Assembly (NCBI RefSeq): GCF_024138675.1
Contig: NZ_CP090959.1
Location: 1,891,501-1,955,500 of the forward strand
Direction of reading: 5' to 3'
Length of the DNA stretch: 64,000 nucleotides
Source of the DNA: Simiduia sp. 21SJ11W-1
Lineage (GTDB): Bacteria > Pseudomonadota > Gammaproteobacteria > Pseudomonadales > Cellvibrionaceae
Shown: positions 1 to 64,000 of the stretch, in pieces
Layout: each line of letters starts with the position of its first letter
Position numbering within the stretch: the first letter of the stretch is position 1
Position numbers and translations under genes: made by a program
The notes under the pieces: generated by a model
Told to the model about the DNA's origin: nothing
Seen by the model: the letters and a program-made list of their open reading frames with translations, nothing else
Database searches by the model: none

Positions 1-608
1 TTATAATCGGTGAAAGCTTCCTCGGAAATAGCTCCTCTGTATTGGTGTTGGGGGACAACATATATCACGGACACCATTTCGACAGTCTTTTGGCTAATGC
101 GTCTCAAAAGAAAAGAGGGGCTAGTGTGTTCGCTTATCACGTACATGATCCAGAGAGATATGGGGTGGTAGAGTTCGACGCAAATGGTAAAGCCATCACT
201 TTGGAAGAGAAACCAGAAACACCAAAGTCAAGTTATGCCGTAACCGGATTGTATTTTTATGATAATCAGGTTGTTGATATTGCAAAAAGTGTTCAGCCCT
301 CCCCTCGGGGCGAGCTAGAAATTACGGATATTAACAGGGCATACCTTGAACAGGGGGAGCTTTCCGTAGAGATAATGGGAAGAGGTTACGCATGGTTGGA
401 TACAGGTACTCACGAATCGCTTCTTGAAGCCAGTCATTTTATAGCAACCCTGGAGCACAGGCAGGGTTTAAAAGTTGCATGCCCCGAAGAAATTGCATTT
501 AGAATGGGTTGGATATCAAATGAACAGCTGGAAAAGCTAGCTGCGCCACTATTGAAAAATAGCTATGGCAAATATTTGCAAAGACTTTTGATTGAAAAGG
601 TTTACTAA
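1..608 (+). CDS. rmlA: Glucose-1-phosphate thymidylyltransferase, 3' part (5' end outside window)
   Basis: The frame is open from base 3, with no credible start, so the gene begins before the window. The visible ~200 residues match the C-terminal two thirds of RmlA: 'LGDNIYHG' near the active site, 'EEKPETPKS', '[11 protein letters not shown]', 'GELEITDIN' and '[14 protein letters not shown]' are family hallmarks. The enzyme makes dTDP-glucose from glucose-1-phosphate and dTTP, the first step to dTDP-L-rhamnose, in the cytoplasm. The stop overlaps the rmlC start (TAATG), so the two are translationally coupled. rmlB and rmlD are not in view and probably lie upstream. Confidence 0.95.
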
Positions 609-1156
609 TGAAAATTTCTGGATTTGAAAACCCCGACCTTTTGCTGGTTGAGCCTGAGGTTTTTGGTGATGAACGAGGTTTTTTTTACGAAAGTTTCAAT
701 AAAGAAAAATTTGACGCTGCGGTGGGCCGCCCTGTGGAATTTGTTCAGGATAATCACTCGAAGTCCGCAAAGGGGGTGCTGCGTGGATTGCACTATCAAT
801 TGCCGCCTCACGCACAAGGAAAGCTGGTAAGGGTTGTCAAAGGTGCGGTTTTCGATGTGGCAGTTGATATCAGGCGTTCTTCTCCTTTCTTTGGAAAGTG
901 GCAGGGCGTAGTTCTTTCTGCTGAAAACAAGAAGCAATTTTGGATTCCGGAAGGATTTGCCCATGGTTTTCTTACGTTGACTGATGATGTTGAATTTCTA
1001 TACAAAACAACCAGCTACTATGCGCCAGAATCAGACAGAAATATTCTCTGGAACGATAGTAATTTAGGTATCGAATGGGGATTAGAAGTTGATCCAGTGC
1101 TGTCATCTAAAGATCAATTCGCAAGCCCTTTTTTGAAGGCGGATTGTTTTGGCTGA
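608..1156 (+). CDS. rmlC: dTDP-4-dehydrorhamnose 3,5-epimerase
   Basis: A 182-residue cupin enzyme of normal family length (about 180). It carries the RmlC motifs 'FYESFN', 'QDNHSKS', 'GVLRGLHYQ' with the catalytic His, 'GAVFDVAVDIRRSS' and 'IPEGFAHGF'. It epimerises C3 and C5 of dTDP-4-keto-6-deoxyglucose, the third step of dTDP-L-rhamnose synthesis. Its ATG overlaps the rmlA stop. Coupling to rmlA and to the ABC exporter genes behind it indicates that rhamnose, or a sugar derived from it, is part of the exported glycan. Confidence 0.96.
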   Translation: MKISGFENPDLLLVEPEVFGDERGFFYESFNKEKFDAAVGRPVEFVQDNHSKSAKGVLRGLHYQLPPHAQGKLVRVVKGAVFDVAVDIRRSSPFFGKWQGVVLSAENKKQFWIPEGFAHGFLTLTDDVEFLYKTTSYYAPESDRNILWNDSNLGIEWGLEVDPVLSSKDQFASPFLKADCFG

Positions 1157-1170
1157 CAAGTCAGGCCTTA

Positions 1171-1177
1171 AAAGGAG
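1171..1177 (+). promoter_or_regulatory. Ribosome binding site deciding the start of the ABC permease
   Basis: AAAGGAG lies 7 bases before an in-frame TTG at 1185. An earlier in-frame TTG at 1149 lies within the end of rmlC and has no comparable site, so 1185 is preferred. Confidence 0.6.
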
Positions 1178-1184
1178 TCTTCGG

Positions 1185-1973
1185 TTGATTGAAATATTTA
1201 GAATTGCGCTAAACGATATCGGTGATGGGCTTCGTCGCAAAGATGTCTGGGTTGAGTTGGCTAAAGAAGATATTGGTGATCAACACAAAAAAACGTTGTT
1301 AGGACCACTCTGGCTTTTGGTCAACTACCTCCTATTTGCATGCACATTTATTTACGTGTTTAAGATGGGAGGTGATATTGAAGGTTATACAGTGCATGTT
1401 GCAGTCGGTCTGTTGATTTGGTTGTATATGTCTGAAGTTATCTCGCAAGGTGTAGTATTGTTCGGTAAAGAGCAAAGCTTTATTAAAGGAACTCGATTGC
1501 CTCTTACTGTTTACGTTCTTCGCTTGACGACGCAATCAGTTATTCGTGCAGTGTATGCTTTTGTTGGTTGTATTGCGTTGTTATTTGTTGGTGGTTTTGC
1601 ATTTACAGAAACCTGGTACATATCCATTTTGGGTTTAATTTTGATCATAGTCTCCACACCAGCGGTAGTGTATTTTTTTGCTTTTGTGGGCGCCTTCTTC
1701 CCTGATGTACAGTTTTTGGTTTCAAATATTATGCGGATTGGGATGTTTCTGACACCTGTTTTCTGGGTCTATGATAATGCAGGTGGTATAAGATATTTGC
1801 TATATAGTTGGAATCCATTCACGTATTATATTGAGCTTGTAAGGGCTCCCTTAATGTCGGCAAGCCCAGACTGGCTTGTGTTGACAAAGTGTATTGGGAT
1901 GTCAGTAGTGTTTTGGCTTGTTGCGTTTTTACTTTTGGGTACTCTTAAAAAACGAGTTGCGTTTGTAATCTAA
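1185..1973 (+). CDS. wzm: ABC-2 type polysaccharide export permease (Wzm-like)
   Basis: The product has about 262 residues with six predicted membrane segments, for example around 'LLVNYLLFACTFIYVFKMGG', 'AVGLLIWLYMSEVI', 'ILGLILIIVSTPAVVYFFAF' and 'VFWLVAFLLLGTL'. An amphipathic N-terminal stretch precedes 'KTLLGPLWLLVNY', the usual G-x-LW motif of ABC-2 O-antigen and teichoic-acid permeases. It should carry lipid-linked polysaccharide across the inner membrane together with the ATPase encoded next. Start chosen at TTG 1185 because of a strong ribosome binding site; TTG 1149 is the alternative. The stop overlaps the ATPase start (TAATG). The symbol is by function, not by proven orthology. 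Confidence 0.88.
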   Translation: MIEIFRIALNDIGDGLRRKDVWVELAKEDIGDQHKKTLLGPLWLLVNYLLFACTFIYVFKMGGDIEGYTVHVAVGLLIWLYMSEVISQGVVLFGKEQSFIKGTRLPLTVYVLRLTTQSVIRAVYAFVGCIALLFVGGFAFTETWYISILGLILIIVSTPAVVYFFAFVGAFFPDVQFLVSNIMRIGMFLTPVFWVYDNAGGIRYLLYSWNPFTYYIELVRAPLMSASPDWLVLTKCIGMSVVFWLVAFLLLGTLKKRVAFVI

Positions 1974-2707
1974 TGGTTCAGATAGTCTGTGAAAATGCAT
2001 CTATTGCATATAAAGTTCAAGCTAAAGGAACGAGCATCCTGAGCAGAACGAACAAAACTTCAGCGGATCCTAGACTCATAATGACAGGGAGCTCAGGAGA
2101 AGTTCGAGCTTTAGATGGTGTAACGTTCACCCTAAAAGAGGGTGATCGCTTAGGTCTTGTTGGTGGCAACGGTGCAGGTAAAACAACTTTACTTAAACTA
2201 ATTTATGGCGTGCTGACACCTTCTGCTGGCCGTGTTTCTGTACGGGGATCTGTCGATGCGCTATTTAACATTAATTTAGGCTTCCGCCCCTGTTCCACCG
2301 GGCGGCGCAATATATTGCTTCGCGGCTTGATTAACGGTTGGTCAAAAGCTGATATTGAACGCCGAATGGATGAGATTATCGCTTTTAGTGAGCTTGATGA
2401 ATTTATTGATCTGCCATTCAATACTTATAGTCAAGGCATGGCGGCGAGACTTGCATTTTCCGTTGCCACTGCTTTAGATCCAGAAATACTTTTAATGGAC
2501 GAATGGTTAGGGGCGGGCGATCCATCTTTTCAGGAAAAGGCAGCCAAAAGAATGGAGGAGATAACCGCGCGTGCAGGGATAATTGTTTTGGCAAGTCATA
2601 ATGGAAATCTGATACGGAGGACTTGCAACAAGATTCTGGAGCTGAAGAGGGGGCATGCTTTGCCTATTTGTACTATCGACGAATGGAATCAGAGAAGTAG
2701 CAGTTAA
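1973..2707 (+). CDS. wzt: Polysaccharide ABC transporter ATP-binding protein (Wzt-like, short form)
   Basis: A 244-residue ABC ATPase. Walker A 'GGNGAGKTT' is at about 64-72, the signature region 'YSQGMAARLAF' at about 152, Walker B/D-loop 'ILLMDEWLGAGD' at about 173, and the switch His is in 'LASHNGNL'. 'YSQGM' is typical of O-antigen and teichoic-acid exporters. It lacks the C-terminal carbohydrate-binding domain of long Wzt proteins, so the exporter is unlikely to read a terminal cap through Wzt as in E. coli O8/O9a. It energises export of undecaprenyl-linked glycan with the preceding permease, whose stop it overlaps. Confidence 0.93.
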   Translation: MVQIVCENASIAYKVQAKGTSILSRTNKTSADPRLIMTGSSGEVRALDGVTFTLKEGDRLGLVGGNGAGKTTLLKLIYGVLTPSAGRVSVRGSVDALFNINLGFRPCSTGRRNILLRGLINGWSKADIERRMDEIIAFSELDEFIDLPFNTYSQGMAARLAFSVATALDPEILLMDEWLGAGDPSFQEKAAKRMEEITARAGIIVLASHNGNLIRRTCNKILELKRGHALPICTIDEWNQRSSS

Positions 2708-2734
2708 GCAATACTATTTTTAAATGAGGTGATA

Positions 2735-3475
2735 ATGAGAAAAGTTTTTGTGGGTTACACTTCCTATCAGGATGTGGTCTACCAAGTTGCGAAACATTCA
2801 ATAGAACGCCAATCCAAGGATGTTGTTTGCTATCCCATTATTCAACAATCTCTCAGAGATCTAGGGGTATACACAAGAGCTGCAGACAAAATGGGGGCCA
2901 CAGAGTTTTCTATTACAAGGTTTCTCACTCCCTATCTTGCCGGTTATCGCGGTTGGGTTTTGTTTTGTGATAACGATGTGTTGGCACTGACAGATGTAAA
3001 CGAGCTGTTCGACTTGGCTGACGATAAATATGCTGTGATGTGCGTAAAGCACAATCACGTTCCTACTGATAAATATAAGCTGGATGGGCAGATACAAACT
3101 ATCTATCCCAGAAAAAACTGGTCTTCAGTGGTTTTGTGGAACTGTAATCATCCAAAAAACAAACTCATAACACCAGAATTGGTCAATGAGGTTTCACCGC
3201 GTTTTTTGCATCGCTTTATGTGGCTAGAAGATAGCGAAATTGGTGAAATCCCCCTCAGCTGGAATTGGTTAGTAGATTGGTACAAAGAGCCACAGGATGG
3301 AAAGCCGAAATTTTTACACTTCACCGATGGCGGCCCGTATTTTCGAAATTACCAAGAAGTGGACTATCACGAATTGTGGCGAAATGAGTACGCGCATTAT
3401 GCGGGTAGGGATTTCACTTTGGATGATATTATCGACAATGTGGTGTTTGATAAGAAGAGTATCAATGCCGATTAA
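2735..3475 (+). CDS. GT8-like glycosyltransferase
   Basis: A 246-residue soluble protein. 'WVLFCDNDVLALTDVNELFDLADDKYAVMCVKH' has the layout of a GT-A nucleotide-sugar enzyme: a hydrophobic strand, a D-x-D (D-N-D) metal site, then the typical 'D-x-x-x-L' following helix. 'FLHFTDGGPYF' near the C terminus resembles the second metal/substrate motif of GT8-type enzymes. ATG 2735 is chosen because GAGG lies just upstream; a GTG six bases earlier is possible. It likely adds one sugar to the growing glycan. Family assignment is by motif layout; donor and acceptor are unknown. Confidence 0.72.
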   Translation: MRKVFVGYTSYQDVVYQVAKHSIERQSKDVVCYPIIQQSLRDLGVYTRAADKMGATEFSITRFLTPYLAGYRGWVLFCDNDVLALTDVNELFDLADDKYAVMCVKHNHVPTDKYKLDGQIQTIYPRKNWSSVVLWNCNHPKNKLITPELVNEVSPRFLHRFMWLEDSEIGEIPLSWNWLVDWYKEPQDGKPKFLHFTDGGPYFRNYQEVDYHELWRNEYAHYAGRDFTLDDIIDNVVFDKKSINAD

Positions 3476-3515
3476 AAGGTTTGATTTTGTTTGCATTGCT
3501 TTAATGGAGTAATTT

Positions 3516-4649
3516 ATGAAAACAATCCTAGTAACCGGTGGTGCTGGTTTTATCGGATCTCATCTTGTGCCCATGTTGTTAGGCTTAGGTTATAAGGTTA
3601 GGGTATTGGATTCGCTCTCCCCTCAAATTCATGGCCATGTGCCTAGCGGTTTAGCCTGGCTTGATTCTGGCAAGGTCGAATTTATTCGTGGGAGCGTAAC
3701 TGATCGCACTTTGGTAGAGAAAGCTTTAGAAGAAGTACAGGCGATCATTCATCTTGCCGCTGAGACTGGAACGGGCCAGTCCATGTACGATATTGCTAAT
3801 TACACTCAAGTCAATGTGCAGGGCACCGCGGTGCTTATGGATGTGCTGGCCAATACGAAAAATCATGCGGTAAAAAAAATAGTGCTGGCTTCAAGCCGGT
3901 CCATCTACGGCGAAGGTGCTTTTGCGTGCCAAAGCTGCAGTCCCGATAAAAGAGTGTACCCTGAGTCTAGAGCGCTTGAGCAACTTCAGCAGCATCAATG
4001 GGAGTACAGCTGCGATTCTTGTGGTGCTGAATTGCAGGCGATTGCCACCAAAGAAAGTGACCCGTCAAAACCAGCATCTATTTATGCGTCTTCAAAATTT
4101 ACTCAAGAAGAATTGATTCGTATTGCCTGTACATCATTGGGCATAGGCTACACGATTCTGCGCTTGCAGAATGTATATGGGGAAGGGCAGTCGCTTAAAA
4201 ATCCCTATACCGGCATTCTTTCTATTTTTTCAACAAAAATTCGGCTCGGTCTAGAGTTACCGATTTTTGAGGATGGATTGGAGTCGAGAGATTTTGTGCA
4301 CGTGGATGACGTCGCTAAGGCATTTTCAGCGGCAGTCGAGCTAGACGGAAACGATGTTATTAACGTAGGCTCCGGAGTAAAAACCAGTGTTTTAGAGGTT
4401 GCACAAGGATTAAACCAAGCCTTTAAAGGCCAGTCACCGCTTAAAGTGACTAAACAATTTAGACTAGGGGATATTCGGCATAATTTTGCTGATATTCAAA
4501 GACTGGGAGAGTGCTTGCATCTAAAAAAGCTAATATCACTTGAAGAAGGTCTGGCTAGATTCTCCCAGTGGGTTCTAACTCAACCAACCCCCAATGATCT
4601 ATTAGATGCCGCCAATAAAGAATTGCGTGATAGAAAACTAATGGGTTGA
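3516..4649 (+). CDS. SDR-family NAD-dependent sugar epimerase with a Cys4 insertion (possible dTDP-L-rhamnose 4-epimerase)
   Basis: A 377-residue extended short-chain dehydrogenase. The Rossmann motif 'TGGAGFIGSHL' is at 7-17 and the catalytic Y190-x-x-x-K194 is in 'SIYASSKF'. Between the beta strand ending 'ASSRSIYGEG' and the YxxxK motif is an insertion with C138-x-x-C141 and C166-x-x-C169, which looks like a zinc ribbon. From memory, this insertion is shared with WbiB/Tle-type dTDP-L-rhamnose 4-epimerases that make dTDP-6-deoxy-L-talose; that would fit the upstream rmlAC genes, but is an inference. GGAG six bases before the ATG supports the start. Confidence 0.78.
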   Translation: MKTILVTGGAGFIGSHLVPMLLGLGYKVRVLDSLSPQIHGHVPSGLAWLDSGKVEFIRGSVTDRTLVEKALEEVQAIIHLAAETGTGQSMYDIANYTQVNVQGTAVLMDVLANTKNHAVKKIVLASSRSIYGEGAFACQSCSPDKRVYPESRALEQLQQHQWEYSCDSCGAELQAIATKESDPSKPASIYASSKFTQEELIRIACTSLGIGYTILRLQNVYGEGQSLKNPYTGILSIFSTKIRLGLELPIFEDGLESRDFVHVDDVAKAFSAAVELDGNDVINVGSGVKTSVLEVAQGLNQAFKGQSPLKVTKQFRLGDIRHNFADIQRLGECLHLKKLISLEEGLARFSQWVLTQPTPNDLLDAANKELRDRKLMG

Positions 4650-4655
4650 CCAAAA

Positions 4656-5384
4656 ATGACTAGCTCCACTCCGAAAATAGTAGTTTTAGGCGACAGCCAT
4701 ACAAGAGCATTGCGTAAAGCGATAGAAGGTAACGATAGTAATATTGAAGTAAGATGGTTAAGAAAGGAAAATAGTGCGCAGAGTCAGGGTGACACTTCGC
4801 TTGATGAAGCCAATGATGTAATAGATTCACTGTCAAACGACGATTTTCTTTTTCTATCTTTTGCCGGTACACAGCATAATATCTACGGGCTTCTTAAGCA
4901 CGAGACGGCCTTTGAGGTCGTCCACAACGATGATTTTTCGGGAGGGCTGGCATCTCATACAGAAGTTATCCCACAAGCCGTATTAATTGATTTTTTTCTC
5001 GAAAAAACGTTAAAGAATAAGACTGTATCTCAGTTCGTTGATCGCGCGAATTGCAATGTATTTCATCTCTCAACCCCTCCACCGAAAGGCGATAACGACT
5101 TTATAATGAGAAAAATCTCAAAGTACCGCGATCAGCTGGTGTCAGAAGTCGGATTGAATTCCGCTAAGCTAAGATTGCAGCTTTGGGAGCTCGAGATGAT
5201 AGCGCTACAGAAGGCGTGTAAGAGCTGGAAGATAAAATTTCTACCGGCGCCGGCAAATGGTCTTGATGCTAATGGGTTCCTTTCAGTTGATTGTTATGCC
5301 GACGATGCAACACACGCAAATGTAGTTTACGCTAAGCTTGTACTAGAGCAGCTGCGTGCAATGTCAAACAAAATGCCCCAATAG
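4656..5384 (+). CDS. SGNH/GDSL-hydrolase-like protein
   Basis: A 242-residue protein without a signal peptide. 'KIVVLGDSHTRAL' (GDSH at 12-15) matches block I of SGNH hydrolases, with Ser14 as nucleophile candidate. 'DDATHAN' near the C terminus gives D217-x-x-H220, matching block V. A 'LSFAGTQHN' segment sits where block III (G-x-N) is expected, but its residues are not canonical. Members often add or remove O-acetyl groups on glycans. Its place between an epimerase and a GSCFA protein suggests acyl modification of the polysaccharide in the cytoplasm. Specific function unknown. Confidence 0.65.
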   Translation: MTSSTPKIVVLGDSHTRALRKAIEGNDSNIEVRWLRKENSAQSQGDTSLDEANDVIDSLSNDDFLFLSFAGTQHNIYGLLKHETAFEVVHNDDFSGGLASHTEVIPQAVLIDFFLEKTLKNKTVSQFVDRANCNVFHLSTPPPKGDNDFIMRKISKYRDQLVSEVGLNSAKLRLQLWELEMIALQKACKSWKIKFLPAPANGLDANGFLSVDCYADDATHANVVYAKLVLEQLRAMSNKMPQ

Positions 5385-5391
5385 GTATTAT

Positions 5392-6486
5392 ATGTCTAGT
5401 CATCCATACAAGAAGTTTCCTGACACATCTTTTTGGCGGCGCTCAGTATCTGGTGTACCCGTAAGCGAAGTTGACCCAGTTGGAGGTAGCTTCAAGTTAA
5501 AACTTGATGTCTCCGAGAAGATTGCTACAGCTGGAAGTTGTTTTGCGCAGCATATTGCAAGGCATTTACGTAAATCTGGCTATAATTATTTTGTAGCTGA
5601 GACTGGTCATCCGCTGCTCTCAGAATCAGTGAAGAACGCCAACAATTATGGTCTTTATTCTGCGCGCTATGGCAACATCTATACAGCTCGCCAATTATTG
5701 CAATTATTTAGTCGTGCTTTTGGCAAGTTTACTCCTTTAGAGGGTGCTTGGAAGGATGCTGATGGTGCATATGTCGACCCTTTTCGCCCCACAACTCAGC
5801 CAGGTGGGTATGCGAGCGAGCTAGAGCTCGAGTTCGACAGAAAGCAACACCTGCTTTTGACGCGTAAGATGTTCGAAGAATTGGATGTCTTTGTATTTAC
5901 TCTAGGCCTCACCGAATGTTGGCGCTCTAAGGAGGACGGAGCTGTTTTTCCGCTTTGCCCCGGAGTAGAAGGAGGCGAGTTCTGCGAAGGAAAATATGAA
6001 TTCTATAATCAATCTATCTCCGATGTAGTTAGCGATATGACTGCGTTTGTGGAAAGTTTGTTTGAAATTAACAGTAAGGCAAAGATCATTCTTACCGTAT
6101 CCCCTGTGCCATTGATGGCTACTGCAGAGCCTGACGAACATGTGCTATCGGCTACTAGTTACTCCAAGTCTGTTTTGAGAGTCGCGGCCAATGAATTAGC
6201 GAAAAGCCATGAAAAGATTCACTACTTTCCTTCATACGAAATTATTACCGGAGCATTTAATAGGGGAGAGTATTTTGCCGAGGATTTAAGGAGCGTCAGA
6301 GAAGAAGGCGTTTCTCATGTAATGAAAGTTTTTATGAATCACGCTTCGAATTCATCAATCGACTCAGCGAGCTTAGCCCAACTTAATAAGCCTGCGGAAA
6401 GAAATACAGTAGAGAACGCCTCATCGAAGCTTGCTCAGGAAATTGTACAAGTCGAATGCGACGAAAGCGCTTTGGATAAACCCTAA
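5392..6486 (+). CDS. GSCFA domain protein
   Basis: A 364-residue protein. 'IATAGSCFAQHIARHL' contains the family-naming G-S-C-F-A motif at 48-52. 'FVFTLGLTECW' and 'IILTVSPVPL' are the other conserved blocks. The GSCFA family belongs to the SGNH superfamily and is common in surface-polysaccharide clusters. No signal peptide is seen, so it probably acts in the cytoplasm. ATG 5392 is preferred because the N terminus then matches the family start ('HPYKKFPDTSFWRRSV'); a GTG at 5356 would overlap the previous gene. Enzymatic activity is not established for the family as far as I know. Confidence 0.85.
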   Translation: MSSHPYKKFPDTSFWRRSVSGVPVSEVDPVGGSFKLKLDVSEKIATAGSCFAQHIARHLRKSGYNYFVAETGHPLLSESVKNANNYGLYSARYGNIYTARQLLQLFSRAFGKFTPLEGAWKDADGAYVDPFRPTTQPGGYASELELEFDRKQHLLLTRKMFEELDVFVFTLGLTECWRSKEDGAVFPLCPGVEGGEFCEGKYEFYNQSISDVVSDMTAFVESLFEINSKAKIILTVSPVPLMATAEPDEHVLSATSYSKSVLRVAANELAKSHEKIHYFPSYEIITGAFNRGEYFAEDLRSVREEGVSHVMKVFMNHASNSSIDSASLAQLNKPAERNTVENASSKLAQEIVQVECDESALDKP

Positions 6487-6748
6487 AGGGTCTAAGTAGC
6501 CTTTTTGATGGTCTGTCGATTGGGGTTGGTTAAACTACCCGTTTACTTGTCTAGTTCTCAAGAATAGATAAAGCTTATTCCAGAGTTGGAGTGGCGAGAA
6601 TTTGGCTGAGCTTAAAGATGATGGTTTATGTGTCGTGTTTGCCTTGAGAAACGTACATTTTGAATGTTCAGATACATTTTTCCCAATATAAACTCTAGTT
6701 GTATTTGCTTATCTATGAAAGTTAGAAACAGATCTAAGGTGCACTTTG

Positions 6749-9700
6749 ATGTCTGAAAAAACAGCATTGGTCATTGTCGGAATGCATCGTTCAGGCACTT
6801 CCTGCTTAAGTGGAATTCTGGCCATATTGGGTGCGCTGCCACCAGCCCATTTGATACCTGCCAATGAAGCCAATAAAAAAGGGTATTGGGAATCTTTCGA
6901 GATCAATCGATTTAACGATAGCGTGCTGGCTGATCTTGGTCAGAGTTGGAGAGATATCTACCCAATCGAATTAAAGCGTTTGGATTCAACAAAGCTGTCG
7001 GCTTATGTAGGTCAGGCAGAAAAAATAATAGAACAGGAATTTGATGGCCGTACGCTGCCATTGATAAAAGATCCCAGAATTTCGCTCGTGCAGCCTATAT
7101 GGCATAGCGCTTTGGATATGGCTGGGTACAAACCCAAGTATGTTTTTACGGTAAGAAACCCCGATGAAATAGCCAGCTCACTCGTAAAGCGGAATGGCAT
7201 GGGCTACTTCCATAGCTTAATGTTGACAATACGCTACTGGCTTGATGTTGAGTACTACACGCGAGATCAGCCCAGAGTTTTTGTGCATTTTGACCTACTC
7301 CTCGATGACTGGAAGGAGCAGGCTTCAAGAATCTGCAATACTCTCGACTTTGATTGGCCAAATTCCGTTGAGACTGTGATAGAAGACGTTGAAGCCTACC
7401 TCGAAGGAGATCTTCGACATTTTTCTACGAAATCCGGATATGGGAATGAGATATATAGCGTTTATAAACAGGCGCAAGAGCTGCATGAGCTGTTTGTCAG
7501 GTGGAGCAAGTTTGGAGAGGACAAAGAGTCATATGCTTATTTAGATGAATTGAAAGAAAGCTTTAACGCTGCAACCAAGCATATTGGTTTCGGTTTTATA
7601 AAAGATCAGGACCGAATGCGGCTAGAAACGAAATCCATGAAGAAAGATATTTCAGTGTTTACAAAACAGAAAGATGAGGCTGCTCAAAAGTTAGAGGCTT
7701 TTGAGGTTGAGCTAAGGGATATCAAGAACTCAAGTTCCAGGTTGGTCACCGAGCATCAAATGGAGGTCGAGCAATATCGGAATAAGGTATTTGCACTTGA
7801 AAATACATCTGACAATCAAAGACAAACTATCAACCTACTTCAAAGTCAGGCAAAAACCCTTGAAGATCAGATCGTGCTACTAAACAATCAGGCTGCAGTG
7901 GAGTCAGCACGATACAGTGACGCCTTAAAAGAAAATGGCGAATTACAAAGAGAGTTGCGAGAAGAGATCAAGAGGTGTGCTCAGCTTGAAGCTCGTGACT
8001 CAGTTATCACGAAGCGAATTGAAGAGCTAGAAAATTCTTTTTCTAAGATTCTGCCTAAGATAGAACAGTCTTTTGTAAAATCAGATTCGCAAGCCCATTT
8101 ACAGGGCGAAGAAATAAAGCGTTTGCGGGAAGAGATTAGAAATATTGTCCAGCTTGATGCTCGTGACTCAGTTTTCTTGAAACGAATTGAAGAGCTGGAA
8201 AATTCCTTTGCAAATATTCAGTCTGAAAAAAAGCAATCCATCATAAAAGAAGATTTGCAAGACCAGTTGCAAGTCGAAGAAATAAAGCGTTTGAAACGAG
8301 AGCTAAAATCGCAAAAAACGAAATACGCTGATCTTGTTAAAAGACACAAAGAAGTGTGTGAAAGGTTTTCCCGTAGCAAGCAGAGCATCATTCGGTTAAA
8401 AGAAGATGTCAAATCTAAGCGCAGTATAGTTGAAGTAGAACCCACTGGCACAATCCGACAAGCACTATACCATAGCCTGTTAAAAGTGAATGTTATTAGC
8501 CGTGCCCGAAATAAAATTCGGAATGGTAAGATTGTCAAAGTCATTAAGGATTCCGGAGTATTTGACAGTGGCTGGTATCTGAATTGTTACCCTGATGTTG
8601 AACATGCAGGCGTAGACCCTGTTTCACATTATGTAAGATTTGGCGCCTCAGAGGGCAGAAATCCCTCTCAGAATTTTGATAGCCATCTTTACTTATTAGC
8701 CAATCCAGATGTTGCAAAGGCCAATATTAACCCTCTATACCACTACATAATGTATGGGCAGTCAGAGGGGCGTCCGTTATTGCCTTCGGGCGCACGTAAT
8801 CGAGATGCATTGGCTATAGCGGATTTGGCACACACGGTATCTAAAACGTCACAGCCGGTTCGTAAGTTTAACAGCGAACAGCCTTTGCCCCCTGTTGTAC
8901 CCGACTTTGCTACTTTTTCCGCTGAAGCGATGTCGTCTGTGGTGGATAAAGCGTTGGCAAAGAAAATGATCTGCGATAATTCCCGCGCCAAAGCAATGGA
9001 GCGATCCTCGTTATCAACTGACTACATACAGCAATTGGTCCACGTTTTTGCTCGGCTCTCTGGCGTTTCGGGATCGAATGTCGAAAAGACGCTCAGAGAT
9101 GCACAAGTTTTTGGCGTCACCTCTACAACTAGCGTTAAACCGACTAATAGTGGGTTAGTGGCTCAGCGCGAAAGCGATGGTGTGCTGAAAATACAAGATT
9201 TATTTATTAGCAGTCAACGAAAGCTAAAAGTACGCGTTGCAACTGGTGGAAATTTCGCGTCGCAGCAGGTTACTTTTTACCTTATTCAGGTAAGTGATGA
9301 CTCAACCGGAACGAAAGAATGTCGTTCTATCGTTGAAAAATCCAACCTGGAAAATTCTCTCCATCAGGTTGAGATGAGACTTATTAATCCGTTCCTACCG
9401 GTACTACTTTTGGCAGCCAATAGTGACGGCGATGTGATTGAGAGTGCTCAGCTTTTATTTCCTTCGCTGGCGCGGGGTGGTGCTCATTACGCCGAGCTAC
9501 TGTCATTCCAAAGAAATACGGGTATTGAAAGCTATACGGCGGCTGTTACAGAGTACTCCACCAGACTTGCTGAATCAGCGTTTATTCAGGCTAATGAAGG
9601 CGAAACACAGTTCAAACTCATAATCACGGGAGAAAGCCTTACTGGTCGAGAGAGAATATTTTCATCTGACGTATTAAACTGGTTTTCAGCAAATAGTAAT

Positions 9701-10852
9701 ATCCAACTGAGCTTTTTCAACAATCCCTCCCCACACCTCTTATACCTGGAAGACAAGCTATCCAAATTTAAATGTCAAAGTGTCGGTAGCGATGAAGCTA
9801 GTTCAGCCTTGATGATTGCTGGCGATTCCATACCCACACTGGGTGCTGTATACGGTCTCACAGCAGCAGCCATTGGGAAATCCTCTGCAATTGTAGGGGG
9901 GCAACTGATTGTTGACCGCGTGGCAAATAGATCAATTTATGAGGTAATACCCAGGACGACAGCTGAGATTTCAGTTGATCTCATTGGCTCTTCAGTCGGG
10001 CTTCCCCTGTTTTTCCGAGCGCAGAATGTGCGAGAGATGGGGCAAGTCACAAGCTGTATTTATACCCCGCAGGCGTTATCCATTAAGTTTTGCGAAGTAG
10101 GTCGCTCTGCGGAATCAACACTGATTTACTCAACCTGCCCACCAGCTAAGCCAGGACAAGTAGCAGCGAATCGAGACGCATCATACTGGCCTAGCATAAG
10201 TGTCATTTTAAGCGATTCATTAAAAGATATTGAGAGCTTGGTGGCATCGATTTGCCTACAGCAACATGTGAACATAAGCTCGATATATCTTAAGTCCGAT
10301 TCAAAGAAGCATCGAGATTCTTTGGTTGACCTAATCCCTAATGATATATCATTAAAATATTATGATGAAGACAGCCAGCTGATTGATTTGATTCTCAACG
10401 AGAAGCCAGGCTTTGTCGCCAGCGTCAATGCTAAGGTTTTGCACGACCCGCGAACATTTTCACAACTTGCAAAATCTGCGGGTGCTGAAAACGTCGCATC
10501 AGTCACGTGTGGATTCGTATACGAAGATAGTGCGTTGGGCATGCAAGCCGTAAAAAGCAATATTTGTGCAGACGGTTATGAGCAGCCTTACAAATTGGAG
10601 TTGGGAATCGCTAGTTTATTGCCATCGGCTTTGTTGCCAATAGAATCAAATAAGCATGCTGTTAGAGTTTCTTGCTTCAGTCAGTGGAAAAAGTTAGTTT
10701 TGACGGAAGATATTATCGCTGAACAAGCCACTCCTAATTTTGTTCATCTTATTGACACCAGCCTCACTGCAACCATCGATCCCTCATTATCCGAATCGAT
10801 GAACTTTTTCGATGCTGAAGTTGGTACTAAAATCGTAAGGTACACGGTATGA
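6749..10852 (+). CDS. 1367-residue mosaic: sulfotransferase-like domain, coiled coil, paired 'YPDV..HY..GxxEGR' repeats, degenerate glycosyltransferase-like C terminus
   Basis: Residues 1-270 resemble a PAPS-dependent sulfotransferase: 'VIVGMHRSGTSCLSG' is a 5'-phosphosulfate loop and 'PKYVFTVRNPDEIASSL' the 3'-phosphate segment. Residues ~300-560 are a charged coiled coil with two tandem 56-residue repeats (403-458, 459-514). Residues ~600-678 hold two copies of a 'YLxxxPDVxxAxxxPxxHYxxxGxxEGR' module seen in large glycosyltransferases. Residues ~780-1140 are unrecognised. Residues ~1146-1270 ('ISVILSDSLKDIESLV...') look like a GT-A Rossmann half without a clear D-x-D. The stop overlaps the next gene's start (ATGA). 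It could sulfate or cap the glycan, or act as a chain-length scaffold; this is inference. Confidence 0.7.
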   Translation: MSEKTALVIVGMHRSGTSCLSGILAILGALPPAHLIPANEANKKGYWESFEINRFNDSVLADLGQSWRDIYPIELKRLDSTKLSAYVGQAEKIIEQEFDGRTLPLIKDPRISLVQPIWHSALDMAGYKPKYVFTVRNPDEIASSLVKRNGMGYFHSLMLTIRYWLDVEYYTRDQPRVFVHFDLLLDDWKEQASRICNTLDFDWPNSVETVIEDVEAYLEGDLRHFSTKSGYGNEIYSVYKQAQELHELFVRWSKFGEDKESYAYLDELKESFNAATKHIGFGFIKDQDRMRLETKSMKKDISVFTKQKDEAAQKLEAFEVELRDIKNSSSRLVTEHQMEVEQYRNKVFALENTSDNQRQTINLLQSQAKTLEDQIVLLNNQAAVESARYSDALKENGELQRELREEIKRCAQLEARDSVITKRIEELENSFSKILPKIEQSFVKSDSQAHLQGEEIKRLREEIRNIVQLDARDSVFLKRIEELENSFANIQSEKKQSIIKEDLQDQLQVEEIKRLKRELKSQKTKYADLVKRHKEVCERFSRSKQSIIRLKEDVKSKRSIVEVEPTGTIRQALYHSLLKVNVISRARNKIRNGKIVKVIKDSGVFDSGWYLNCYPDVEHAGVDPVSHYVRFGASEGRNPSQNFDSHLYLLANPDVAKANINPLYHYIMYGQSEGRPLLPSGARNRDALAIADLAHTVSKTSQPVRKFNSEQPLPPVVPDFATFSAEAMSSVVDKALAKKMICDNSRAKAMERSSLSTDYIQQLVHVFARLSGVSGSNVEKTLRDAQVFGVTSTTSVKPTNSGLVAQRESDGVLKIQDLFISSQRKLKVRVATGGNFASQQVTFYLIQVSDDSTGTKECRSIVEKSNLENSLHQVEMRLINPFLPVLLLAANSDGDVIESAQLLFPSLARGGAHYAELLSFQRNTGIESYTAAVTEYSTRLAESAFIQANEGETQFKLIITGESLTGRERIFSSDVLNWFSANSNIQLSFFNNPSPHLLYLEDKLSKFKCQSVGSDEASSALMIAGDSIPTLGAVYGLTAAAIGKSSAIVGGQLIVDRVANRSIYEVIPRTTAEISVDLIGSSVGLPLFFRAQNVREMGQVTSCIYTPQALSIKFCEVGRSAESTLIYSTCPPAKPGQVAANRDASYWPSISVILSDSLKDIESLVASICLQQHVNISSIYLKSDSKKHRDSLVDLIPNDISLKYYDEDSQLIDLILNEKPGFVASVNAKVLHDPRTFSQLAKSAGAENVASVTCGFVYEDSALGMQAVKSNICADGYEQPYKLELGIASLLPSALLPIESNKHAVRVSCFSQWKKLVLTEDIIAEQATPNFVHLIDTSLTATIDPSLSESMNFFDAEVGTKIVRYTV

Positions 10853-12351
10853 GATTGTTAGTGCTAGTTTCATCTGAGGATGCTTTTCGTCAAGCAGGCG
10901 TGAGGATCAGGTACCAACGGATAGCAGAAAGCCTTAAGGCCGAGGATGGGTCTCTTACGCTTATGGCTATAACGGGCTTAGATGACGCCCAGAAAATTCT
11001 CAGTCAGTACGATAGCGTTCTTATTAGTAAATGCTACACAGTAAGGGGGTTGCTCGCGGCAAAGGTTGCAAGCCAACTTGGACTACAGGTTGGAATTGAT
11101 ATGTTTGATGACTATTTCAGTCAGACCGATGATCCGAGGTTTTCCCGGCTTCGCTACTGGTTGGCTAAAATTCAAGAATATTGTACCTTTGTATTGTGCT
11201 CGACCGGGGCAATCAGGTCTGTTTCTGAAAGCATATTGCCCAAGCTACCTCATCATGTAATGAATGATCCTTTTGATCAGCTCAATCCTACGCTAGTGGA
11301 AGAAAGGGTCTCGAAAAAAGCGATGCTTATTTCGGCAACGAAGAACATTCAGGTCGCTTGGTTTGGCATAGGAGACAATCCAAACTTTTCCGTTGGATTG
11401 GTCGATCTCGTAGGATTTTCAGGTGACTTTTCTGTACTTAGAGACGCAGGTTATTCAGTTCAACTCAAAATACTAACTAATGAACGAGCGTTGACATCGG
11501 ACAACCTTTCGCTTTTGGCTTCTCTGGATGTTGACTATTCGATAGACCTTTGGAGTGAAGAGAAAGAAGCAAAATTGCTGGAAGACAGTTTTCTTGCATA
11601 TCTTCCCGTAAACGCGCAGCCTTTTAGTCGCGTAAAATCCCTCAATAGATGTGTCACGGCCTTGTGCAGTGGCATACAAGTCCTGTCCAATGGCTATCCG
11701 CTCTATAAGGACTTAGGTCGCTTTATCTATAGCGATGTCGATCAGCTGGTGTCAGATTTAGACGTTTGCAGTTTTAAAGTGAATGCCAGCACGGTATCCG
11801 ACTTGAAGGTGACTCTGGAAATGCTCGCAAACCCTGAAGCAGAATCCCGAGGATTATTTCAGTTCTTGAATACCTTATCGCCACGAGTGATTGATCAGAA
11901 CGAAAATAAAATCAGATGCGCAGTCGTTCATGGCAGGGAGAGCTCCGGTGACGCACATAAGTTTGCTAGAAAGAATCAGGCGCTGTCAGTTTCTTCCCCC
12001 TATTGTCGATTGAATTTGAATTATGACGTTTTGGTCCGGTGGAGCGAAGATTCCCACAACATTGAAATACTCGTTTCAGAGAAGACTGCATCGCTGCTCG
12101 GTTACGTCAATATAGACTCTACATCAAAAACAAAGTTTGTGGACACCAATTATTTTAGAGCAATATCTGATGTTGTTCCGACTGCTGTTGAAAAGCAGTC
12201 TATCGCGCTATCCAGGAATGGCGGCAAAGTTGGCTATTGCCTGTCGTGTTCAAATGTATTGGGGCTTATTAGCCGCTCACTTTCGACGCTTTACCCAAAC
12301 CTCGACGTCATCCTTTCGGAAAATTCCAAGCTGCCATGGTTGCTGTCATAA
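10849..12351 (+). CDS. Putative GT-B type glycosyltransferase with extra C-terminal domain
   Basis: A 500-residue protein whose start overlaps the preceding stop (ATGA), implying coupled translation. The N-terminal ~130 residues ('LVLVSSEDAFRQAGVRIRYQR', then 'YDSVLISKCYTVRGLLAAKVA' and 'VGIDMFDDYF') look like the acceptor half of a GT4-type enzyme. The following part ('IQVAWFGIGDNPNF...', 'LLEDSFLAYLPVNAQPFSRVKSLNRCVTALCSG') fits a donor-binding half. Residues ~370-500 form an additional domain I do not recognise. No membrane segment is seen. A glycosyltransferase role is inferred from fold-like layout and locus; no motif proves it. Confidence 0.55.
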   Translation: MRLLVLVSSEDAFRQAGVRIRYQRIAESLKAEDGSLTLMAITGLDDAQKILSQYDSVLISKCYTVRGLLAAKVASQLGLQVGIDMFDDYFSQTDDPRFSRLRYWLAKIQEYCTFVLCSTGAIRSVSESILPKLPHHVMNDPFDQLNPTLVEERVSKKAMLISATKNIQVAWFGIGDNPNFSVGLVDLVGFSGDFSVLRDAGYSVQLKILTNERALTSDNLSLLASLDVDYSIDLWSEEKEAKLLEDSFLAYLPVNAQPFSRVKSLNRCVTALCSGIQVLSNGYPLYKDLGRFIYSDVDQLVSDLDVCSFKVNASTVSDLKVTLEMLANPEAESRGLFQFLNTLSPRVIDQNENKIRCAVVHGRESSGDAHKFARKNQALSVSSPYCRLNLNYDVLVRWSEDSHNIEILVSEKTASLLGYVNIDSTSKTKFVDTNYFRAISDVVPTAVEKQSIALSRNGGKVGYCLSCSNVLGLISRSLSTLYPNLDVILSENSKLPWLLS

Positions 12352-12368
12352 AAAGTTGATTCACGTTT

Positions 12369-14588
12369 ATGAAATCTAAAAATCACTCAGTATTTGTTTT
12401 CAATCTTCTTCAAGATGTTAACATTCTTCGCCCATTGGTTTACTTGGCATCATCCGAGATTGGGAGTTATACAACACTTCTGATAACAGAAGCCTTCTGT
12501 AAGAGGGATCAGTCCGGGGCATGGATGCAGGAACTGAAATCCATGTCAGCACAGACTGGTAGTCGGTTTGAGATCTTCGGTGCAACTCACAGTGGTATAA
12601 GCTTACTGTCCAATCGTTCTGGCATGATATTTTCGGGAAGTGAGTCCAATCTAAATGCACACAAACCAGTGCATGATTTGTTCCTGGCTTTACCCGAAAA
12701 CTGGTTGAAAGTGACACTGCAGCACGGTTTTGAATGCGTAGGCTTTATGCAGAGCCGAGATCAAAACTTGGCCCATGGTACGGAGGTTACGTTTGCGGCT
12801 GATGTCATTTGCGGCTGGTGCAGTAGCGAGAGGCTGTATTCGATTGCCCCCTCTCAGCGCTCAAAGCTTTTCGTAACAGGACCTACAAGCGTTCTACATT
12901 CTCAACCCGCCAGTAAAGAAACGTTACCGTATGGTATTGTCTGTGAGAATCTACATTCACCAAGAATGAAGACAGCCGGTGATTTCAAAAATCATTTTGT
13001 TGATGCGTTCGGCGAATTCAGTTCAATGGTGGCTGAAAATAAGGGAAAGGTAGTTCTAAGACCTCATCCAGGCGGACAGTATATTTTAAAGAATGATGTC
13101 CCAATTCCTGAGAATGTGATCATTAATAATCACCCAAGCTACAAGGTGGATTTTTCCCGATACGCGTATGGCATATCTGCTCCTTCCTCGGTGTTGATTG
13201 ACATGTTGCTGGCGAAAATTCCGGTTGCAGTATGGCGCGATGAGCATGGCAAGATGGACGCTGGAAACTATGCTGGCTTGACTGAAGTTAGTAATGCGAA
13301 GGAATGGTTCGACTTTGCTGGTGACGCAATGGTTAATAGACAAACGTACATTGAGCGCCAAGAAAAGTTTTTGAATAAGCTGGAAATGCCCACCCAGCCA
13401 TCGGAAGTATATAGTAGGTATAGGGTTCTGTTTGAGTCTTTTTCGGCCAGGTCCGTCGAGCCATTTGTAGAAAGACAAAAAAAGCGAATACTGTTCATAG
13501 CCAATGGCATAATACCCACAATTGAAATCAGTTTTTTCGAGCCCCTAAAATCAGATGTGGCAGCTGGCTCTCTGGAGTATGCCTGTTTAACAGAGTCTGA
13601 AATACGAAAACGTTATGGCAAAGATTTTGCCAGTCTGGAGGCCAGAGACTGGGCGATGGAGAAGCTGTTTCAATACCAGCCTACTCATATTGTTTTCTGT
13701 CGCTATAGTGGACCCTTTGTCACTGACTATACTGCTTTTGCTAAGCAGAGAAATGTACCTGTCATGTTTCATATTGACGATGACCTGTTGAGCATCCCCA
13801 AAGATTTTGGTGAAACCAAGTATAATTTCCACAATGACCCAAGTCGATTATCAACTGTAAGGCACTTGTTGGACAATGCCAATTTGGTCTATAGCTCAAC
13901 GGTATTGCTAAAAGAAAGGCTCGAGCACCTTGGAGCACGAGCAAAGATCCTAGCTGGTAAGATTTATTGTTCTGGTAAGATAGTTTCCCAGGCTAGAAAA
14001 TCAAACTCTTGCGTTGTCGGTTACATGGGGCATTCGGAAAAATTCGAAGATCTTATGATGATGTTGCCGGCACTAACGCGTTTTATGCGAGAGCATGATG
14101 ATGTCCGGTTTGAGCTTTTTGGGTCAATTGCAATGCCCAAAGAATTAGAGGAGTTTGGTGACAGGGTTTCCCTTCTGCCCGGCGTACAAGGGTATGAGCT
14201 ATTTCTTCGCGCGCTTGCAGAGAGGCGATGGGATATCGGAATATGCCCATTAAAGCCAACGCAGTTCAATAAGGTCAAAGCTAACACCAAGTGGTTGGAC
14301 TATACGGCCGTGGGTGCAGCAGTCATTGCTTCCTCGGGTTTGGTTTACGATGAGTGCTGTAGGGATGATTGTGGATTACTCGCCAATACGCAAGAAGAGT
14401 GGAGTGAGGCATTTAATCGCTTTTATAACGATCGGGAGTATCGGTATCAAGTAGTACGGAATGCTCAGGAAAAAGTAATGAGCGAGTACTCCATCGAGCA
14501 GCTTAGGCTTCAAGTGCTGAGCATGATTGATGAAGCATCTATTTCGCAAGTGTCGAAAACTAGATTGAGATCTGGCGTTATTGTTTAA
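12369..14588 (+). CDS. Two-domain glycosyltransferase: CDP-glycerol-transferase/LpxB-like N half, GT4-like C half
   Basis: A 739-residue protein. Residues ~1-350 resemble GT-B polymer transferases of the CDP-glycerol/polysialyl type: 'KVTLQHGFECVGF', 'KVVLRPHPGG' and 'YGISAPSSVLIDMLLAKIPVAVWRDE'. Residues ~370-735 look like a GT4 enzyme: 'KRILFIANGIIPTIE', 'VGYMGHSEKFEDLMMMLPAL', 'VSLLPGVQGYELFLRAL', 'DIGICPLKP' and 'KWLDYTAVGAAVIAS' (donor-site E replaced by D). It may make two successive linkages. No clear ribosome binding site precedes the ATG; the gap to the previous gene is 17 bases. Its stop overlaps the next start (TAATG). Donors unknown. Confidence 0.68.
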   Translation: MKSKNHSVFVFNLLQDVNILRPLVYLASSEIGSYTTLLITEAFCKRDQSGAWMQELKSMSAQTGSRFEIFGATHSGISLLSNRSGMIFSGSESNLNAHKPVHDLFLALPENWLKVTLQHGFECVGFMQSRDQNLAHGTEVTFAADVICGWCSSERLYSIAPSQRSKLFVTGPTSVLHSQPASKETLPYGIVCENLHSPRMKTAGDFKNHFVDAFGEFSSMVAENKGKVVLRPHPGGQYILKNDVPIPENVIINNHPSYKVDFSRYAYGISAPSSVLIDMLLAKIPVAVWRDEHGKMDAGNYAGLTEVSNAKEWFDFAGDAMVNRQTYIERQEKFLNKLEMPTQPSEVYSRYRVLFESFSARSVEPFVERQKKRILFIANGIIPTIEISFFEPLKSDVAAGSLEYACLTESEIRKRYGKDFASLEARDWAMEKLFQYQPTHIVFCRYSGPFVTDYTAFAKQRNVPVMFHIDDDLLSIPKDFGETKYNFHNDPSRLSTVRHLLDNANLVYSSTVLLKERLEHLGARAKILAGKIYCSGKIVSQARKSNSCVVGYMGHSEKFEDLMMMLPALTRFMREHDDVRFELFGSIAMPKELEEFGDRVSLLPGVQGYELFLRALAERRWDIGICPLKPTQFNKVKANTKWLDYTAVGAAVIASSGLVYDECCRDDCGLLANTQEEWSEAFNRFYNDREYRYQVVRNAQEKVMSEYSIEQLRLQVLSMIDEASISQVSKTRLRSGVIV

Positions 14589-15526
14589 TGTGCAGAGCAA
14601 TAGTTATCCTTTCAACCTACAATGGCGAGCCCTACCTTGCGGAGCTGTTGGATAGTGTGGCTGCGCAGCTGGAAGATGATGACATTTTTTTGATCAGAGA
14701 TGATGGCTCTTCCGATAGGACGATGAGCTTGCTTCGAAGCTATCGCGATAAGATTCCGCAGATCAGATTGCTGGACAACGATCGACGCAATGTCGGGCCT
14801 ATAGCATCATTTGGGTGGTTGCTACAGTATGTAAACGATCATCCGGAACTGCATCAGGTTCCGGATCCGCTGATATTCCTATGTGACCAGGATGATGTCT
14901 GGAAACCCGGTAAGCTCACTATGTTTAAGGCTGCTTATCAAGGGATGTGCGCGGCGAAGCACGAGCGAGAACTGCTGATACACTCTGATCTAATGGTGGT
15001 AGACAGCAAATTGGAAGTGCTGCACGCTTCTTTTTTTTCGAGTCAGGGTATCAATGTAGAAAAGAACTCATTTTTTCAGCTTGTGGTTGGCAATACTGTT
15101 ACTGGTTGTGCGGCGGCTATCAATCTCCCGCTGTTAAGGAGGGCGGTCCCAATGTCTGGTCAAGCCATAATGCATGATTGGTGGCTTGCGCTAGTCGCAG
15201 CCATGTTTGGTCGTATAGTCAGCTTGAAAGAGAGTACGGTTTTATATCGACAACATGGCGGCAATGTCATCGGTGCGAAACCTTTACAGTCGCTTGGTTT
15301 TAAACAAAAGTTCAGAAAGTTATTTTCATTGAAGAAAAACCCTGATATTACCGCGGTGGCTATGCAGGCAGATGGCTTTAGAAAACGATATTCTCAGGAG
15401 CTCAGCATTATTCAACGGTTCTATTTGGTGAGTGTGGTGCTGTTCTGTCGCCCAGCTCTACCTTTTCTGTATTACGTCTGGGCTCGTCTTCTTTATCCGG
15501 TTTTCAATGGCATTGTGCAAAAATAG
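14588..15526 (+). CDS. GT2 family glycosyltransferase, rhamnosyltransferase-like
   Basis: A 312-residue GT-A enzyme. 'VILSTYNGEPYLAELLDSV' is the N-terminal nucleotide-binding strand-helix, 'LIRDDGSSDRT' the first acidic motif, and 'LIFLCDQDDVW' the D-x-D metal site in the form typical of RfbG-like rhamnosyltransferases. 'GCAAAINLPLLRRAVPM' and 'HDWWLALVAA' give the acceptor-side motif. The C terminus has one hydrophobic stretch. The rml genes in the same run support dTDP-L-rhamnose as donor. ATG overlaps the previous stop. Confidence 0.87.
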   Translation: MCRAIVILSTYNGEPYLAELLDSVAAQLEDDDIFLIRDDGSSDRTMSLLRSYRDKIPQIRLLDNDRRNVGPIASFGWLLQYVNDHPELHQVPDPLIFLCDQDDVWKPGKLTMFKAAYQGMCAAKHERELLIHSDLMVVDSKLEVLHASFFSSQGINVEKNSFFQLVVGNTVTGCAAAINLPLLRRAVPMSGQAIMHDWWLALVAAMFGRIVSLKESTVLYRQHGGNVIGAKPLQSLGFKQKFRKLFSLKKNPDITAVAMQADGFRKRYSQELSIIQRFYLVSVVLFCRPALPFLYYVWARLLYPVFNGIVQK

Positions 15527-15528
15527 CT

Positions 15529-16434
15529 ATGATCTCAACCGCGTCCGTAACCGTTGTCTATGAGCCAGATGCAGAGCGATTAGAAAGACAGCTGGAAGCC
15601 ATTCAGTCCCAGGTGGATCTCATACTGCTAGTCGTTAACGGTGGATATGACCAATTAGGTTTTGATCTGGATAGATACCGCTACAGTACACCCATAAAGA
15701 TAGTTACACTCGGAAACAATCTCGGTATTGCTGCTGCCATTAACCGGGGTATTGAGGAGTGTAAGCTCATTGGCGTTCATTATAGTTTGCTACTGGACCA
15801 AGACAGCATTCCTGCACCTAATCTCGTCCATAGGCTTCGGGCTGGTCTTGTACGCGCAGCATCCAATGTTGCCGCCGCAGGCCCGAGGATTATTGATCAT
15901 GGATGTGAATCAAGATCAGTATTTTCGGCGCTCGATAAAAGGCAGCAAGCCTCCCATGCAGACGACGGCGCCGCTAAGTCTGATGATCAATTCGTTGATT
16001 TTTTGATTACGTCCGGCACGCTACTAAAGGTGGAGGCTATTAACGTAATCGGGTTAATGGAAGAGGCGCTGTTTATTGATAGTGTCGATTTCGAGTGGTG
16101 TTTTCGGGCAAGATCTCTAGGGTTTAAATTGCTCGTTGTTAATGAAGCAATACTGGATCATCAAAGAGGCGCTGTCATATACCCTGTGCGATTAAAAATA
16201 TTTCCACTGAGGTGGCACTCTCCTTTTCGACAGTACTTTATTATGAGGAATAGGTTGACCTTATACGGTCGACCCTATGTGCCAATTTCATGGAAGCTAA
16301 AAGATTTTCCTCGGATGGTGGTAAAAGTGTTGGTCTACATTGTGCTGGTTCCACCAAGAATCGAAAACCTTAAGGCCATTATCCGAGGTTTTGTCGATGC
16401 TCTAAATGGGCGGCTAGGACCAAATCAGAGCTAA
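15529..16434 (+). CDS. GT2 family glycosyltransferase (RfbF-type rhamnosyltransferase)
   Basis: A 301-residue GT-A protein. 'TASVTVVYEPDAERLERQLEAI' and 'VNGGYDQLGF' start the domain; 'LGNNLGIAAAINRGIE' is the conserved 'N-x-G-x-a-x-a-x-N-x-G' motif; 'YSLLLDQDSIP' carries the D-x-D site; 'FIDSVDFEWCFRARSLG' is the catalytic-base region (ED replaced by SVD-F-E). Sequence layout matches bacterial rhamnosyltransferases of the RfbF type. It starts two bases after the preceding stop, within the same operon. Linkage specificity unknown. Confidence 0.86.
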   Translation: MISTASVTVVYEPDAERLERQLEAIQSQVDLILLVVNGGYDQLGFDLDRYRYSTPIKIVTLGNNLGIAAAINRGIEECKLIGVHYSLLLDQDSIPAPNLVHRLRAGLVRAASNVAAAGPRIIDHGCESRSVFSALDKRQQASHADDGAAKSDDQFVDFLITSGTLLKVEAINVIGLMEEALFIDSVDFEWCFRARSLGFKLLVVNEAILDHQRGAVIYPVRLKIFPLRWHSPFRQYFIMRNRLTLYGRPYVPISWKLKDFPRMVVKVLVYIVLVPPRIENLKAIIRGFVDALNGRLGPNQS

Positions 16435-16437
16435 CAA

Positions 16438-17301
16438 ATGTCGGAAAAGATTCGTAACGCACGCCCAATTAGCACCGAAAAATCTTTGTCGGTACCATTC
16501 TCACTGCTAATGGCCGTCTACCATGCTGATAATGCAAGCTGGCTTGCTGCGTCCTTGTCCAGTATTTGCGAACAGACGCAGAAACCGACAGAGGTCATCT
16601 TAGTTCGTGATGGACCCATACCGACTCATTTAGACGAGGTTATTACACGTTTTTGTGGCCTACTACCCATCAAGCAAGTACAGCTTCCAGTCAATGGCGG
16701 TCTTGCAGTAGCGTTACAATCTGGCTTGCAGGCCTGCCAATATGACTGGGTTGCTAGAATGGATTCAGATGACATAGCGCTGCCCGAGCGTTTTGAGCGC
16801 CAGCTCGCGTTTTTGTCCAACCATCCAGAAGTAGACGTGTTGGGCACTTGGGTATCCGAGTTTGAAGAAAATCCAAGCGTTGTCTCAGGCTACAGATGTC
16901 CACCGGGGGATACTATCGAGTTGCATGAATTTGCTAAGCGCCGCTGTCCATTGAATCACATGACTGTGATATACCGCAAAAAAGCGGTGTTGGCGGTAGG
17001 TGGATATCAGGGCTTTAGAGGTATCGAAGACTATTTTTTATGGGCGAAATTGATAAATGCTGGTTACCGGTTAGCTAATCTCACTCAGGTTCTGGTGTGG
17101 GTCAGAGGCGGTGAGAGTGTAGCTAGGCGCAGAGGGGGGCTCCGATATCTAACGATGGAAGCCAAGTTGTACGTGAAATTCTACAGAATAGGTTTTTTGA
17201 ACCTGCCTATGGCGCTTTGGCAGTTTCTAATTCGACTTCCAGTCAGGCTTTTCTCGTGGCTTAGGGTGCTGACCTACAGGTACATTCGAAAACGAAGCTA
17301 A
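16438..17301 (+). CDS. GT2 family glycosyltransferase
   Basis: A 287-residue GT-A enzyme. 'FSLLMAVYHADNASWLAASLSSI' begins the domain, 'VILVRDGPIP' is the first acidic motif, 'PVNGGLAVALQSGLQAC' the glycine-rich loop, 'WVARMDSDDIALPERFERQ' the D-x-D site and 'RGIEDYFLWAKLI' the catalytic-base E-D pair. This layout is common in WcaA-like transferases that use UDP-hexoses or HexNAc. It is the last + strand gene of the locus; its stop is 12 bases from the stop of the convergent wbpM-like gene, with no visible terminator between them. Confidence 0.86.
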   Translation: MSEKIRNARPISTEKSLSVPFSLLMAVYHADNASWLAASLSSICEQTQKPTEVILVRDGPIPTHLDEVITRFCGLLPIKQVQLPVNGGLAVALQSGLQACQYDWVARMDSDDIALPERFERQLAFLSNHPEVDVLGTWVSEFEENPSVVSGYRCPPGDTIELHEFAKRRCPLNHMTVIYRKKAVLAVGGYQGFRGIEDYFLWAKLINAGYRLANLTQVLVWVRGGESVARRRGGLRYLTMEAKLYVKFYRIGFLNLPMALWQFLIRLPVRLFSWLRVLTYRYIRKRS

Positions 17302-17313
17302 ATACTTTTATGG

Positions 17314-19200
17314 TTAGCCACTGTGCGCAACTGCGATGCGATCGTGCAGTGCTTGGTTTTCGCGAGTGACGTTTGGATTAATATAGTTTGTATGATCGCT
17401 CAAAATTAGTTCTTCTAGCTTCGGTATGTTTTTTGCCTTGATTGCTGCTTCGAGTTGTTGCGCAAGATTTTCAGGCGCGTTTGAGGTGGCTGAATCGTCA
17501 AACCAAATTCTAGGATGCTCGGTACCACTGCATTGTTTGTTTAATAACAGCTCTTCGTAAAGCTTCTCTCCTGGTCTTAAGCCCGTAAATTTTATTTCAA
17601 TGGTGTTTAATCTTGCTGTGCTTCGGTGTCCGTAAAGGGCAATCATTTCTCTTGCCAAGTCGACAATTTTTACCGGCTCGCCCATATCCAGTACAAAAAT
17701 CTCACCGCCTTTCGCCATTGCACCAGCCTGAATCACCAATTGCGCAGCTTCCTGCTGAGTCATAAAGTAGCGCGTAATGTCTGGGTGTGTGATAGTCACA
17801 GGGCCGCCATTGGCTATTTGTTCGCGGAATTTGGGGATCACTGAACCTGAGCTATCCAGCACGTTGCCAAAGCGGACTGCGGAGAAGATGGTGATTTTGT
17901 TCTTGGGAGATCTCTGGAGATCCTGAATGATTAGCTCGGCAAACCGTTTCGTTGCCCCCATAACATTTGTGGGGCGAACAGCTTTGTCTGTAGAGATCAG
18001 AACGAAATTGCGAACCCCGTTGTTCATTGCTGCTCTGGCCGTAAGCAGGGTTCCGTAGGCGTTATTGCGTATACCTTCCCACACATTGCCTTCAACCATG
18101 GGAACATGCTTGTAGGCAGCAGCATGATACAGCGTGTCAGGCTGGTATCGCTGTATGACGTCGCCGATACTTTTTTCGTTTCGTATATCTCCTAACACTA
18201 CCTCTACTTTGGGGTAATTTGGATGCTTGGCGATTTCAGAGTCGAGGCGATAGAGATTAAATTCGCTGTTATCAAAAAGTACTAATCTTATTGGGTTGAG
18301 TGCTAAAATCTGTCTTGAAAGTTCTGAACCTATTGATCCGCCGGCGCCGGTTACCATTACTACTTTTCCCGAAACACTGCGTGACAGGAGCCCTGGTATC
18401 GGATCGACGGGATCGCGACCGAGTACATCGGAAATTTTTATATCTCTCAGCTCTGTGATTGCGCTAGCACCCGCAATGATTTCACCAATGCGTGGCACCG
18501 TAGCAATTCTCAGATTGTGAGGAGCTAGTAATTTTAATATGGTGGCGATTCTGTTTTTATCAGGGTTGCCGAGTGCAAGCAGAACCATTGTAGGCTGGTA
18601 TCGCTCAATTAGCTTAGGGATATCCTTTGGTGGATGAACTTGAAGGCCGCGGATGTTTGTCTTTTGCACAGCTTTGTCATCATCGACAAATGCTATTGGG
18701 TTAAACTCTTCACCCATTTGAAGTGCTGCCGCAAGATGGCCGCCAGTGTTTCCTGCTCCATAGATTATTACCGATTCTTTTGAGCCAGGGTTAAGCCATT
18801 GAATTACGCTACGGAATATTATTCTAGGAGCGCCAAGTGTAATGAACGCAATGCTGGCATAAATTATAGGGACGCTTCTGGGCATCATCCCGGCGAACAT
18901 GAAGCTCGTGGCGGCTAGCACAGTAGCTGAAAGTGCGACACCTAATCCGATTGTAATGTATGCTTGGTGTGTCATATATCGCAAGACTGCGCGGTATAAT
19001 CCTAACCGCACAAAAACAAACACTGATGCTGTTGCAGAAACGGTTAGTGCAATAAGGTCAAACCGTGTGTAATCATATTCCATTTCCCCTATTCGCAATG
19101 CCCATGCGGCCATGAACGACACGTATATAGCCGCCAAATCATATATGACAGATATCAAGCGCTTGAACCATCTAGGCGAGTTGAGGAATGGTTGTATCAA
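17314..19200 (-). CDS. wbpM: Nucleoside-diphosphate-sugar 4,6-dehydratase, membrane-bound WbpM/FlaA1 type
   Basis: A 628-residue protein of normal WbpM length. Four membrane segments fill residues ~12-130. A first Rossmann unit follows ('VIIYGAGNTGGHLA'), then the catalytic SDR domain with 'MVTGAGGSIGSELSRQ' from 282. At the catalytic site Met414 replaces the usual Tyr ('NVMGATK', Lys418), which is the Ser-Met-Lys triad of this subgroup. It converts UDP-GlcNAc to a 4-keto-6-deoxy sugar for QuiNAc or FucNAc synthesis. TTG start at 19200 is supported by AAGGAAG upstream. It lies 11 bases after the WbpL-like gene, in the P. aeruginosa order K-L-M. Confidence 0.93.
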   Translation of the reverse strand: MIQPFLNSPRWFKRLISVIYDLAAIYVSFMAAWALRIGEMEYDYTRFDLIALTVSATASVFVFVRLGLYRAVLRYMTHQAYITIGLGVALSATVLAATSFMFAGMMPRSVPIIYASIAFITLGAPRIIFRSVIQWLNPGSKESVIIYGAGNTGGHLAAALQMGEEFNPIAFVDDDKAVQKTNIRGLQVHPPKDIPKLIERYQPTMVLLALGNPDKNRIATILKLLAPHNLRIATVPRIGEIIAGASAITELRDIKISDVLGRDPVDPIPGLLSRSVSGKVVMVTGAGGSIGSELSRQILALNPIRLVLFDNSEFNLYRLDSEIAKHPNYPKVEVVLGDIRNEKSIGDVIQRYQPDTLYHAAAYKHVPMVEGNVWEGIRNNAYGTLLTARAAMNNGVRNFVLISTDKAVRPTNVMGATKRFAELIIQDLQRSPKNKITIFSAVRFGNVLDSSGSVIPKFREQIANGGPVTITHPDITRYFMTQQEAAQLVIQAGAMAKGGEIFVLDMGEPVKIVDLAREMIALYGHRSTARLNTIEIKFTGLRPGEKLYEELLLNKQCSGTEHPRIWFDDSATSNAPENLAQQLEAAIKAKNIPKLEELILSDHTNYINPNVTRENQALHDRIAVAHSG

Positions 19201-19211
19201 CAGTGTCTTCC

Positions 19212-20225
19212 TTAATTACTGGTGAAGGTTTCAGGGCTGGCTAGGCAATCTTTCGGGTCGGTCAGCCCAGCCCTATACTGCCAGCATAGTAGGGCGTGAA
19301 TGGTTATAGCCGCTAATAGATAAAGCGTCCAGTACCAGCTGGTCGCATGTAGCGCACCAAGGGCGAGCGGCCATTGTACTAGCGCCCCTAACAATAAGTA
19401 AGTAGCAAGGGGCGCCTTGTGAGATGCAAATTTACGCGCCATTTTCTGGTAGTAGTGTAGACGGTGTGCCTCCCATACGCGCTGCCTGTTTAGAAAGCGT
19501 GCAGCAAGCGTCCAGCTGGCGTCGGTAATGAAACCTGCCAGCAATATTAGGCAGGCGGCTAGCTGGTTAAAGGTTTCTGCAATCTGCAAGGTGATAAAGC
19601 CAAATATTAGCCCAAGTACTGTGCTGCCAACATCACCCATAAATATCTTTGCGGGTGGCCAGTTAAAGATTAAGAAGGCAGTTATCGCACTGGATGTCAC
19701 AATTAGCAGCAGCGCTTCTGCTGAGCCATATTCGGGAAATAGCATCAAAACCCCTAGGGTGAAAATCAGCCCCTGTGCGCCGGCTAGTGCGTCTGTGCCA
19801 TCCATAAAATTGTATAAGTTAATGAGCCACATGATGCCTAGAACAACGGCGGCACCCCACAGAGGGTTGACATTGATCGAAAATAATAGGGGTAAGCACG
19901 CTAGGCTTGCCGATATAAGCTGAACCAGCAGGCGCAATTGTGGGCTGAGAGGGTGGGTGTCGTCGCGCCAGCTTGTAAAGGCAAGCAGTGCTACGCCTAG
20001 TCCGCAGCCTAAATAGGGTGCGCCATTAGTAGCAGTTAACACCAAAAGGCACAGTGAAATGCATAGGCTAATGCCTAGGCCTCCGCCGGTGGGCGTGGGC
20101 CTATGATGTGAGCTGCGGTGGTTGGGGATATCCATGCGAGCGCGGCGTTTAACGTAATATGTGCAGGCCAAGCTCACAGCGAACGCAAGGGCGGCGGCAA
20201 ATAGGGTAAAAGAATCAGTAATCAT
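19212..20225 (-). CDS. wbpL: Undecaprenyl-phosphate HexNAc-1-phosphate transferase (WecA/WbpL family)
   Basis: A 337-residue polytopic membrane protein with about ten hydrophobic segments. 'HHRPTPTGGGLGI' near the N terminus, 'NLYNFMDGTDALAGAQG' (metal-binding Asp), 'IFMGDVGSTVLGL' and 'EAHRLHYYQKM' are the conserved cytoplasmic loops of WecA/WbpL enzymes. It starts glycan synthesis by moving HexNAc-1-P from UDP-sugar to undecaprenyl phosphate in the inner membrane. Its start overlaps the stop of the upstream epimerase by four bases. With the WbpM-like gene it probably loads QuiNAc or FucNAc. Confidence 0.92.
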   Translation of the reverse strand: MITDSFTLFAAALAFAVSLACTYYVKRRARMDIPNHRSSHHRPTPTGGGLGISLCISLCLLVLTATNGAPYLGCGLGVALLAFTSWRDDTHPLSPQLRLLVQLISASLACLPLLFSINVNPLWGAAVVLGIMWLINLYNFMDGTDALAGAQGLIFTLGVLMLFPEYGSAEALLLIVTSSAITAFLIFNWPPAKIFMGDVGSTVLGLIFGFITLQIAETFNQLAACLILLAGFITDASWTLAARFLNRQRVWEAHRLHYYQKMARKFASHKAPLATYLLLGALVQWPLALGALHATSWYWTLYLLAAITIHALLCWQYRAGLTDPKDCLASPETFTSN

Positions 20226-21136
20226 GGGCGCGGCGCTGCCTTTTTACGGTTTGGCTTAAAGCCGGTGCTCGCCCAGGTGTGGCTGGCATCAAGCTCAAGT
20301 GAGCCTGTTAGTTTGGCTACCGGTTTACCTAACCCAGGCAATTTTAGTAGTAGCTTCCAAAGCGTGCCGGGTAGCGGTAAAAGCCTGCAGGTAAGCCCCT
20401 GGGCACGAAGCATTTGCTCAATTGCTGCGGGTGTACTCAGCGCCTGATCATCGCTTATTAGTAAAGGGGTAGGGCAATTAAAGGGCTCCTCACGTGTGGC
20501 AAGGTGTGCCAGGAAGTCGCAAACTCGCTCGATAGAGACCCAATGGCGCCGATTATTGATGCCTGCAAGCGGTAAAGGAATGCCGGTTTTGGCCCATTTT
20601 AAAATGGCCGCCAGATTACCCTTGGGGGCTTCGCCCCAAACCAAGGGGGGGCGCACGATAAGAAGCTCTGTGTTGGTGCCTTTAAAAAACTCTTGAAGCC
20701 GCTGTTCTGCCATTAATTTGGATTTGCCATAGTAATCAGCAGGCTTTGCTTTAGTGATGTTGGTAAAAGGCTCGCCCGGTTTAGTGGCATCGCCTATGGC
20801 CTTTACAGAGCTTACAAAAATGAACCGTTTTATGCCTGCCTGTTGGGCGGCCGCGGCAACGCGAAGCGTGATATCTACGTTCACGGCGCAATAGTCGCCT
20901 AGATGGTTTCCGCCCCGGTTATGAGCTTTGCCCACTAGGTGAATGAGCGAGTGACAGCCTGCTAGCCGCTGTACCAAGGTATTGGTGTCTTGGTAATTAA
21001 CCGGCTTAAGGGCTGGGGAGCCTTCTGGTGCAATTGTGGCGCGAACCAAGCCAAGAGCGCTAACATTTGCAGTGCCTAGCGTTTGCATTAAATGCCGGCC
21101 TACAAAGCCGTTAGCTCCAGTTACAGCAACTTTCAT
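20222..21136 (-). CDS. NAD-dependent epimerase/dehydratase (WbpK/WbpV-like)
   Basis: A 304-residue extended SDR. 'VAVTGANGFVGRHL' is the NAD-binding loop, 'SLIHLVGKAH' and 'FIFVSSVKAIG' the core strands, and 'YYGKSKLMAEQ' supplies Y-x-x-x-K. In P. aeruginosa the matching gene sits directly before wbpL and wbpM and reduces the 4-keto sugar made by WbpM to QuiNAc or FucNAc. ATG 21136 is preferred; an upstream TTG (21151) would add five residues. Neither has a strong ribosome binding site. The stop overlaps the wbpL-like start (ATGA). Confidence 0.85.
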   Translation of the reverse strand: MKVAVTGANGFVGRHLMQTLGTANVSALGLVRATIAPEGSPALKPVNYQDTNTLVQRLAGCHSLIHLVGKAHNRGGNHLGDYCAVNVDITLRVAAAAQQAGIKRFIFVSSVKAIGDATKPGEPFTNITKAKPADYYGKSKLMAEQRLQEFFKGTNTELLIVRPPLVWGEAPKGNLAAILKWAKTGIPLPLAGINNRRHWVSIERVCDFLAHLATREEPFNCPTPLLISDDQALSTPAAIEQMLRAQGLTCRLLPLPGTLWKLLLKLPGLGKPVAKLTGSLELDASHTWASTGFKPNRKKAAPRP

Positions 21137-21167
21137 AAAAAACGGCCACAAATCAACAAGTTGCCTA

Positions 21168-21196
21168 TTGTACTGCAGTTTTTGGGTGCGTATAAG
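21168..21196 (+). promoter_or_regulatory. Candidate sigma70 promoter for the beta-CASP hydrolase gene
   Basis: TTGTAC at 21168-21173 and TATAAG at 21191-21196 are separated by 17 bases, upstream of the gene starting at 21262. It lies in the divergent gap with the WbpK-like gene. Not confirmed by a start-site mapping. Confidence 0.4.
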
Positions 21197-21261
21197 GTGG
21201 GTAGCTGCTGTGCCTGGTGGAGTGGCTGGCAGAAGGTATGCAATTATTCAGGGAGGAATAT

Positions 21262-22689
21262 ATGAAGTTAATTCACCATGGTGCCCGTGCGGGGGTTACT
21301 GGCTCTTGCCATGAGCTTTTTATCATGCCGGCTGCTTCGCTGTTGGTTGATTGTGGCCTATTTCAGGGGGAAGCGGAGGGGCGTTCTTCTAACCTCACCC
21401 TTGGCTTTGATTGCACGAAAGCCCGCTGCCTTGTGGTTACCCATTGCCATATTGATCACGTGGGGCGTATACCGGCGCTATTGGCTGCGGGCTTTGCAGG
21501 CAACATTTACTGCACTCAGGCCACAGCGCTGCTGTTGCCCGAGGTGCTGGAGGATGCCTTAAAGCTTGGCGTTACGCGTGATGAGGCAGTAATTGAGCGT
21601 TTTTTGGCCGTCATTCAATCTCGGTTGGTGCCCTTGGCCTACGGCCAAACCATTTTTCTGCCCGAATTTGAAGCCCAAGCGGTAACCCTGCGCTTTGAAT
21701 GCGCGGGCCATATTATGGGCTCGGCCTACGCGGTGCTTGATGTACCGGCCGAGGTGGTGGCGCCACATGCAGGCGAAAAACCGCGCGCAACTGTTGTGTT
21801 CAGTGGCGACCTCGGCGCGCCTCACACCCCGCTACTGCCAGACCCAACCCCACCGCCCAGAGCAGACGTTCTGGTTGTAGAAAGCACCTACGGCGACCGT
21901 GAACACGAGCAGCGTGCAACCCGCCAGCTGCGGCTAGAGGCCCTGGTACGCAAAACCCTGGCAAATGGCGGCACCACGCTAATACCGGCGTTCAGTATTG
22001 GGCGCACGCAAGAGCTGTTATACGAGCTAGAGGCCATGTTTGCCCGCCTTGCCGAAGGGCGCGAAAGTACGCTTAGCCGTTTGCCGGTAATTGTAGATTC
22101 CCCCATGGCTGCCAAATTCACCAAGGGCTACGAGCAGCTTAAGCGCCTGTGGGATGAAGAGGCCAAGGGCCGGTTAGCCAGTGGCAGGAACCCGCTGGAT
22201 TTTCACAACCTGGTAATTATTGATAGCCACGCCCAGCACGAGGCACTGCTAAACCGGCTGGCGCAGCATAAGGAATCTGCCATTGTGATTGCTGCCAGCG
22301 GCATGTGTACCGGCGGCCGGATGCTCAATTATTTAAAGGCGCTTATTGGGGAGCCCTCTACGGATATTATTTTTGTAGGCTACCAGGCCGCCGGTACTGC
22401 AGGGCGTGCCATTCAAATTTACGGCCCCAAAGGCGGCTGGGTAGAGCTGGATCACGAGCGCTTCAATATTCGTGCAGCCGTGCATACCTTGGGCGGCTAT
22501 TCCGCCCACGCAGATCGCAGTGACTTATTGGCCTTCTGCAAAGCCGCGCAACCTGCCTATGTGCGCGTAGTGCATGGCGAACCCTACGTGCAGCGCGCGT
22601 TTGCAGGAGAGCTGAGGGCAGGGCTTGGGTGTTTGGCGGAGGCTGCGTGTGATGGGGTAGCGCTTTGCGCGCTTCGCGCTAAGTATTGA
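21262..22689 (+). CDS. MBL-fold beta-CASP metallo-hydrolase (RNA-processing exonuclease-like)
   Basis: A 475-residue protein. The metallo-beta-lactamase core has 'VTHCHIDHVGR' (H-x-H-x-D-H), 'FECAGHIMGSAY' and 'VFSGDLGAPHTPLLP'. 'VESTYGDREHE' leads into a beta-CASP domain, and 'LGGYSAHADRSDLLAFC' is the C-terminal RMMBL motif. This is the CPSF73-like arrangement used for RNA cleavage; the bacterial substrates are not well known. ATG 21262 follows GGGAGGA by four bases, so upstream in-frame starts are rejected. It appears monocistronic and is followed by short repeats. Confidence 0.9.
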   Translation: MKLIHHGARAGVTGSCHELFIMPAASLLVDCGLFQGEAEGRSSNLTLGFDCTKARCLVVTHCHIDHVGRIPALLAAGFAGNIYCTQATALLLPEVLEDALKLGVTRDEAVIERFLAVIQSRLVPLAYGQTIFLPEFEAQAVTLRFECAGHIMGSAYAVLDVPAEVVAPHAGEKPRATVVFSGDLGAPHTPLLPDPTPPPRADVLVVESTYGDREHEQRATRQLRLEALVRKTLANGGTTLIPAFSIGRTQELLYELEAMFARLAEGRESTLSRLPVIVDSPMAAKFTKGYEQLKRLWDEEAKGRLASGRNPLDFHNLVIIDSHAQHEALLNRLAQHKESAIVIAASGMCTGGRMLNYLKALIGEPSTDIIFVGYQAAGTAGRAIQIYGPKGGWVELDHERFNIRAAVHTLGGYSAHADRSDLLAFCKAAQPAYVRVVHGEPYVQRAFAGELRAGLGCLAEAACDGVALCALRAKY

Positions 22690-22855
22690 GCTAACAGTTT
22701 ACAGTTAACAGGAAGGGCAGCGCTTTGCGCTAAGTGTTGAGTTGACAGTTTACAGCTTACAGGAAGGGCGAAAAGCAAAGGCGAAGGGCAAAGCGTTGGC
22801 TTATTGCCGTGCCGCTCTTGCTTTTGCTTTTCCTGTAAGCTGTGAACTGTACACT
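22658..22855. repeat. Cluster of short degenerate direct and inverted repeats
   Basis: Two imperfect direct copies (about 22658-22716 and 22717-22767) share the words AGCGCTTTGCGC, TTGAGYTRACAGTTTACAG and TTAACAGGAAGG/TTACAGGAAGG. A third copy lies inverted at 22826-22855 (TTCCTGTAAGCTGTGAACTGT). The second and third could pair as a long hairpin around 22745-22850. The first copy begins inside the end of the hydrolase gene. The pattern is that of a dispersed intergenic repeat family. Confidence 0.75.
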
Positions 22856-22859
22856 AATC

Positions 22860-22890
22860 AAAAAGGCCAGCCGATGAGGCTGGCCTTTTT
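22860..22890. terminator. Bidirectional rho-independent terminator
   Basis: A perfect 13-bp stem, AAAAAGGCCAGCC (22860-22872) and GGCTGGCCTTTTT (22878-22890), with a 5-base loop. It has T tracts on both strands and so can end transcription of tRNA-Val (minus) and of the hydrolase gene (plus). Confidence 0.9.
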
Positions 22891-22901
22891 GATAAAAAGC
22901 G

Positions 22902-22978
<77 letters not shown>

Positions 22979-22990
22979 GAGAAGGCGCGT

Positions 22991-23019
22991 ACTCTACCAA
23001 CAAGGTGTAAGGCTATCAA
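22991..23019 (-). promoter_or_regulatory. Candidate sigma70 promoter of tRNA-Val
   Basis: On the minus strand, TTGATA (23019-23014) and TAGAGT (22996-22991) are 17 bases apart, 12 bases before the mature tRNA 5' end. They are followed by a GC-rich discriminator (ACGCGCC), as expected for stringently controlled stable RNA promoters. Confidence 0.55.
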
Positions 23020-23077
23020 TAGCTTAGGTTTATATTTTGTTGTGGGTGGCCCGGCCTTGTGGGCCTGGTATTGCGCC

Positions 23078-23105
23078 TTGCCCTTTACCCCTAACGCCCT
23101 ATAAT
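23078..23105 (+). promoter_or_regulatory. Candidate sigma70 promoter of the thrS-infC operon
   Basis: TTGCCC (23078-23083) and a perfect TATAAT (23100-23105) are separated by 16 bases and followed by a GC-rich stretch (ACCGCCTC). The thrS start lies about 70 bases downstream, leaving room for a structured leader. Confidence 0.65.
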
Positions 23106-23185
23106 ACCGCCTCTCGCCGGCAGTACGCTGCCTTCTTATCACGTGGCCTTTGGTAGGGGTCACCACTGTAGTCAGGAATATATTC

Positions 23186-25102
23186 ATGCCTGTTATTACG
23201 CTTCCCGATGGCTCTCTGCGCCGTTTTGATAACCCCGTGTCTGTAATGGACGTAGCCCTGGATATTGGCCCGGGCCTGGCTAAAGCCACCATTGCCGGCC
23301 GTATAAACGGTGAGCGGGTAGATGCCTGCGAAATGATCGAGCAAGATGCCAAGCTCGAAATCATTACCGGCCGCGATGAAGATGGCCTTGAAATCATCCG
23401 CCACTCTTGCGCCCACCTGTTGGGGCATGCCATCAAGCAGCTGTGGCCCAATGCCAAAATGGCCATTGGCCCCACCATTGAAAACGGCTTTTACTACGAT
23501 ATAGACCTGGATCACCCGCTTAACGACGACGATGTAGCCAAGCTTGAAGCGCGCATGCTGGAGCTTGCCAAAACCGAATACGACGTAGTGAAAAAGCGCG
23601 TGAGCTGGCAGGAAGCGGTGGCTGCTTTCACCGAGCGTGAAGAGCCCTACAAGCTTGAGATTTTAGAGCGCGACATCCCCAAAGATGCAACCCCCGGCCT
23701 TTACCATCACGAAGAATACGTGGATATGTGCCGCGGCCCCCACGTGCCGAATATGCGTTTTTGTCAGTACTTCAAGCTAATGCGGGTATCTGGCGCCTAT
23801 TGGCGTGGCGATTCCGATAACAAAATGCTTCAGCGCATTTACGGCACCGCCTTTGCTGATAAAAAGGCCCTTAAGGCGCACCTTAAGTTTTTGGAAGAGG
23901 CGGTAAAGCGCGATCACCGCAAGCTGGGTAAGAAGTACGATTTCTTCCACATTCAGGAAGAGGCCCCGGGCATGGTGTTTTGGCACCCCCGCGGCTGGGC
24001 TATTTATACGGCTGTTGAAGAGTATATGCGCAAGATCCAGCGCGAAAATGGGTACCAGGAAATCAAGACGCCGCAAATTGTTGATCGCAGCCTGTGGGAG
24101 CGTTCCGGCCACTGGGATAAGTTCCGCGATAACATGTTTACTGTGGAGTCTGAGGCCCGTGATTACGCGGTTAAGCCCATGAATTGCCCCTGCCACATTC
24201 AGGTGTTTAACCAGGGTTTAAAAAGCTACAAAGAACTGCCAATCCGTTTGGCTGAGTTCGGCAGCTGCCACCGCAACGAGGCCTCGGGCACCCTGCAGGG
24301 CTTGATGCGCGTGCGGGGCTTTACGCAGGATGATGCTCACATCTTCTGCTCTGAAGAGCAGATTCAGGATGAAGTGAGCATCTTTACAGACCTGCTGTAC
24401 AAGGTATATGCAGATTTCGGCTTTAACGATGTGATCATTCGCCTTTCTACCCGCCCGGAGCAGCGCGTAGGCAGCGATGAAGTGTGGGATAAAGCCGAAA
24501 AAGCCCTGGCAGATGCGCTGGAGGCCAAGGGCCTGGATTACAGCCTGTTGCCTGGCGAGGGTGCCTTCTACGGCCCGAAAATCGAGTTTTCACTGAAAGA
24601 TTGCCTGGGCCGGGTGTGGCAGTGTGGCACCATTCAGGTGGATTTCTCTATGCCCGGGCGCCTGAATGCGCAATTTGTCGCCGAAGATGGCTCCCGCCAG
24701 GTGCCGGTCATGCTGCACCGGGCCATACTCGGCTCTTTTGAGCGGTTTATCGGTATTTTGATCGAAAACTACGAGGGCGCATTCCCCTTGTGGTTGGCAC
24801 CTGAACAGGTGGCGGTGCTGAATATCACTGATAATCAGGCCGAATATGTGCGTAAAGTTGAAGAATCCTTGAAAAACAAGGGCTTCAGGGCGTTTTCGGA
24901 CTTGAGAAACGAGAAGATCGGCTTTAAAATCCGCGAGCACACCATACAGCGGGTTCCCTACCTGCTGGTTGTAGGCGATAAAGAGATGGAAACCGGCAAA
25001 ATAACGGTGCGTAACCGTGACGGGGAAGATCTTGGCGCCATGACGGTGGAAGAACTGGCAGAGCGCTTACATGCTGAGATAGCGAAAAAAAGCGCTTTAT
25101 AA
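23186..25102 (+). CDS. thrS: Threonyl-tRNA synthetase
   Basis: A 638-residue class II synthetase, close to the E. coli length of 642. An N-terminal TGS domain ('[19 protein letters not shown]') is followed by the editing domain ('[18 protein letters not shown]', H-x-x-x-H) and then the catalytic core. The core has '[10 protein letters not shown]' (zinc Cys), '[20 protein letters not shown]' (motif 2), 'DDAHIFC' and '[16 protein letters not shown]' (motif 3). The C-terminal anticodon-binding domain ends the protein. ATG 23186 gives the standard N terminus and has AGGA upstream. It heads the translation operon. Confidence 0.97.
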
Positions 25103-25118
25103 GGCTACTTGGGCCGTA

Positions 25119-25140
25119 GGCAGCCATTGTGTTGGCTGCC
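25119..25140 (+). other. Hairpin between thrS and infC
   Basis: GGCAGCC (25119-25125) and GGCTGCC (25134-25140) form a perfect 7-bp stem with an 8-base loop. No T tract follows, so it is not a terminator. It may be an mRNA processing or stability element in the thrS-infC spacer. Confidence 0.45.
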
Positions 25141-25188
25141 ACGATTTGAGTGGTCTTTTGCTGTTGTAGCCCCATAGTGGGTAATTAG

Positions 25189-25196
25189 AAAGGAGG
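25189..25196 (+). promoter_or_regulatory. Ribosome binding site of infC, fixing an AUC start
   Basis: AAAGGAGG, a near-perfect anti-Shine-Dalgarno match, lies 8 bases before ATC at 25205. No in-frame ATG, GTG or TTG lies at a usable distance. The next standard start (GTG 25316) has no such site and would remove 37 conserved residues. Confidence 0.8.
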
Positions 25197-25204
25197 CGAT
25201 AGCC

Positions 25205-25747
25205 ATCAAACGAGATAGCGCGAAGAGCGGTAAATCAAAGAAAGCCCGTATTAATGAACAAATCGAAGCGAGTGAAGTTCGCTTAATTGGCGCCGACGGT
25301 GAGCAGGTTGGCATTGTGTCCATCGCCGAGGCACTCGCTGCAGCGCAGGCTGCGTCACTCGATCTTGTTGAAATCGCGCCCGATGCCGAGCCGGTAGTGT
25401 GTAAGATTCTCGACTACGGCAAGGAACTGTTTGAGGCCAAGAAGGCCAAGGCTGCTGCCAAGAAAAAGCAGAAACAACAGCAAATTAAAGAAATCAAAAT
25501 TCGCCCAGGGACGGACGTAGGTGACTATCAGGTAAAACTACGCAACCTGATACGTTTCCTTGAAGACGGGGATAAAGCCAAGGTTTCATTGCGATTCCGC
25601 GGCCGGGAAATGGCACACCAAGAGCTCGGTATGGAGATGCTTAAGCGCATTGAGATCGATCTTGAAGAGTATGCCGTCGTTGAGCAGCATCCGAAGATGG
25701 AAGGTCGGCAGCTGATGATGGTTCTTGCCCCGAAAAAGAAGAAGTAG
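25205..25747 (+). CDS. infC: Translation initiation factor IF-3, starting at AUC
   Basis: With the ATC start the protein has 180 residues, the same as E. coli IF-3, and its N terminus ('[20 protein letters not shown]', then '[12 protein letters not shown]') aligns with the family. The N domain is followed by a Lys-rich linker ('[15 protein letters not shown]') and the C domain ('[19 protein letters not shown]', '[16 protein letters not shown]'). IF-3 binds the 30S subunit and rejects non-AUG starts. A rare start codon on its own mRNA gives autoregulation, as known from AUU in E. coli infC. A GTG at 25316 would wrongly truncate it. Confidence 0.93.
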
Positions 25748-25809
25748 CCGGGCTTTTTAGCTGCCTTGTTACTTTTATTATTTAACTCGCAAATGCGGAG
25801 TGTTTTATT

Positions 25810-26004
25810 ATGGCAAAAGCTAAAGTACACAGTGGTGCTGCCAAGCGTTTCAAGAAAACCGGCGCTGGCTACAAGCACAAGCATGCTAACAAGAGCCACA
25901 TCCTCACTAAGATGACCACCAAGCGCAAGCGTCACCTGCGCGGCACCGATATCCTGGATAAGGATAACGTTGCATTGGTAGATCGTATGTTCCGCGCCAA
26001 GTAA
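25810..26004 (+). CDS. rpmI: 50S ribosomal protein L35
   Basis: A 64-residue, very basic protein. '[26 protein letters not shown]' and '[14 protein letters not shown]' (shown here in part) are the L35 signature segments, and the length is normal. It is part of the large subunit and sits between infC and rplT, as in most gammaproteobacteria. GGAG lies upstream of the ATG. Translation of rpmI-rplT is usually repressed by L20 acting on the rpmI leader; the short 62-base gap here was not folded to test this. Confidence 0.97.
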
Positions 26005-26035
26005 TTGGCAGTAACCTTAGAAAGAGGATTAGATT

Positions 26036-26392
26036 ATGGCGCGTGTTAAGCGTGGTGTAGTGGCTCGTCGTAGCCACAAAAAAGTTCTGAAAGCCGCAAA
26101 AGGTTACTACGGTGCACGTTCACGTGTATTCCGTGTTGCCAAGCAGGCCGTTATTAAAGCTGGTCAGTACGCGTATCGCGATCGCAAGGTCAAGAAGCGT
26201 AACTTCCGCGCACTGTGGATCACTCGTATCAACGCGCAATCGCGCGCTGAAGGTTTGAGCTACAGCAAGCTGATCGCCGGCCTTAAGAAAGCAAACATCG
26301 CATTGGATCGTCGCGTGTTGGCAGACATTGCCGTACACGACAAAGCGACCTTTGCAACTATCGTGGAAAAGGCTAAAGCAGCTCTGGCTTAA
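26036..26392 (+). CDS. rplT: 50S ribosomal protein L20
   Basis: A 118-residue basic protein with family landmarks '[16 protein letters not shown]', '[19 protein letters not shown]', '[20 protein letters not shown]' and '[13 protein letters not shown]'. L20 binds 23S rRNA early in 50S assembly and in related bacteria represses its own operon. AAAGAGGA precedes the start. A clear terminator follows, so pheST may be transcribed partly by read-through. Confidence 0.98.
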
Positions 26393-26428
26393 GCCGCACG
26401 GTAGTGAGGTTTTTACCTCATTGTGTTC

Positions 26429-26463
26429 AAAAGGGAAGGGGCCAGTGCCTCTTCCCTTTTTTG
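26429..26463 (+). terminator. Rho-independent terminator after rplT
   Basis: AAAAGGGAAG (26429-26438) pairs with CTTCCCTTTT (26451-26460) and is followed by more T. A smaller hairpin (TGAGGT-TTTT-ACCTCA) lies just before it at 26405-26420. It separates the ribosomal protein genes from pheST and may act as an attenuator. Confidence 0.85.
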
Positions 26464-26493
26464 TTTAAAAAATGCCTGCGGGCACACAACACG

Positions 26494-26522
26494 GTATTGC
26501 GCCGCAATACACTTGATCAAGT
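26494..26522 (+). promoter_or_regulatory. Two adjacent palindromes in the pheS leader
   Basis: GTATTGCGCCGCAATAC (26494-26510) is an inverted repeat with an 8-bp arm around one base. It is followed directly by the 12-bp palindrome ACTTGATCAAGT (26511-26522). They lie 23-51 bases before the pheS start. They could be an operator or RNA hairpins controlling pheST; no leader peptide rich in Phe was seen. Confidence 0.4.
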
Positions 26523-26545
26523 TAGCTGATCTCCGGAGAGTTTAA

Positions 26546-27559
<1,014 letters not shown>

Positions 27560-27616
27560 AGGCGCGCAACAGCATTTCGTCGCACAGGCGACCAACAGAA
27601 TTGGATAACGCAAAAC

Positions 27617-29998
27617 ATGAAAATTAGTGAATCCTGGTTGCGGGAATGGGTTAACCCGCAAGTTACAACGGCCGAGCTTTGCGAGCAGCTAACCATGGCG
27701 GGCCTGGAGGTAGACGGTGTAGAACCCGTTGCCGGTGAGTTCAGCGGCGTGGTTGTGGGTGAAATTATTGAGATCACACAACACCCGGATGCCGATAAGC
27801 TGCGCGTATGTAAGGTGGCCGGCCACGGTGAAGAGCTCACGCAGGTTGTGTGCGGCGCGCCCAATGCCCGCACGGGAATTAAAATCCCCTTTGCCACGGT
27901 GGGTGCCGTACTGCCGGGGAATTTTAAAATCAAAAAGGCCAAGCTTCGTGGCGTTGAATCCTTCGGCATGCTCTGCTCGCAAACTGAGTTGCAAGCAGGC
28001 GATGACGACAGCGGCATTTGGGAGCTGCCCGCAGAGGCCAAAGCTGGCCAATGCCTGCGTGAGTTTTTATCGCTGAACGATCAAATTATTGAAGTGGATT
28101 TAACGCCAAATCGAGCAGATTGCCTGGGTGTAGCAGGTATTGCCCGTGAAGTGGGTGTGCTCAATAGTGTTGAAGTACACGCCCCCCAAATTGCTGAAGT
28201 GGCTGCAGTTATAGACGACACGCAAGCGGCAACCTTAAGCGCGGGCTGTGGTCGTTATTGTGCGCGTATCATTCGCGATGTTGATGTTACCAAGCCATCG
28301 CCTTTGTGGCTGCAAGAGCGCTTGCGCCGCAGCGGTGTGCGCAGCATTGATGCCGTGGTAGATGTCACCAACTATGTGCTGCTGGAGTTGGGCCAGCCCA
28401 TGCATGCGTTCGATTTAAATACTCTTACAGGTGATATTAATGTGCGCATGGCCCATAAAGATGAACCGCTCACATTGTTGGATGGCCAGGAAGTCACCCT
28501 GCGTGAAGATACCCTGGTAATTGCAGACAGCAAGCAAGCCTTGGCCATTGCCGGCATTATGGGCGGCAAGCCAAGCTCTGTTACCGGTGCCACCAAAGAC
28601 ATCCTGCTGGAAAGCGCATTTTTCGCACCGGAAGTGATCGCAGGCAAGGCCCGCAGCTACGGCTTGCACACAGATTCTTCGCACCGCTTCGAGCGCGGTG
28701 TAGATTTCAACCTGCAACGCCAGGCCATAGAGCGCGCGAGTGCCTTATTGCTTGAAATCGTAGGTGGCAAGCCCGGCCCTGTAACCGAAGCTACCCACGC
28801 ACCAAGCCTGCCTGCCATCGGGAGTGTGAGCCTCTGCCGTGCGCGCATTGCTGAAGGCCTGGGCTTTGCCATAGAAGATGCCCGCGTGCTGGAAATTCTT
28901 ACCCGCTTGGGGCTCAGGCTCGTTGAAGAAACCGCCGAGGGCTGGCGCTTTGAGGTGCCAAGCCACCGGTTCGACATCGCCATTGAGGCAGATTTACTGG
29001 AAGAGCTGGCCCGTATCTACGGCTATAACAACTTGCCGGTAACAAGCCTCAGGGCAGATTTGCCAATACTGCCCATCAGCGAGCAAAAAACACCGGTGGG
29101 CCGCCTGCGGGATTCTTTGATATCCCTGGGCTATCAAGAGGCTATTACCTATAGTTTTGTTGAGCCAAAGCTACAGCAGTTATTTGACCCTGAGGCTCAG
29201 GCTGTATCGCTGCTTAACCCCATCAGTGCCGATATGAGCGTAATGCGCACAAGCCTGCTGCCGGGCTTGGCGCAGGCCTTACAGCACAACGTGAATCGCC
29301 AGCAGCCAAGGGTTCGGCTGTTTGAAACGGGCCTCACCTTCGTACCCGGCGGCAAGGGGCCTGCAGGCCTTACCCAAGAGCCGATGTTTGCAGCACTCAT
29401 CTACGGCGACCGACTGCCAGAGGCCTGGGGCCACGGTAAAGAGAAGTGCGACTTCTTTGACCTCAAGGGTGATCTTGAGCGCTTAATGGGTATCAATGGC
29501 GACTTAAGCGACTTCCGCTTTGTTGCCGAGCCGCACCCGGCGCTGCACCCGGGGCAGACGGCGAGCATCTACAAGGGTGATCAAAAGGTGGGCTATATGG
29601 GCTGCTTGCACCCAAGTACCCAAAAAGCGCTAGACTTGGATGAGCCTTGCTTTGTGTTCGAAATTGCGCAGAAGGCGCTGCTGGAAGGGCGTATGCCAGC
29701 CTTCAGGCCGTTGTCTAAGTTCCCGGAGGTGCGTCGGGACCTGGCGGTAGTCGTAGGCCAGGAGGTATGCGCTACATCACTGCTGGAGGCCGTGAAATCC
29801 GCCGCCGGTGAGGCCCTTACAAACTTAAAGGTATTTGACGTATATAGCGGCAAAGGCATTGATCCACATAGAAAAAGTGTAGGGCTGGGCTTGACGTATC
29901 AGCATCCTTCCCGCACTCTTAACGACGAAGAAATCAATGCATCAGTTGCGGCCGTTGTGGCGCAGCTGGAGTCCATGTTCAAAGCGACCTTGAGGTAA
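27617..29998 (+). CDS. pheT: Phenylalanyl-tRNA synthetase beta subunit
   Basis: A 793-residue protein (E. coli 795). In order it has an N-terminal EMAP/tRNA-binding domain ('HPDADKLRVCKVAG', 'IPFATVGAVLPG'), the B3/B4 editing region ('IRDVDVTKPSPLWLQERLRRSG', shown in part), the B5 domain, a catalytic-like core ('SISLGYQEAITYSF') and a C-terminal ferredoxin-fold anticodon domain ('FPEVRRDLAVVV', 'GLGLTYQHPSRTL'). It hydrolyses mischarged Tyr-tRNA-Phe and completes the synthetase. It is followed 24 bases later by ihfA, the usual order. Confidence 0.98.
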   Translation: MKISESWLREWVNPQVTTAELCEQLTMAGLEVDGVEPVAGEFSGVVVGEIIEITQHPDADKLRVCKVAGHGEELTQVVCGAPNARTGIKIPFATVGAVLPGNFKIKKAKLRGVESFGMLCSQTELQAGDDDSGIWELPAEAKAGQCLREFLSLNDQIIEVDLTPNRADCLGVAGIAREVGVLNSVEVHAPQIAEVAAVIDDTQAATLSAGCGRYCARIIRDVDVTKPSPLWLQERLRRSGVRSIDAVVDVTNYVLLELGQPMHAFDLNTLTGDINVRMAHKDEPLTLLDGQEVTLREDTLVIADSKQALAIAGIMGGKPSSVTGATKDILLESAFFAPEVIAGKARSYGLHTDSSHRFERGVDFNLQRQAIERASALLLEIVGGKPGPVTEATHAPSLPAIGSVSLCRARIAEGLGFAIEDARVLEILTRLGLRLVEETAEGWRFEVPSHRFDIAIEADLLEELARIYGYNNLPVTSLRADLPILPISEQKTPVGRLRDSLISLGYQEAITYSFVEPKLQQLFDPEAQAVSLLNPISADMSVMRTSLLPGLAQALQHNVNRQQPRVRLFETGLTFVPGGKGPAGLTQEPMFAALIYGDRLPEAWGHGKEKCDFFDLKGDLERLMGINGDLSDFRFVAEPHPALHPGQTASIYKGDQKVGYMGCLHPSTQKALDLDEPCFVFEIAQKALLEGRMPAFRPLSKFPEVRRDLAVVVGQEVCATSLLEAVKSAAGEALTNLKVFDVYSGKGIDPHRKSVGLGLTYQHPSRTLNDEEINASVAAVVAQLESMFKATLR

Positions 29999-30022
29999 GA
30001 GGGCACTGCAAAAGGGGTGACT

Positions 30023-30328
30023 ATGTCAGACGGGGCTTTAACTAAAGCTGATCTGGCCGAAAAACTGTACGAACAGCTGGGCTTAAACAAGCGCGAAGCA
30101 AAAGAACTGGTGGAGGCCTTCTTTGAAGAAATCCGCCATGCGCTTGAAACCAACGAGCAAGTGAAACTTTCCGGTTTCGGAAATTTCGACCTCCGCGATA
30201 AAAGCCAGCGCCCCGGCCGAAACCCTAAAACTGGGGAGGAGATCCCCATTACAGCCCGCCGCGTGGTGACCTTCCGCCCCGGCCAAAAGCTTAAGGCAAG
30301 AGTAGAGGAACATGCTCGAACCAAGTAA
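30023..30328 (+). CDS. ihfA: Integration host factor alpha subunit
   Basis: A 101-residue HU-family DNA-bending protein. '[20 protein letters not shown]' begins the helical body, and '[14 protein letters not shown]', '[12 protein letters not shown]' (the intercalating Pro arm) and '[15 protein letters not shown]' complete the fold. It pairs with IhfB to bend DNA sharply at specific sites. ATG 30023 with AAAGGGG upstream is preferred to GTG 30017. It overlaps the next gene by 17 bases. Genes under its control commonly include its own operon. Confidence 0.97.
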
Positions 30329-30683
30329 TAACGATGAATTACCGGTTATACCGGGTAAGCGTTACTTTACCATTGGCGAAGTCAGTGAGCTTTGTGCCGT
30401 AAAACCGCACGTTTTGCGCTACTGGGAGCAGGAATTTCCTCAATTGAATCCTGTTAAACGCCGGGGCAACCGGCGTTACTACCAGCGCGACGATGTGCTT
30501 ACCATTCGGCAAATCCGCTCTCTGCTTTATGATCAAGGCTTCACCATTGGTGGCGCCCGGCAGCAGATGTCTGGTGAAACGCCGGCTGCTCCCGTGGTAG
30601 AGAGCGGTGACGATAAGTTTGCCAATGTGATCAAACAGATGATCAGTGAGCTTGAAGAATTACTGCTGGTACTTAAGCCCTGA
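30312..30683 (+). CDS. MerR-family transcriptional regulator
   Basis: A 123-residue protein. '[28 protein letters not shown]' (helix-turn-helix, shown in part), '[19 protein letters not shown]' and '[15 protein letters not shown]' form the winged-helix domain of the MlrA/YcgE-like branch. The effector part is very short, with no Cys metal site, so it is probably not a metal sensor. Its start lies inside ihfA (17-base overlap), giving coupled translation; the same neighbour follows ihfA in many Pseudomonas-like genomes. Target genes unknown. Confidence 0.9.
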
Positions 30684-30690
30684 AAAGGGC

Positions 30691-30718
30691 TTGCATTCTC
30701 TTCAAAACGCGGTATTAT
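30691..30718 (+). promoter_or_regulatory. Candidate sigma70 promoter of tRNA-Pro
   Basis: TTGCAT (30691-30696) and TATTAT (30713-30718) are 16 bases apart with a GC-rich discriminator (GCCGCC) behind, a form typical of stable RNA promoters. The -35 overlaps a small AAGCCC/GGGCTT hairpin (30675-30692) at the end of the merR-like gene. Confidence 0.55.
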
Positions 30719-30778
30719 GCCGCCTCTAGGTTGGGCAGTTGAGGAATATCTTTTTCAAATCAACGGTTTAGCTGATCT

Positions 30779-30855
30779 CGGAGCGTAGCGCAGTCTGGTA
30801 GCGCACTATACTGGGGGTGTAGGGGTCGTGGGTTCAAATCCCGCCGTTCCGACCA
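30779..30855 (+). tRNA. tRNA-Pro (anticodon GGG)
   Basis: A 77-base cloverleaf with encoded CCA. Acceptor CGGAGCG pairs with CGTTCCG. The D arm is GCGCAGTCTGGTAGCGC. The anticodon stem CTATA/TGTAG holds the loop CTGGGGG (anticodon GGG, Pro). The T arm is GTGGGTTCAAATCCCGC. It sits directly downstream of the ihfA-merR operon and is followed by two hairpins. Confidence 0.97.
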
Positions 30856-30863
30856 AACAAAAC

Positions 30864-30916
30864 GCAGAAGCCCCCATTGCTTCTGCACCAAAAGCCTGGG
30901 CCTGCCCGGGCTTTTT
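30864..30916 (+). terminator. Hairpin plus rho-independent terminator after tRNA-Pro
   Basis: A perfect 8-bp hairpin (GCAGAAGC, 30864-30871; GCTTCTGC, 30879-30886) is followed by a GC-rich stem with a T tract (AAAAGCCTGGG, 30890-30900; CCCGGGCTTTT, from about 30904, then TT). Confidence 0.85.
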
Positions 30917-30952
30917 TATGCCCGCGTCTCCAGTGATGTGATAGAGGTACCC

Positions 30953-31159
30953 ATGGATATCGAAACCTTCGAAACCTATTCGCTTTACATCGGCATTACG
31001 CTGTTGATCGGCTTTATGGGGTTCATTATTTGGGATTTGGCCAAGCAGTCCAAGGCCGGGCGTTTCGGCACCATTATTTTATTTATTGTGCTCGGTTTTT
31101 GCTTGCTGGGCTTTATTATCAAGGGCTTGTTGGCACAAGCCATTGGTGGCGGCAGCTAG
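30953..31159 (+). CDS. Small two-helix membrane protein, DUF2788
   Basis: A 68-residue protein with two membrane segments: 'LYIGITLLIGFMGFIIWDLA' and 'FGTIILFIVLGFCLLGFII'. A short polar loop 'KQSKAGR' lies between them. This matches the DUF2788 family found near ihfA and tRNA-Pro in gammaproteobacteria. AGAGGT precedes ATG 30953, so an upstream in-frame start at 30938 is rejected. Function unknown. Confidence 0.85.
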   Translation: MDIETFETYSLYIGITLLIGFMGFIIWDLAKQSKAGRFGTIILFIVLGFCLLGFIIKGLLAQAIGGGS

Positions 31160-31189
31160 CCTTTAGGCAAATAAACACCAATAGATTTA

Positions 31190-31228
31190 AATAAAAAAAC
31201 GGGGCAACTTTTGCCCCGTTTTTTTATT
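31190..31228. terminator. Long bidirectional terminator between the DUF2788 and chitinase genes
   Basis: AATAAAAAAACGGGGCAA (from 31190) and TTGCCCCGTTTTTTTATT (to 31228) form a perfect 18-bp stem with a 3-base loop. T tracts occur on both strands, so it serves both convergent genes. Confidence 0.93.
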
Positions 31229-31247
31229 GTTGGATTAAAGGTGTGCC

Positions 31248-34200
31248 CTAAAAGCTACACACCAAATCCCAATCTGCCGTGCCAGGCTCGCTTGCTGTCC
31301 ACCATTTGGCTTGGTAAACCGCTTGGTTATGTGTCATGCGATCCCCACCGTTTGCATGAGACGGGTTACCTGCCCAATCTTTTTGCGGGAAGTTGGGGTA
31401 GGCCGGGTATGAGGCCGGATCTACATTCTGGCTGCTGCAATTGCCACCTGTATTTCCGTCGCCTCCGCTGCCGTCACCATCGTTGCCGCCTGTGCCTGCC
31501 TCAATGGTACCTGCAGGCAGGTTGGGGTACTCCTGGGCCAAGGCGAAGCGTTGGCTACCTATTTTTACCTCCCAGTTTGAAGGCAGTGACACCGGCAGGT
31601 AGTATTTTAAAACCACCTTCCAGCTCTCACCGTGTTTTACCGTGAGGTAGCTTGGCGTGGCAATTTTCACACGGTGGAAATTGTTTTCCAGGCCGCCAAT
31701 GTTATTGCCAGCGGCATTGGAACCATTGGTAACCACCGCTAAACCTGCAGCGCTTTGGTCTGCCACATTGTCTGGCGTTGATGTGGCAATATCAAAGTAA
31801 AACTCCGTTCCGCCCGGTAAATCTTTACCGCTGTTATTGGTAATTATCAGGTCTGGCGTAATGGGGTAGTTTGAATCGCCCAGTGCAAAGTTTGTGAGAT
31901 CAAAGCGGATGTCTAGCTGCTCACCCGGCAAGGCAACTTCCGCGCGCTTGTTGCCGTATTTGGGTGCGCCGCTAAACTTGCTGGCAATGGTATTGGTGAG
32001 CGTGTGGCCCATTTCGTACTCGCCACGGTTTGCGTTGTAGCGGTAGTCGCCTGCCAGCTCCCAGAACATGATGCCACCTATACCCTGGTCAATAACGTAA
32101 TCGGCCTTGCGGGTGATCGATTGCTCATCTTCCGTAGAAAGGAAAACCTTTTTCTCGGCATTCCAAAGCCACGGCGCTACCAACACATCGTTATAGTGGC
32201 GAATATAACTGCCCTGCATTTGATGGTAGGGGTTGTTGATTGGGTCTAACCCGTAGCTCTGTAAATAGCTGCCTAAAATGCCGTTCTCCAGATTTTTTGC
32301 ATGCCACATGGGGTTTGAGCCTGCGCCCAGTTCATCGCCCATTTCATTTTTATCGTGCCAGAGGTTATCAATACCAATAGCGCCATAGCCGCACTTGTTG
32401 GTTTCGCCTTCACCTGTGCCGGCCGGGCATTCGCCCTGATTAGGCAGCGACGCTTCGCCCCATAGGCCGTTTGTGCCGCCTTCAACCCCTTGCCAACCGC
32501 GGGTGTAGTAGGGCACGCCAATGTTAATGCGCCCGGCAGGTAGCGAGCCTCTGAAGTAGTGGTACGCCCAATCGGTATTGAGGTAGCCCACATTCTTGTA
32601 TTGGCCGCCATAGGCATTCCATTTCAGTAACTCGGAATCTTCACCGTTGTCGAACAGCGGCGCGTTGGGGCCAACAAATTGGTTCCAGGAGCCGTGCAAG
32701 TCGTATGACATGATGTTTACATAGTCCAGGTATTGCACAGATTTAAAGGCTTCCATACCGCGCAGCAAATAACCCGAAGACGGTGACGCAATGGTAAGCA
32801 TGTAGTACTTGCCATCTTCAGCGCTGGCTGCATCAAGTTTTTCGCGCAGGGTTTTCATTAAAACATTGTAAGACGCGTTCAGGCCGCCACGCATTGCGTT
32901 GGAAATATGAAAATCCAGCGGGTTGCCCGCATCGTTCATTGAGGTGGGGTATTCGTAGTCTATGTCGGCACCATCAAAGCCATATTTACGTAAAAACGCC
33001 ACAACAGAGTCTGCAAAGGTGTTGATGCCGGCGTAATTGATAGAGCCGTCTGCATGGGTTGTCATGGTGTAAAAGCCACCTGAGTCTACGCGTCCGTCAC
33101 CTTCAAAATAGCCGCCGGTTTCGGCCCAGCCACCAATAGATACCAGCGTTTTAACGTGCGGGTACTGCTTCTTGAATTTATTGAGCTGGTTGAAGTGGCC
33201 CTTGTAATTGAACGACGGGTCCATCTCGGCACCGGCAACGCCTGGCCACTCCATGCCTGTTGCGGCATTTGTGGCTGAATCTGCACCCACAGATACTTCA
33301 TTGGCCGAGTTCACGTGGGCGAAGGCATAGTTGATGTGCGTTAAGCTTTCCCATGGAATCTGGTGTGCCAGGTATGCAGGCCCATTGTTGCCCGTGCGCC
33401 AGCTTGTGAAATATCCGATCACGCGGCGCGTAGCACTGCCCATTAATTCGCGCCCATCGGTGTCGTAAATATCGCAATAGGGCACATCAATGCCGGGTGT
33501 TTTATACAGGCCATCTGGCCGGCACTGCTCGTGAACCACTGCGCCATCTGGCTGAACGTTTACACTTTGTTGTGCATCGGCTGTTTTACTTTGGTTATCA
33601 ACGGCTCTTGCAATAATTGTGTGGTTGCCAGTAGTTGCCTGCCACTGTGTTTGATAGGGGGCGGTGGAAACTGTGGCAAGTAATTGGTTGTCTACTAAGA
33701 ACTGAACTTCGGCAATGCTGCCGTCTGAATCACTCGCACTTGCGCTAAGCGTTACCAGCTCGCCGGAAATGATGGGCGAGGGGAGTTGCCCAAGGCTAAC
33801 CGAGGGTGCCTGGTTTTCATCAGCAGCCACGGTGAATGTTTGCGCCAGCGACTGGGTGCTGGCATTGTTGTTATCGAAAGCTACTGCATAAAGGCTGTGG
33901 TTACCGGCCACCGCTTGCCAGCTGGTAGAAAAGGGCGCTGTGGTATCGTTTGCCAGCAGTGCATTGTTTAAATAAAAACTCACCTTGCTAATGTGCCCAT
34001 CGCTGTCTGTTGCGGTGGCATTGAAGGTAACGTTTTGGCCTGCCATTAAATCTGCAGCTACTGGCTGCAGGCTTATGCTTGGGTTTTCATTCGCTGTGGT
34101 GGTTACTGTAATTGTGGCCTGGGTAGACTGTGTTACAGCGCCAAGGTTATCTTCAGCGGTTGCGCTGACTGTGTGGCTGCCGGCAACTGCAGCCCATTGC

Positions 34201-34733
34201 GCGCTGTAGGGTGCGCTGGAGTCTGTGCTGATTAAACTGCCATCAACGTAAAATTTTACATTGCTAATAGTGCCATCTGAATCTGTGGCGTTGGCGGTAA
34301 GCGTGACGGTTTCACCAGCCTCGGCATTTGCAGGCGCGCTAACACTCACCTGGGGGGCTGCATTTTCAGTGGCGCCCTCATTAACTTGAATGGTAACGGT
34401 ATTGCTGTTTGTGCAGCCGTCGGCGTTACACAGGGCCACCTGTAGCTGGTTGCTACCGGCCGGGTAGTTGCTGGTGCACTCGGCGCTTTGTTCATTTTGG
34501 CCGTTGGGCGTGAGTTGGCCTTCGCACTGAATCGCGCCATTGTTGTATAGGGCCCAGTGAGTGCCATTGGTGCCCCACCACATATCCCAGTGCACGAGTA
34601 TGTTGCTCCCGCTTTCATGGGTGGCTGGTAGCCAGGCGATATTTGGCGTAGCTGGAGCTGCTGCAAAGCTGGGAGCGGAGATCACCGCACACGCAAGCGC
34701 AACGCCCAGCCCAAGCTTGGACTGATTAAACAT
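31248..34733 (-). CDS. Secreted multidomain GH18 chitinase
   Basis: A 1161-residue protein. A signal peptide (1-25, ending 'APSFA') is followed by a ChiA-type N-terminal domain with Cys pairs (~26-121), then three Ig-like repeats of ~90 residues (~127-395; each with 'A(T/S)DSDG', 'FYxxxxLxxxDxxAPY' and 'AxDN'). The GH18 barrel (~434-916) has the catalytic motif D587-G-A-D-I-D592-Y-E594. A ChiC-type domain (~940-1058), a Gly/Asp linker (~1081-1098) and a CBM5/12 chitin-binding domain ('YPNFPQKDWAGNPSHANGG', 'WWTASEPG') complete it. It hydrolyses chitin outside the cell. It is monocistronic, with palindromic sites upstream. Confidence 0.95.
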   Translation of the reverse strand: MFNQSKLGLGVALACAVISAPSFAAAPATPNIAWLPATHESGSNILVHWDMWWGTNGTHWALYNNGAIQCEGQLTPNGQNEQSAECTSNYPAGSNQLQVALCNADGCTNSNTVTIQVNEGATENAAPQVSVSAPANAEAGETVTLTANATDSDGTISNVKFYVDGSLISTDSSAPYSAQWAAVAGSHTVSATAEDNLGAVTQSTQATITVTTTANENPSISLQPVAADLMAGQNVTFNATATDSDGHISKVSFYLNNALLANDTTAPFSTSWQAVAGNHSLYAVAFDNNNASTQSLAQTFTVAADENQAPSVSLGQLPSPIISGELVTLSASASDSDGSIAEVQFLVDNQLLATVSTAPYQTQWQATTGNHTIIARAVDNQSKTADAQQSVNVQPDGAVVHEQCRPDGLYKTPGIDVPYCDIYDTDGRELMGSATRRVIGYFTSWRTGNNGPAYLAHQIPWESLTHINYAFAHVNSANEVSVGADSATNAATGMEWPGVAGAEMDPSFNYKGHFNQLNKFKKQYPHVKTLVSIGGWAETGGYFEGDGRVDSGGFYTMTTHADGSINYAGINTFADSVVAFLRKYGFDGADIDYEYPTSMNDAGNPLDFHISNAMRGGLNASYNVLMKTLREKLDAASAEDGKYYMLTIASPSSGYLLRGMEAFKSVQYLDYVNIMSYDLHGSWNQFVGPNAPLFDNGEDSELLKWNAYGGQYKNVGYLNTDWAYHYFRGSLPAGRINIGVPYYTRGWQGVEGGTNGLWGEASLPNQGECPAGTGEGETNKCGYGAIGIDNLWHDKNEMGDELGAGSNPMWHAKNLENGILGSYLQSYGLDPINNPYHQMQGSYIRHYNDVLVAPWLWNAEKKVFLSTEDEQSITRKADYVIDQGIGGIMFWELAGDYRYNANRGEYEMGHTLTNTIASKFSGAPKYGNKRAEVALPGEQLDIRFDLTNFALGDSNYPITPDLIITNNSGKDLPGGTEFYFDIATSTPDNVADQSAAGLAVVTNGSNAAGNNIGGLENNFHRVKIATPSYLTVKHGESWKVVLKYYLPVSLPSNWEVKIGSQRFALAQEYPNLPAGTIEAGTGGNDGDGSGGDGNTGGNCSSQNVDPASYPAYPNFPQKDWAGNPSHANGGDRMTHNQAVYQAKWWTASEPGTADWDLVCSF

Positions 34734-34765
34734 TGTGTTACACCTCTTGGTTTATTGTTTTATTT

Positions 34766-34791
34766 AGGTACTTCACTTCAGGTACTTCACT
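34766..34791. repeat. Tandem 14-base direct repeat
   Basis: AGGTACTTCACT occurs at 34766-34777 and again at 34780-34791. It lies 33-58 bases upstream of the chitinase start, in the likely 5' untranslated region or promoter. Confidence 0.7.
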
Positions 34792-34849
34792 CGCTATCCG
34801 AACGGTGCGCCGCTACTGCATGGCTCTCAGGCCCGCAGCCACCTGGATG

Positions 34850-34892
34850 ACAACGTTGTACCATAGGTTTTACCTGTAAGACAACGTTGTCT
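34850..34892. promoter_or_regulatory. Paired palindromic operator candidates of the chitinase gene
   Basis: ACAACGTTGT occurs at 34850-34859 and 34881-34890; the second extends to the perfect 14-bp palindrome AGACAACGTTGTCT (34879-34892). The centres are 31 bases apart, about three helical turns. The central CpG resembles LacI-family operators. They lie about 115-160 bases upstream of the chitinase start. Confidence 0.6.
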
Positions 34893-35258
34893 GCCGGTTT
34901 TGTGACGGAGTGAGGTTGAATGGCCGGGTGACAATCGCCGCGCCAGCTTGTGGGTGTACATGAAAGTTTCGGGAAATCAGTGAGTTAGCAGTTTGGACGG
35001 GCAGCATCATACTGGGGTAATGCTAAAGTGCTGTTTTGCTCAAATTGTGACTATCGCGCCATGCAAGCAAGTTGCAGGTTACAAAATCCAGGGCCTGATG
35101 TTCAGAGCGAGTCACAGGTTAACCGCAAGAGGGCGTGTGCATGGGTGTCGCGTACAACAAAGGGCGCCGTGAGTTGGCTATGAGGTTGCTGAGCCCATAT
35201 GAAGCGCGCATTTTTTGGGCTTTTGTGTTAATTAGCGAAATGCGGCTGTTGTGTCTAG

Positions 35259-35657
35259 CTAGGTATCACAAATCAATTTATGTGTGATGCTGATAAACCT
35301 ATCTGTGGTTAGCGGTTTATGCTCAAGCAATACGCCAAAGGCCTTGGCCTTTTGCTTATCTGGCTCGCCAATTGAAGAGGTGAGCATCACGGTATGGCTG
35401 CACGGTTTTTTTACGTTGGCCAGTTGAAGGTAATTTTCAAGAAATTCAAACCCGTTTATTGCCGGCATGTTGATATCCAAGAAAATACAATCGGCTTGAT
35501 GCTGGGGGTTGCTAAACCATTGGAGCGCGTCATCTGCCATGTTAAAAATTTGTGTAACGCGTGCCTTGCCAGATTTCTCTATGACGCGTTTATGAATATA
35601 GTTATCTGCCTCATCGTCATCAATTAGCACTACACGCAATAGGTTTTCTGTGGGCAT
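35259..35657 (-). CDS. Single-domain response regulator, Rcp1-like
   Basis: A 132-residue CheY-like receiver. The acidic pocket 'VVLIDDDEADNYIHKRVIE', phospho-acceptor Asp61 in 'CIFLDINMPAINGFEFLE', the Thr/Ser switch in 'VMLTSSIGEPDKQKA' and Lys in 'LEHKPLT' are all present. 'DDDEADNYIHKR' and 'ML(T/S)SS' with following 'D...A' are typical of Rcp1-type regulators that partner PAS or phytochrome kinases. It has no output domain. The gene lies 36 bases downstream of the PAS histidine kinase, and the two probably form an operon. Confidence 0.92.
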   Translation of the reverse strand: MPTENLLRVVLIDDDEADNYIHKRVIEKSGKARVTQIFNMADDALQWFSNPQHQADCIFLDINMPAINGFEFLENYLQLANVKKPCSHTVMLTSSIGEPDKQKAKAFGVLLEHKPLTTDRFISITHKLICDT

Positions 35658-35693
35658 AAACTGAACACTCTGGCTTAATAGGTGTAGCTTTAT

Positions 35694-36845
35694 TTAATCT
35701 TTGTGAAAAAGGGGGAGGGTAAAGGAAATCTTTAACCCGCTATCTTTTTCAGATTCAGCGCAGATTTCGCCGCCATAAGCCGCGACAATTTTTCTGGCAA
35801 TTGCAAGCCCAAGCCCGCTGCCTGAAAGAGCGCCGCTTTTATGGAAGCGGCTAAAATTCGCGAAGATTTTGTTTGCCTGCCGGCTTTCAAGCCCTATACC
35901 GTTATCTTTTACTGAGATTTCTGCAAATTCACCCTTATCCGCTTGACTTACCTCTATTCTCAGGGGGCGGTCTGGGTGGGCGAATTTCACACTATTGTGA
36001 AAAATGTTCAGCAGTATTCTGTAAAGATGTACCGGGTGGCAACCAAGTAGTTGATAGCTTGCAAGTTGCTTTGCGCAAGGCGTGGCCAATGTCTCGCTTT
36101 CAAGATTCAGCTCGCTAATAACACTGTTAACTGTGTGTGCCAGGCTTGCACCTTCTGTCACGCTGCCAGATCGGCCATCCAGATCCGCCAGGCTGCGCAC
36201 GGAATCCAGTAGTGAGTGCACATGGGTTAACTTTTTATCTATCAATGCCATTGTGGTTGCAATGACTTCAGGCGAATTTTCGGGTGTTTCTTCTTTTAAA
36301 ATTGCAAACAAGCCCTCAAGGCTTTTGAGTGGCGCGCGCAAATCGTGGGATAAGGCGTAAGACATAGATACCAAGTCTTCGTTCATTGCCTCAAGTTTCT
36401 TGGCCCATTGCTCGGTTTCCCGCGCCTCCATGATTTCTGTAACATCCGTATGCGCGCCTAGCATACGAATGGGTTTACCCGATGTATCTCTGATTGCGAG
36501 CCCGCGGCAGCGAACCCAAACCCATTTGCCATTGCTGTGGCGATAGCGTACATACTGATCGTACTTGTGGTTTGGGTCTTTGCAGTGTCGCTCGAAGTTC
36601 GTGAGCGCTGTGGCGAGGTCTTCCGGGTGAATAAGGTGCTGCCATTCCGAGCTTTGATGTTTTTTGGTTTCTGGATCTATGCCGAGGGTTGCCCAGAATC
36701 TGGGGCTCATCCACTCGTTTTCTGGTGACTCCAAATCCCAAAACCATAGGCCATCCAATGAGCCTTGCTCAATGAAGTCAATCAGGCGTTCATCGCTCTG
36801 GATGAGTTCATAGAGCTCGGATTTTAAATAGTTATCTGCCGCCAA
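35694..36845 (-). CDS. Cytoplasmic PAS-domain sensor histidine kinase
   Basis: A 383-residue protein without membrane segments. The PAS/PAC domain spans ~20-140 ('GLWFWDLESPENEW', 'HPEDLATALTNFERH', 'IRMLGAHTDVTEI'). The dimerisation domain carries His167 in 'SYALSHDLRAPLKS'. The ATPase domain has the N box ('ILLNIFHNSVKFA'), G1 ('VKDNGIGL'), F box ('FANFSRFH') and G2 ('GSGLGLAIARKI'), so it should be active. 'SHDLRAPL' groups it with phytochrome-type kinases. The signal is unknown; the likely target is the response regulator encoded next. Confidence 0.93.
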   Translation of the reverse strand: MAADNYLKSELYELIQSDERLIDFIEQGSLDGLWFWDLESPENEWMSPRFWATLGIDPETKKHQSSEWQHLIHPEDLATALTNFERHCKDPNHKYDQYVRYRHSNGKWVWVRCRGLAIRDTSGKPIRMLGAHTDVTEIMEARETEQWAKKLEAMNEDLVSMSYALSHDLRAPLKSLEGLFAILKEETPENSPEVIATTMALIDKKLTHVHSLLDSVRSLADLDGRSGSVTEGASLAHTVNSVISELNLESETLATPCAKQLASYQLLGCHPVHLYRILLNIFHNSVKFAHPDRPLRIEVSQADKGEFAEISVKDNGIGLESRQANKIFANFSRFHKSGALSGSGLGLAIARKIVAAYGGEICAESEKDSGLKISFTLPLFHKD

Positions 36846-37086
36846 AGGTTCGCTCCCTGAATGCTGTATCTGCTTTGGTTAGCTAGCTTAAACCCGGCGC
36901 TAGCGTTAGGCTTGGCGACTTGATGGGTTATATTGGATCTTAGTTGACTTCGCCGTGTATGTAACCTAATTACGCATAATCTATATTATGTTAAATCGCA
37001 TGTTATTCTTGTGCGTATTCGTGGTCGGTGAATCCGCTGGACGGCCACCTGCTGAATCACCTTTGCCAGGGCTATATGGCCATTAG

Positions 37087-37122
37087 CCCTTTTCTGAGCC
37101 CTTATCTGAGCCCGTTAATGAG
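37087..37122. repeat. Three imperfect tandem 12-base units
   Basis: CCCTTTTCTGAG, CCCTTATCTGAG and CCCGTTAATGAG follow each other without gaps. They are non-coding. Short and degenerate, so possibly chance slippage. Confidence 0.5.
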
Positions 37123-37265
37123 CGCCCCTATACTTGCGGTTCGGTGATGCCACACGGCTAATCCTTGACTACAGAAACTTACTTCACGGCAGCTGCAACA
37201 CGTACATCTTTGTTGCTGGCTCACACTGTGCTGGGCTTTGCTGGCCAATGCTGCACTTTAGGGCA

Positions 37266-37295
37266 AACAAAAAAGCCACCGTAACCGGTGGCTTT
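37266..37295 (-). terminator. Rho-independent terminator of monomeric icd
   Basis: On the minus strand a 10-bp stem (AAAGCCACCG/CGGTGGCTTT, 37272-37295) with a 4-base loop runs into a T tract. It lies about 25 bases after the icd stop. Confidence 0.9.
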
Positions 37296-37319
37296 GGTCT
37301 AGCAAGTTAGCGTTTTTGG

Positions 37320-40161
<2,842 letters not shown>

Positions 40162-42255
40162 ATGAGAAGTAAACTTCTGTTAATCACAGCGCTGTTGTGG
40201 TCGGTTTCCAGCCTGGCCGCAGTGGATAACACCCCTACCCTAGCTTTCACTGAATCCCAGGCGAAAACTGCCGTTGAGATTATTGACAAGCTTTCGAACC
40301 GTCACTATCGGAAGCTGTCGTTAAATGATGACCTTTCCAGTGAATACCTTGATAAGTTGTTAGAAACCCTAGACCCAGGGAAAGCGTATTTTTATGCGGC
40401 AGATGTTAAGAAATTCGAGCGCTTGAGGTCGGAATTTGATGACTTCTTTGCCAAGGGTGATTTGGCGCCCGGTTTTGAGATCTATAACCTCTACCGCGAC
40501 CGTGTGGGGTCGCGCCTGCAAGCCATGATTGCCGAGCTGGAAGACCCGGATACGCAGTTTGACTTCACCCAAGATGAGTACCTTGAAAGCGATAGAGAGG
40601 CCGCCCCTTGGCCAAAAGATAAGGCTGCATCTGATGAGTTGTGGCGCAAGCGTGTTAAGGCTGCAGTGCTTTCATTGAAGCTTTCGGGCAAAACCGTAGA
40701 CGAAGCTAAAACCACACTGGTGCGCCGCTACAAAAATCAGCTCACCCGCCTGCAACAGCAAGATCACGAAGACGTGTTTGAAACGCTGATTAACGCGCTG
40801 ACACTGCTGTACGATCCTCATACCAACTATCTTTCTCCGCGCACACTGGAGAATTTTAATATCAATATGTCTTTGTCTTTAGAGGGCATTGGCGCGGTGC
40901 TGCAATCTGAAGATGAGTTTACAAAAATTGTACGCTTAGTTGCCGCAGGCCCCGCCGATAAATCCGGCCAGCTGAAACCTGCAGACAAAATTTTGGCTGT
41001 AGGCCAAGGTAAGGATGGCGAGCTGGTAGACATCGTGGGTTGGCGTTTAGACGAAGTGGTACAGCTCATTCGCGGCGAACCCAACACCATTGTGCGCTTG
41101 CAGGTTCAGCCCGCCAATGAAGATGCCACCGCAATTAAAGTGGTAACCATCAACCGTGAGCGTGTGAAACTCGAAGAGCAGGCGGCCAAAAAGGCCGTGT
41201 TTGAACTAAAAGATGGCGATAACACCTATAAATTAGGCGTTATTGATATTCCGGCGTTCTACCTGGATTTTGAGGCCTACCGTAAACGCGACCCCAACTA
41301 CAAAAGCACAACCCGCGATGTAATGAAGTTATTGCGCGAGCTGGAGCAAGAGCAGGTAGATGGCATTATTTTGGATTTGCGAAATAATGGCGGCGGCTCT
41401 TTGCAGGAGGCCACAACCCTTACCGATCTGTTTATTGATCCGGGCCCGGTTGTGCAAATCCGTCAGTCGAATGAAACTATTTCGCGTTTTCACCGGTCCC
41501 GTTCACGAGCGCTCTACCGTGGGCCGTTATTGGTACTCATTAACCGCCTAAGTGCTTCGGCATCTGAAATTTTTGCAGGTGCCATACAAGATTACGGCCG
41601 CGGCATTATTGTGGGTTCACAATCTTTTGGCAAAGGTACGGTGCAATCTTTAACCGGCTTGCAGGAAGGCCAGCTCAAGATTACCGAATCCAAGTTTTAC
41701 CGGGTGTCGGGCGAGAGCACGCAGCACCGGGGTGTAATCCCGGATATTACCCTGCCCAACCTTATTGATGATGCTGAAGTGGGCGAAAGTGCTTATGAAA
41801 ATGCCCTCCCCTGGGACAAAATTCACCCAGTGCCCCATGAAAAGTACTACAACATCACGCAGCTCATGAAGGATATAAACCCCCAGCATGAATCGCGTGT
41901 GGCCATGAGCCCGGATTTCAACTTCCTGCGCGATCAGCTCTCTTTGGTGGCCGAGCTTAAAGAGAAGAAACGTTTGTCTTTAAACGAGAAGAAACGGCTG
42001 GCCGAGAAAGACGCCCTTGATAAGCGCAACTTGGAAAGTGAAAACGCCCGCCGCGTGGCCAAAGGCGAGAAACCCTACGCCAGCATTAAGGAGCTGAAGG
42101 ATGCGAGCGAGGCAGAAAACACAGAAGCGCTAAGTGGCACTGTACAAATAGATACTGAAAAAGATGCCATGTTACGTGAAGCAGGCTTTGTATTGGCCGA
42201 TTTCATTGCAAGCCAACGTGAGGAATCTGCCAGCAAGCTTGCTGATTTTCGCTGA
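40162..42255 (+). CDS. prc: Tail-specific (C-terminal processing) periplasmic protease
   Basis: A 697-residue S41A peptidase (E. coli Prc 682). The signal peptide ends near 'VSSLAA' (~20). A long N-terminal helical domain is followed by a PDZ domain ('MSLSLEGIGAVLQSEDEFT' onward, ~235-330) and the protease core. By comparison with Tsp the catalytic Ser is S466 in 'SASASEIFAGAIQDYG', with D477 and Lys K491 in 'SFGKGTVQS'. A C-terminal Lys-rich domain completes it. It degrades periplasmic proteins with nonpolar C termini, processes penicillin-binding protein 3 and trims lipoprotein-regulated hydrolases in relatives. A terminator follows. Confidence 0.96.
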   Translation: MRSKLLLITALLWSVSSLAAVDNTPTLAFTESQAKTAVEIIDKLSNRHYRKLSLNDDLSSEYLDKLLETLDPGKAYFYAADVKKFERLRSEFDDFFAKGDLAPGFEIYNLYRDRVGSRLQAMIAELEDPDTQFDFTQDEYLESDREAAPWPKDKAASDELWRKRVKAAVLSLKLSGKTVDEAKTTLVRRYKNQLTRLQQQDHEDVFETLINALTLLYDPHTNYLSPRTLENFNINMSLSLEGIGAVLQSEDEFTKIVRLVAAGPADKSGQLKPADKILAVGQGKDGELVDIVGWRLDEVVQLIRGEPNTIVRLQVQPANEDATAIKVVTINRERVKLEEQAAKKAVFELKDGDNTYKLGVIDIPAFYLDFEAYRKRDPNYKSTTRDVMKLLRELEQEQVDGIILDLRNNGGGSLQEATTLTDLFIDPGPVVQIRQSNETISRFHRSRSRALYRGPLLVLINRLSASASEIFAGAIQDYGRGIIVGSQSFGKGTVQSLTGLQEGQLKITESKFYRVSGESTQHRGVIPDITLPNLIDDAEVGESAYENALPWDKIHPVPHEKYYNITQLMKDINPQHESRVAMSPDFNFLRDQLSLVAELKEKKRLSLNEKKRLAEKDALDKRNLESENARRVAKGEKPYASIKELKDASEAENTEALSGTVQIDTEKDAMLREAGFVLADFIASQREESASKLADFR

Positions 42256-42270
42256 AGGATGACCTGACGG

Positions 42271-42302
42271 AAAAAGAGCCCTAAAATAGGGCTCTTTTTT
42301 TT
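42271..42302 (+). terminator. Rho-independent terminator after prc
   Basis: AAAAAGAGCCCTA (42271-42283) and TAGGGCTCTTTTT (42287-42299) form a perfect 13-bp stem with a 3-base loop and a T tract. It ends 18 bases before xthA, so that gene needs its own promoter or read-through. Confidence 0.92.
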
Positions 42303-42319
42303 GCCCGGCTAATTTCCCT

Positions 42320-43129
42320 ATGAAGAATATAGTGTCGTTTAACATCAATAGTTTGCGTGCGCGTATGCCCCAATTAGAGGCTATTATCGCCAAACACCAG
42401 CCAGACATTATTGGCCTGCAGGAAACCAAGGTACAAGACAAGGATTTCCCGCTGGCAGCCATTGAGGCGCTGGGTTATCACGCCGTGTTCCATGGCCAAA
42501 AAACGCACTATGGCGTTGCCCTTTTGTCTCGCGATGCGCCCATCAGCACGCTGAAAGGCTTTGAAGGCGATACAGAAGACGCCCAGCGGCGCTTTGTGGG
42601 CGCAGAATTTGTACGCAACGGCAAGCCCTTGTGGGTTTACAACGGCTACTTTCCCCAAGGCGAGAACCAAAAGCACGAAACAAAATACCCAGCCAAACGC
42701 AAATTTTACCAAGACTTGCTCGCGCATTTAGAGCGCAACCATAAGCCCTGCGACCAGATAATCGTGATGGGCGATATCAACATTTCGCCAACAGATTTGG
42801 ACATAGGTATTGGCGAGCCGAATCGCAAGCGTTGGTTAAGGGATGGTAAATGCAGTTTTTTGCCTGAAGAGCGTGAGTGGTTGGGCAAATTGCTGGATTG
42901 GGGCCTGATTGATAGTTTTCGGCACCATCATCCAGAGACTAATAATCGTTTCAGTTGGTTTGACTACCGCAGCCGTGGTTTTGAAGACACACCAAAACGT
43001 GGCCTGCGTATAGATGCCATCTTATGTACTGAAAGCATGCTAGAAAACAGCGTTAAAGCCGACGTAGATTACGACATACGCGCAATGGAAAAACCCTCTG
43101 ACCATGCGCCTATCTTTTTGGCCTGGTAA
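42320..43129 (+). CDS. xthA: Exodeoxyribonuclease III
   Basis: A 269-residue enzyme (E. coli 268). The EEP-fold motifs are '[17 protein letters not shown]' (metal Asn), '[12 protein letters not shown]' (metal Glu), '[12 protein letters not shown]' (catalytic Tyr), '[17 protein letters not shown]' (Asp/Asn) and '[10 protein letters not shown]' (Asp-His). It cuts abasic sites and removes 3' blocks in base excision repair. No strong ribosome binding site is seen before the ATG. The gene is convergent with the degenerate hybrid kinase gene. Confidence 0.97.
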
Positions 43130-43184
43130 GGCCGGGCGGGCAGCTAGATTAACAGGTTTAACGGCCCCGCCCTCGCCGTTGCTG

Positions 43185-45386
43185 CTAGTCACTTTTCCCT
43201 AGCCAGCGCTTTAAGCTGAGCTCAAGCTGTTCGTAACTTACGGGCTTTGCAAGGTAATCGCTCATGCCCGCGGCGAAGCATTTTGATTGATCGCTTTTAC
43301 CTGCGTGGGCAGTCATGGCAATAATGGGTAGCGGGTTCTCTGTGCCCTGCTCAGCTTCTTGTTTTCGGATGGCTGCTGTGGCTGTGTAGCCATCCATTTC
43401 TGGCATTTGGCAATCCATCAACACCAGGTTATACATTTGCTCTTCAAGGGCTGCCAGTGCTTCCTTGCCGTTGTTGGCCAGTGTTACTTTATAACCAAGT
43501 TTTTGTAGCATACCTTTGCTTACCATCTGGTTAACCCGGTGATCATCTACCAGCAGAATACGCTTACCCACGCCCTGTTTGTGATCGTGCTGATGGCCAA
43601 TTTGGGGTTGTTCCTCGGTTTTGATCAGGGCCTCTACTACAGCCTGATGCAGGTTGCCACGCAACACAGGCTTAAGCAAATTGATTAAGTGTGGCTGGTT
43701 AAATAACGCGGCCACATCGGATTTGGCGCGCTGCTGTAAGGTGGTTACCAGCACTTGAGGCAGCTTGGCAAATGCTTCAGTTGCCAGTAGCCGCTTGGCA
43801 AGTTCTACCAGCTCAAGTGACTTCACCAAGGTATAGATCAGCACGCCGTCAAATGGCGCCTCTTGGGTATTGGCGTCTTCCAGTAAATTAATTGCGGCAT
43901 CTGCATCTTGCGCTGTATCCAGTTGCATGCCCCAGGTTTCCATTTCTATCAGGAAAGAGTCTTCAATGGATTTTGGAATTCCCACAAGCAACATTTTCTT
44001 GTTGCGTAATTGAGGGTTAACCGCCAGGCTTTTTGGCGACTTGCTTGTGGTCTCAAGGGTAATGTTGAAATAGTACTGGGTGCCAAGCCCCGGTTCTTCA
44101 AAAACTTGTAGCGAGCCATTCATGCACTCAGCCAAACCTTTACACAGGGTAATGCCAAGTGGGATGTCGTCGCCTTGCTTATTGGTGCCCTCAGCACCAT
44201 CTATGTCTTTCTCAGTGTTTGAAATCTCGGCATGCTGATCTACCACGGTAATCTGAAGTTCGCCTTGCTCGTTACTTTTCAATACGAATTCGGATTTAAA
44301 GAACACATCGCCACTGCTGGAGTATTTAATGGCGTGGCTTAACAGGTTGATTAGCACTTGCTGTAATCGCTGTGCGTCGCCTTTTACGCGCACAGGGGTT
44401 TCGCTGTCGAGCACATGATTCAATTCAACTTCCTGTTGGTAGGCGTCGTGCGAAACATCTTCTACCACATGCTCTATCAGCTTCCAAAGGTTGAATATGG
44501 AGTGATCCAGCACAAGGTTTTCGTTGGAGGCGTTGGAAAAATCGATGGCGCTGTGAACCAGGTTTAGCTGACGTTCGCCAGCCTTATTGGCAAGTGCAAG
44601 CAGTTCCCGTTGTGAGGGCGTCAACTCGCTGTCATCGAGCAGGCTCAGTGCACCTAAAATATCGTTAAGTGAAGTTCTGAGTTCGCCGCCAAAGCGTGTG
44701 AGGAAGGTGTTTTTTAACTCTGCCGCCGCCTCTGAATCACGTTTTTCAAGCTCCAGGCTTTTGGCGTGCTGATCCAGATTAAACTGGGCTTCAAGCCTGT
44801 CCCAGTAAGTGCGCGAGGTAACCTCCCCCTGATGATCCAGCAGCAGGTAGAACACGAGCATGGTAATGCCATAGATATAGCCCTCCCAGGTGCCTAGCAA
44901 GATCGCCACGCCGGCGGCAGGAATTTGGCCAATAAACAGGTATAAACCCAGAAAACGGCGATACGGCGCAAACACATTTGCCACACTTGAATAAAACACC
45001 ACTGAGTACAGCCATATGAGCAGTGTGTCGTTTTGCATGCCTACCACCCAGGTGATAGAGACGATAATCACGCTCCACCAGCCAGCACCGACGAATGAGG
45101 CCCAAAAGTAGTGGGTGCGCCAACGCGCAGGTGCCCTTGGGTAAAGGCTTTCAAAGCGAAACAGAAAGTAGCCGCGCCAGAGCGTGATCAAGAGCAGGCC
45201 AACGGCCAAACCCGTGGCATAATTGGGCACTTGCTTGTAAAAATCACCTAATGCCAGGCACAGCAAAAACGCGAATAGATTTAGAATCAGGCCTCGGCGG
45301 CTGTATTTCGCCATGCGGGCGTCAGTTTCCCGCATGATTTTCCGGTCTTTCTGAACCTTGTTAGCCGGAATGAAAAGTTGCAGCAT
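43185..45386 (-). CDS. Membrane-bound degenerate hybrid histidine kinase with one intact receiver domain
   Basis: A 733-residue protein. About six membrane helices fill residues ~30-185. The dimerisation helix reads 'FGGELRTSLNDILGAL': Gly234 replaces the phospho-acceptor His of the usual S-H-E-L-R-T-P. In the ATPase-like domain the N box is 'LINLLSHAIKYSS' (His for the metal Asn), G1 is 'VVDQHAEIS' (glycines lost) and G2 'DIPLGITL' is degenerate. A first receiver has lost its acidic pocket and Asp ('LLVGIPKS', 'VLIYTLV'). The second is canonical ('ILLVDDHRVNQ', 'LVLMDCQMPEMDG', 'AMTAHA', 'LAKPV'). It probably cannot autophosphorylate but can be phosphorylated by another kinase or phosphotransfer protein. 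AGGGAGC precedes the ATG. Confidence 0.88.
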   Translation of the reverse strand: MLQLFIPANKVQKDRKIMRETDARMAKYSRRGLILNLFAFLLCLALGDFYKQVPNYATGLAVGLLLITLWRGYFLFRFESLYPRAPARWRTHYFWASFVGAGWWSVIIVSITWVVGMQNDTLLIWLYSVVFYSSVANVFAPYRRFLGLYLFIGQIPAAGVAILLGTWEGYIYGITMLVFYLLLDHQGEVTSRTYWDRLEAQFNLDQHAKSLELEKRDSEAAAELKNTFLTRFGGELRTSLNDILGALSLLDDSELTPSQRELLALANKAGERQLNLVHSAIDFSNASNENLVLDHSIFNLWKLIEHVVEDVSHDAYQQEVELNHVLDSETPVRVKGDAQRLQQVLINLLSHAIKYSSSGDVFFKSEFVLKSNEQGELQITVVDQHAEISNTEKDIDGAEGTNKQGDDIPLGITLCKGLAECMNGSLQVFEEPGLGTQYYFNITLETTSKSPKSLAVNPQLRNKKMLLVGIPKSIEDSFLIEMETWGMQLDTAQDADAAINLLEDANTQEAPFDGVLIYTLVKSLELVELAKRLLATEAFAKLPQVLVTTLQQRAKSDVAALFNQPHLINLLKPVLRGNLHQAVVEALIKTEEQPQIGHQHDHKQGVGKRILLVDDHRVNQMVSKGMLQKLGYKVTLANNGKEALAALEEQMYNLVLMDCQMPEMDGYTATAAIRKQEAEQGTENPLPIIAMTAHAGKSDQSKCFAAGMSDYLAKPVSYEQLELSLKRWLGKSD

Positions 45387-45540
45387 AGGGCTCCCTTAGG
45401 ATTGTTGGCCTGTAAGTGGTGGCCAGGCATTGTAGGACGGCGATTGGGCGCTGTGAAATATTTTATATCTGTGTCAACCAATTGTGGCCTGGCGCGTTTA
45501 ATGGAATGAATAATAGCTAATCTGGGGCGTTTGGGCGGCG

Positions 45541-46059
45541 TTGAAGCACAGCATACTTAACCGGTTTTTGCAGGCGCATGAGGTTCAGGCGTTCAAGATT
45601 GCTCGCGCAGCGGTGGGTAGTCACGATGACGCCCTGGATATAGTGCAAGATACCATGCTTAGTTTGTGCAAAAATTATTCAGCCAAGCCTGAATCCGAGC
45701 TGGCGCCATTGTTTTTCCGGATGCTCAATAACCGCATTATGGATCACTTCCGCCAGGTCAAATCCCGCAGCCAATGGCTGCAGGAGGCAGACCCTGCCCG
45801 CCCGGAGCCCGATGCACAAGACGGCAGTGCCGCTGAAGGCCTGCGTGCGTTACTGAGCGAAAGGCAGTTAGCGGCGGTATCTGAGGCGCTAGCCCAGTTG
45901 CCAGCTAGGCAACAGGAAGCTTTTTTGTGGCGCAGCTGGGAGGGCCAAAGCACCGCTCAAACGGCAGCGCATATGGGCTGCACCGAAGGCAGCGTAAAAA
46001 CCCACTACTCGAGGGCGCTCACCTCTATGCGCCAGGCGTTATCAGGTTTATGGCCATGA
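45541..46059 (+). CDS. ECF-type RNA polymerase sigma factor
   Basis: A 172-residue sigma70-family protein. Region 2 shows 'DDALDIVQDTMLSLCKNY' and 'PLFFRMLNNRIMDHFRQVKS'. Region 4 shows 'LSERQLAAVSEALAQLPARQQ', 'AFLWRSWEGQSTAQTAAHMG' and 'GSVKTHYSRALTSMRQAL' (quoted in parts). The start is TTG at 45541, the only one in frame that keeps the conserved N terminus; the ribosome site is weak. The stop overlaps the next ATG (ATGA). It heads a four-gene run with a one-helix membrane protein, a small exported protein and a DUF3106 protein, an arrangement also seen in other proteobacteria. The signal is unknown. Confidence 0.9.
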   Translation: MKHSILNRFLQAHEVQAFKIARAAVGSHDDALDIVQDTMLSLCKNYSAKPESELAPLFFRMLNNRIMDHFRQVKSRSQWLQEADPARPEPDAQDGSAAEGLRALLSERQLAAVSEALAQLPARQQEAFLWRSWEGQSTAQTAAHMGCTEGSVKTHYSRALTSMRQALSGLWP

Positions 46060-46418
46060 CAGACGACAAACTACCAATAGATATTGAAGGCCAGCGCCAA
46101 CAGCGGGCATTTCAGGCGTTTACCCAAAGCTTGCCCGAGGCCGTTGAGGTAGACGACGCTCTTCGCGCGCGCCTGGCGGCTATGCGGGCTGACGCTCTGG
46201 CAAAGGCTACAGGCAATAAGCGGCCTGCCCTATTGCCTTGGGCTGCTGCAGCATCTGTGCTTGTGATGTTGAGCTGGGTAGCCTTTCAGGGCAGCAATAC
46301 AGCTCCGGCGTTCGAGCCCGAACTGGCGCTGGTTACTGAGCTTGAAAACCCGGATGTTGATATGGAATTAATTGATGACCTGGAATTTTATGAGTGGCTC
46401 AGTGAGCTGGAAGGCTAG
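46056..46418 (+). CDS. Single-pass membrane protein, DUF3619-like, possible anti-sigma factor
   Basis: A 120-residue protein with a cytoplasmic N part (1-55, 'FTQSLPEAVEVDDALRARLAAMR'), one membrane helix (~58-78, 'LLPWAAAASVLVMLSWVAF') and an acidic tail ending 'DDLEFYEWLSELEG'. Layout and position behind an ECF sigma gene match DUF3619-type proteins. It has no zinc-binding anti-sigma motif. A role as anti-sigma factor is inferred from overlap and topology only. A longer in-frame start at 45927 would lie inside the sigma gene and is rejected. Confidence 0.75.
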   Translation: MTDDKLPIDIEGQRQQRAFQAFTQSLPEAVEVDDALRARLAAMRADALAKATGNKRPALLPWAAAASVLVMLSWVAFQGSNTAPAFEPELALVTELENPDVDMELIDDLEFYEWLSELEG

Positions 46419-46662
46419 TTTTGCCCGCCGGATATTTGGGCTTGCGGCTTGTGCTTTGTGGCACAGTGGCGTTGCGGCAAAAGAGCCCATAGACCCGGAG
46501 CTATTTAGCTTTTTGGGGGGCTGGGAGGCCAGTGAAGAAGAAGCCTATACCCCGCTTGAATGGCTGGAAATTTTAGATGCTACCGCTTTCGATGATAACC
46601 CCGGTGAAATTGAAGACCCGCAGGACAGTGAGCAGCAAACCGACAGTGAGAGGCTTGAGTGA
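46390..46662 (+). CDS. Small acidic exported protein of the ECF operon
   Basis: A 90-residue protein whose first 30 residues form a signal peptide ('RRIFGLAACALWHSGVAA', likely cut after VAA). The mature part is acidic ('PLEWLEILDATAFDDNPGEI', many D/E). Its start lies inside the preceding gene (29-base overlap) and its stop overlaps the next start (ATGA). I do not recognise a family. It may be the periplasmic partner of the sigma/DUF3106 system. Confidence 0.65.
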   Translation: MSGSVSWKASFARRIFGLAACALWHSGVAAKEPIDPELFSFLGGWEASEEEAYTPLEWLEILDATAFDDNPGEIEDPQDSEQQTDSERLE

Positions 46663-47183
46663 TGAATAAACGAAACCCATTCAAATGGCCCGTCACGCTT
46701 ATTGCCTGGTTTATCTGCAGCTGGTGCACACCCCTGGGCGCGGCAGAGGTTAACTGGCAAAGTTTGAGTGCCGATCAGCAGCAGCTGCTTGGCGCCTATG
46801 AGGCGGGCTGGGCGGATTTGCCGGAAGAAAAGCAACGCCAGCTTCTGCGTGGTGTAGAGCGTTACCAGGCTATGTCGCCAGATGAACAGGCACAAGCGAA
46901 AGCGCGGCTTAAGCGTTGGCAGCAGTTACCTGAAGCCGAAAAGCTGAGGCTCAAGGAGCGGTTTCAAAAATTCAGGGATTTGCCACCGGAAGAACGCCAG
47001 CGGTTAAGGCGCGCCCACCAACGCTTTAAACAGTTGTCGCCCCAGCAGCGTGAGCGTTTAAAGCGGCGTTGGCAGCGCATGAGCCCGGAGCAGCGGCAAA
47101 ATATGCGCGAGCGTTTAAGGAATATGACTCCCGAACAGCGCGAAGCCTTTAAAGAAAAAATGCAGCAACGCCGCAAACAGTAG
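46662..47183 (+). CDS. DUF3106 periplasmic protein with repeated Pro-Glu-x-x-Arg helices
   Basis: A 173-residue protein. A signal peptide ends near 'CTPLGAA' (~29). The mature part is a run of about seven units of 15-21 residues of the form 'W..LP/SPEERQRL+.R', for example 'RWQQLPEAEKLRLKERF', 'KFRDLPPEERQRLRRAH', 'RFKQLSPQQRERLKRRW' and 'RWQRMSPEQRQNMRERL'. Each unit is probably one amphipathic helix, giving a long, very basic helical rod. DUF3106 proteins are usually linked to ECF sigma factors. ATG 46662 overlaps the upstream stop. Ligand unknown. Confidence 0.8.
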   Translation: MNKRNPFKWPVTLIAWFICSWCTPLGAAEVNWQSLSADQQQLLGAYEAGWADLPEEKQRQLLRGVERYQAMSPDEQAQAKARLKRWQQLPEAEKLRLKERFQKFRDLPPEERQRLRRAHQRFKQLSPQQRERLKRRWQRMSPEQRQNMRERLRNMTPEQREAFKEKMQQRRKQ

Positions 47184-47199
47184 CCAAGCAAGTGTGGGT

Positions 47200-47439
47200 T
47201 TAGGCCTCTACATCGATGGCTTTATCGCCCCGGCGACGGTCGTGACCGGTGCGCAACTCAATTAAGGGTCGCCGGTAGGCGCGCCCTCTGCGGCGCTGCT
47301 TACGGCGCCGCTCACGGGTAGGAAGGTTTTCCGGTAGCTGCACGGGGCGTTCAACAGGCACCTCTTTCGGCAGGGTTTCGCTGACGGGTGTGACCCTTGT
47401 GGTTTCCACGGGCTTGCTGGTAATTCTAATGTCGGACAT
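47200..47439 (-). CDS. Small arginine-rich protein of unknown function
   Basis: A 79-residue protein. Residues 1-38 are Pro/Val/Glu-rich and flexible ('VSETLPKEVPVERPVQLPEN'). Residues 41-72 are strongly basic ('RERRRKQRRRGRAYRRP', then 'ELRTGHDRRRGDK'). AGGAG lies eight bases before the ATG, which supports a real gene. It is 20 bases downstream of the chemoreceptor gene stop in the opposite reading order, convergent with the DUF3106 gene. No family recognised; nucleic-acid or membrane binding through the basic half is possible. Confidence 0.65.
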   Translation of the reverse strand: MSDIRITSKPVETTRVTPVSETLPKEVPVERPVQLPENLPTRERRRKQRRRGRAYRRPLIELRTGHDRRRGDKAIDVEA

Positions 47440-47459
47440 AGGTTGGGCTCCTGCTGAGC

Positions 47460-49079
47460 TTATACCCTAAATTGCGCCGCCACCGTTTTCAACTGATCAG
47501 CCAAACCTTGCAAAGATGTACTAAGCGCGGCAACTTGCTCGGTGTTTTCTTGCGCAACCTTCGAGGCATCGCGCATTTTAATGACATTGCCCTGAATGCT
47601 TTTGGCAAAGGTTTGCTGCTCTTCGGTGGCTGCGGCTATTTGCTGGTTCATATCGGTAATAGATGTCACCTTGCTGGTGATGGCATCCAGGGAGTGGCCT
47701 GTGTCGCTGGCTTGATCCACACTGCGTTTGGCCCCTGCTTTGCCGGTTTCCATAACCTGTACCGCTTCACGGGCGGCCGATTGCAGCTGTTCGATGACGG
47801 TTTGGATTTCGTGGGTGGATTCCTGTGTGCGTGAGGCCAGCGTTCTTACCTCATCGGCCACCACGGCAAAGCCCCTGCCCTGCTCACCGGCACGAGCGGC
47901 TTCAATGGCGGCGTTGAGTGCCAGTAAATTGGTTTGCTCGGCAATGCCTTTGATCACATCCAAAATGCCGGCAACGCTCTCTGTGTCTGCTTCCAGTTTT
48001 ACAATCACCACGGCTGCGCGCTCAACCTCTGTGGCCAGCCGGTTAATGGTTTGCACTGTGTCGTTCACAATTTTAAGCCCGGCCTGGGCTTCGGTGTCGG
48101 CATCGGTGGCGGCTTGCGCTGCGGTGCCTGCATTAGTGGCAACGTTGTTAACGCTGCGCATCATGTCATCCATGGCGTGGGTGACGCGTTCGGAAGATTG
48201 AGATTGCTCTGTTGATAAGCGTTCCGACTCATGGGATACGCCGTTTAAGCGCTCGGCCACATCGGTGAGCGGTGCAATAACCTGCATCACCTCGCCAATG
48301 GTGTGATGCAGTTTATCTACAAAAGTATTGAACCAACCCACCAGTTCGCCTAGCTCATCGTGCGAGTTTTTACGCAGCCGGCGGGTTAAATCACCCTCGC
48401 CCTGGGCGATGTCTTTAAGTGACTTGGTAATCACGTTGACATTACTGGTGATGATCAGCGCAATACTGATTGAAATGGCCAACAATAAAGCAACCATAAC
48501 CAAGCCCACTATCAGGCCTACCTTTACATTGCTCTGCTCGGTTTCTGTGGCCTGGGCCACGGTATCTTTAAAGCTTGCCTGGCTTTGGTCACGAAATTCT
48601 TTGAAAGCGTTGTCTACCCGGTTTAGCGCTTTATTCCGGCGTTCGGCAATAGCGGCCAGTTGGCTGAAATCTACTGTGCCGTCAATCATGCTGGCTGTCA
48701 GGCTGTAGGAAATCTCAAGGTAGGCCTCAAGTTCAGATTCCATATCGCCAATCTGGGTTTGCCTGTTTGGCAACAAACCCCGCATGCGATTCATGTTGTC
48801 GCCAATGGTTTCACCCATGCGCTTGGCATTTTCCAGCATGTCCATTTCACCGGTGCTGGCTGCGGTGCTCATGGTTTCGTTCATGCGATCGAGGGTGACG
48901 ATATTGGCCTGTGCCAGCTCCAGTACCGGGAAATACACGTCTTGAATGAGGTTAAGGCGCTCGACGTTTTTGAATCCTGAATTGATGGTAAACATCAAAT
49001 ACAGGGCAAAGCCCGTAATCCCCACCGCCGGGATGAGCAGGATCTTATATTTGATACTGATATGACTAAGCCACTTCAT
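47460..49079 (-). CDS. Methyl-accepting chemotaxis protein
   Basis: A 539-residue chemoreceptor. Membrane segment 1 is at ~12-30, followed by a helical periplasmic sensor (~31-185) of four-helix-bundle type, membrane segment 2 at ~187-210 ('[20 protein letters not shown]'), HAMP ('[15 protein letters not shown]') and the signalling domain. The latter has the conserved tip '[20 protein letters not shown]' and '[18 protein letters not shown]'. It lacks a C-terminal CheR pentapeptide. Ligand unknown. It is not next to other chemotaxis genes. Confidence 0.94.
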
Positions 49080-49227
49080 AGCTGCATTTTGCCCTTAGTT
49101 CACTGCCTTATAAGCATAGCCAATAACCCCACTGGCGCTACTTGCGATCATCTACGGGGGTTATCGGCTTTTTAGAACAGAGCTTTAACAAAAACCAGGC
49201 CAGTGGGGCTTGCCGGCTATAAGGCAG

Positions 49228-50603
49228 CTAGTTGGGCTGGTACCAGGCCAGGGCCTTCTGAAGCGCCACAACCCCGCCGATGATCAATAAGGTGGGCGCA
49301 TGGATGCGGGTTTCCTCGGCGAGTGCCGGCAGTGTGGCCAAGGTGCCGGAATGAACCCTTTGGGCCCGTGTTGTGCCTCGCTCTACAAGGGCTGCCGGTG
49401 TTGCAGGGCTCTTGCCATGCTTGATGAGTGTGTTGCAGATAGTTTCAAGCCCGTGCAGGCTCATGTAAAACACCAAGGTTTGCCCTTCAGCCACCAATTC
49501 TGCCCAGCGAATGTTGGGTTGATTGTCTTTCAGATGGCCGGTAATAAAGCGCACCGATTGCGCGTGATCGCGATGGGTAAGCGGAATACCCGCATAGGCC
49601 GCGCAGCCTGAGGCGGCGGTAATGCCTGGCACCACCTCAAATGGCACTTTTTCAGCGGCCAGTAGCTCAATTTCTTCACCGCCGCGCCCGAAGATGAATG
49701 GGTCACCCCCTTTCAGGCGCAACACCCGTTTACCCTCTTTTGCGAGATTAACTAATAGCTGATTAATCTGCCCCTGCGGCACGGCGTGTTCTGCGCGTTG
49801 CTTGCCCACGTAGATGCGATCTGCATCGCGGCGCACTTTATCCATGATTTCCGGTGACACCAGCCGATCATAAAGCACCACATCGGCCTGCTGCATGAGC
49901 TGTAGTGCCCGCAGCGTCAAAAGATCTGGCGCGCCCGGCCCTGCGCCCACCAGGTAGACCTCACCCCTTGGCGCTTCATCTTGCTCGAGCATGGCCAGCG
50001 CTTGGCTTTCTGCCTCGGCAACTTGGCCCTTGGCGGCCAAATTCGCCACCGGGCTATCAAGCAGCCGCTCCCAGAAGCTGCGCCTGCGCGGCTCTGGCAA
50101 TTTGGCTTTTACCCGCTCGCGCAGGCCATCGGCGAAGTTTGCAATGCGCCCAAGGCTTTCAGGTACCAGCGCCTCAATGGTTTGGCGCAATCGCCGCGCC
50201 AACACAGGGGCCGCACCGCCACTTGAAATGGCAACCACCAGCGGGCTTCTGTCGATGATTGCGGGCGTGATTACCGAACAGAGGGCGCGCTCATCCACCA
50301 CGTTTACGGGTAGAAAACGCGCTTTGCAGGCCTGTGAGATTTCGGTGTTGAGGGTGTGATTATCGGTAGCGCTTATTACCAGGCAGACGCCATCAAGATC
50401 TGATGGCTGATATTTGCGTGGGTGCCACTGGCCGCCGCCTTCGATAACCAGCGCTTGCAGCTCAGCCACGGCATCCGGTGCCACCAGCTGAATGCGGGCC
50501 TGTGCCTTACTCAGCAGGCGCGCCTTTCTAAGCGCAACCTGCCCGCCGCCTACCAGCAGCACAGGTTGCTTGCGCAAATCGAAGAAAAACGGAAAGTAGT
50601 CCA

Positions 50604-50604
<1 letters not shown>
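49228..50604 (-). CDS. cysG: Siroheme synthase (trifunctional CysG)
   Basis: A 458-residue protein (E. coli 457). The N-terminal dehydrogenase/ferrochelatase part has '[18 protein letters not shown]' and '[15 protein letters not shown]'. The C-terminal SAM uroporphyrinogen methyltransferase part (~213-455) has '[19 protein letters not shown]', '[13 protein letters not shown]', '[20 protein letters not shown]' and '[20 protein letters not shown]'. It makes siroheme for sulfite and nitrite reductases. Its ATG overlaps the serS stop (TAATG), so it is the last gene of the ftsK-lolA-rarA-crcB-serS-cysG run. Confidence 0.96.
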
Positions 50605-51899
<1,295 letters not shown>

Positions 51900-52274
51900 T
51901 TACAGGTATTCGCTGGTGATTTTGATGGCAAGAGAAACGGCAATGATACAGCTGGTCACACTCAGGAGTACATAGCCCAGGGCCATGAGGGTGGCGCCGT
52001 TTCGCATAAGGCTGAACGCATCCAGTGAGAAGGCCGAAAAGGTGGTAAAAGCGCCGAGGAAGCCCGTCATGAGCAGATGCCGAAGCACCGGGTGGTAGCT
52101 GCCGCGTTCAATGAGCCACACATAGGCCACGCCCATGAGTGCCGAGCCCACCAAATTAACCATGAGTGTGGGCAGCGGCACGCGCTGCTCAAACACCGGG
52201 TAAAGCCATAGGTTCACCGCGTAGCGTGCCACGGCACCCAAGGCACCACCGGCAGCGATGGCCAGCCAGATCAC
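51900..52274 (-). CDS. crcB: Fluoride ion exporter
   Basis: A 124-residue protein of four membrane helices, the normal Fluc/CrcB size. 'GGALGAVARYAVNLWLYP' (conserved G-x-x-R) and 'GFLGAFTTFSAFSLDAF' (the Phe box and TFS motif) identify it. It works as a dual-topology dimer that lets fluoride leave the cell. Its start overlaps the rarA stop by four bases, so there is no room for a fluoride riboswitch of its own. Confidence 0.96.
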   Translation of the reverse strand: MIWLAIAAGGALGAVARYAVNLWLYPVFEQRVPLPTLMVNLVGSALMGVAYVWLIERGSYHPVLRHLLMTGFLGAFTTFSAFSLDAFSLMRNGATLMALGYVLLSVTSCIIAVSLAIKITSEYL

Positions 52275-53626
52275 AGGTCAAGCTCCGGCCAGCGCTTATG
52301 GGGGCTTTGCCTGTCGAGTTCGGCAAGCCTTTCAAGCTTTTCAGCGATTTTTATTTCAAGCCCTCGGCTAACCGGCTTGTAATAGCGCCGGCGGCTGATG
52401 GCCTCTGGCAGATAATTTTCACCGGCGGCGTAGGCATCTGGTTCATCGTGTGCGTAGCGATATTGCGCACCATAACCTTCGCTTTTCATCAGTTTGGTGG
52501 GCGCATTGCGCAGGTGCAGTGGCACATCAAAGCTTGGGTCTGCTTTTACATCGGCCATGGCCTGGTTAAAGGCTTTGTACACGGCGTTACTTTTGGGGGC
52601 GGCCGCCAGGTAGGTGAGCGCCTGGGCTATGGCAAGCTCCCCTTCGGGGCTGCCCAGGCGCGATTGGACATCCCATGCAGAGAGGGCGATATCCAGTGCG
52701 CGCGGGTCTGCGTTGCCGATATCTTCACTGGCCATGCGCACCACCCGCCGGGCCACATAGAGAGGGTCGCAACCGCCATCAAGCATGCGGGCAAACCAGT
52801 AGAGCGCGCCATCTGGATTGGAGCCGCGCACCGATTTATGCATGGCTGAAATCTGGTCGTAAAATTTATCGCCGCCTTTATCAAAGCGACGCACATCACT
52901 CTTTAAGACTTCTTCCACAACCGCATCTGAAATAGTTGCACCCTGCGCATGGGTTTCTGCAAGATCTGCCGCAATTTCCAGCAAGTTTAACAGCCGCCTG
53001 GCGTCACCATCTGCGGCGTTACACAGCTTGGCTTTAACCTCTTGGGTTAGCTGAAGGTTTAATTTGCCGAGCCCGTTTTCAGCATCAGAGACCGCGCGCT
53101 CAACCAGCTGCATCAGTGCTGCGTCATCCAGGCCGCGCAACACATACACGCGGCAGCGCGACAGCAGCGCGTTGTTGAGTTCGAAACTGGGGTTTTCTGT
53201 GGTGGCGCCAACAAAAATAAACGTGCCATCTTCTATGTAGGGTAAAAAGGCATCTTGCTGGCTTTTATTGAACCTGTGCACCTCATCGACAAACAGCAAG
53301 GCTTTTTGATTGTGGGTTTGGCGGCGCTGCTTGGCTTGTTCAACCACGGCGCGAATGTCTTTCACGCCGGCCATAACAGCAGAGAGCGTGAAGAAACAAG
53401 CGTCAACCTGGTTTGCCAGCATGCGTGCAAGGGTTGTTTTGCCCACCCCGGGCGGGCCCCATAAAATCATGGAGTGAATTTGCCCGCCGCTTAAGCACTC
53501 TCGCAGGGGTTTACCTTCACCCAGCAGATGCTGTTGGCCTACATAGTCTTCCAGTACTGTTGCTCTTAATCGTGCAGCCAGCGGTTGGTAGCCTTGCGCA
53601 CTGGCCTCAAAAAGATCGTTAGTCAT
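52271..53626 (-). CDS. rarA: Replication-associated recombination protein A (clamp-loader-like AAA+ ATPase)
   Basis: A 451-residue protein (E. coli RarA/MgsA 447). '[20 protein letters not shown]' opens the family core; Walker A is '[14 protein letters not shown]', Walker B '[15 protein letters not shown]', sensor 1 '[13 protein letters not shown]'. The C-terminal tetramerisation part carries '[20 protein letters not shown]' and '[15 protein letters not shown]' (here '[11 protein letters not shown]'). It acts at stalled replication forks. ATG 53626 is chosen because the protein then starts like its family and overlaps lolA by eight bases; a start at 53740 would add 38 unrelated residues. Confidence 0.95.
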
Positions 53627-54263
53627 TCTGAATAATGTCGGTACCGGCCGGTGGTGCAAATTCAAAGTGGCTATCGGGTAGCTCGGTGTTGAGCGCAACT
53701 TGGCTAAAACTGAATTTAGTGACGTTGCCGGCCTTATCAAACAGCACCATGGCCACCAGGGTTTCGCCTTTAAAGTGGGCCTCTATACGCTTGAAATCTG
53801 CGGTGTTGCTGCGGCTAATTAGCTGGAACGCTGATTGCTGATTGTTGCTTTCAAGTTTGCTGACATCGTATTGGCTTGCAATTTTGGCGCTGTCGCCGCT
53901 CAGTAAAACGGCGGGCGTTTGCGCCATTTTTTCACTGATCTTGCTCACGCTTGCCTGCTCAAGGTCGGGATCATAGAGCCATAATTGCTGGCCATTGCTC
54001 ACAAGGGTTTGCGGGAAAGGTGTTTGCGTGAGCCATTTGAATTTGCCGGGCTTTTTTACGGCAAACTGGCCTTCACTTGCCTGCAAGGCATTGCCTTTGG
54101 CATCTTGTAGCGATTGTTCAAAATTGCCCTCGGCGCTACGCATGTTGTTTAACACTTTGGTCAGGTCGTCAACCGGTGCGGCGTGAGTGCAAACGCTTGC
54201 CAGCAAGGCGCAGGCCGTTAACAGCTGCCTGGCAAAACAATTCACTGCGTGGGTGGCTTTCAT
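53619..54263 (-). CDS. lolA: Outer-membrane lipoprotein carrier protein
   Basis: A 214-residue periplasmic chaperone. The signal peptide ('QLLTACALLASVCTHA', cut near residue 26) is followed by 'MRSAEGNFEQSLQDAKGN', 'GQFAVKKPGKFKWLTQTPFP' and 'LVSNGQQLWLYDPDLEQASV', which line the lipid-binding cavity in LolA. It carries lipoproteins from LolCDE to LolB. ATG 54263 with AGAG upstream is used; a start at 54371 would lie inside ftsK and add 36 non-homologous residues. The order ftsK-lolA-rarA is conserved. Confidence 0.94.
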   Translation of the reverse strand: MKATHAVNCFARQLLTACALLASVCTHAAPVDDLTKVLNNMRSAEGNFEQSLQDAKGNALQASEGQFAVKKPGKFKWLTQTPFPQTLVSNGQQLWLYDPDLEQASVSKISEKMAQTPAVLLSGDSAKIASQYDVSKLESNNQQSAFQLISRSNTADFKRIEAHFKGETLVAMVLFDKAGNVTKFSFSQVALNTELPDSHFEFAPPAGTDIIQND

Positions 54264-54282
54264 AACGAATACTCTTGAAATT

Positions 54283-56616
54283 TTAGTGTTTCGGTGGTGC
54301 CGGCGCGAGTACTTCACGGTTGCCGTTAGTGCCCATACTGGAAACCACGCCCGCCTCTTCCATGGCTTCAATCAGGCGGGCTGCGCGGTTGTAGCCAATA
54401 CGCAATTTACGCTGCACCGATGAAATAGAGGCTTTGCGGGTTTCTGTAACGAACGCCAGCGCTTCATCGTAAAGCGGGTCTGACTCGCTATCGCCGCCCT
54501 CCTCGCCTTCTGTGGCAAGCCCCGGTACCGGAATGCTATTGGTGCTTTCATCAATGATGTCGTCCAGGTAATTGGGCTTGCCGCGCTTTTTCCAATCGTC
54601 TACTACGGCGTGTACTTCGTGATCATCCACAAAGGCGCCGTGTACGCGCACCGGTACAGAAGTGCCGGGCGGCAAGTAGAGCATGTCTCCGTGGCCTAGC
54701 AGCTGTTCAGCACCGCCTTGATCCAGAATGGTGCGTGAATCGATTTTCGACGACACCTGAAACGCAATGCGCGTAGGCACGTTTGCCTTAATCAAACCGG
54801 TAATTACGTCCACCGAGGGGCGCTGGGTGGCCAGAATCAAATGAATACCCGCAGCCCGTGCTTTTTGGGCAATGCGGGCGATCAATTGTTCAACTTTTTT
54901 GCCGACGATCATCATCATGTCGGCGAATTCATCAATCACCACCACAATGGCAGGCAAGGTTTCCAGGTCTGGCGCCTCGGCCACTGATTCACCGGGGGTG
55001 AAGTTTTCATCGGCCACAAATAGCGGATCTTTGATGGGCTGGCCGGCCTTAATGGCATCTTCAATTTTGCGATTAAAGCCTGCCAGGTTGCGCACGCCGA
55101 GCGCTGCCATCAGTTTGTAGCGGCGCTCCATTTCACCCACACACCAGCGCAGGCCGTTGGCGGCGTCTTTCATATCTGTGATTACCGGCGTGAGCAGGTG
55201 CGGAATGTCATCGTAGATTGAAAGCTCAAGCATCTTGGGGTCCACCAAGATCAAGCGCACTTCCTTGGGCGTCGATTTGTACAAAAGGCTCAACAGCATC
55301 ACATTCACGCCCACGGACTTACCGGAGCCTGTGGTACCGGCAACCAGCAGGTGCGGCATTTTGGCGAGATCTGCAATCACCGGTTCGCCGGCGATGTCGT
55401 GCCCCAGAGCCATGGTAAGGGGCGATTTGGCGCGATCGTAAACCGAGGATGCCAAGACTTCGCTCAAGCGCACCATCTCACGGTGCTCGTTCGGGATCTC
55501 AATACCCACAACCGATTTGCCTGGAATCACCTCCACTACCCGCACGCTGATTACCGCCAGCGAACGCGCCAAATCCTTGGCAAGGTTGGTAATGCGCGAC
55601 ACCTTTACACCCGGTGCCGGCTGTATTTCAAAGCGGGTGACCACGGGCCCTGGCAATACGGAAACCACTTCGGCGCTGATGTTGAAATCCGCAAGCTTGA
55701 GTTCCAATAGCTTGGAGAGCGCCTCCAGGTTTTCTTTGCTGTAGCCTTTACCGCGATTGTCGTCGGCAGGTTCCAGCAGGCTGATTTTAGGCAGCTCGCC
55801 ATCTACGGTGGTGTCCACAAACAGGGATGTCTGTTTTTCCTTTTCAACTCTCGGGCTGGGCGCTTTTTTCTTGACGGGCGACTCAATAAGAATGGGCTCG
55901 CGCTTTTCCTGCTTTTCTACCTGCGCTGCAATCGCCTTGCGGCGGGCCTTTTGTGAGGCCTGTGCCTGGGCGGTTTCCCGGCGCTGCTGGCGACGCTGAG
56001 CCCATTTGGCGCGCGCCCATTCCAGTACAGCCAGGGTAATGCGGCCGGTGTTATCCATCAGCCGGATCCAGCTGAGATCGGCAAACACCGTTAAGCCAAA
56101 CAACAGGCTGGCCAATAAAATCATGGAGGCGCCCACGAAGCTGAAGGCGCCATCGAGCGCTGCAGAAACCGATGCGCCTAGCAGCCCACCCTCAGAGAAA
56201 GGCAGGTTTGCCTCGCCCGTTTGGTGCAGTGCGATGAGCCCTGTGCCGCCAATCATCAGTAACACCAGGCCCATGAGCCTCAGGCTGAGCAGCAGGCCAT
56301 CGAAGCCGCGGTTGGATTTGCGATCCCGAAAGATCAGCCAGGCGCGCCAGCCCAATAGCCACGGGAACAGGTAGGCCATATAGCCGAATAACGACATAAA
56401 CACATCGGCAAGCCAGGCGCCAAAAGGCCCGCCGGCATTGCTCACCACGCGGTTCAAGCCAGTGCTAGACCAGCCCGGATCTACCGGATCGTAGGTGGCC
56501 AAAATCAGCGTTAAAAAAGCACAGACTACCAACAGCCCGATAAGCGTACCTTCGGTGACGGCACGGCCTACCACCTTGGTGGCGCTCGCGGTTTGGGTTT
56601 GTTCCAAGGACTTCAA
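54283..56616 (-). CDS. ftsK: DNA translocase FtsK
   Basis: A 777-residue protein. Four to five membrane helices lie within ~10-180. A short charged linker (~195-280) replaces the long Pro/Gln linker of E. coli. The alpha/beta motor domain has Walker A '[16 protein letters not shown]' and Walker B '[17 protein letters not shown]', plus '[20 protein letters not shown]'. The C-terminal gamma winged helix ('[20 protein letters not shown]', '[18 protein letters not shown]') reads KOPS and activates XerCD at dif. It couples chromosome segregation to division. TTG 56616 is chosen because AAGGGTGAG lies just upstream. Confidence 0.93.
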
Positions 56617-56849
56617 TCGCTCACCCTTTTTCAACAAGCTTTGTTTGTGCACTTGCACGCAAAGCAACTAATAACTTAATAATCAATATGTTATACGCTT
56701 TTCTTAAAGTAAACAAAAGCGATAAATACCCGCTATAGCTAACTGTTATCCGATAGATTAAGCGATACAATTTGCCAAATTTGATGCTGTCCCTAGAATT
56801 TGGGCCAGCTTGCCCCCATTGATGGGGCATCACCTAACACAACCTATAG

Positions 56850-57815
<966 letters not shown>

Positions 57816-57853
57816 ATTGCCCTCGGGGGTTAAGCTGATAACCTGCGCTACAT

Positions 57854-57860
57854 AAAGGAG
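57854..57860 (+). promoter_or_regulatory. Ribosome binding site fixing the UUG start of aat
   Basis: AAAGGAG lies seven bases before TTG 57868. No ATG lies at a usable distance, and the protein from TTG starts at the family's normal position. Confidence 0.7.
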
Positions 57861-57867
57861 TTGTCGC

Positions 57868-58563
57868 TTGATCCCCTGGCTGCCCCCTGATACACCCCGA
57901 TTTCCGCCCACCCATACTGCATTAAAAGACCCAAACGGACTCCTGGCCGCCGGTGGCGCCCTTACCCCTGCCTGGCTTTTGCTGGCCTACCGCCATGGCA
58001 TATTCCCTTGGTTTGATGAAGAAGACGTCATACTCTGGTGGTCGCCGGCGCCGCGCATGGTGTTGTTGCCCGCCCGCGTTCACATATCGCGCAGCCTGCG
58101 CAAAGCCATGCGTAAAGATGCCTTTGAGGTGCGCTTTGATACTGCATTCAAAGAGGTGATAGGCCATTGTGCGAGCTTGCGCAAAGCCTCCGGCACCTGG
58201 ATTTTGCCTTCTATGCAGCAGGCCTACTGCACGCTGCACGCCTTAGGTTATGCCCACAGCGTTGAGATCTGGTTGGCAGGCGAGCTGGTGGGCGGCCTGT
58301 ATGGCGTGTGCATCGGGGGCCAGTTTTTTGGTGAGTCCATGTTCTCTTTACACCCCAACGCCTCAAAGGTGGCCCTTGTGGCACTGGCACGCCACGCAGA
58401 GGCCTGGGGCATACAGGCAATAGACTGCCAAATGCACACCGATCACCTGGCCTCTATGGGGGCCGAGCTCTATGACCGCCAGGCCTTTGAAGCTATGCTA
58501 AAAGCATGCGATCTTGATACCAAGGCCGATTGGCGCCTGCGCCCGGAACTCATGCATGTCTAG
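57868..58563 (+). CDS. aat: Leucyl/phenylalanyl-tRNA--protein transferase
   Basis: A 231-residue enzyme (E. coli 234). 'PDTPRFPPTHTALKDPNGLL' (in part), 'AYRHGIFPWF', 'ILWWSPAPRMVL', 'WILPSMQQAYCTLHALGYAH', 'GGLYGVCIGGQFFGESMFS' and 'DCQMHTDHLASMGAE' are the conserved blocks. It adds Leu or Phe to the N terminus of proteins starting with Arg or Lys, marking them for ClpS/ClpAP. It starts with UUG behind a strong ribosome site and overlaps bpt by eight bases. Confidence 0.97.
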   Translation: MIPWLPPDTPRFPPTHTALKDPNGLLAAGGALTPAWLLLAYRHGIFPWFDEEDVILWWSPAPRMVLLPARVHISRSLRKAMRKDAFEVRFDTAFKEVIGHCASLRKASGTWILPSMQQAYCTLHALGYAHSVEIWLAGELVGGLYGVCIGGQFFGESMFSLHPNASKVALVALARHAEAWGIQAIDCQMHTDHLASMGAELYDRQAFEAMLKACDLDTKADWRLRPELMHV

Positions 58564-59269
58564 CTCTATTAACCTCAAGCTGTTTTCGACCCACCCTCAT
58601 CCCTGTAGCTATTTGGATGATCAAGAGGCCACAACGGTATTTGTAGACCCTGAGGCCCCTATGACCCCGGCGCTCTACAGTCGCCTTTCAGATTTGGGGT
58701 TCCGGCGTTCAGGCCAACATGTGTACCGGCCACAGTGTGCCGAATGCAGTGCTTGCTTGCCGGTTCGTGTACGCCTGCAGGACTTCAAACCCAATCGTAC
58801 CCAGAAACGAACCCTCAAGCGCAACAGAGACCTGCAGCTTGAACTGGTAGATTCCATAGATACCGATGAGTGTTACGCCCTCTATGCGCGCTATATTGCC
58901 GAGCGCCATCAGGATGGCGATATGTACCCGCCCAGCCGCTCGCAATACCAAGGCTTTTTAACCACTGAATGGGGTATTACGCGCTTTTTGGTGGCGCGCG
59001 CCGACGGCAAGCTTGTGGGGGTTGCCGTTTGCGATCAACTGGAACAGGGGTTATCTGCGGTTTATACCTTTTTCGACCCGGCCTTAAGCGCCCGCAGCCT
59101 GGGTAGCTGGTTCATTTTGCAGCAAATTCATTGGGCGAACCGGCTTGGCCTGCCCTACCTCTACCTGGGTTATTGGATTCGGGATTGCCAAAAAATGAAC
59201 TATAAAACCCAATATCAACCGCTGGAATGCTTTAGAGCCGGCTTTTGGGCGCGATTATCGGCAAATTAA
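58556..59269 (+). CDS. bpt: Aspartate/glutamate leucyltransferase (Bpt)
   Basis: A 237-residue protein of the Ate/Bpt family. '[20 protein letters not shown]' (in part), '[20 protein letters not shown]' with paired Cys, '[16 protein letters not shown]', '[19 protein letters not shown]' and '[20 protein letters not shown]' are typical. Bacterial Bpt moves Leu onto proteins with N-terminal Asp or Glu, again feeding the N-degron pathway. ATG 58556 overlaps the aat stop and gives the family N terminus; an upstream in-frame start inside aat is rejected. infA follows after about 100 bases. Confidence 0.95.
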
Positions 59270-59373
59270 TGGCCACTGTCCTTGGCGATCGCGGTGAATT
59301 AGTGCACAATTGCCGCCTTCTCGAAATTGGCCCATTTTCCGGCCAACGTATGCATCAAAGAGGACATTGCCGG

Positions 59374-59592
59374 ATGGCACGCGAAGATCATATTGAAATG
59401 GAAGGTGAAGTGGTAGATACACTGCCAAACACCACCTTTAAAGTTAAGTTAGAAAACGGTCATGTGGTAATTGCACACATTTCAGGCAAGATGCGTAAAA
59501 ACTATATCCGCATCTTAACCGGCGACAAAGTAAAGGTTGAGCTTACCCCTTACGATTTGTCCAAGGGCCGCATTACCTACCGCGCACGTTAA
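59374..59592 (+). CDS. infA: Translation initiation factor IF-1
   Basis: A 72-residue S1/OB-fold protein, the exact usual size. '[20 protein letters not shown]', '[20 protein letters not shown]' and '[20 protein letters not shown]' are near-identical to IF-1 of other gammaproteobacteria. It binds the 30S A site during initiation. ATG 59374 with AGAGGA upstream is chosen; a longer in-frame reading from 59245 overlaps bpt and adds unrelated residues. A strong terminator follows. Confidence 0.97.
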
Positions 59593-59639
59593 TAAATTTA
59601 CCGCCTTCAAGGCCGCTTGCGTAGAGCGCGTAAGCTAGG

Positions 59640-59690
59640 CCTACAGGCAATAAAAAAGGCAGCCCAGCTGCCTTTTTTATTGCCTGTAGG
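59640..59690. terminator. Bidirectional terminator between infA and clpA, perfect 24-bp stem
   Basis: Arms at 59640-59663 and 59667-59690 are exact inverted repeats around a 3-base loop. The inner part is a GGCAGC/GCTGCC stem flanked by A6 and T6 tracts; the outer part CCTACAGGCAAT extends the pairing. It serves both convergent genes. Confidence 0.93.
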
Positions 59691-59697
59691 ATCTGCA

Positions 59698-61983
59698 CTA
59701 ACTCATGGCGGGTTCTTTTTCACTTTCGGTGTTTACCACCAATTGCCCGCCCTCTTCATCTACAGTCACAAGGCCGCCCGACTCTGCCAGCTCGCCAAAC
59801 AAGACCATTTCTGCCAAGGGCTTCTTGATCTTCTCTTGAATCAAACGGGCCATGGGGCGCGCGCCCATTTTTTCATCGTAACCGTTTACTGCCAGCCACT
59901 CACGGGCGGCCTCGGTTACATTGAGCTGTACGTGTTTATCATCCAGCTGCACCTGTAATTCAACCAGGAACTTATCCACCACAGTTTTGATGACATTCAG
60001 CGTGAGCGGCGCAAATTGCACTATGGCATCGAGTCTGTTTCTGAACTCCGGCGTGAAAGACTTCTTAATTTCTTCCATGCCATCGGTACTGTTGTCTTGA
60101 TCGGTAAAGCCCATTGAGCGCTTGCTGAGCACATGTGCACCGGCGTTGGTGGTCATCACCAAAATCACGTTGCGGAAATCGGCTTTGCGGCCGTTGTTGT
60201 CGGTGAGGGTACCGTGGTCCATCACCTGCAGTAACAGGTTGAAAACCTCAGGGTGCGCCTTTTCAATTTCATCCAACAGCACCACGCTGTGCGGGTGCTT
60301 GGTTACAGCATCGGTCAGCAGGCCACCTTGATCAAAGCCCACGTAGCCGGGTGGCGCACCAATCAGGCGCGATACCGTGTGCCGCTCCATGTATTCAGAC
60401 ATATCAAAGCGCAGCAGTTCTATGCCCATAATTTTGGAAAGCTGGCGGCAAATTTCGGTTTTGCCGACACCCGTTGGCCCGGCTAACAAGAAAGACCCGA
60501 TGGGCTTGTCGCCAGAGCCAAGCCCTGCACGGGCAAGCTTAATGGAGGTGGCAATGGTAGCCACAGCTTCATCTTGGCCGAACACCACCATTTGCAGCTG
60601 TTCTTCCAGCGTGCGCAGCTGCTCTTTGTCGTTGCTGGATACACTTTTGGTTGGGATACGTGCAATTTTTGCCACCATGGCTTCAATGTCGGCCACGCCA
60701 ATTTGCTTTTTGCGTTTATTGGCAGGTTGCAATTGCTGGAAGGCACCGGCCTCGTCGATGACATCAATGGCCTTGTCGGGCATGAAGCGATCGTTAATGT
60801 ATTTGCCTGCAAGCTCGGCGGCTGCGCGCAATGCGGTATCGGTGTATTTCAGGCCGTGGTGCTCTTCAAACCGGCTCTTAAGCCCCTTCAATATGAGGTA
60901 GGTATCTTCAACCGAAGGCTCGTTCACGTCGATCTTTTGGAAGCGGCGTGAGAGCGCGCGATCTTTTTCAAAGATGCCGCGGTATTCCTGGAAAGTAGTG
61001 GAGCCAATGCAACGCATTTCACCGGAGGTAAGCAATGGCTTTAACAGATTAGAGGCATCCATCACGCCACCGGAGGCCGCGCCTGCACCAATAATTGTGT
61101 GGATTTCATCGATGAACAGCACGGCGTTTTCTTGTTTGCGAAGATCGGCCAGTAAGCCCTTAAAACGCTTCTCGAAGTCGCCGCGGTATTTTGTACCTGC
61201 CAAGAGCGACCCCAGATCAAGTGAATAAACTACCGAGTCGAGCAGTGTTTCGGGCACTTCACCGTCTACAATTTTCTTCGCCAAACCTTCTGCTATGGCG
61301 GTTTTACCCACGCCAGACTCGCCCACCAGTAGCGGGTTGTTTTTCCGCCGCCTGGCAAGTACCTGGGCCACCCGCTCTACTTCGTCGTCGCGGCCTACCA
61401 ATGGGTCGATTTTACCGGTGGCAGCCAGCTCGTTTAAGTTAGTGGTAAAGCTGTCTAGCGGGCTTTGCTGGGCGCCGGATTCTGCCACTGCCTCTTCGTC
61501 TACAGCATCTGGGCTCTGCTCGGGCGCAGCATGGCCAGAGTGGCCAGAAACTTTTGAAATGCCGTGGGTGATGAAGTTCACCACATCAATGCGGGCAATA
61601 GATTGCTGCTTGAGGTAGTAAACCGCCTGGCTTTCCTGCTCGCTAAAAATGGCCACAAGCACATTGGCGCCGGTGACTTCTTTTTTACCGGAAGACTGAA
61701 CGTGAAACACCGCGCGCTGCAACACCCGCTGGAAGCCGAGCGTGGGCTGGGTTTCCCGCTCAGAATCATTCTCGGGAATTAACGGGGTTGTGGAGTCTAC
61801 AAACTCAATGAGTTCTTTTCTAAGTTTGTTGATATCTGCGCCACAGGCTCTGAGTACGGTGGCGGCAGATTCATTATCCAGCAGTGCAAGTAACAAGTGC
61901 TCTACCGTCATGAATTCATGGCGCTTTGCCCTGGCCCCTTTGAAGGCCAGGTTCAAGGTAACTTCTAAGTCTTTGCTTAACAT
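59698..61983 (-). CDS. clpA: ATP-dependent Clp protease ATPase subunit ClpA
   Basis: A 761-residue AAA+ unfoldase (E. coli 758). The N domain binds ClpS ('[20 protein letters not shown]'). AAA module 1 has '[20 protein letters not shown]' and '[19 protein letters not shown]'. AAA module 2 has '[20 protein letters not shown]', '[20 protein letters not shown]' and '[20 protein letters not shown]'. It feeds substrates to ClpP, which is not in this window. ATG 61983 gives the family N terminus; the longer frame to 62064 runs into clpS. The gap to clpS is 13 bases. Confidence 0.97.
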
Positions 61984-61996
61984 CTTTAGTAAACCT

Positions 61997-62380
61997 CTAA
62001 GCTTCGTCACCTTCACCAGCGGCTTCAATTTCACACAGAAGCGGGTGCTGGTTCTCGCGTGCATACTGGTTAACCTGCGCGGCTTTCGTTTCCGCTATGT
62101 CCCGGGTATACACTCCACATACGCCTTTACCCTGCGTATGGACTTGCAACATGACTTTAACGGCCTTCTCCCTGTTCATGGAGAAGAAGCTTTCCAGCAC
62201 CTCAACCACAAAATCCATTGGCGTATAGTCATCGTTCATTAAAACTACCTTGTACATCGACGGGCGCTTTAATGTGGGCTTGGCCTCTTGTACGGCTACC
62301 CCCCGGTCGTGACCAACGTCGTCTTCACCTTCATCGCCATGACTACTTAATGTTAGTTGAAGAAATTTAAGATTTCCCAT
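61997..62380 (-). CDS. clpS: ClpS adaptor (N-recognin)
   Basis: A 127-residue protein. The flexible, acidic N-terminal tail (1-40) is longer than in E. coli (total 106). The core has '[20 protein letters not shown]' (substrate pocket N-D-D), '[20 protein letters not shown]' with the pocket His, and '[20 protein letters not shown]'. It delivers proteins with N-terminal Leu, Phe, Trp or Tyr to ClpAP. It precedes clpA in the same operon and is divergent from the cspD-like gene, as in E. coli. Confidence 0.97.
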
Positions 62381-62653
62381 GTTGGTCCACTGTGAGTTGC
62401 TAATTTTGACAGCGCCATTTTACCTAAGTTCGCCAGGATTACCCGGTAACTAGCCCTATCCCTTGACAGATGCGTCCCAGTTGGTTAAAAGATGACTTAT
62501 CCAGTTACTTTTTAACCACATTTGTCGGTACCTTTAACACATATGGGTACCGATTCCGCCCCTCACAAGGGCCGGCTGTTGTTTTTAGAAGGTTGTGCTT
62601 TTATAAAAACTATAAAAACACGTTTCAAATCAAGGCAATAGAAGGATTTACCT

Positions 62654-62917
62654 ATGCCTACAGGTACAGTTAAGTGGTTTAACAACGCTAAGGGCTACGG
62701 CTTTATACTGCCAGATAGCGGTGGTGAAGATCTATTTGCTCACTACTCTGCTATTCAGATGGACGGCTACCGTACGCTCAAAGCCGGCCAGCAGGTCACC
62801 TTTGATGTTGTTGAAGGCGATAAAGGCTTGCACGCCACCAATATTCAAGCCAGTGATGCAGAGCAGCCTGCGGCGCCCGAAGTACAGCGCCCGCACCTGA
62901 AAGCTGTAGCTAACTAG
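62654..62917 (+). CDS. cspD: Cold-shock domain protein, CspD-like
   Basis: An 87-residue protein. The OB-fold cold-shock domain (1-67) has '[16 protein letters not shown]' (RNP1) and '[10 protein letters not shown]' (RNP2), followed by '[20 protein letters not shown]'. A ~20-residue polar tail follows, as in CspD. Position next to clpS supports CspD, which in E. coli binds single-stranded DNA and slows replication in stationary phase. AGAAGGA lies upstream of the ATG. A terminator follows. Confidence 0.92.
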
Positions 62918-62953
62918 CACCTTAACGCCCTCTACCTTTTTTGTGAATTCAAC

Positions 62954-62981
62954 AAAAAAGCCCCGAACTCGGGGCTTTTTT
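62954..62981. terminator. Bidirectional terminator between cspD and icd
   Basis: AAAAAAGCCCCG (62954-62965) and CGGGGCTTTTTT (62970-62981) form a perfect 12-bp stem with a 4-base loop and T tracts on both strands, ending both convergent genes. Confidence 0.93.
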
Positions 62982-63008
62982 GGCATCTAAATCAACATAT
63001 TCTCTAAT

Positions 63009-64000
63009 TCAGCTGATTTTCTTGATAATTGCATCCCCAAACGCCGAGCACGACAACAGCGTTGCATCATCCATAAGCCGCTCAAAATCATAGGTGACTG
63101 TTTTATCGGCAATGGCACCTTCCACACCTTCAATAATGAGATCTGCAGCTTCTCGCCAACCTAAATGCCGTAGCATCATTTCAGCCGAAAGAATCAGTGA
63201 GCCGGGGTTTACCTTATCTTGGCCGGCATACTTTGGGGCTGTGCCGTGGGTTGCCTCAAACAAGGCCACGGCATCTGAATTGTTGGCGCCAGGGGCGATG
63301 CCTATGCCACCTACTTGTGCCGCCAGGGCGTCAGAGAGGTAATCGCCATTGAGGTTAAGGGTGGCGATAACATCGTATTCCGCCGGGCGCAGCAGAATCT
63401 GTTGCAACATGGCATCGGCAATCACGTCTTTAATGACTATTTGCTTACCGGTTTTGGGGTTGCTAAAGGCGTGCCATGGGCCGCCATCAAGGGGTTTGGC
63501 ACCAAATTCATCGCGCGCCAGCTCGTAACCCCAGTCGCAGAAGGCACCCTCGGTGAATTTCATGATATTGCCTTTGTGAACCAGGGTCACCGAGGGCAAG
63601 TCCTGATCTACGGCGTATTGAATGGCCTTGCGTACCAATCGCTTGGTGCCTTCACTGGATACGGGCTTAATACCAATGCCCACATTTTCCGGAAACCGGA
63701 TCTTGGTCACGCCCATTTCCTTTTGCAGGAAATCCACCACCTTCTGGGCTTCGGGCGTTCCCGCCTTCCATTCAATGCCGGCGTAAATATCTTCCGAGTT
63801 TTCACGGAAAATCACCATGTCTACTTTGCCGGGCTCTTTTACGGGCGATGGCACCCCTTTGAACCACCGTACCGGGCGCTGGCAGACGTAGAGGTCCATC
63901 TCTTGGCGCAGGGCGACGTTTAGTGATCTGAAGCCACCGCCTACGGGCGTGGTGAGCGGCCCTTTAATGGCCACAACATATTCGCGAATGGCATCGAGGG
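63009..64000 (-). CDS. icd: NADP-dependent isocitrate dehydrogenase, homodimeric type, C-terminal part (start beyond window)
   Basis: About 330 residues are visible and the frame stays open to base 64000 ('[20 protein letters not shown]'), so roughly the first 85-90 residues are missing. '[20 protein letters not shown]' carries the isocitrate-binding Ser-x-Asn, '[19 protein letters not shown]' follows, and '[20 protein letters not shown]' and '[18 protein letters not shown]' form the metal and NADP-binding parts. It does the same TCA reaction as the monomeric enzyme at 37320-39554. In E. coli this type is switched off by phosphorylation of the active-site Ser by AceK, and that Ser is present here. 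Confidence 0.97.

Follow-up and report, generated by a model that had tools for sequence, protein, structure and literature searches.

The 1367-residue protein encoded at 6749..10852 (+) of the window, by which we mean the whole 64,000-nucleotide stretch analyzed here, may be a sulfotransferase-type analogue of WbdD and WbbB, that is, a protein that ends chains by adding sulfate, carries its own rod ruler and serves a Wzm/Wzt-exported O-polysaccharide. We put the probability of this reading at roughly 0.48. An invariant PAPS site, a sulfotransferase (ST) fold, long helices, a duplication of 8 heptads, coupling to a gene module and the adjacency of related genes to wzt argue for it; PAPS activity, the sulfated position, termination, length control and docking are the parts that we infer. 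The sulfotransferase domain at the protein's N-terminus would use PAPS at the rod's far end to sulfate the non-reducing end of a growing lipid-linked chain once that chain was long enough to reach it. At the near end, a basic helix, EGR repeats and the C-terminal region would anchor the rod to the membrane and would dock polymerizing glycosyltransferases, probably the products of two coupled downstream genes (10849 and 12369).

Results

The gene is a single uninterrupted ORF with an ATG at 6749, a TTG at 6746 and a stop at 10850-10852, and the reading frame reported in the initial annotation is intact. It joins an ST domain, a predicted coiled coil, EGR repeats and an orphan C-terminus in one chain. 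Three parts of the four-part mosaic originally described (ST, rod and EGR repeats) are upheld, whereas the fourth, a GT-A-like end, lacks family, profile or model support.

The ST domain occupies residues 1-250 (6749..7498, +) and is supported by a PF13469 match, motif alignment, AF2 modeling and Foldseek comparison. The PF13469 match (E 2.3e-5) is the only Pfam match of the whole protein, and its 25.2 bits fall slightly below the curated cut-off of 27 bits, which is a database threshold rather than a biochemical criterion; the homologues L057, L063 and L059 exceed it. When the window protein was aligned with 18 homologous N-termini (19 sequences), the PAPS 5' loop GMHRSGTS (residues 11-18; 6779-6802, +), N42, G45, E48, K107/P109/R110 (KDPR 107-110), R136/P138/S144 and R148 were invariant or nearly so. 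Within this set, G11 and H13-S18 of the 5'-phosphosulfate loop and R136, P138 and S144 of the 3'-phosphate site were invariant, and the window protein and its relatives with an ST have lost none of the PAPS-site residues. A profile built from the ST domains matches solved sulfotransferases in the PDB. AF2 modeled residues 1-690 with a mean pLDDT of 77, the ST part reaching ~90. Foldseek matched this model to six PDB entries at E <= 0.001, each of them a sulfotransferase (probability 1.00), so that sulfotransferases are its best PDB folds. The PAPS-type loop noticed earlier at the N-terminus is thus borne out by both site and model. Fold and PAPS-binding motifs resemble those of PAPS-dependent sulfotransferases (PF13469) such as the OLS and CurM ST domains (4gox/4gbm) and TPST (5wri). 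However, the window domain is only ~11-17% identical to its best fold matches and is fused to a rod within a polysaccharide operon, in a protein that as a whole stays under the Pfam cut-off. From sequence and model, the N-terminal domain is a probable sulfate-adding enzyme, presumably acting on PAPS.

Beyond the ST domain lies a nearly unbroken helical rod of ~280 residues, a predicted coiled coil at residues ~280-556 (7586..8416, +) in the AF2 model and by SMC-like coil matches. Its helices span residues 280-350, 355-471, 476-490 and 501-556, with moderate to low AF2 confidence in the second half, and they agree with the long coiled coil first reported. The succession of ST domain (1-250) and helices (280-556) would set a chain-modifying enzyme at the end of a predicted coiled coil. 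The rod contains an in-frame tandem duplication (7955..8290, +) of 2 x 168 nt, whose copies share 76% identity in DNA and 35/56 residues in protein. In a self-comparison of the rod the best 30-residue match scored 22, against a maximum of 11 in 100 shuffles. Since the duplicated unit is exactly 56 residues, or 8 heptads, the heptad register is preserved. About a dozen homologous linkers also contain strong internal duplications, with shifts such as 14, 21, 22, 28, 32, 43, 50 and 53, several of which are multiples of 7. The rod is thus a part of these proteins whose length evolves, although duplication alone is no proof of a ruler. One homologue, L058, has an internal duplication at shift 107 that is probably outside the coil.

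At the foot of the rod AF2 models a strongly basic helix (residues ~570-602; 8456..8554, +) whose net charge reaches +6 in a stretch of 18 residues, and for which membrane contact is possible. The two EGR repeats recognized at the outset (WYLxxYPDV..HYxxxGxxEGR; residues ~604-680; 8558..8788, +) are supported by sequence and by a confidently folded AF2 region (pLDDT >90), and have no family match in Pfam, NCBIfam or the PDB. A further conserved rod-foot motif, SxSW[RK]xTxPLR, was found in 8 of 36 relatives and in 0 of 194 background ORFs; it is absent from the window protein.

Within the genus and family, related coiled-coil-EGR (CC-EGR) proteins begin with another kind of domain in which no ST is detectable, and EGR proteins are paired with exporters lacking a carbohydrate-binding module (CBM) in 10 of 10 loci having a Wzt. 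Both observations would suit a rod protein that is mainly a scaffold of the synthesis complex, with the exporter/synthase stoichiometry setting chain length, as it does in Klebsiella O2a, and with an ST whose activity is minor or lost. That the PAPS site is complete in the window protein and in those homologues that have an ST speaks against such a scaffold, which we consider improbable. The idea, formed by eye, that the N-terminal domains of CC-EGR proteins L084, L086, L087, L088 and L092 are decayed STs was dropped when neither hhalign nor hmmsearch supported it.

The remainder of the protein (residues 690-1367; 8816..10849, +) is an orphan region without a match in Pfam, NCBIfam or the PDB. 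The initial annotation likened it to a GT-A fold lacking a DxD motif, and this identification finds no support: hhalign against a GT2 alignment gave a probability of 0.2% (E 0.29), the hmmsearch score of -0.4 bits was within those of shuffled decoys, and AF2, run from a two-sequence alignment, produced a model with pLDDT 32 that has a weak GT2-like order of secondary structure. This order, and the real GT2 domains at homologous positions of other ST-rod proteins, would agree with an inactive GT-A glycosyltransferase serving as a glycan-binding end of the sort suggested in the initial annotation, a notion compatible with all whole-protein readings. We think it unlikely given decoy-level scores, the very low model confidence and the lack of any profile or family support.

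Searches of genomes from the family, order and class, and from the family of genome G408, recovered a C-terminus homologue only in G408, which belongs to another family of the order (contig C221, locus L094; 23% identity where alignable). This copy sits on a short contig and is cut by the contig end. In the window, the fusion gene is followed by a gene for a 500-aa protein with distant GT4-like similarity (10849..12351, +), whose start overlaps the fusion-gene stop by 4 nt (ATGA), and then by one for a 739-aa protein with a C-terminal glycosyltransferase domain, PF13524 (12369..14588, +). At L094 the C-terminus homologue precedes, in the same order, homologues of the 10849 gene (39% identical) and of the 12369 gene (48% identical), and the genes overlap or abut as they do in the window. 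Because the same two neighbors recur in the same order, the C-terminal domain, 10849 and 12369 form a conserved module, of which 12369 is the third gene. As judged from sequence, rarity in the fusion protein is limited to the C-terminal region.

The window protein as query was matched in 47 of 369 gammaproteobacterial genomes, and the DNA around the best-matching loci, chosen by similarity and not by context, yielded 31 ST-bearing ORFs. Most of the ST-bearing relatives examined are long proteins, and in 12 of 14 scanned the ST and linker are followed by GT2, GT4 or WbsX domains; some fuse the ST with several GT domains, while L059 is a short ST-linker protein and L066 a short ST-linker-EGR protein. 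ST, rod and EGR repeats occur together in L054, L057, L064 and L066, and the layout is therefore a recurrent modular type. The search for the same domain order in other genomes, which the initial annotation had proposed, thus succeeded for the ST-rod-EGR layout, which is widespread in gammaproteobacteria and not peculiar to this gene.

Sulfate-activation genes lie near several of these loci: in L074 cysC stands immediately against the fusion gene, cysD and a cysN-cysC fusion are near the ST gene in L078, and cysDN is beside the ST locus in L075. In the genome of the window, 22 bp separate the end of cysD-cysN from rmlB, shortly upstream of the window, and rmlB and rmlD lead on into the O-antigen genes of the window; cysC precedes the fusion gene by ~23 kb. 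The cysD and cysC at these sites are the only copies found in that genome. However, cysDN is also present at the corresponding locus of G003, from the same genus, whose rod protein shows no detectable ST. The window linkage is for this reason weak evidence and may be ordinary synteny, and we do not take it as specific proof of sulfation.

The window encodes Wzm, the ABC-2 membrane subunit of a polysaccharide exporter (1149..1973, +), and Wzt, its ATPase subunit of 244 aa (1973..2707, +), 4 kb upstream of the fusion gene. A Wzt homologue was present within the fetched stretch in 14 of 31 ST-bearing loci, about half showing none. In seven of the 31 (L055, L056, L059, L066, L071, L077 and L078) the ST gene is directly behind wzt on the same strand, at a gap of -96 to +74 nt, and in two more it follows wzt at ~0.9-1.0 kb. 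Roughly five of these seven adjacencies are independent, as L055 and L056 are close relatives from one family, and likewise L077 and L078. The position directly behind wzt is that of wbdD in E. coli O9a and of wbbB in Klebsiella O12.

In known systems caps are read by the Wzt_C module of Wzt. This module is present in four ST-bearing loci (L059, L067, L071 and L074) and absent from the Wzt of the window, L056, L057, L066, L078 and L084. As the window Wzt has no PF14524 (Wzt_C, the CBM), prototypical cap-recognition export is absent at this locus. Capping systems typically have a Wzt with a CBM (PMC11127046), and the Klebsiella O1/O2 exporter, which has no CBM, functions without a cap that sets length (PMC11231755). 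For this reason we do not count the window protein among prototypical capping systems, though most likely it works like one.

In the main rival reading the ST would sulfate an internal sugar (e.g. rhamnose) of every repeat unit, with the rod and EGR repeats acting only as a tether and no length being set. Marine sulfated capsules with ABC exporters, rml and PAPS genes and sulfotransferases have sulfate in the repeat unit (PMC11641403, PMC11766843), the window locus has rml genes and cysDN, its Wzt lacks a cap-reading module, and some homologues join the ST to several GT domains. Yet stoichiometric decoration needs no long rod, the recurrent place behind wzt and the ST-rod-polymerase order match those of terminators, and four loci have a CBM-bearing Wzt. 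We regard repeat-unit sulfation as possible, and prefer the terminator reading.

Discussion

In ABC-exported O-polysaccharide systems a coiled coil serves as ruler and has the terminator at its distal end, and the polymerase modules may be fused (O12, O7), docked (O9a) or separate (O4) (PMC11231755). By analogy, the ST-rod-GT proteins would fit this terminator-ruler layout but carry another type of catalytic module, and the window protein would be a version with a docked polymerase. The closest layout models are WbbB of K. pneumoniae O12 and ORF6 of K. pneumoniae O7, which likewise combine a modifying enzyme, a long coiled coil and a C-terminal polymerase side in a single chain and use Wzm/Wzt export; a WbbB/ORF6-like ST-linker-GT2/GT4 arrangement is seen in homologues L055, L056, L057, L071 and others. 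Their terminating chemistry is beta-Kdo or methyl-phosphate, whereas that of the window protein is predicted to be sulfotransfer, and, unlike them, the window protein has no recognized GT at its C-terminus and is accompanied by a Wzt without a CBM.

WbdD of E. coli O9a is similar in having an enzyme at the rod end, a docking end for separate polymerases and a gene beside wzm-wzt, and L059, an unfused ST-coil protein whose gene follows that of a CBM-bearing Wzt, comes closest to this format. However, WbdD is a kinase-methyltransferase and has neither an ST domain nor EGR repeats. The comparison with the WbdA/WbdD type made in the initial annotation therefore holds in that homologues with the same N-terminal layout occur directly behind wzm-wzt and near PAPS-synthesis genes, and gives way in that the window Wzt lacks a CBM and WbbB and Klebsiella O7 ORF6 match the layout more closely. 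We also infer sulfate as the cap.

Known ruler terminators add methyl, methyl-phosphate or Kdo caps. Neither a described ST-rod terminator nor an experimentally shown ST terminator was found in the open literature searched, although the study of Mann, Kimber and Whitfield (2019; doi 10.1093/glycob/cwz066), cited in PMC11231755 and reportedly a bioinformatics census of terminators, may already predict ST chemistry. The nearest parallel is Aeromonas salmonicida ORF19, a sulfotransferase-domain protein encoded beside wzt of an ABC-2 O-antigen exporter (PMC4483657); as it is stand-alone, unfused and 216 aa long, we liken it by domain and position and not by homology. No sulfate was found in the A. 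salmonicida O-antigen structure (PMC4483657), a result that would leave room for an unnoticed cap at the chain end. In chains made by ruler-terminator systems the end residues are difficult to detect by NMR and can escape notice (PMC11127046), and sulfate caps could therefore have been missed.

These proteins might even represent a widespread, experimentally undescribed class of sulfate-ending O-antigen length rulers, including an EGR subclass with exporters that lack a cap-reading module, in which rod length evolves by in-register duplication of heptad blocks; we hold this wider view to be doubtful. A sulfate-based ruler, if true, would add a terminating chemistry and would explain the recurrence of ST domains on long rods behind wzt. 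The window rod offers a clean test of ruler function, because the whole 8-heptad block is present in two copies.

The EGR repeat (WYLxxYPDV..HYxxxGxxEGR; window positions 8558-8788 and its relatives) has a confident predicted fold in AF2 and corresponds to no family in Pfam, NCBIfam or the PDB. Among loci with a Wzt, this exporter ATPase lacks the cap-reading module (CBM) at all ten that have EGR, compared with five of the nine EGR-less sulfotransferase (ST) loci (Fisher p 0.03, post hoc), with absence called from Pfam at some loci and from length at others.

Rod-EGR proteins with no detectable ST are encoded in the genus, family and order of the window organism, at the homologous loci L084:8356-9810, directly behind wzm-wzt, L086:8059-9846, L087:9087-10715, L088:5716-7413, L092:2496-3983 and L093:11394-13220. 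Their N-terminal domain of ~200 aa matches no family; a likeness to a decayed ST is visible by eye, which profile tests do not support.

The orphan C-terminal domain belongs to a module, together with a 500-aa protein and a 739-aa glycosyltransferase, that is common to window 10849-14588 and L094:3202-8506. In the latter genome (G408), an epimerase gene and a stand-alone Sulfotransfer_1 gene (L094:1232-2026) adjoin these three conserved genes.

The simplest candidate on which to test a sulfate terminator is an ST-coil protein of 444 aa that has a tail rich in basic and aromatic residues (RRWWGGR) and whose gene overlaps that of a 557-aa CBM-bearing Wzt (L059:6306-9267). At L074, cysC (11062-11721) abuts the ST-rod-GT gene, which suggests a dedicated supply of PAPS. 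Elsewhere, the window genome encodes four more Sulfotransfer_3 proteins, in open frames of 508-557 aa (C1:2679550, 3350245, 994661 and 996671).
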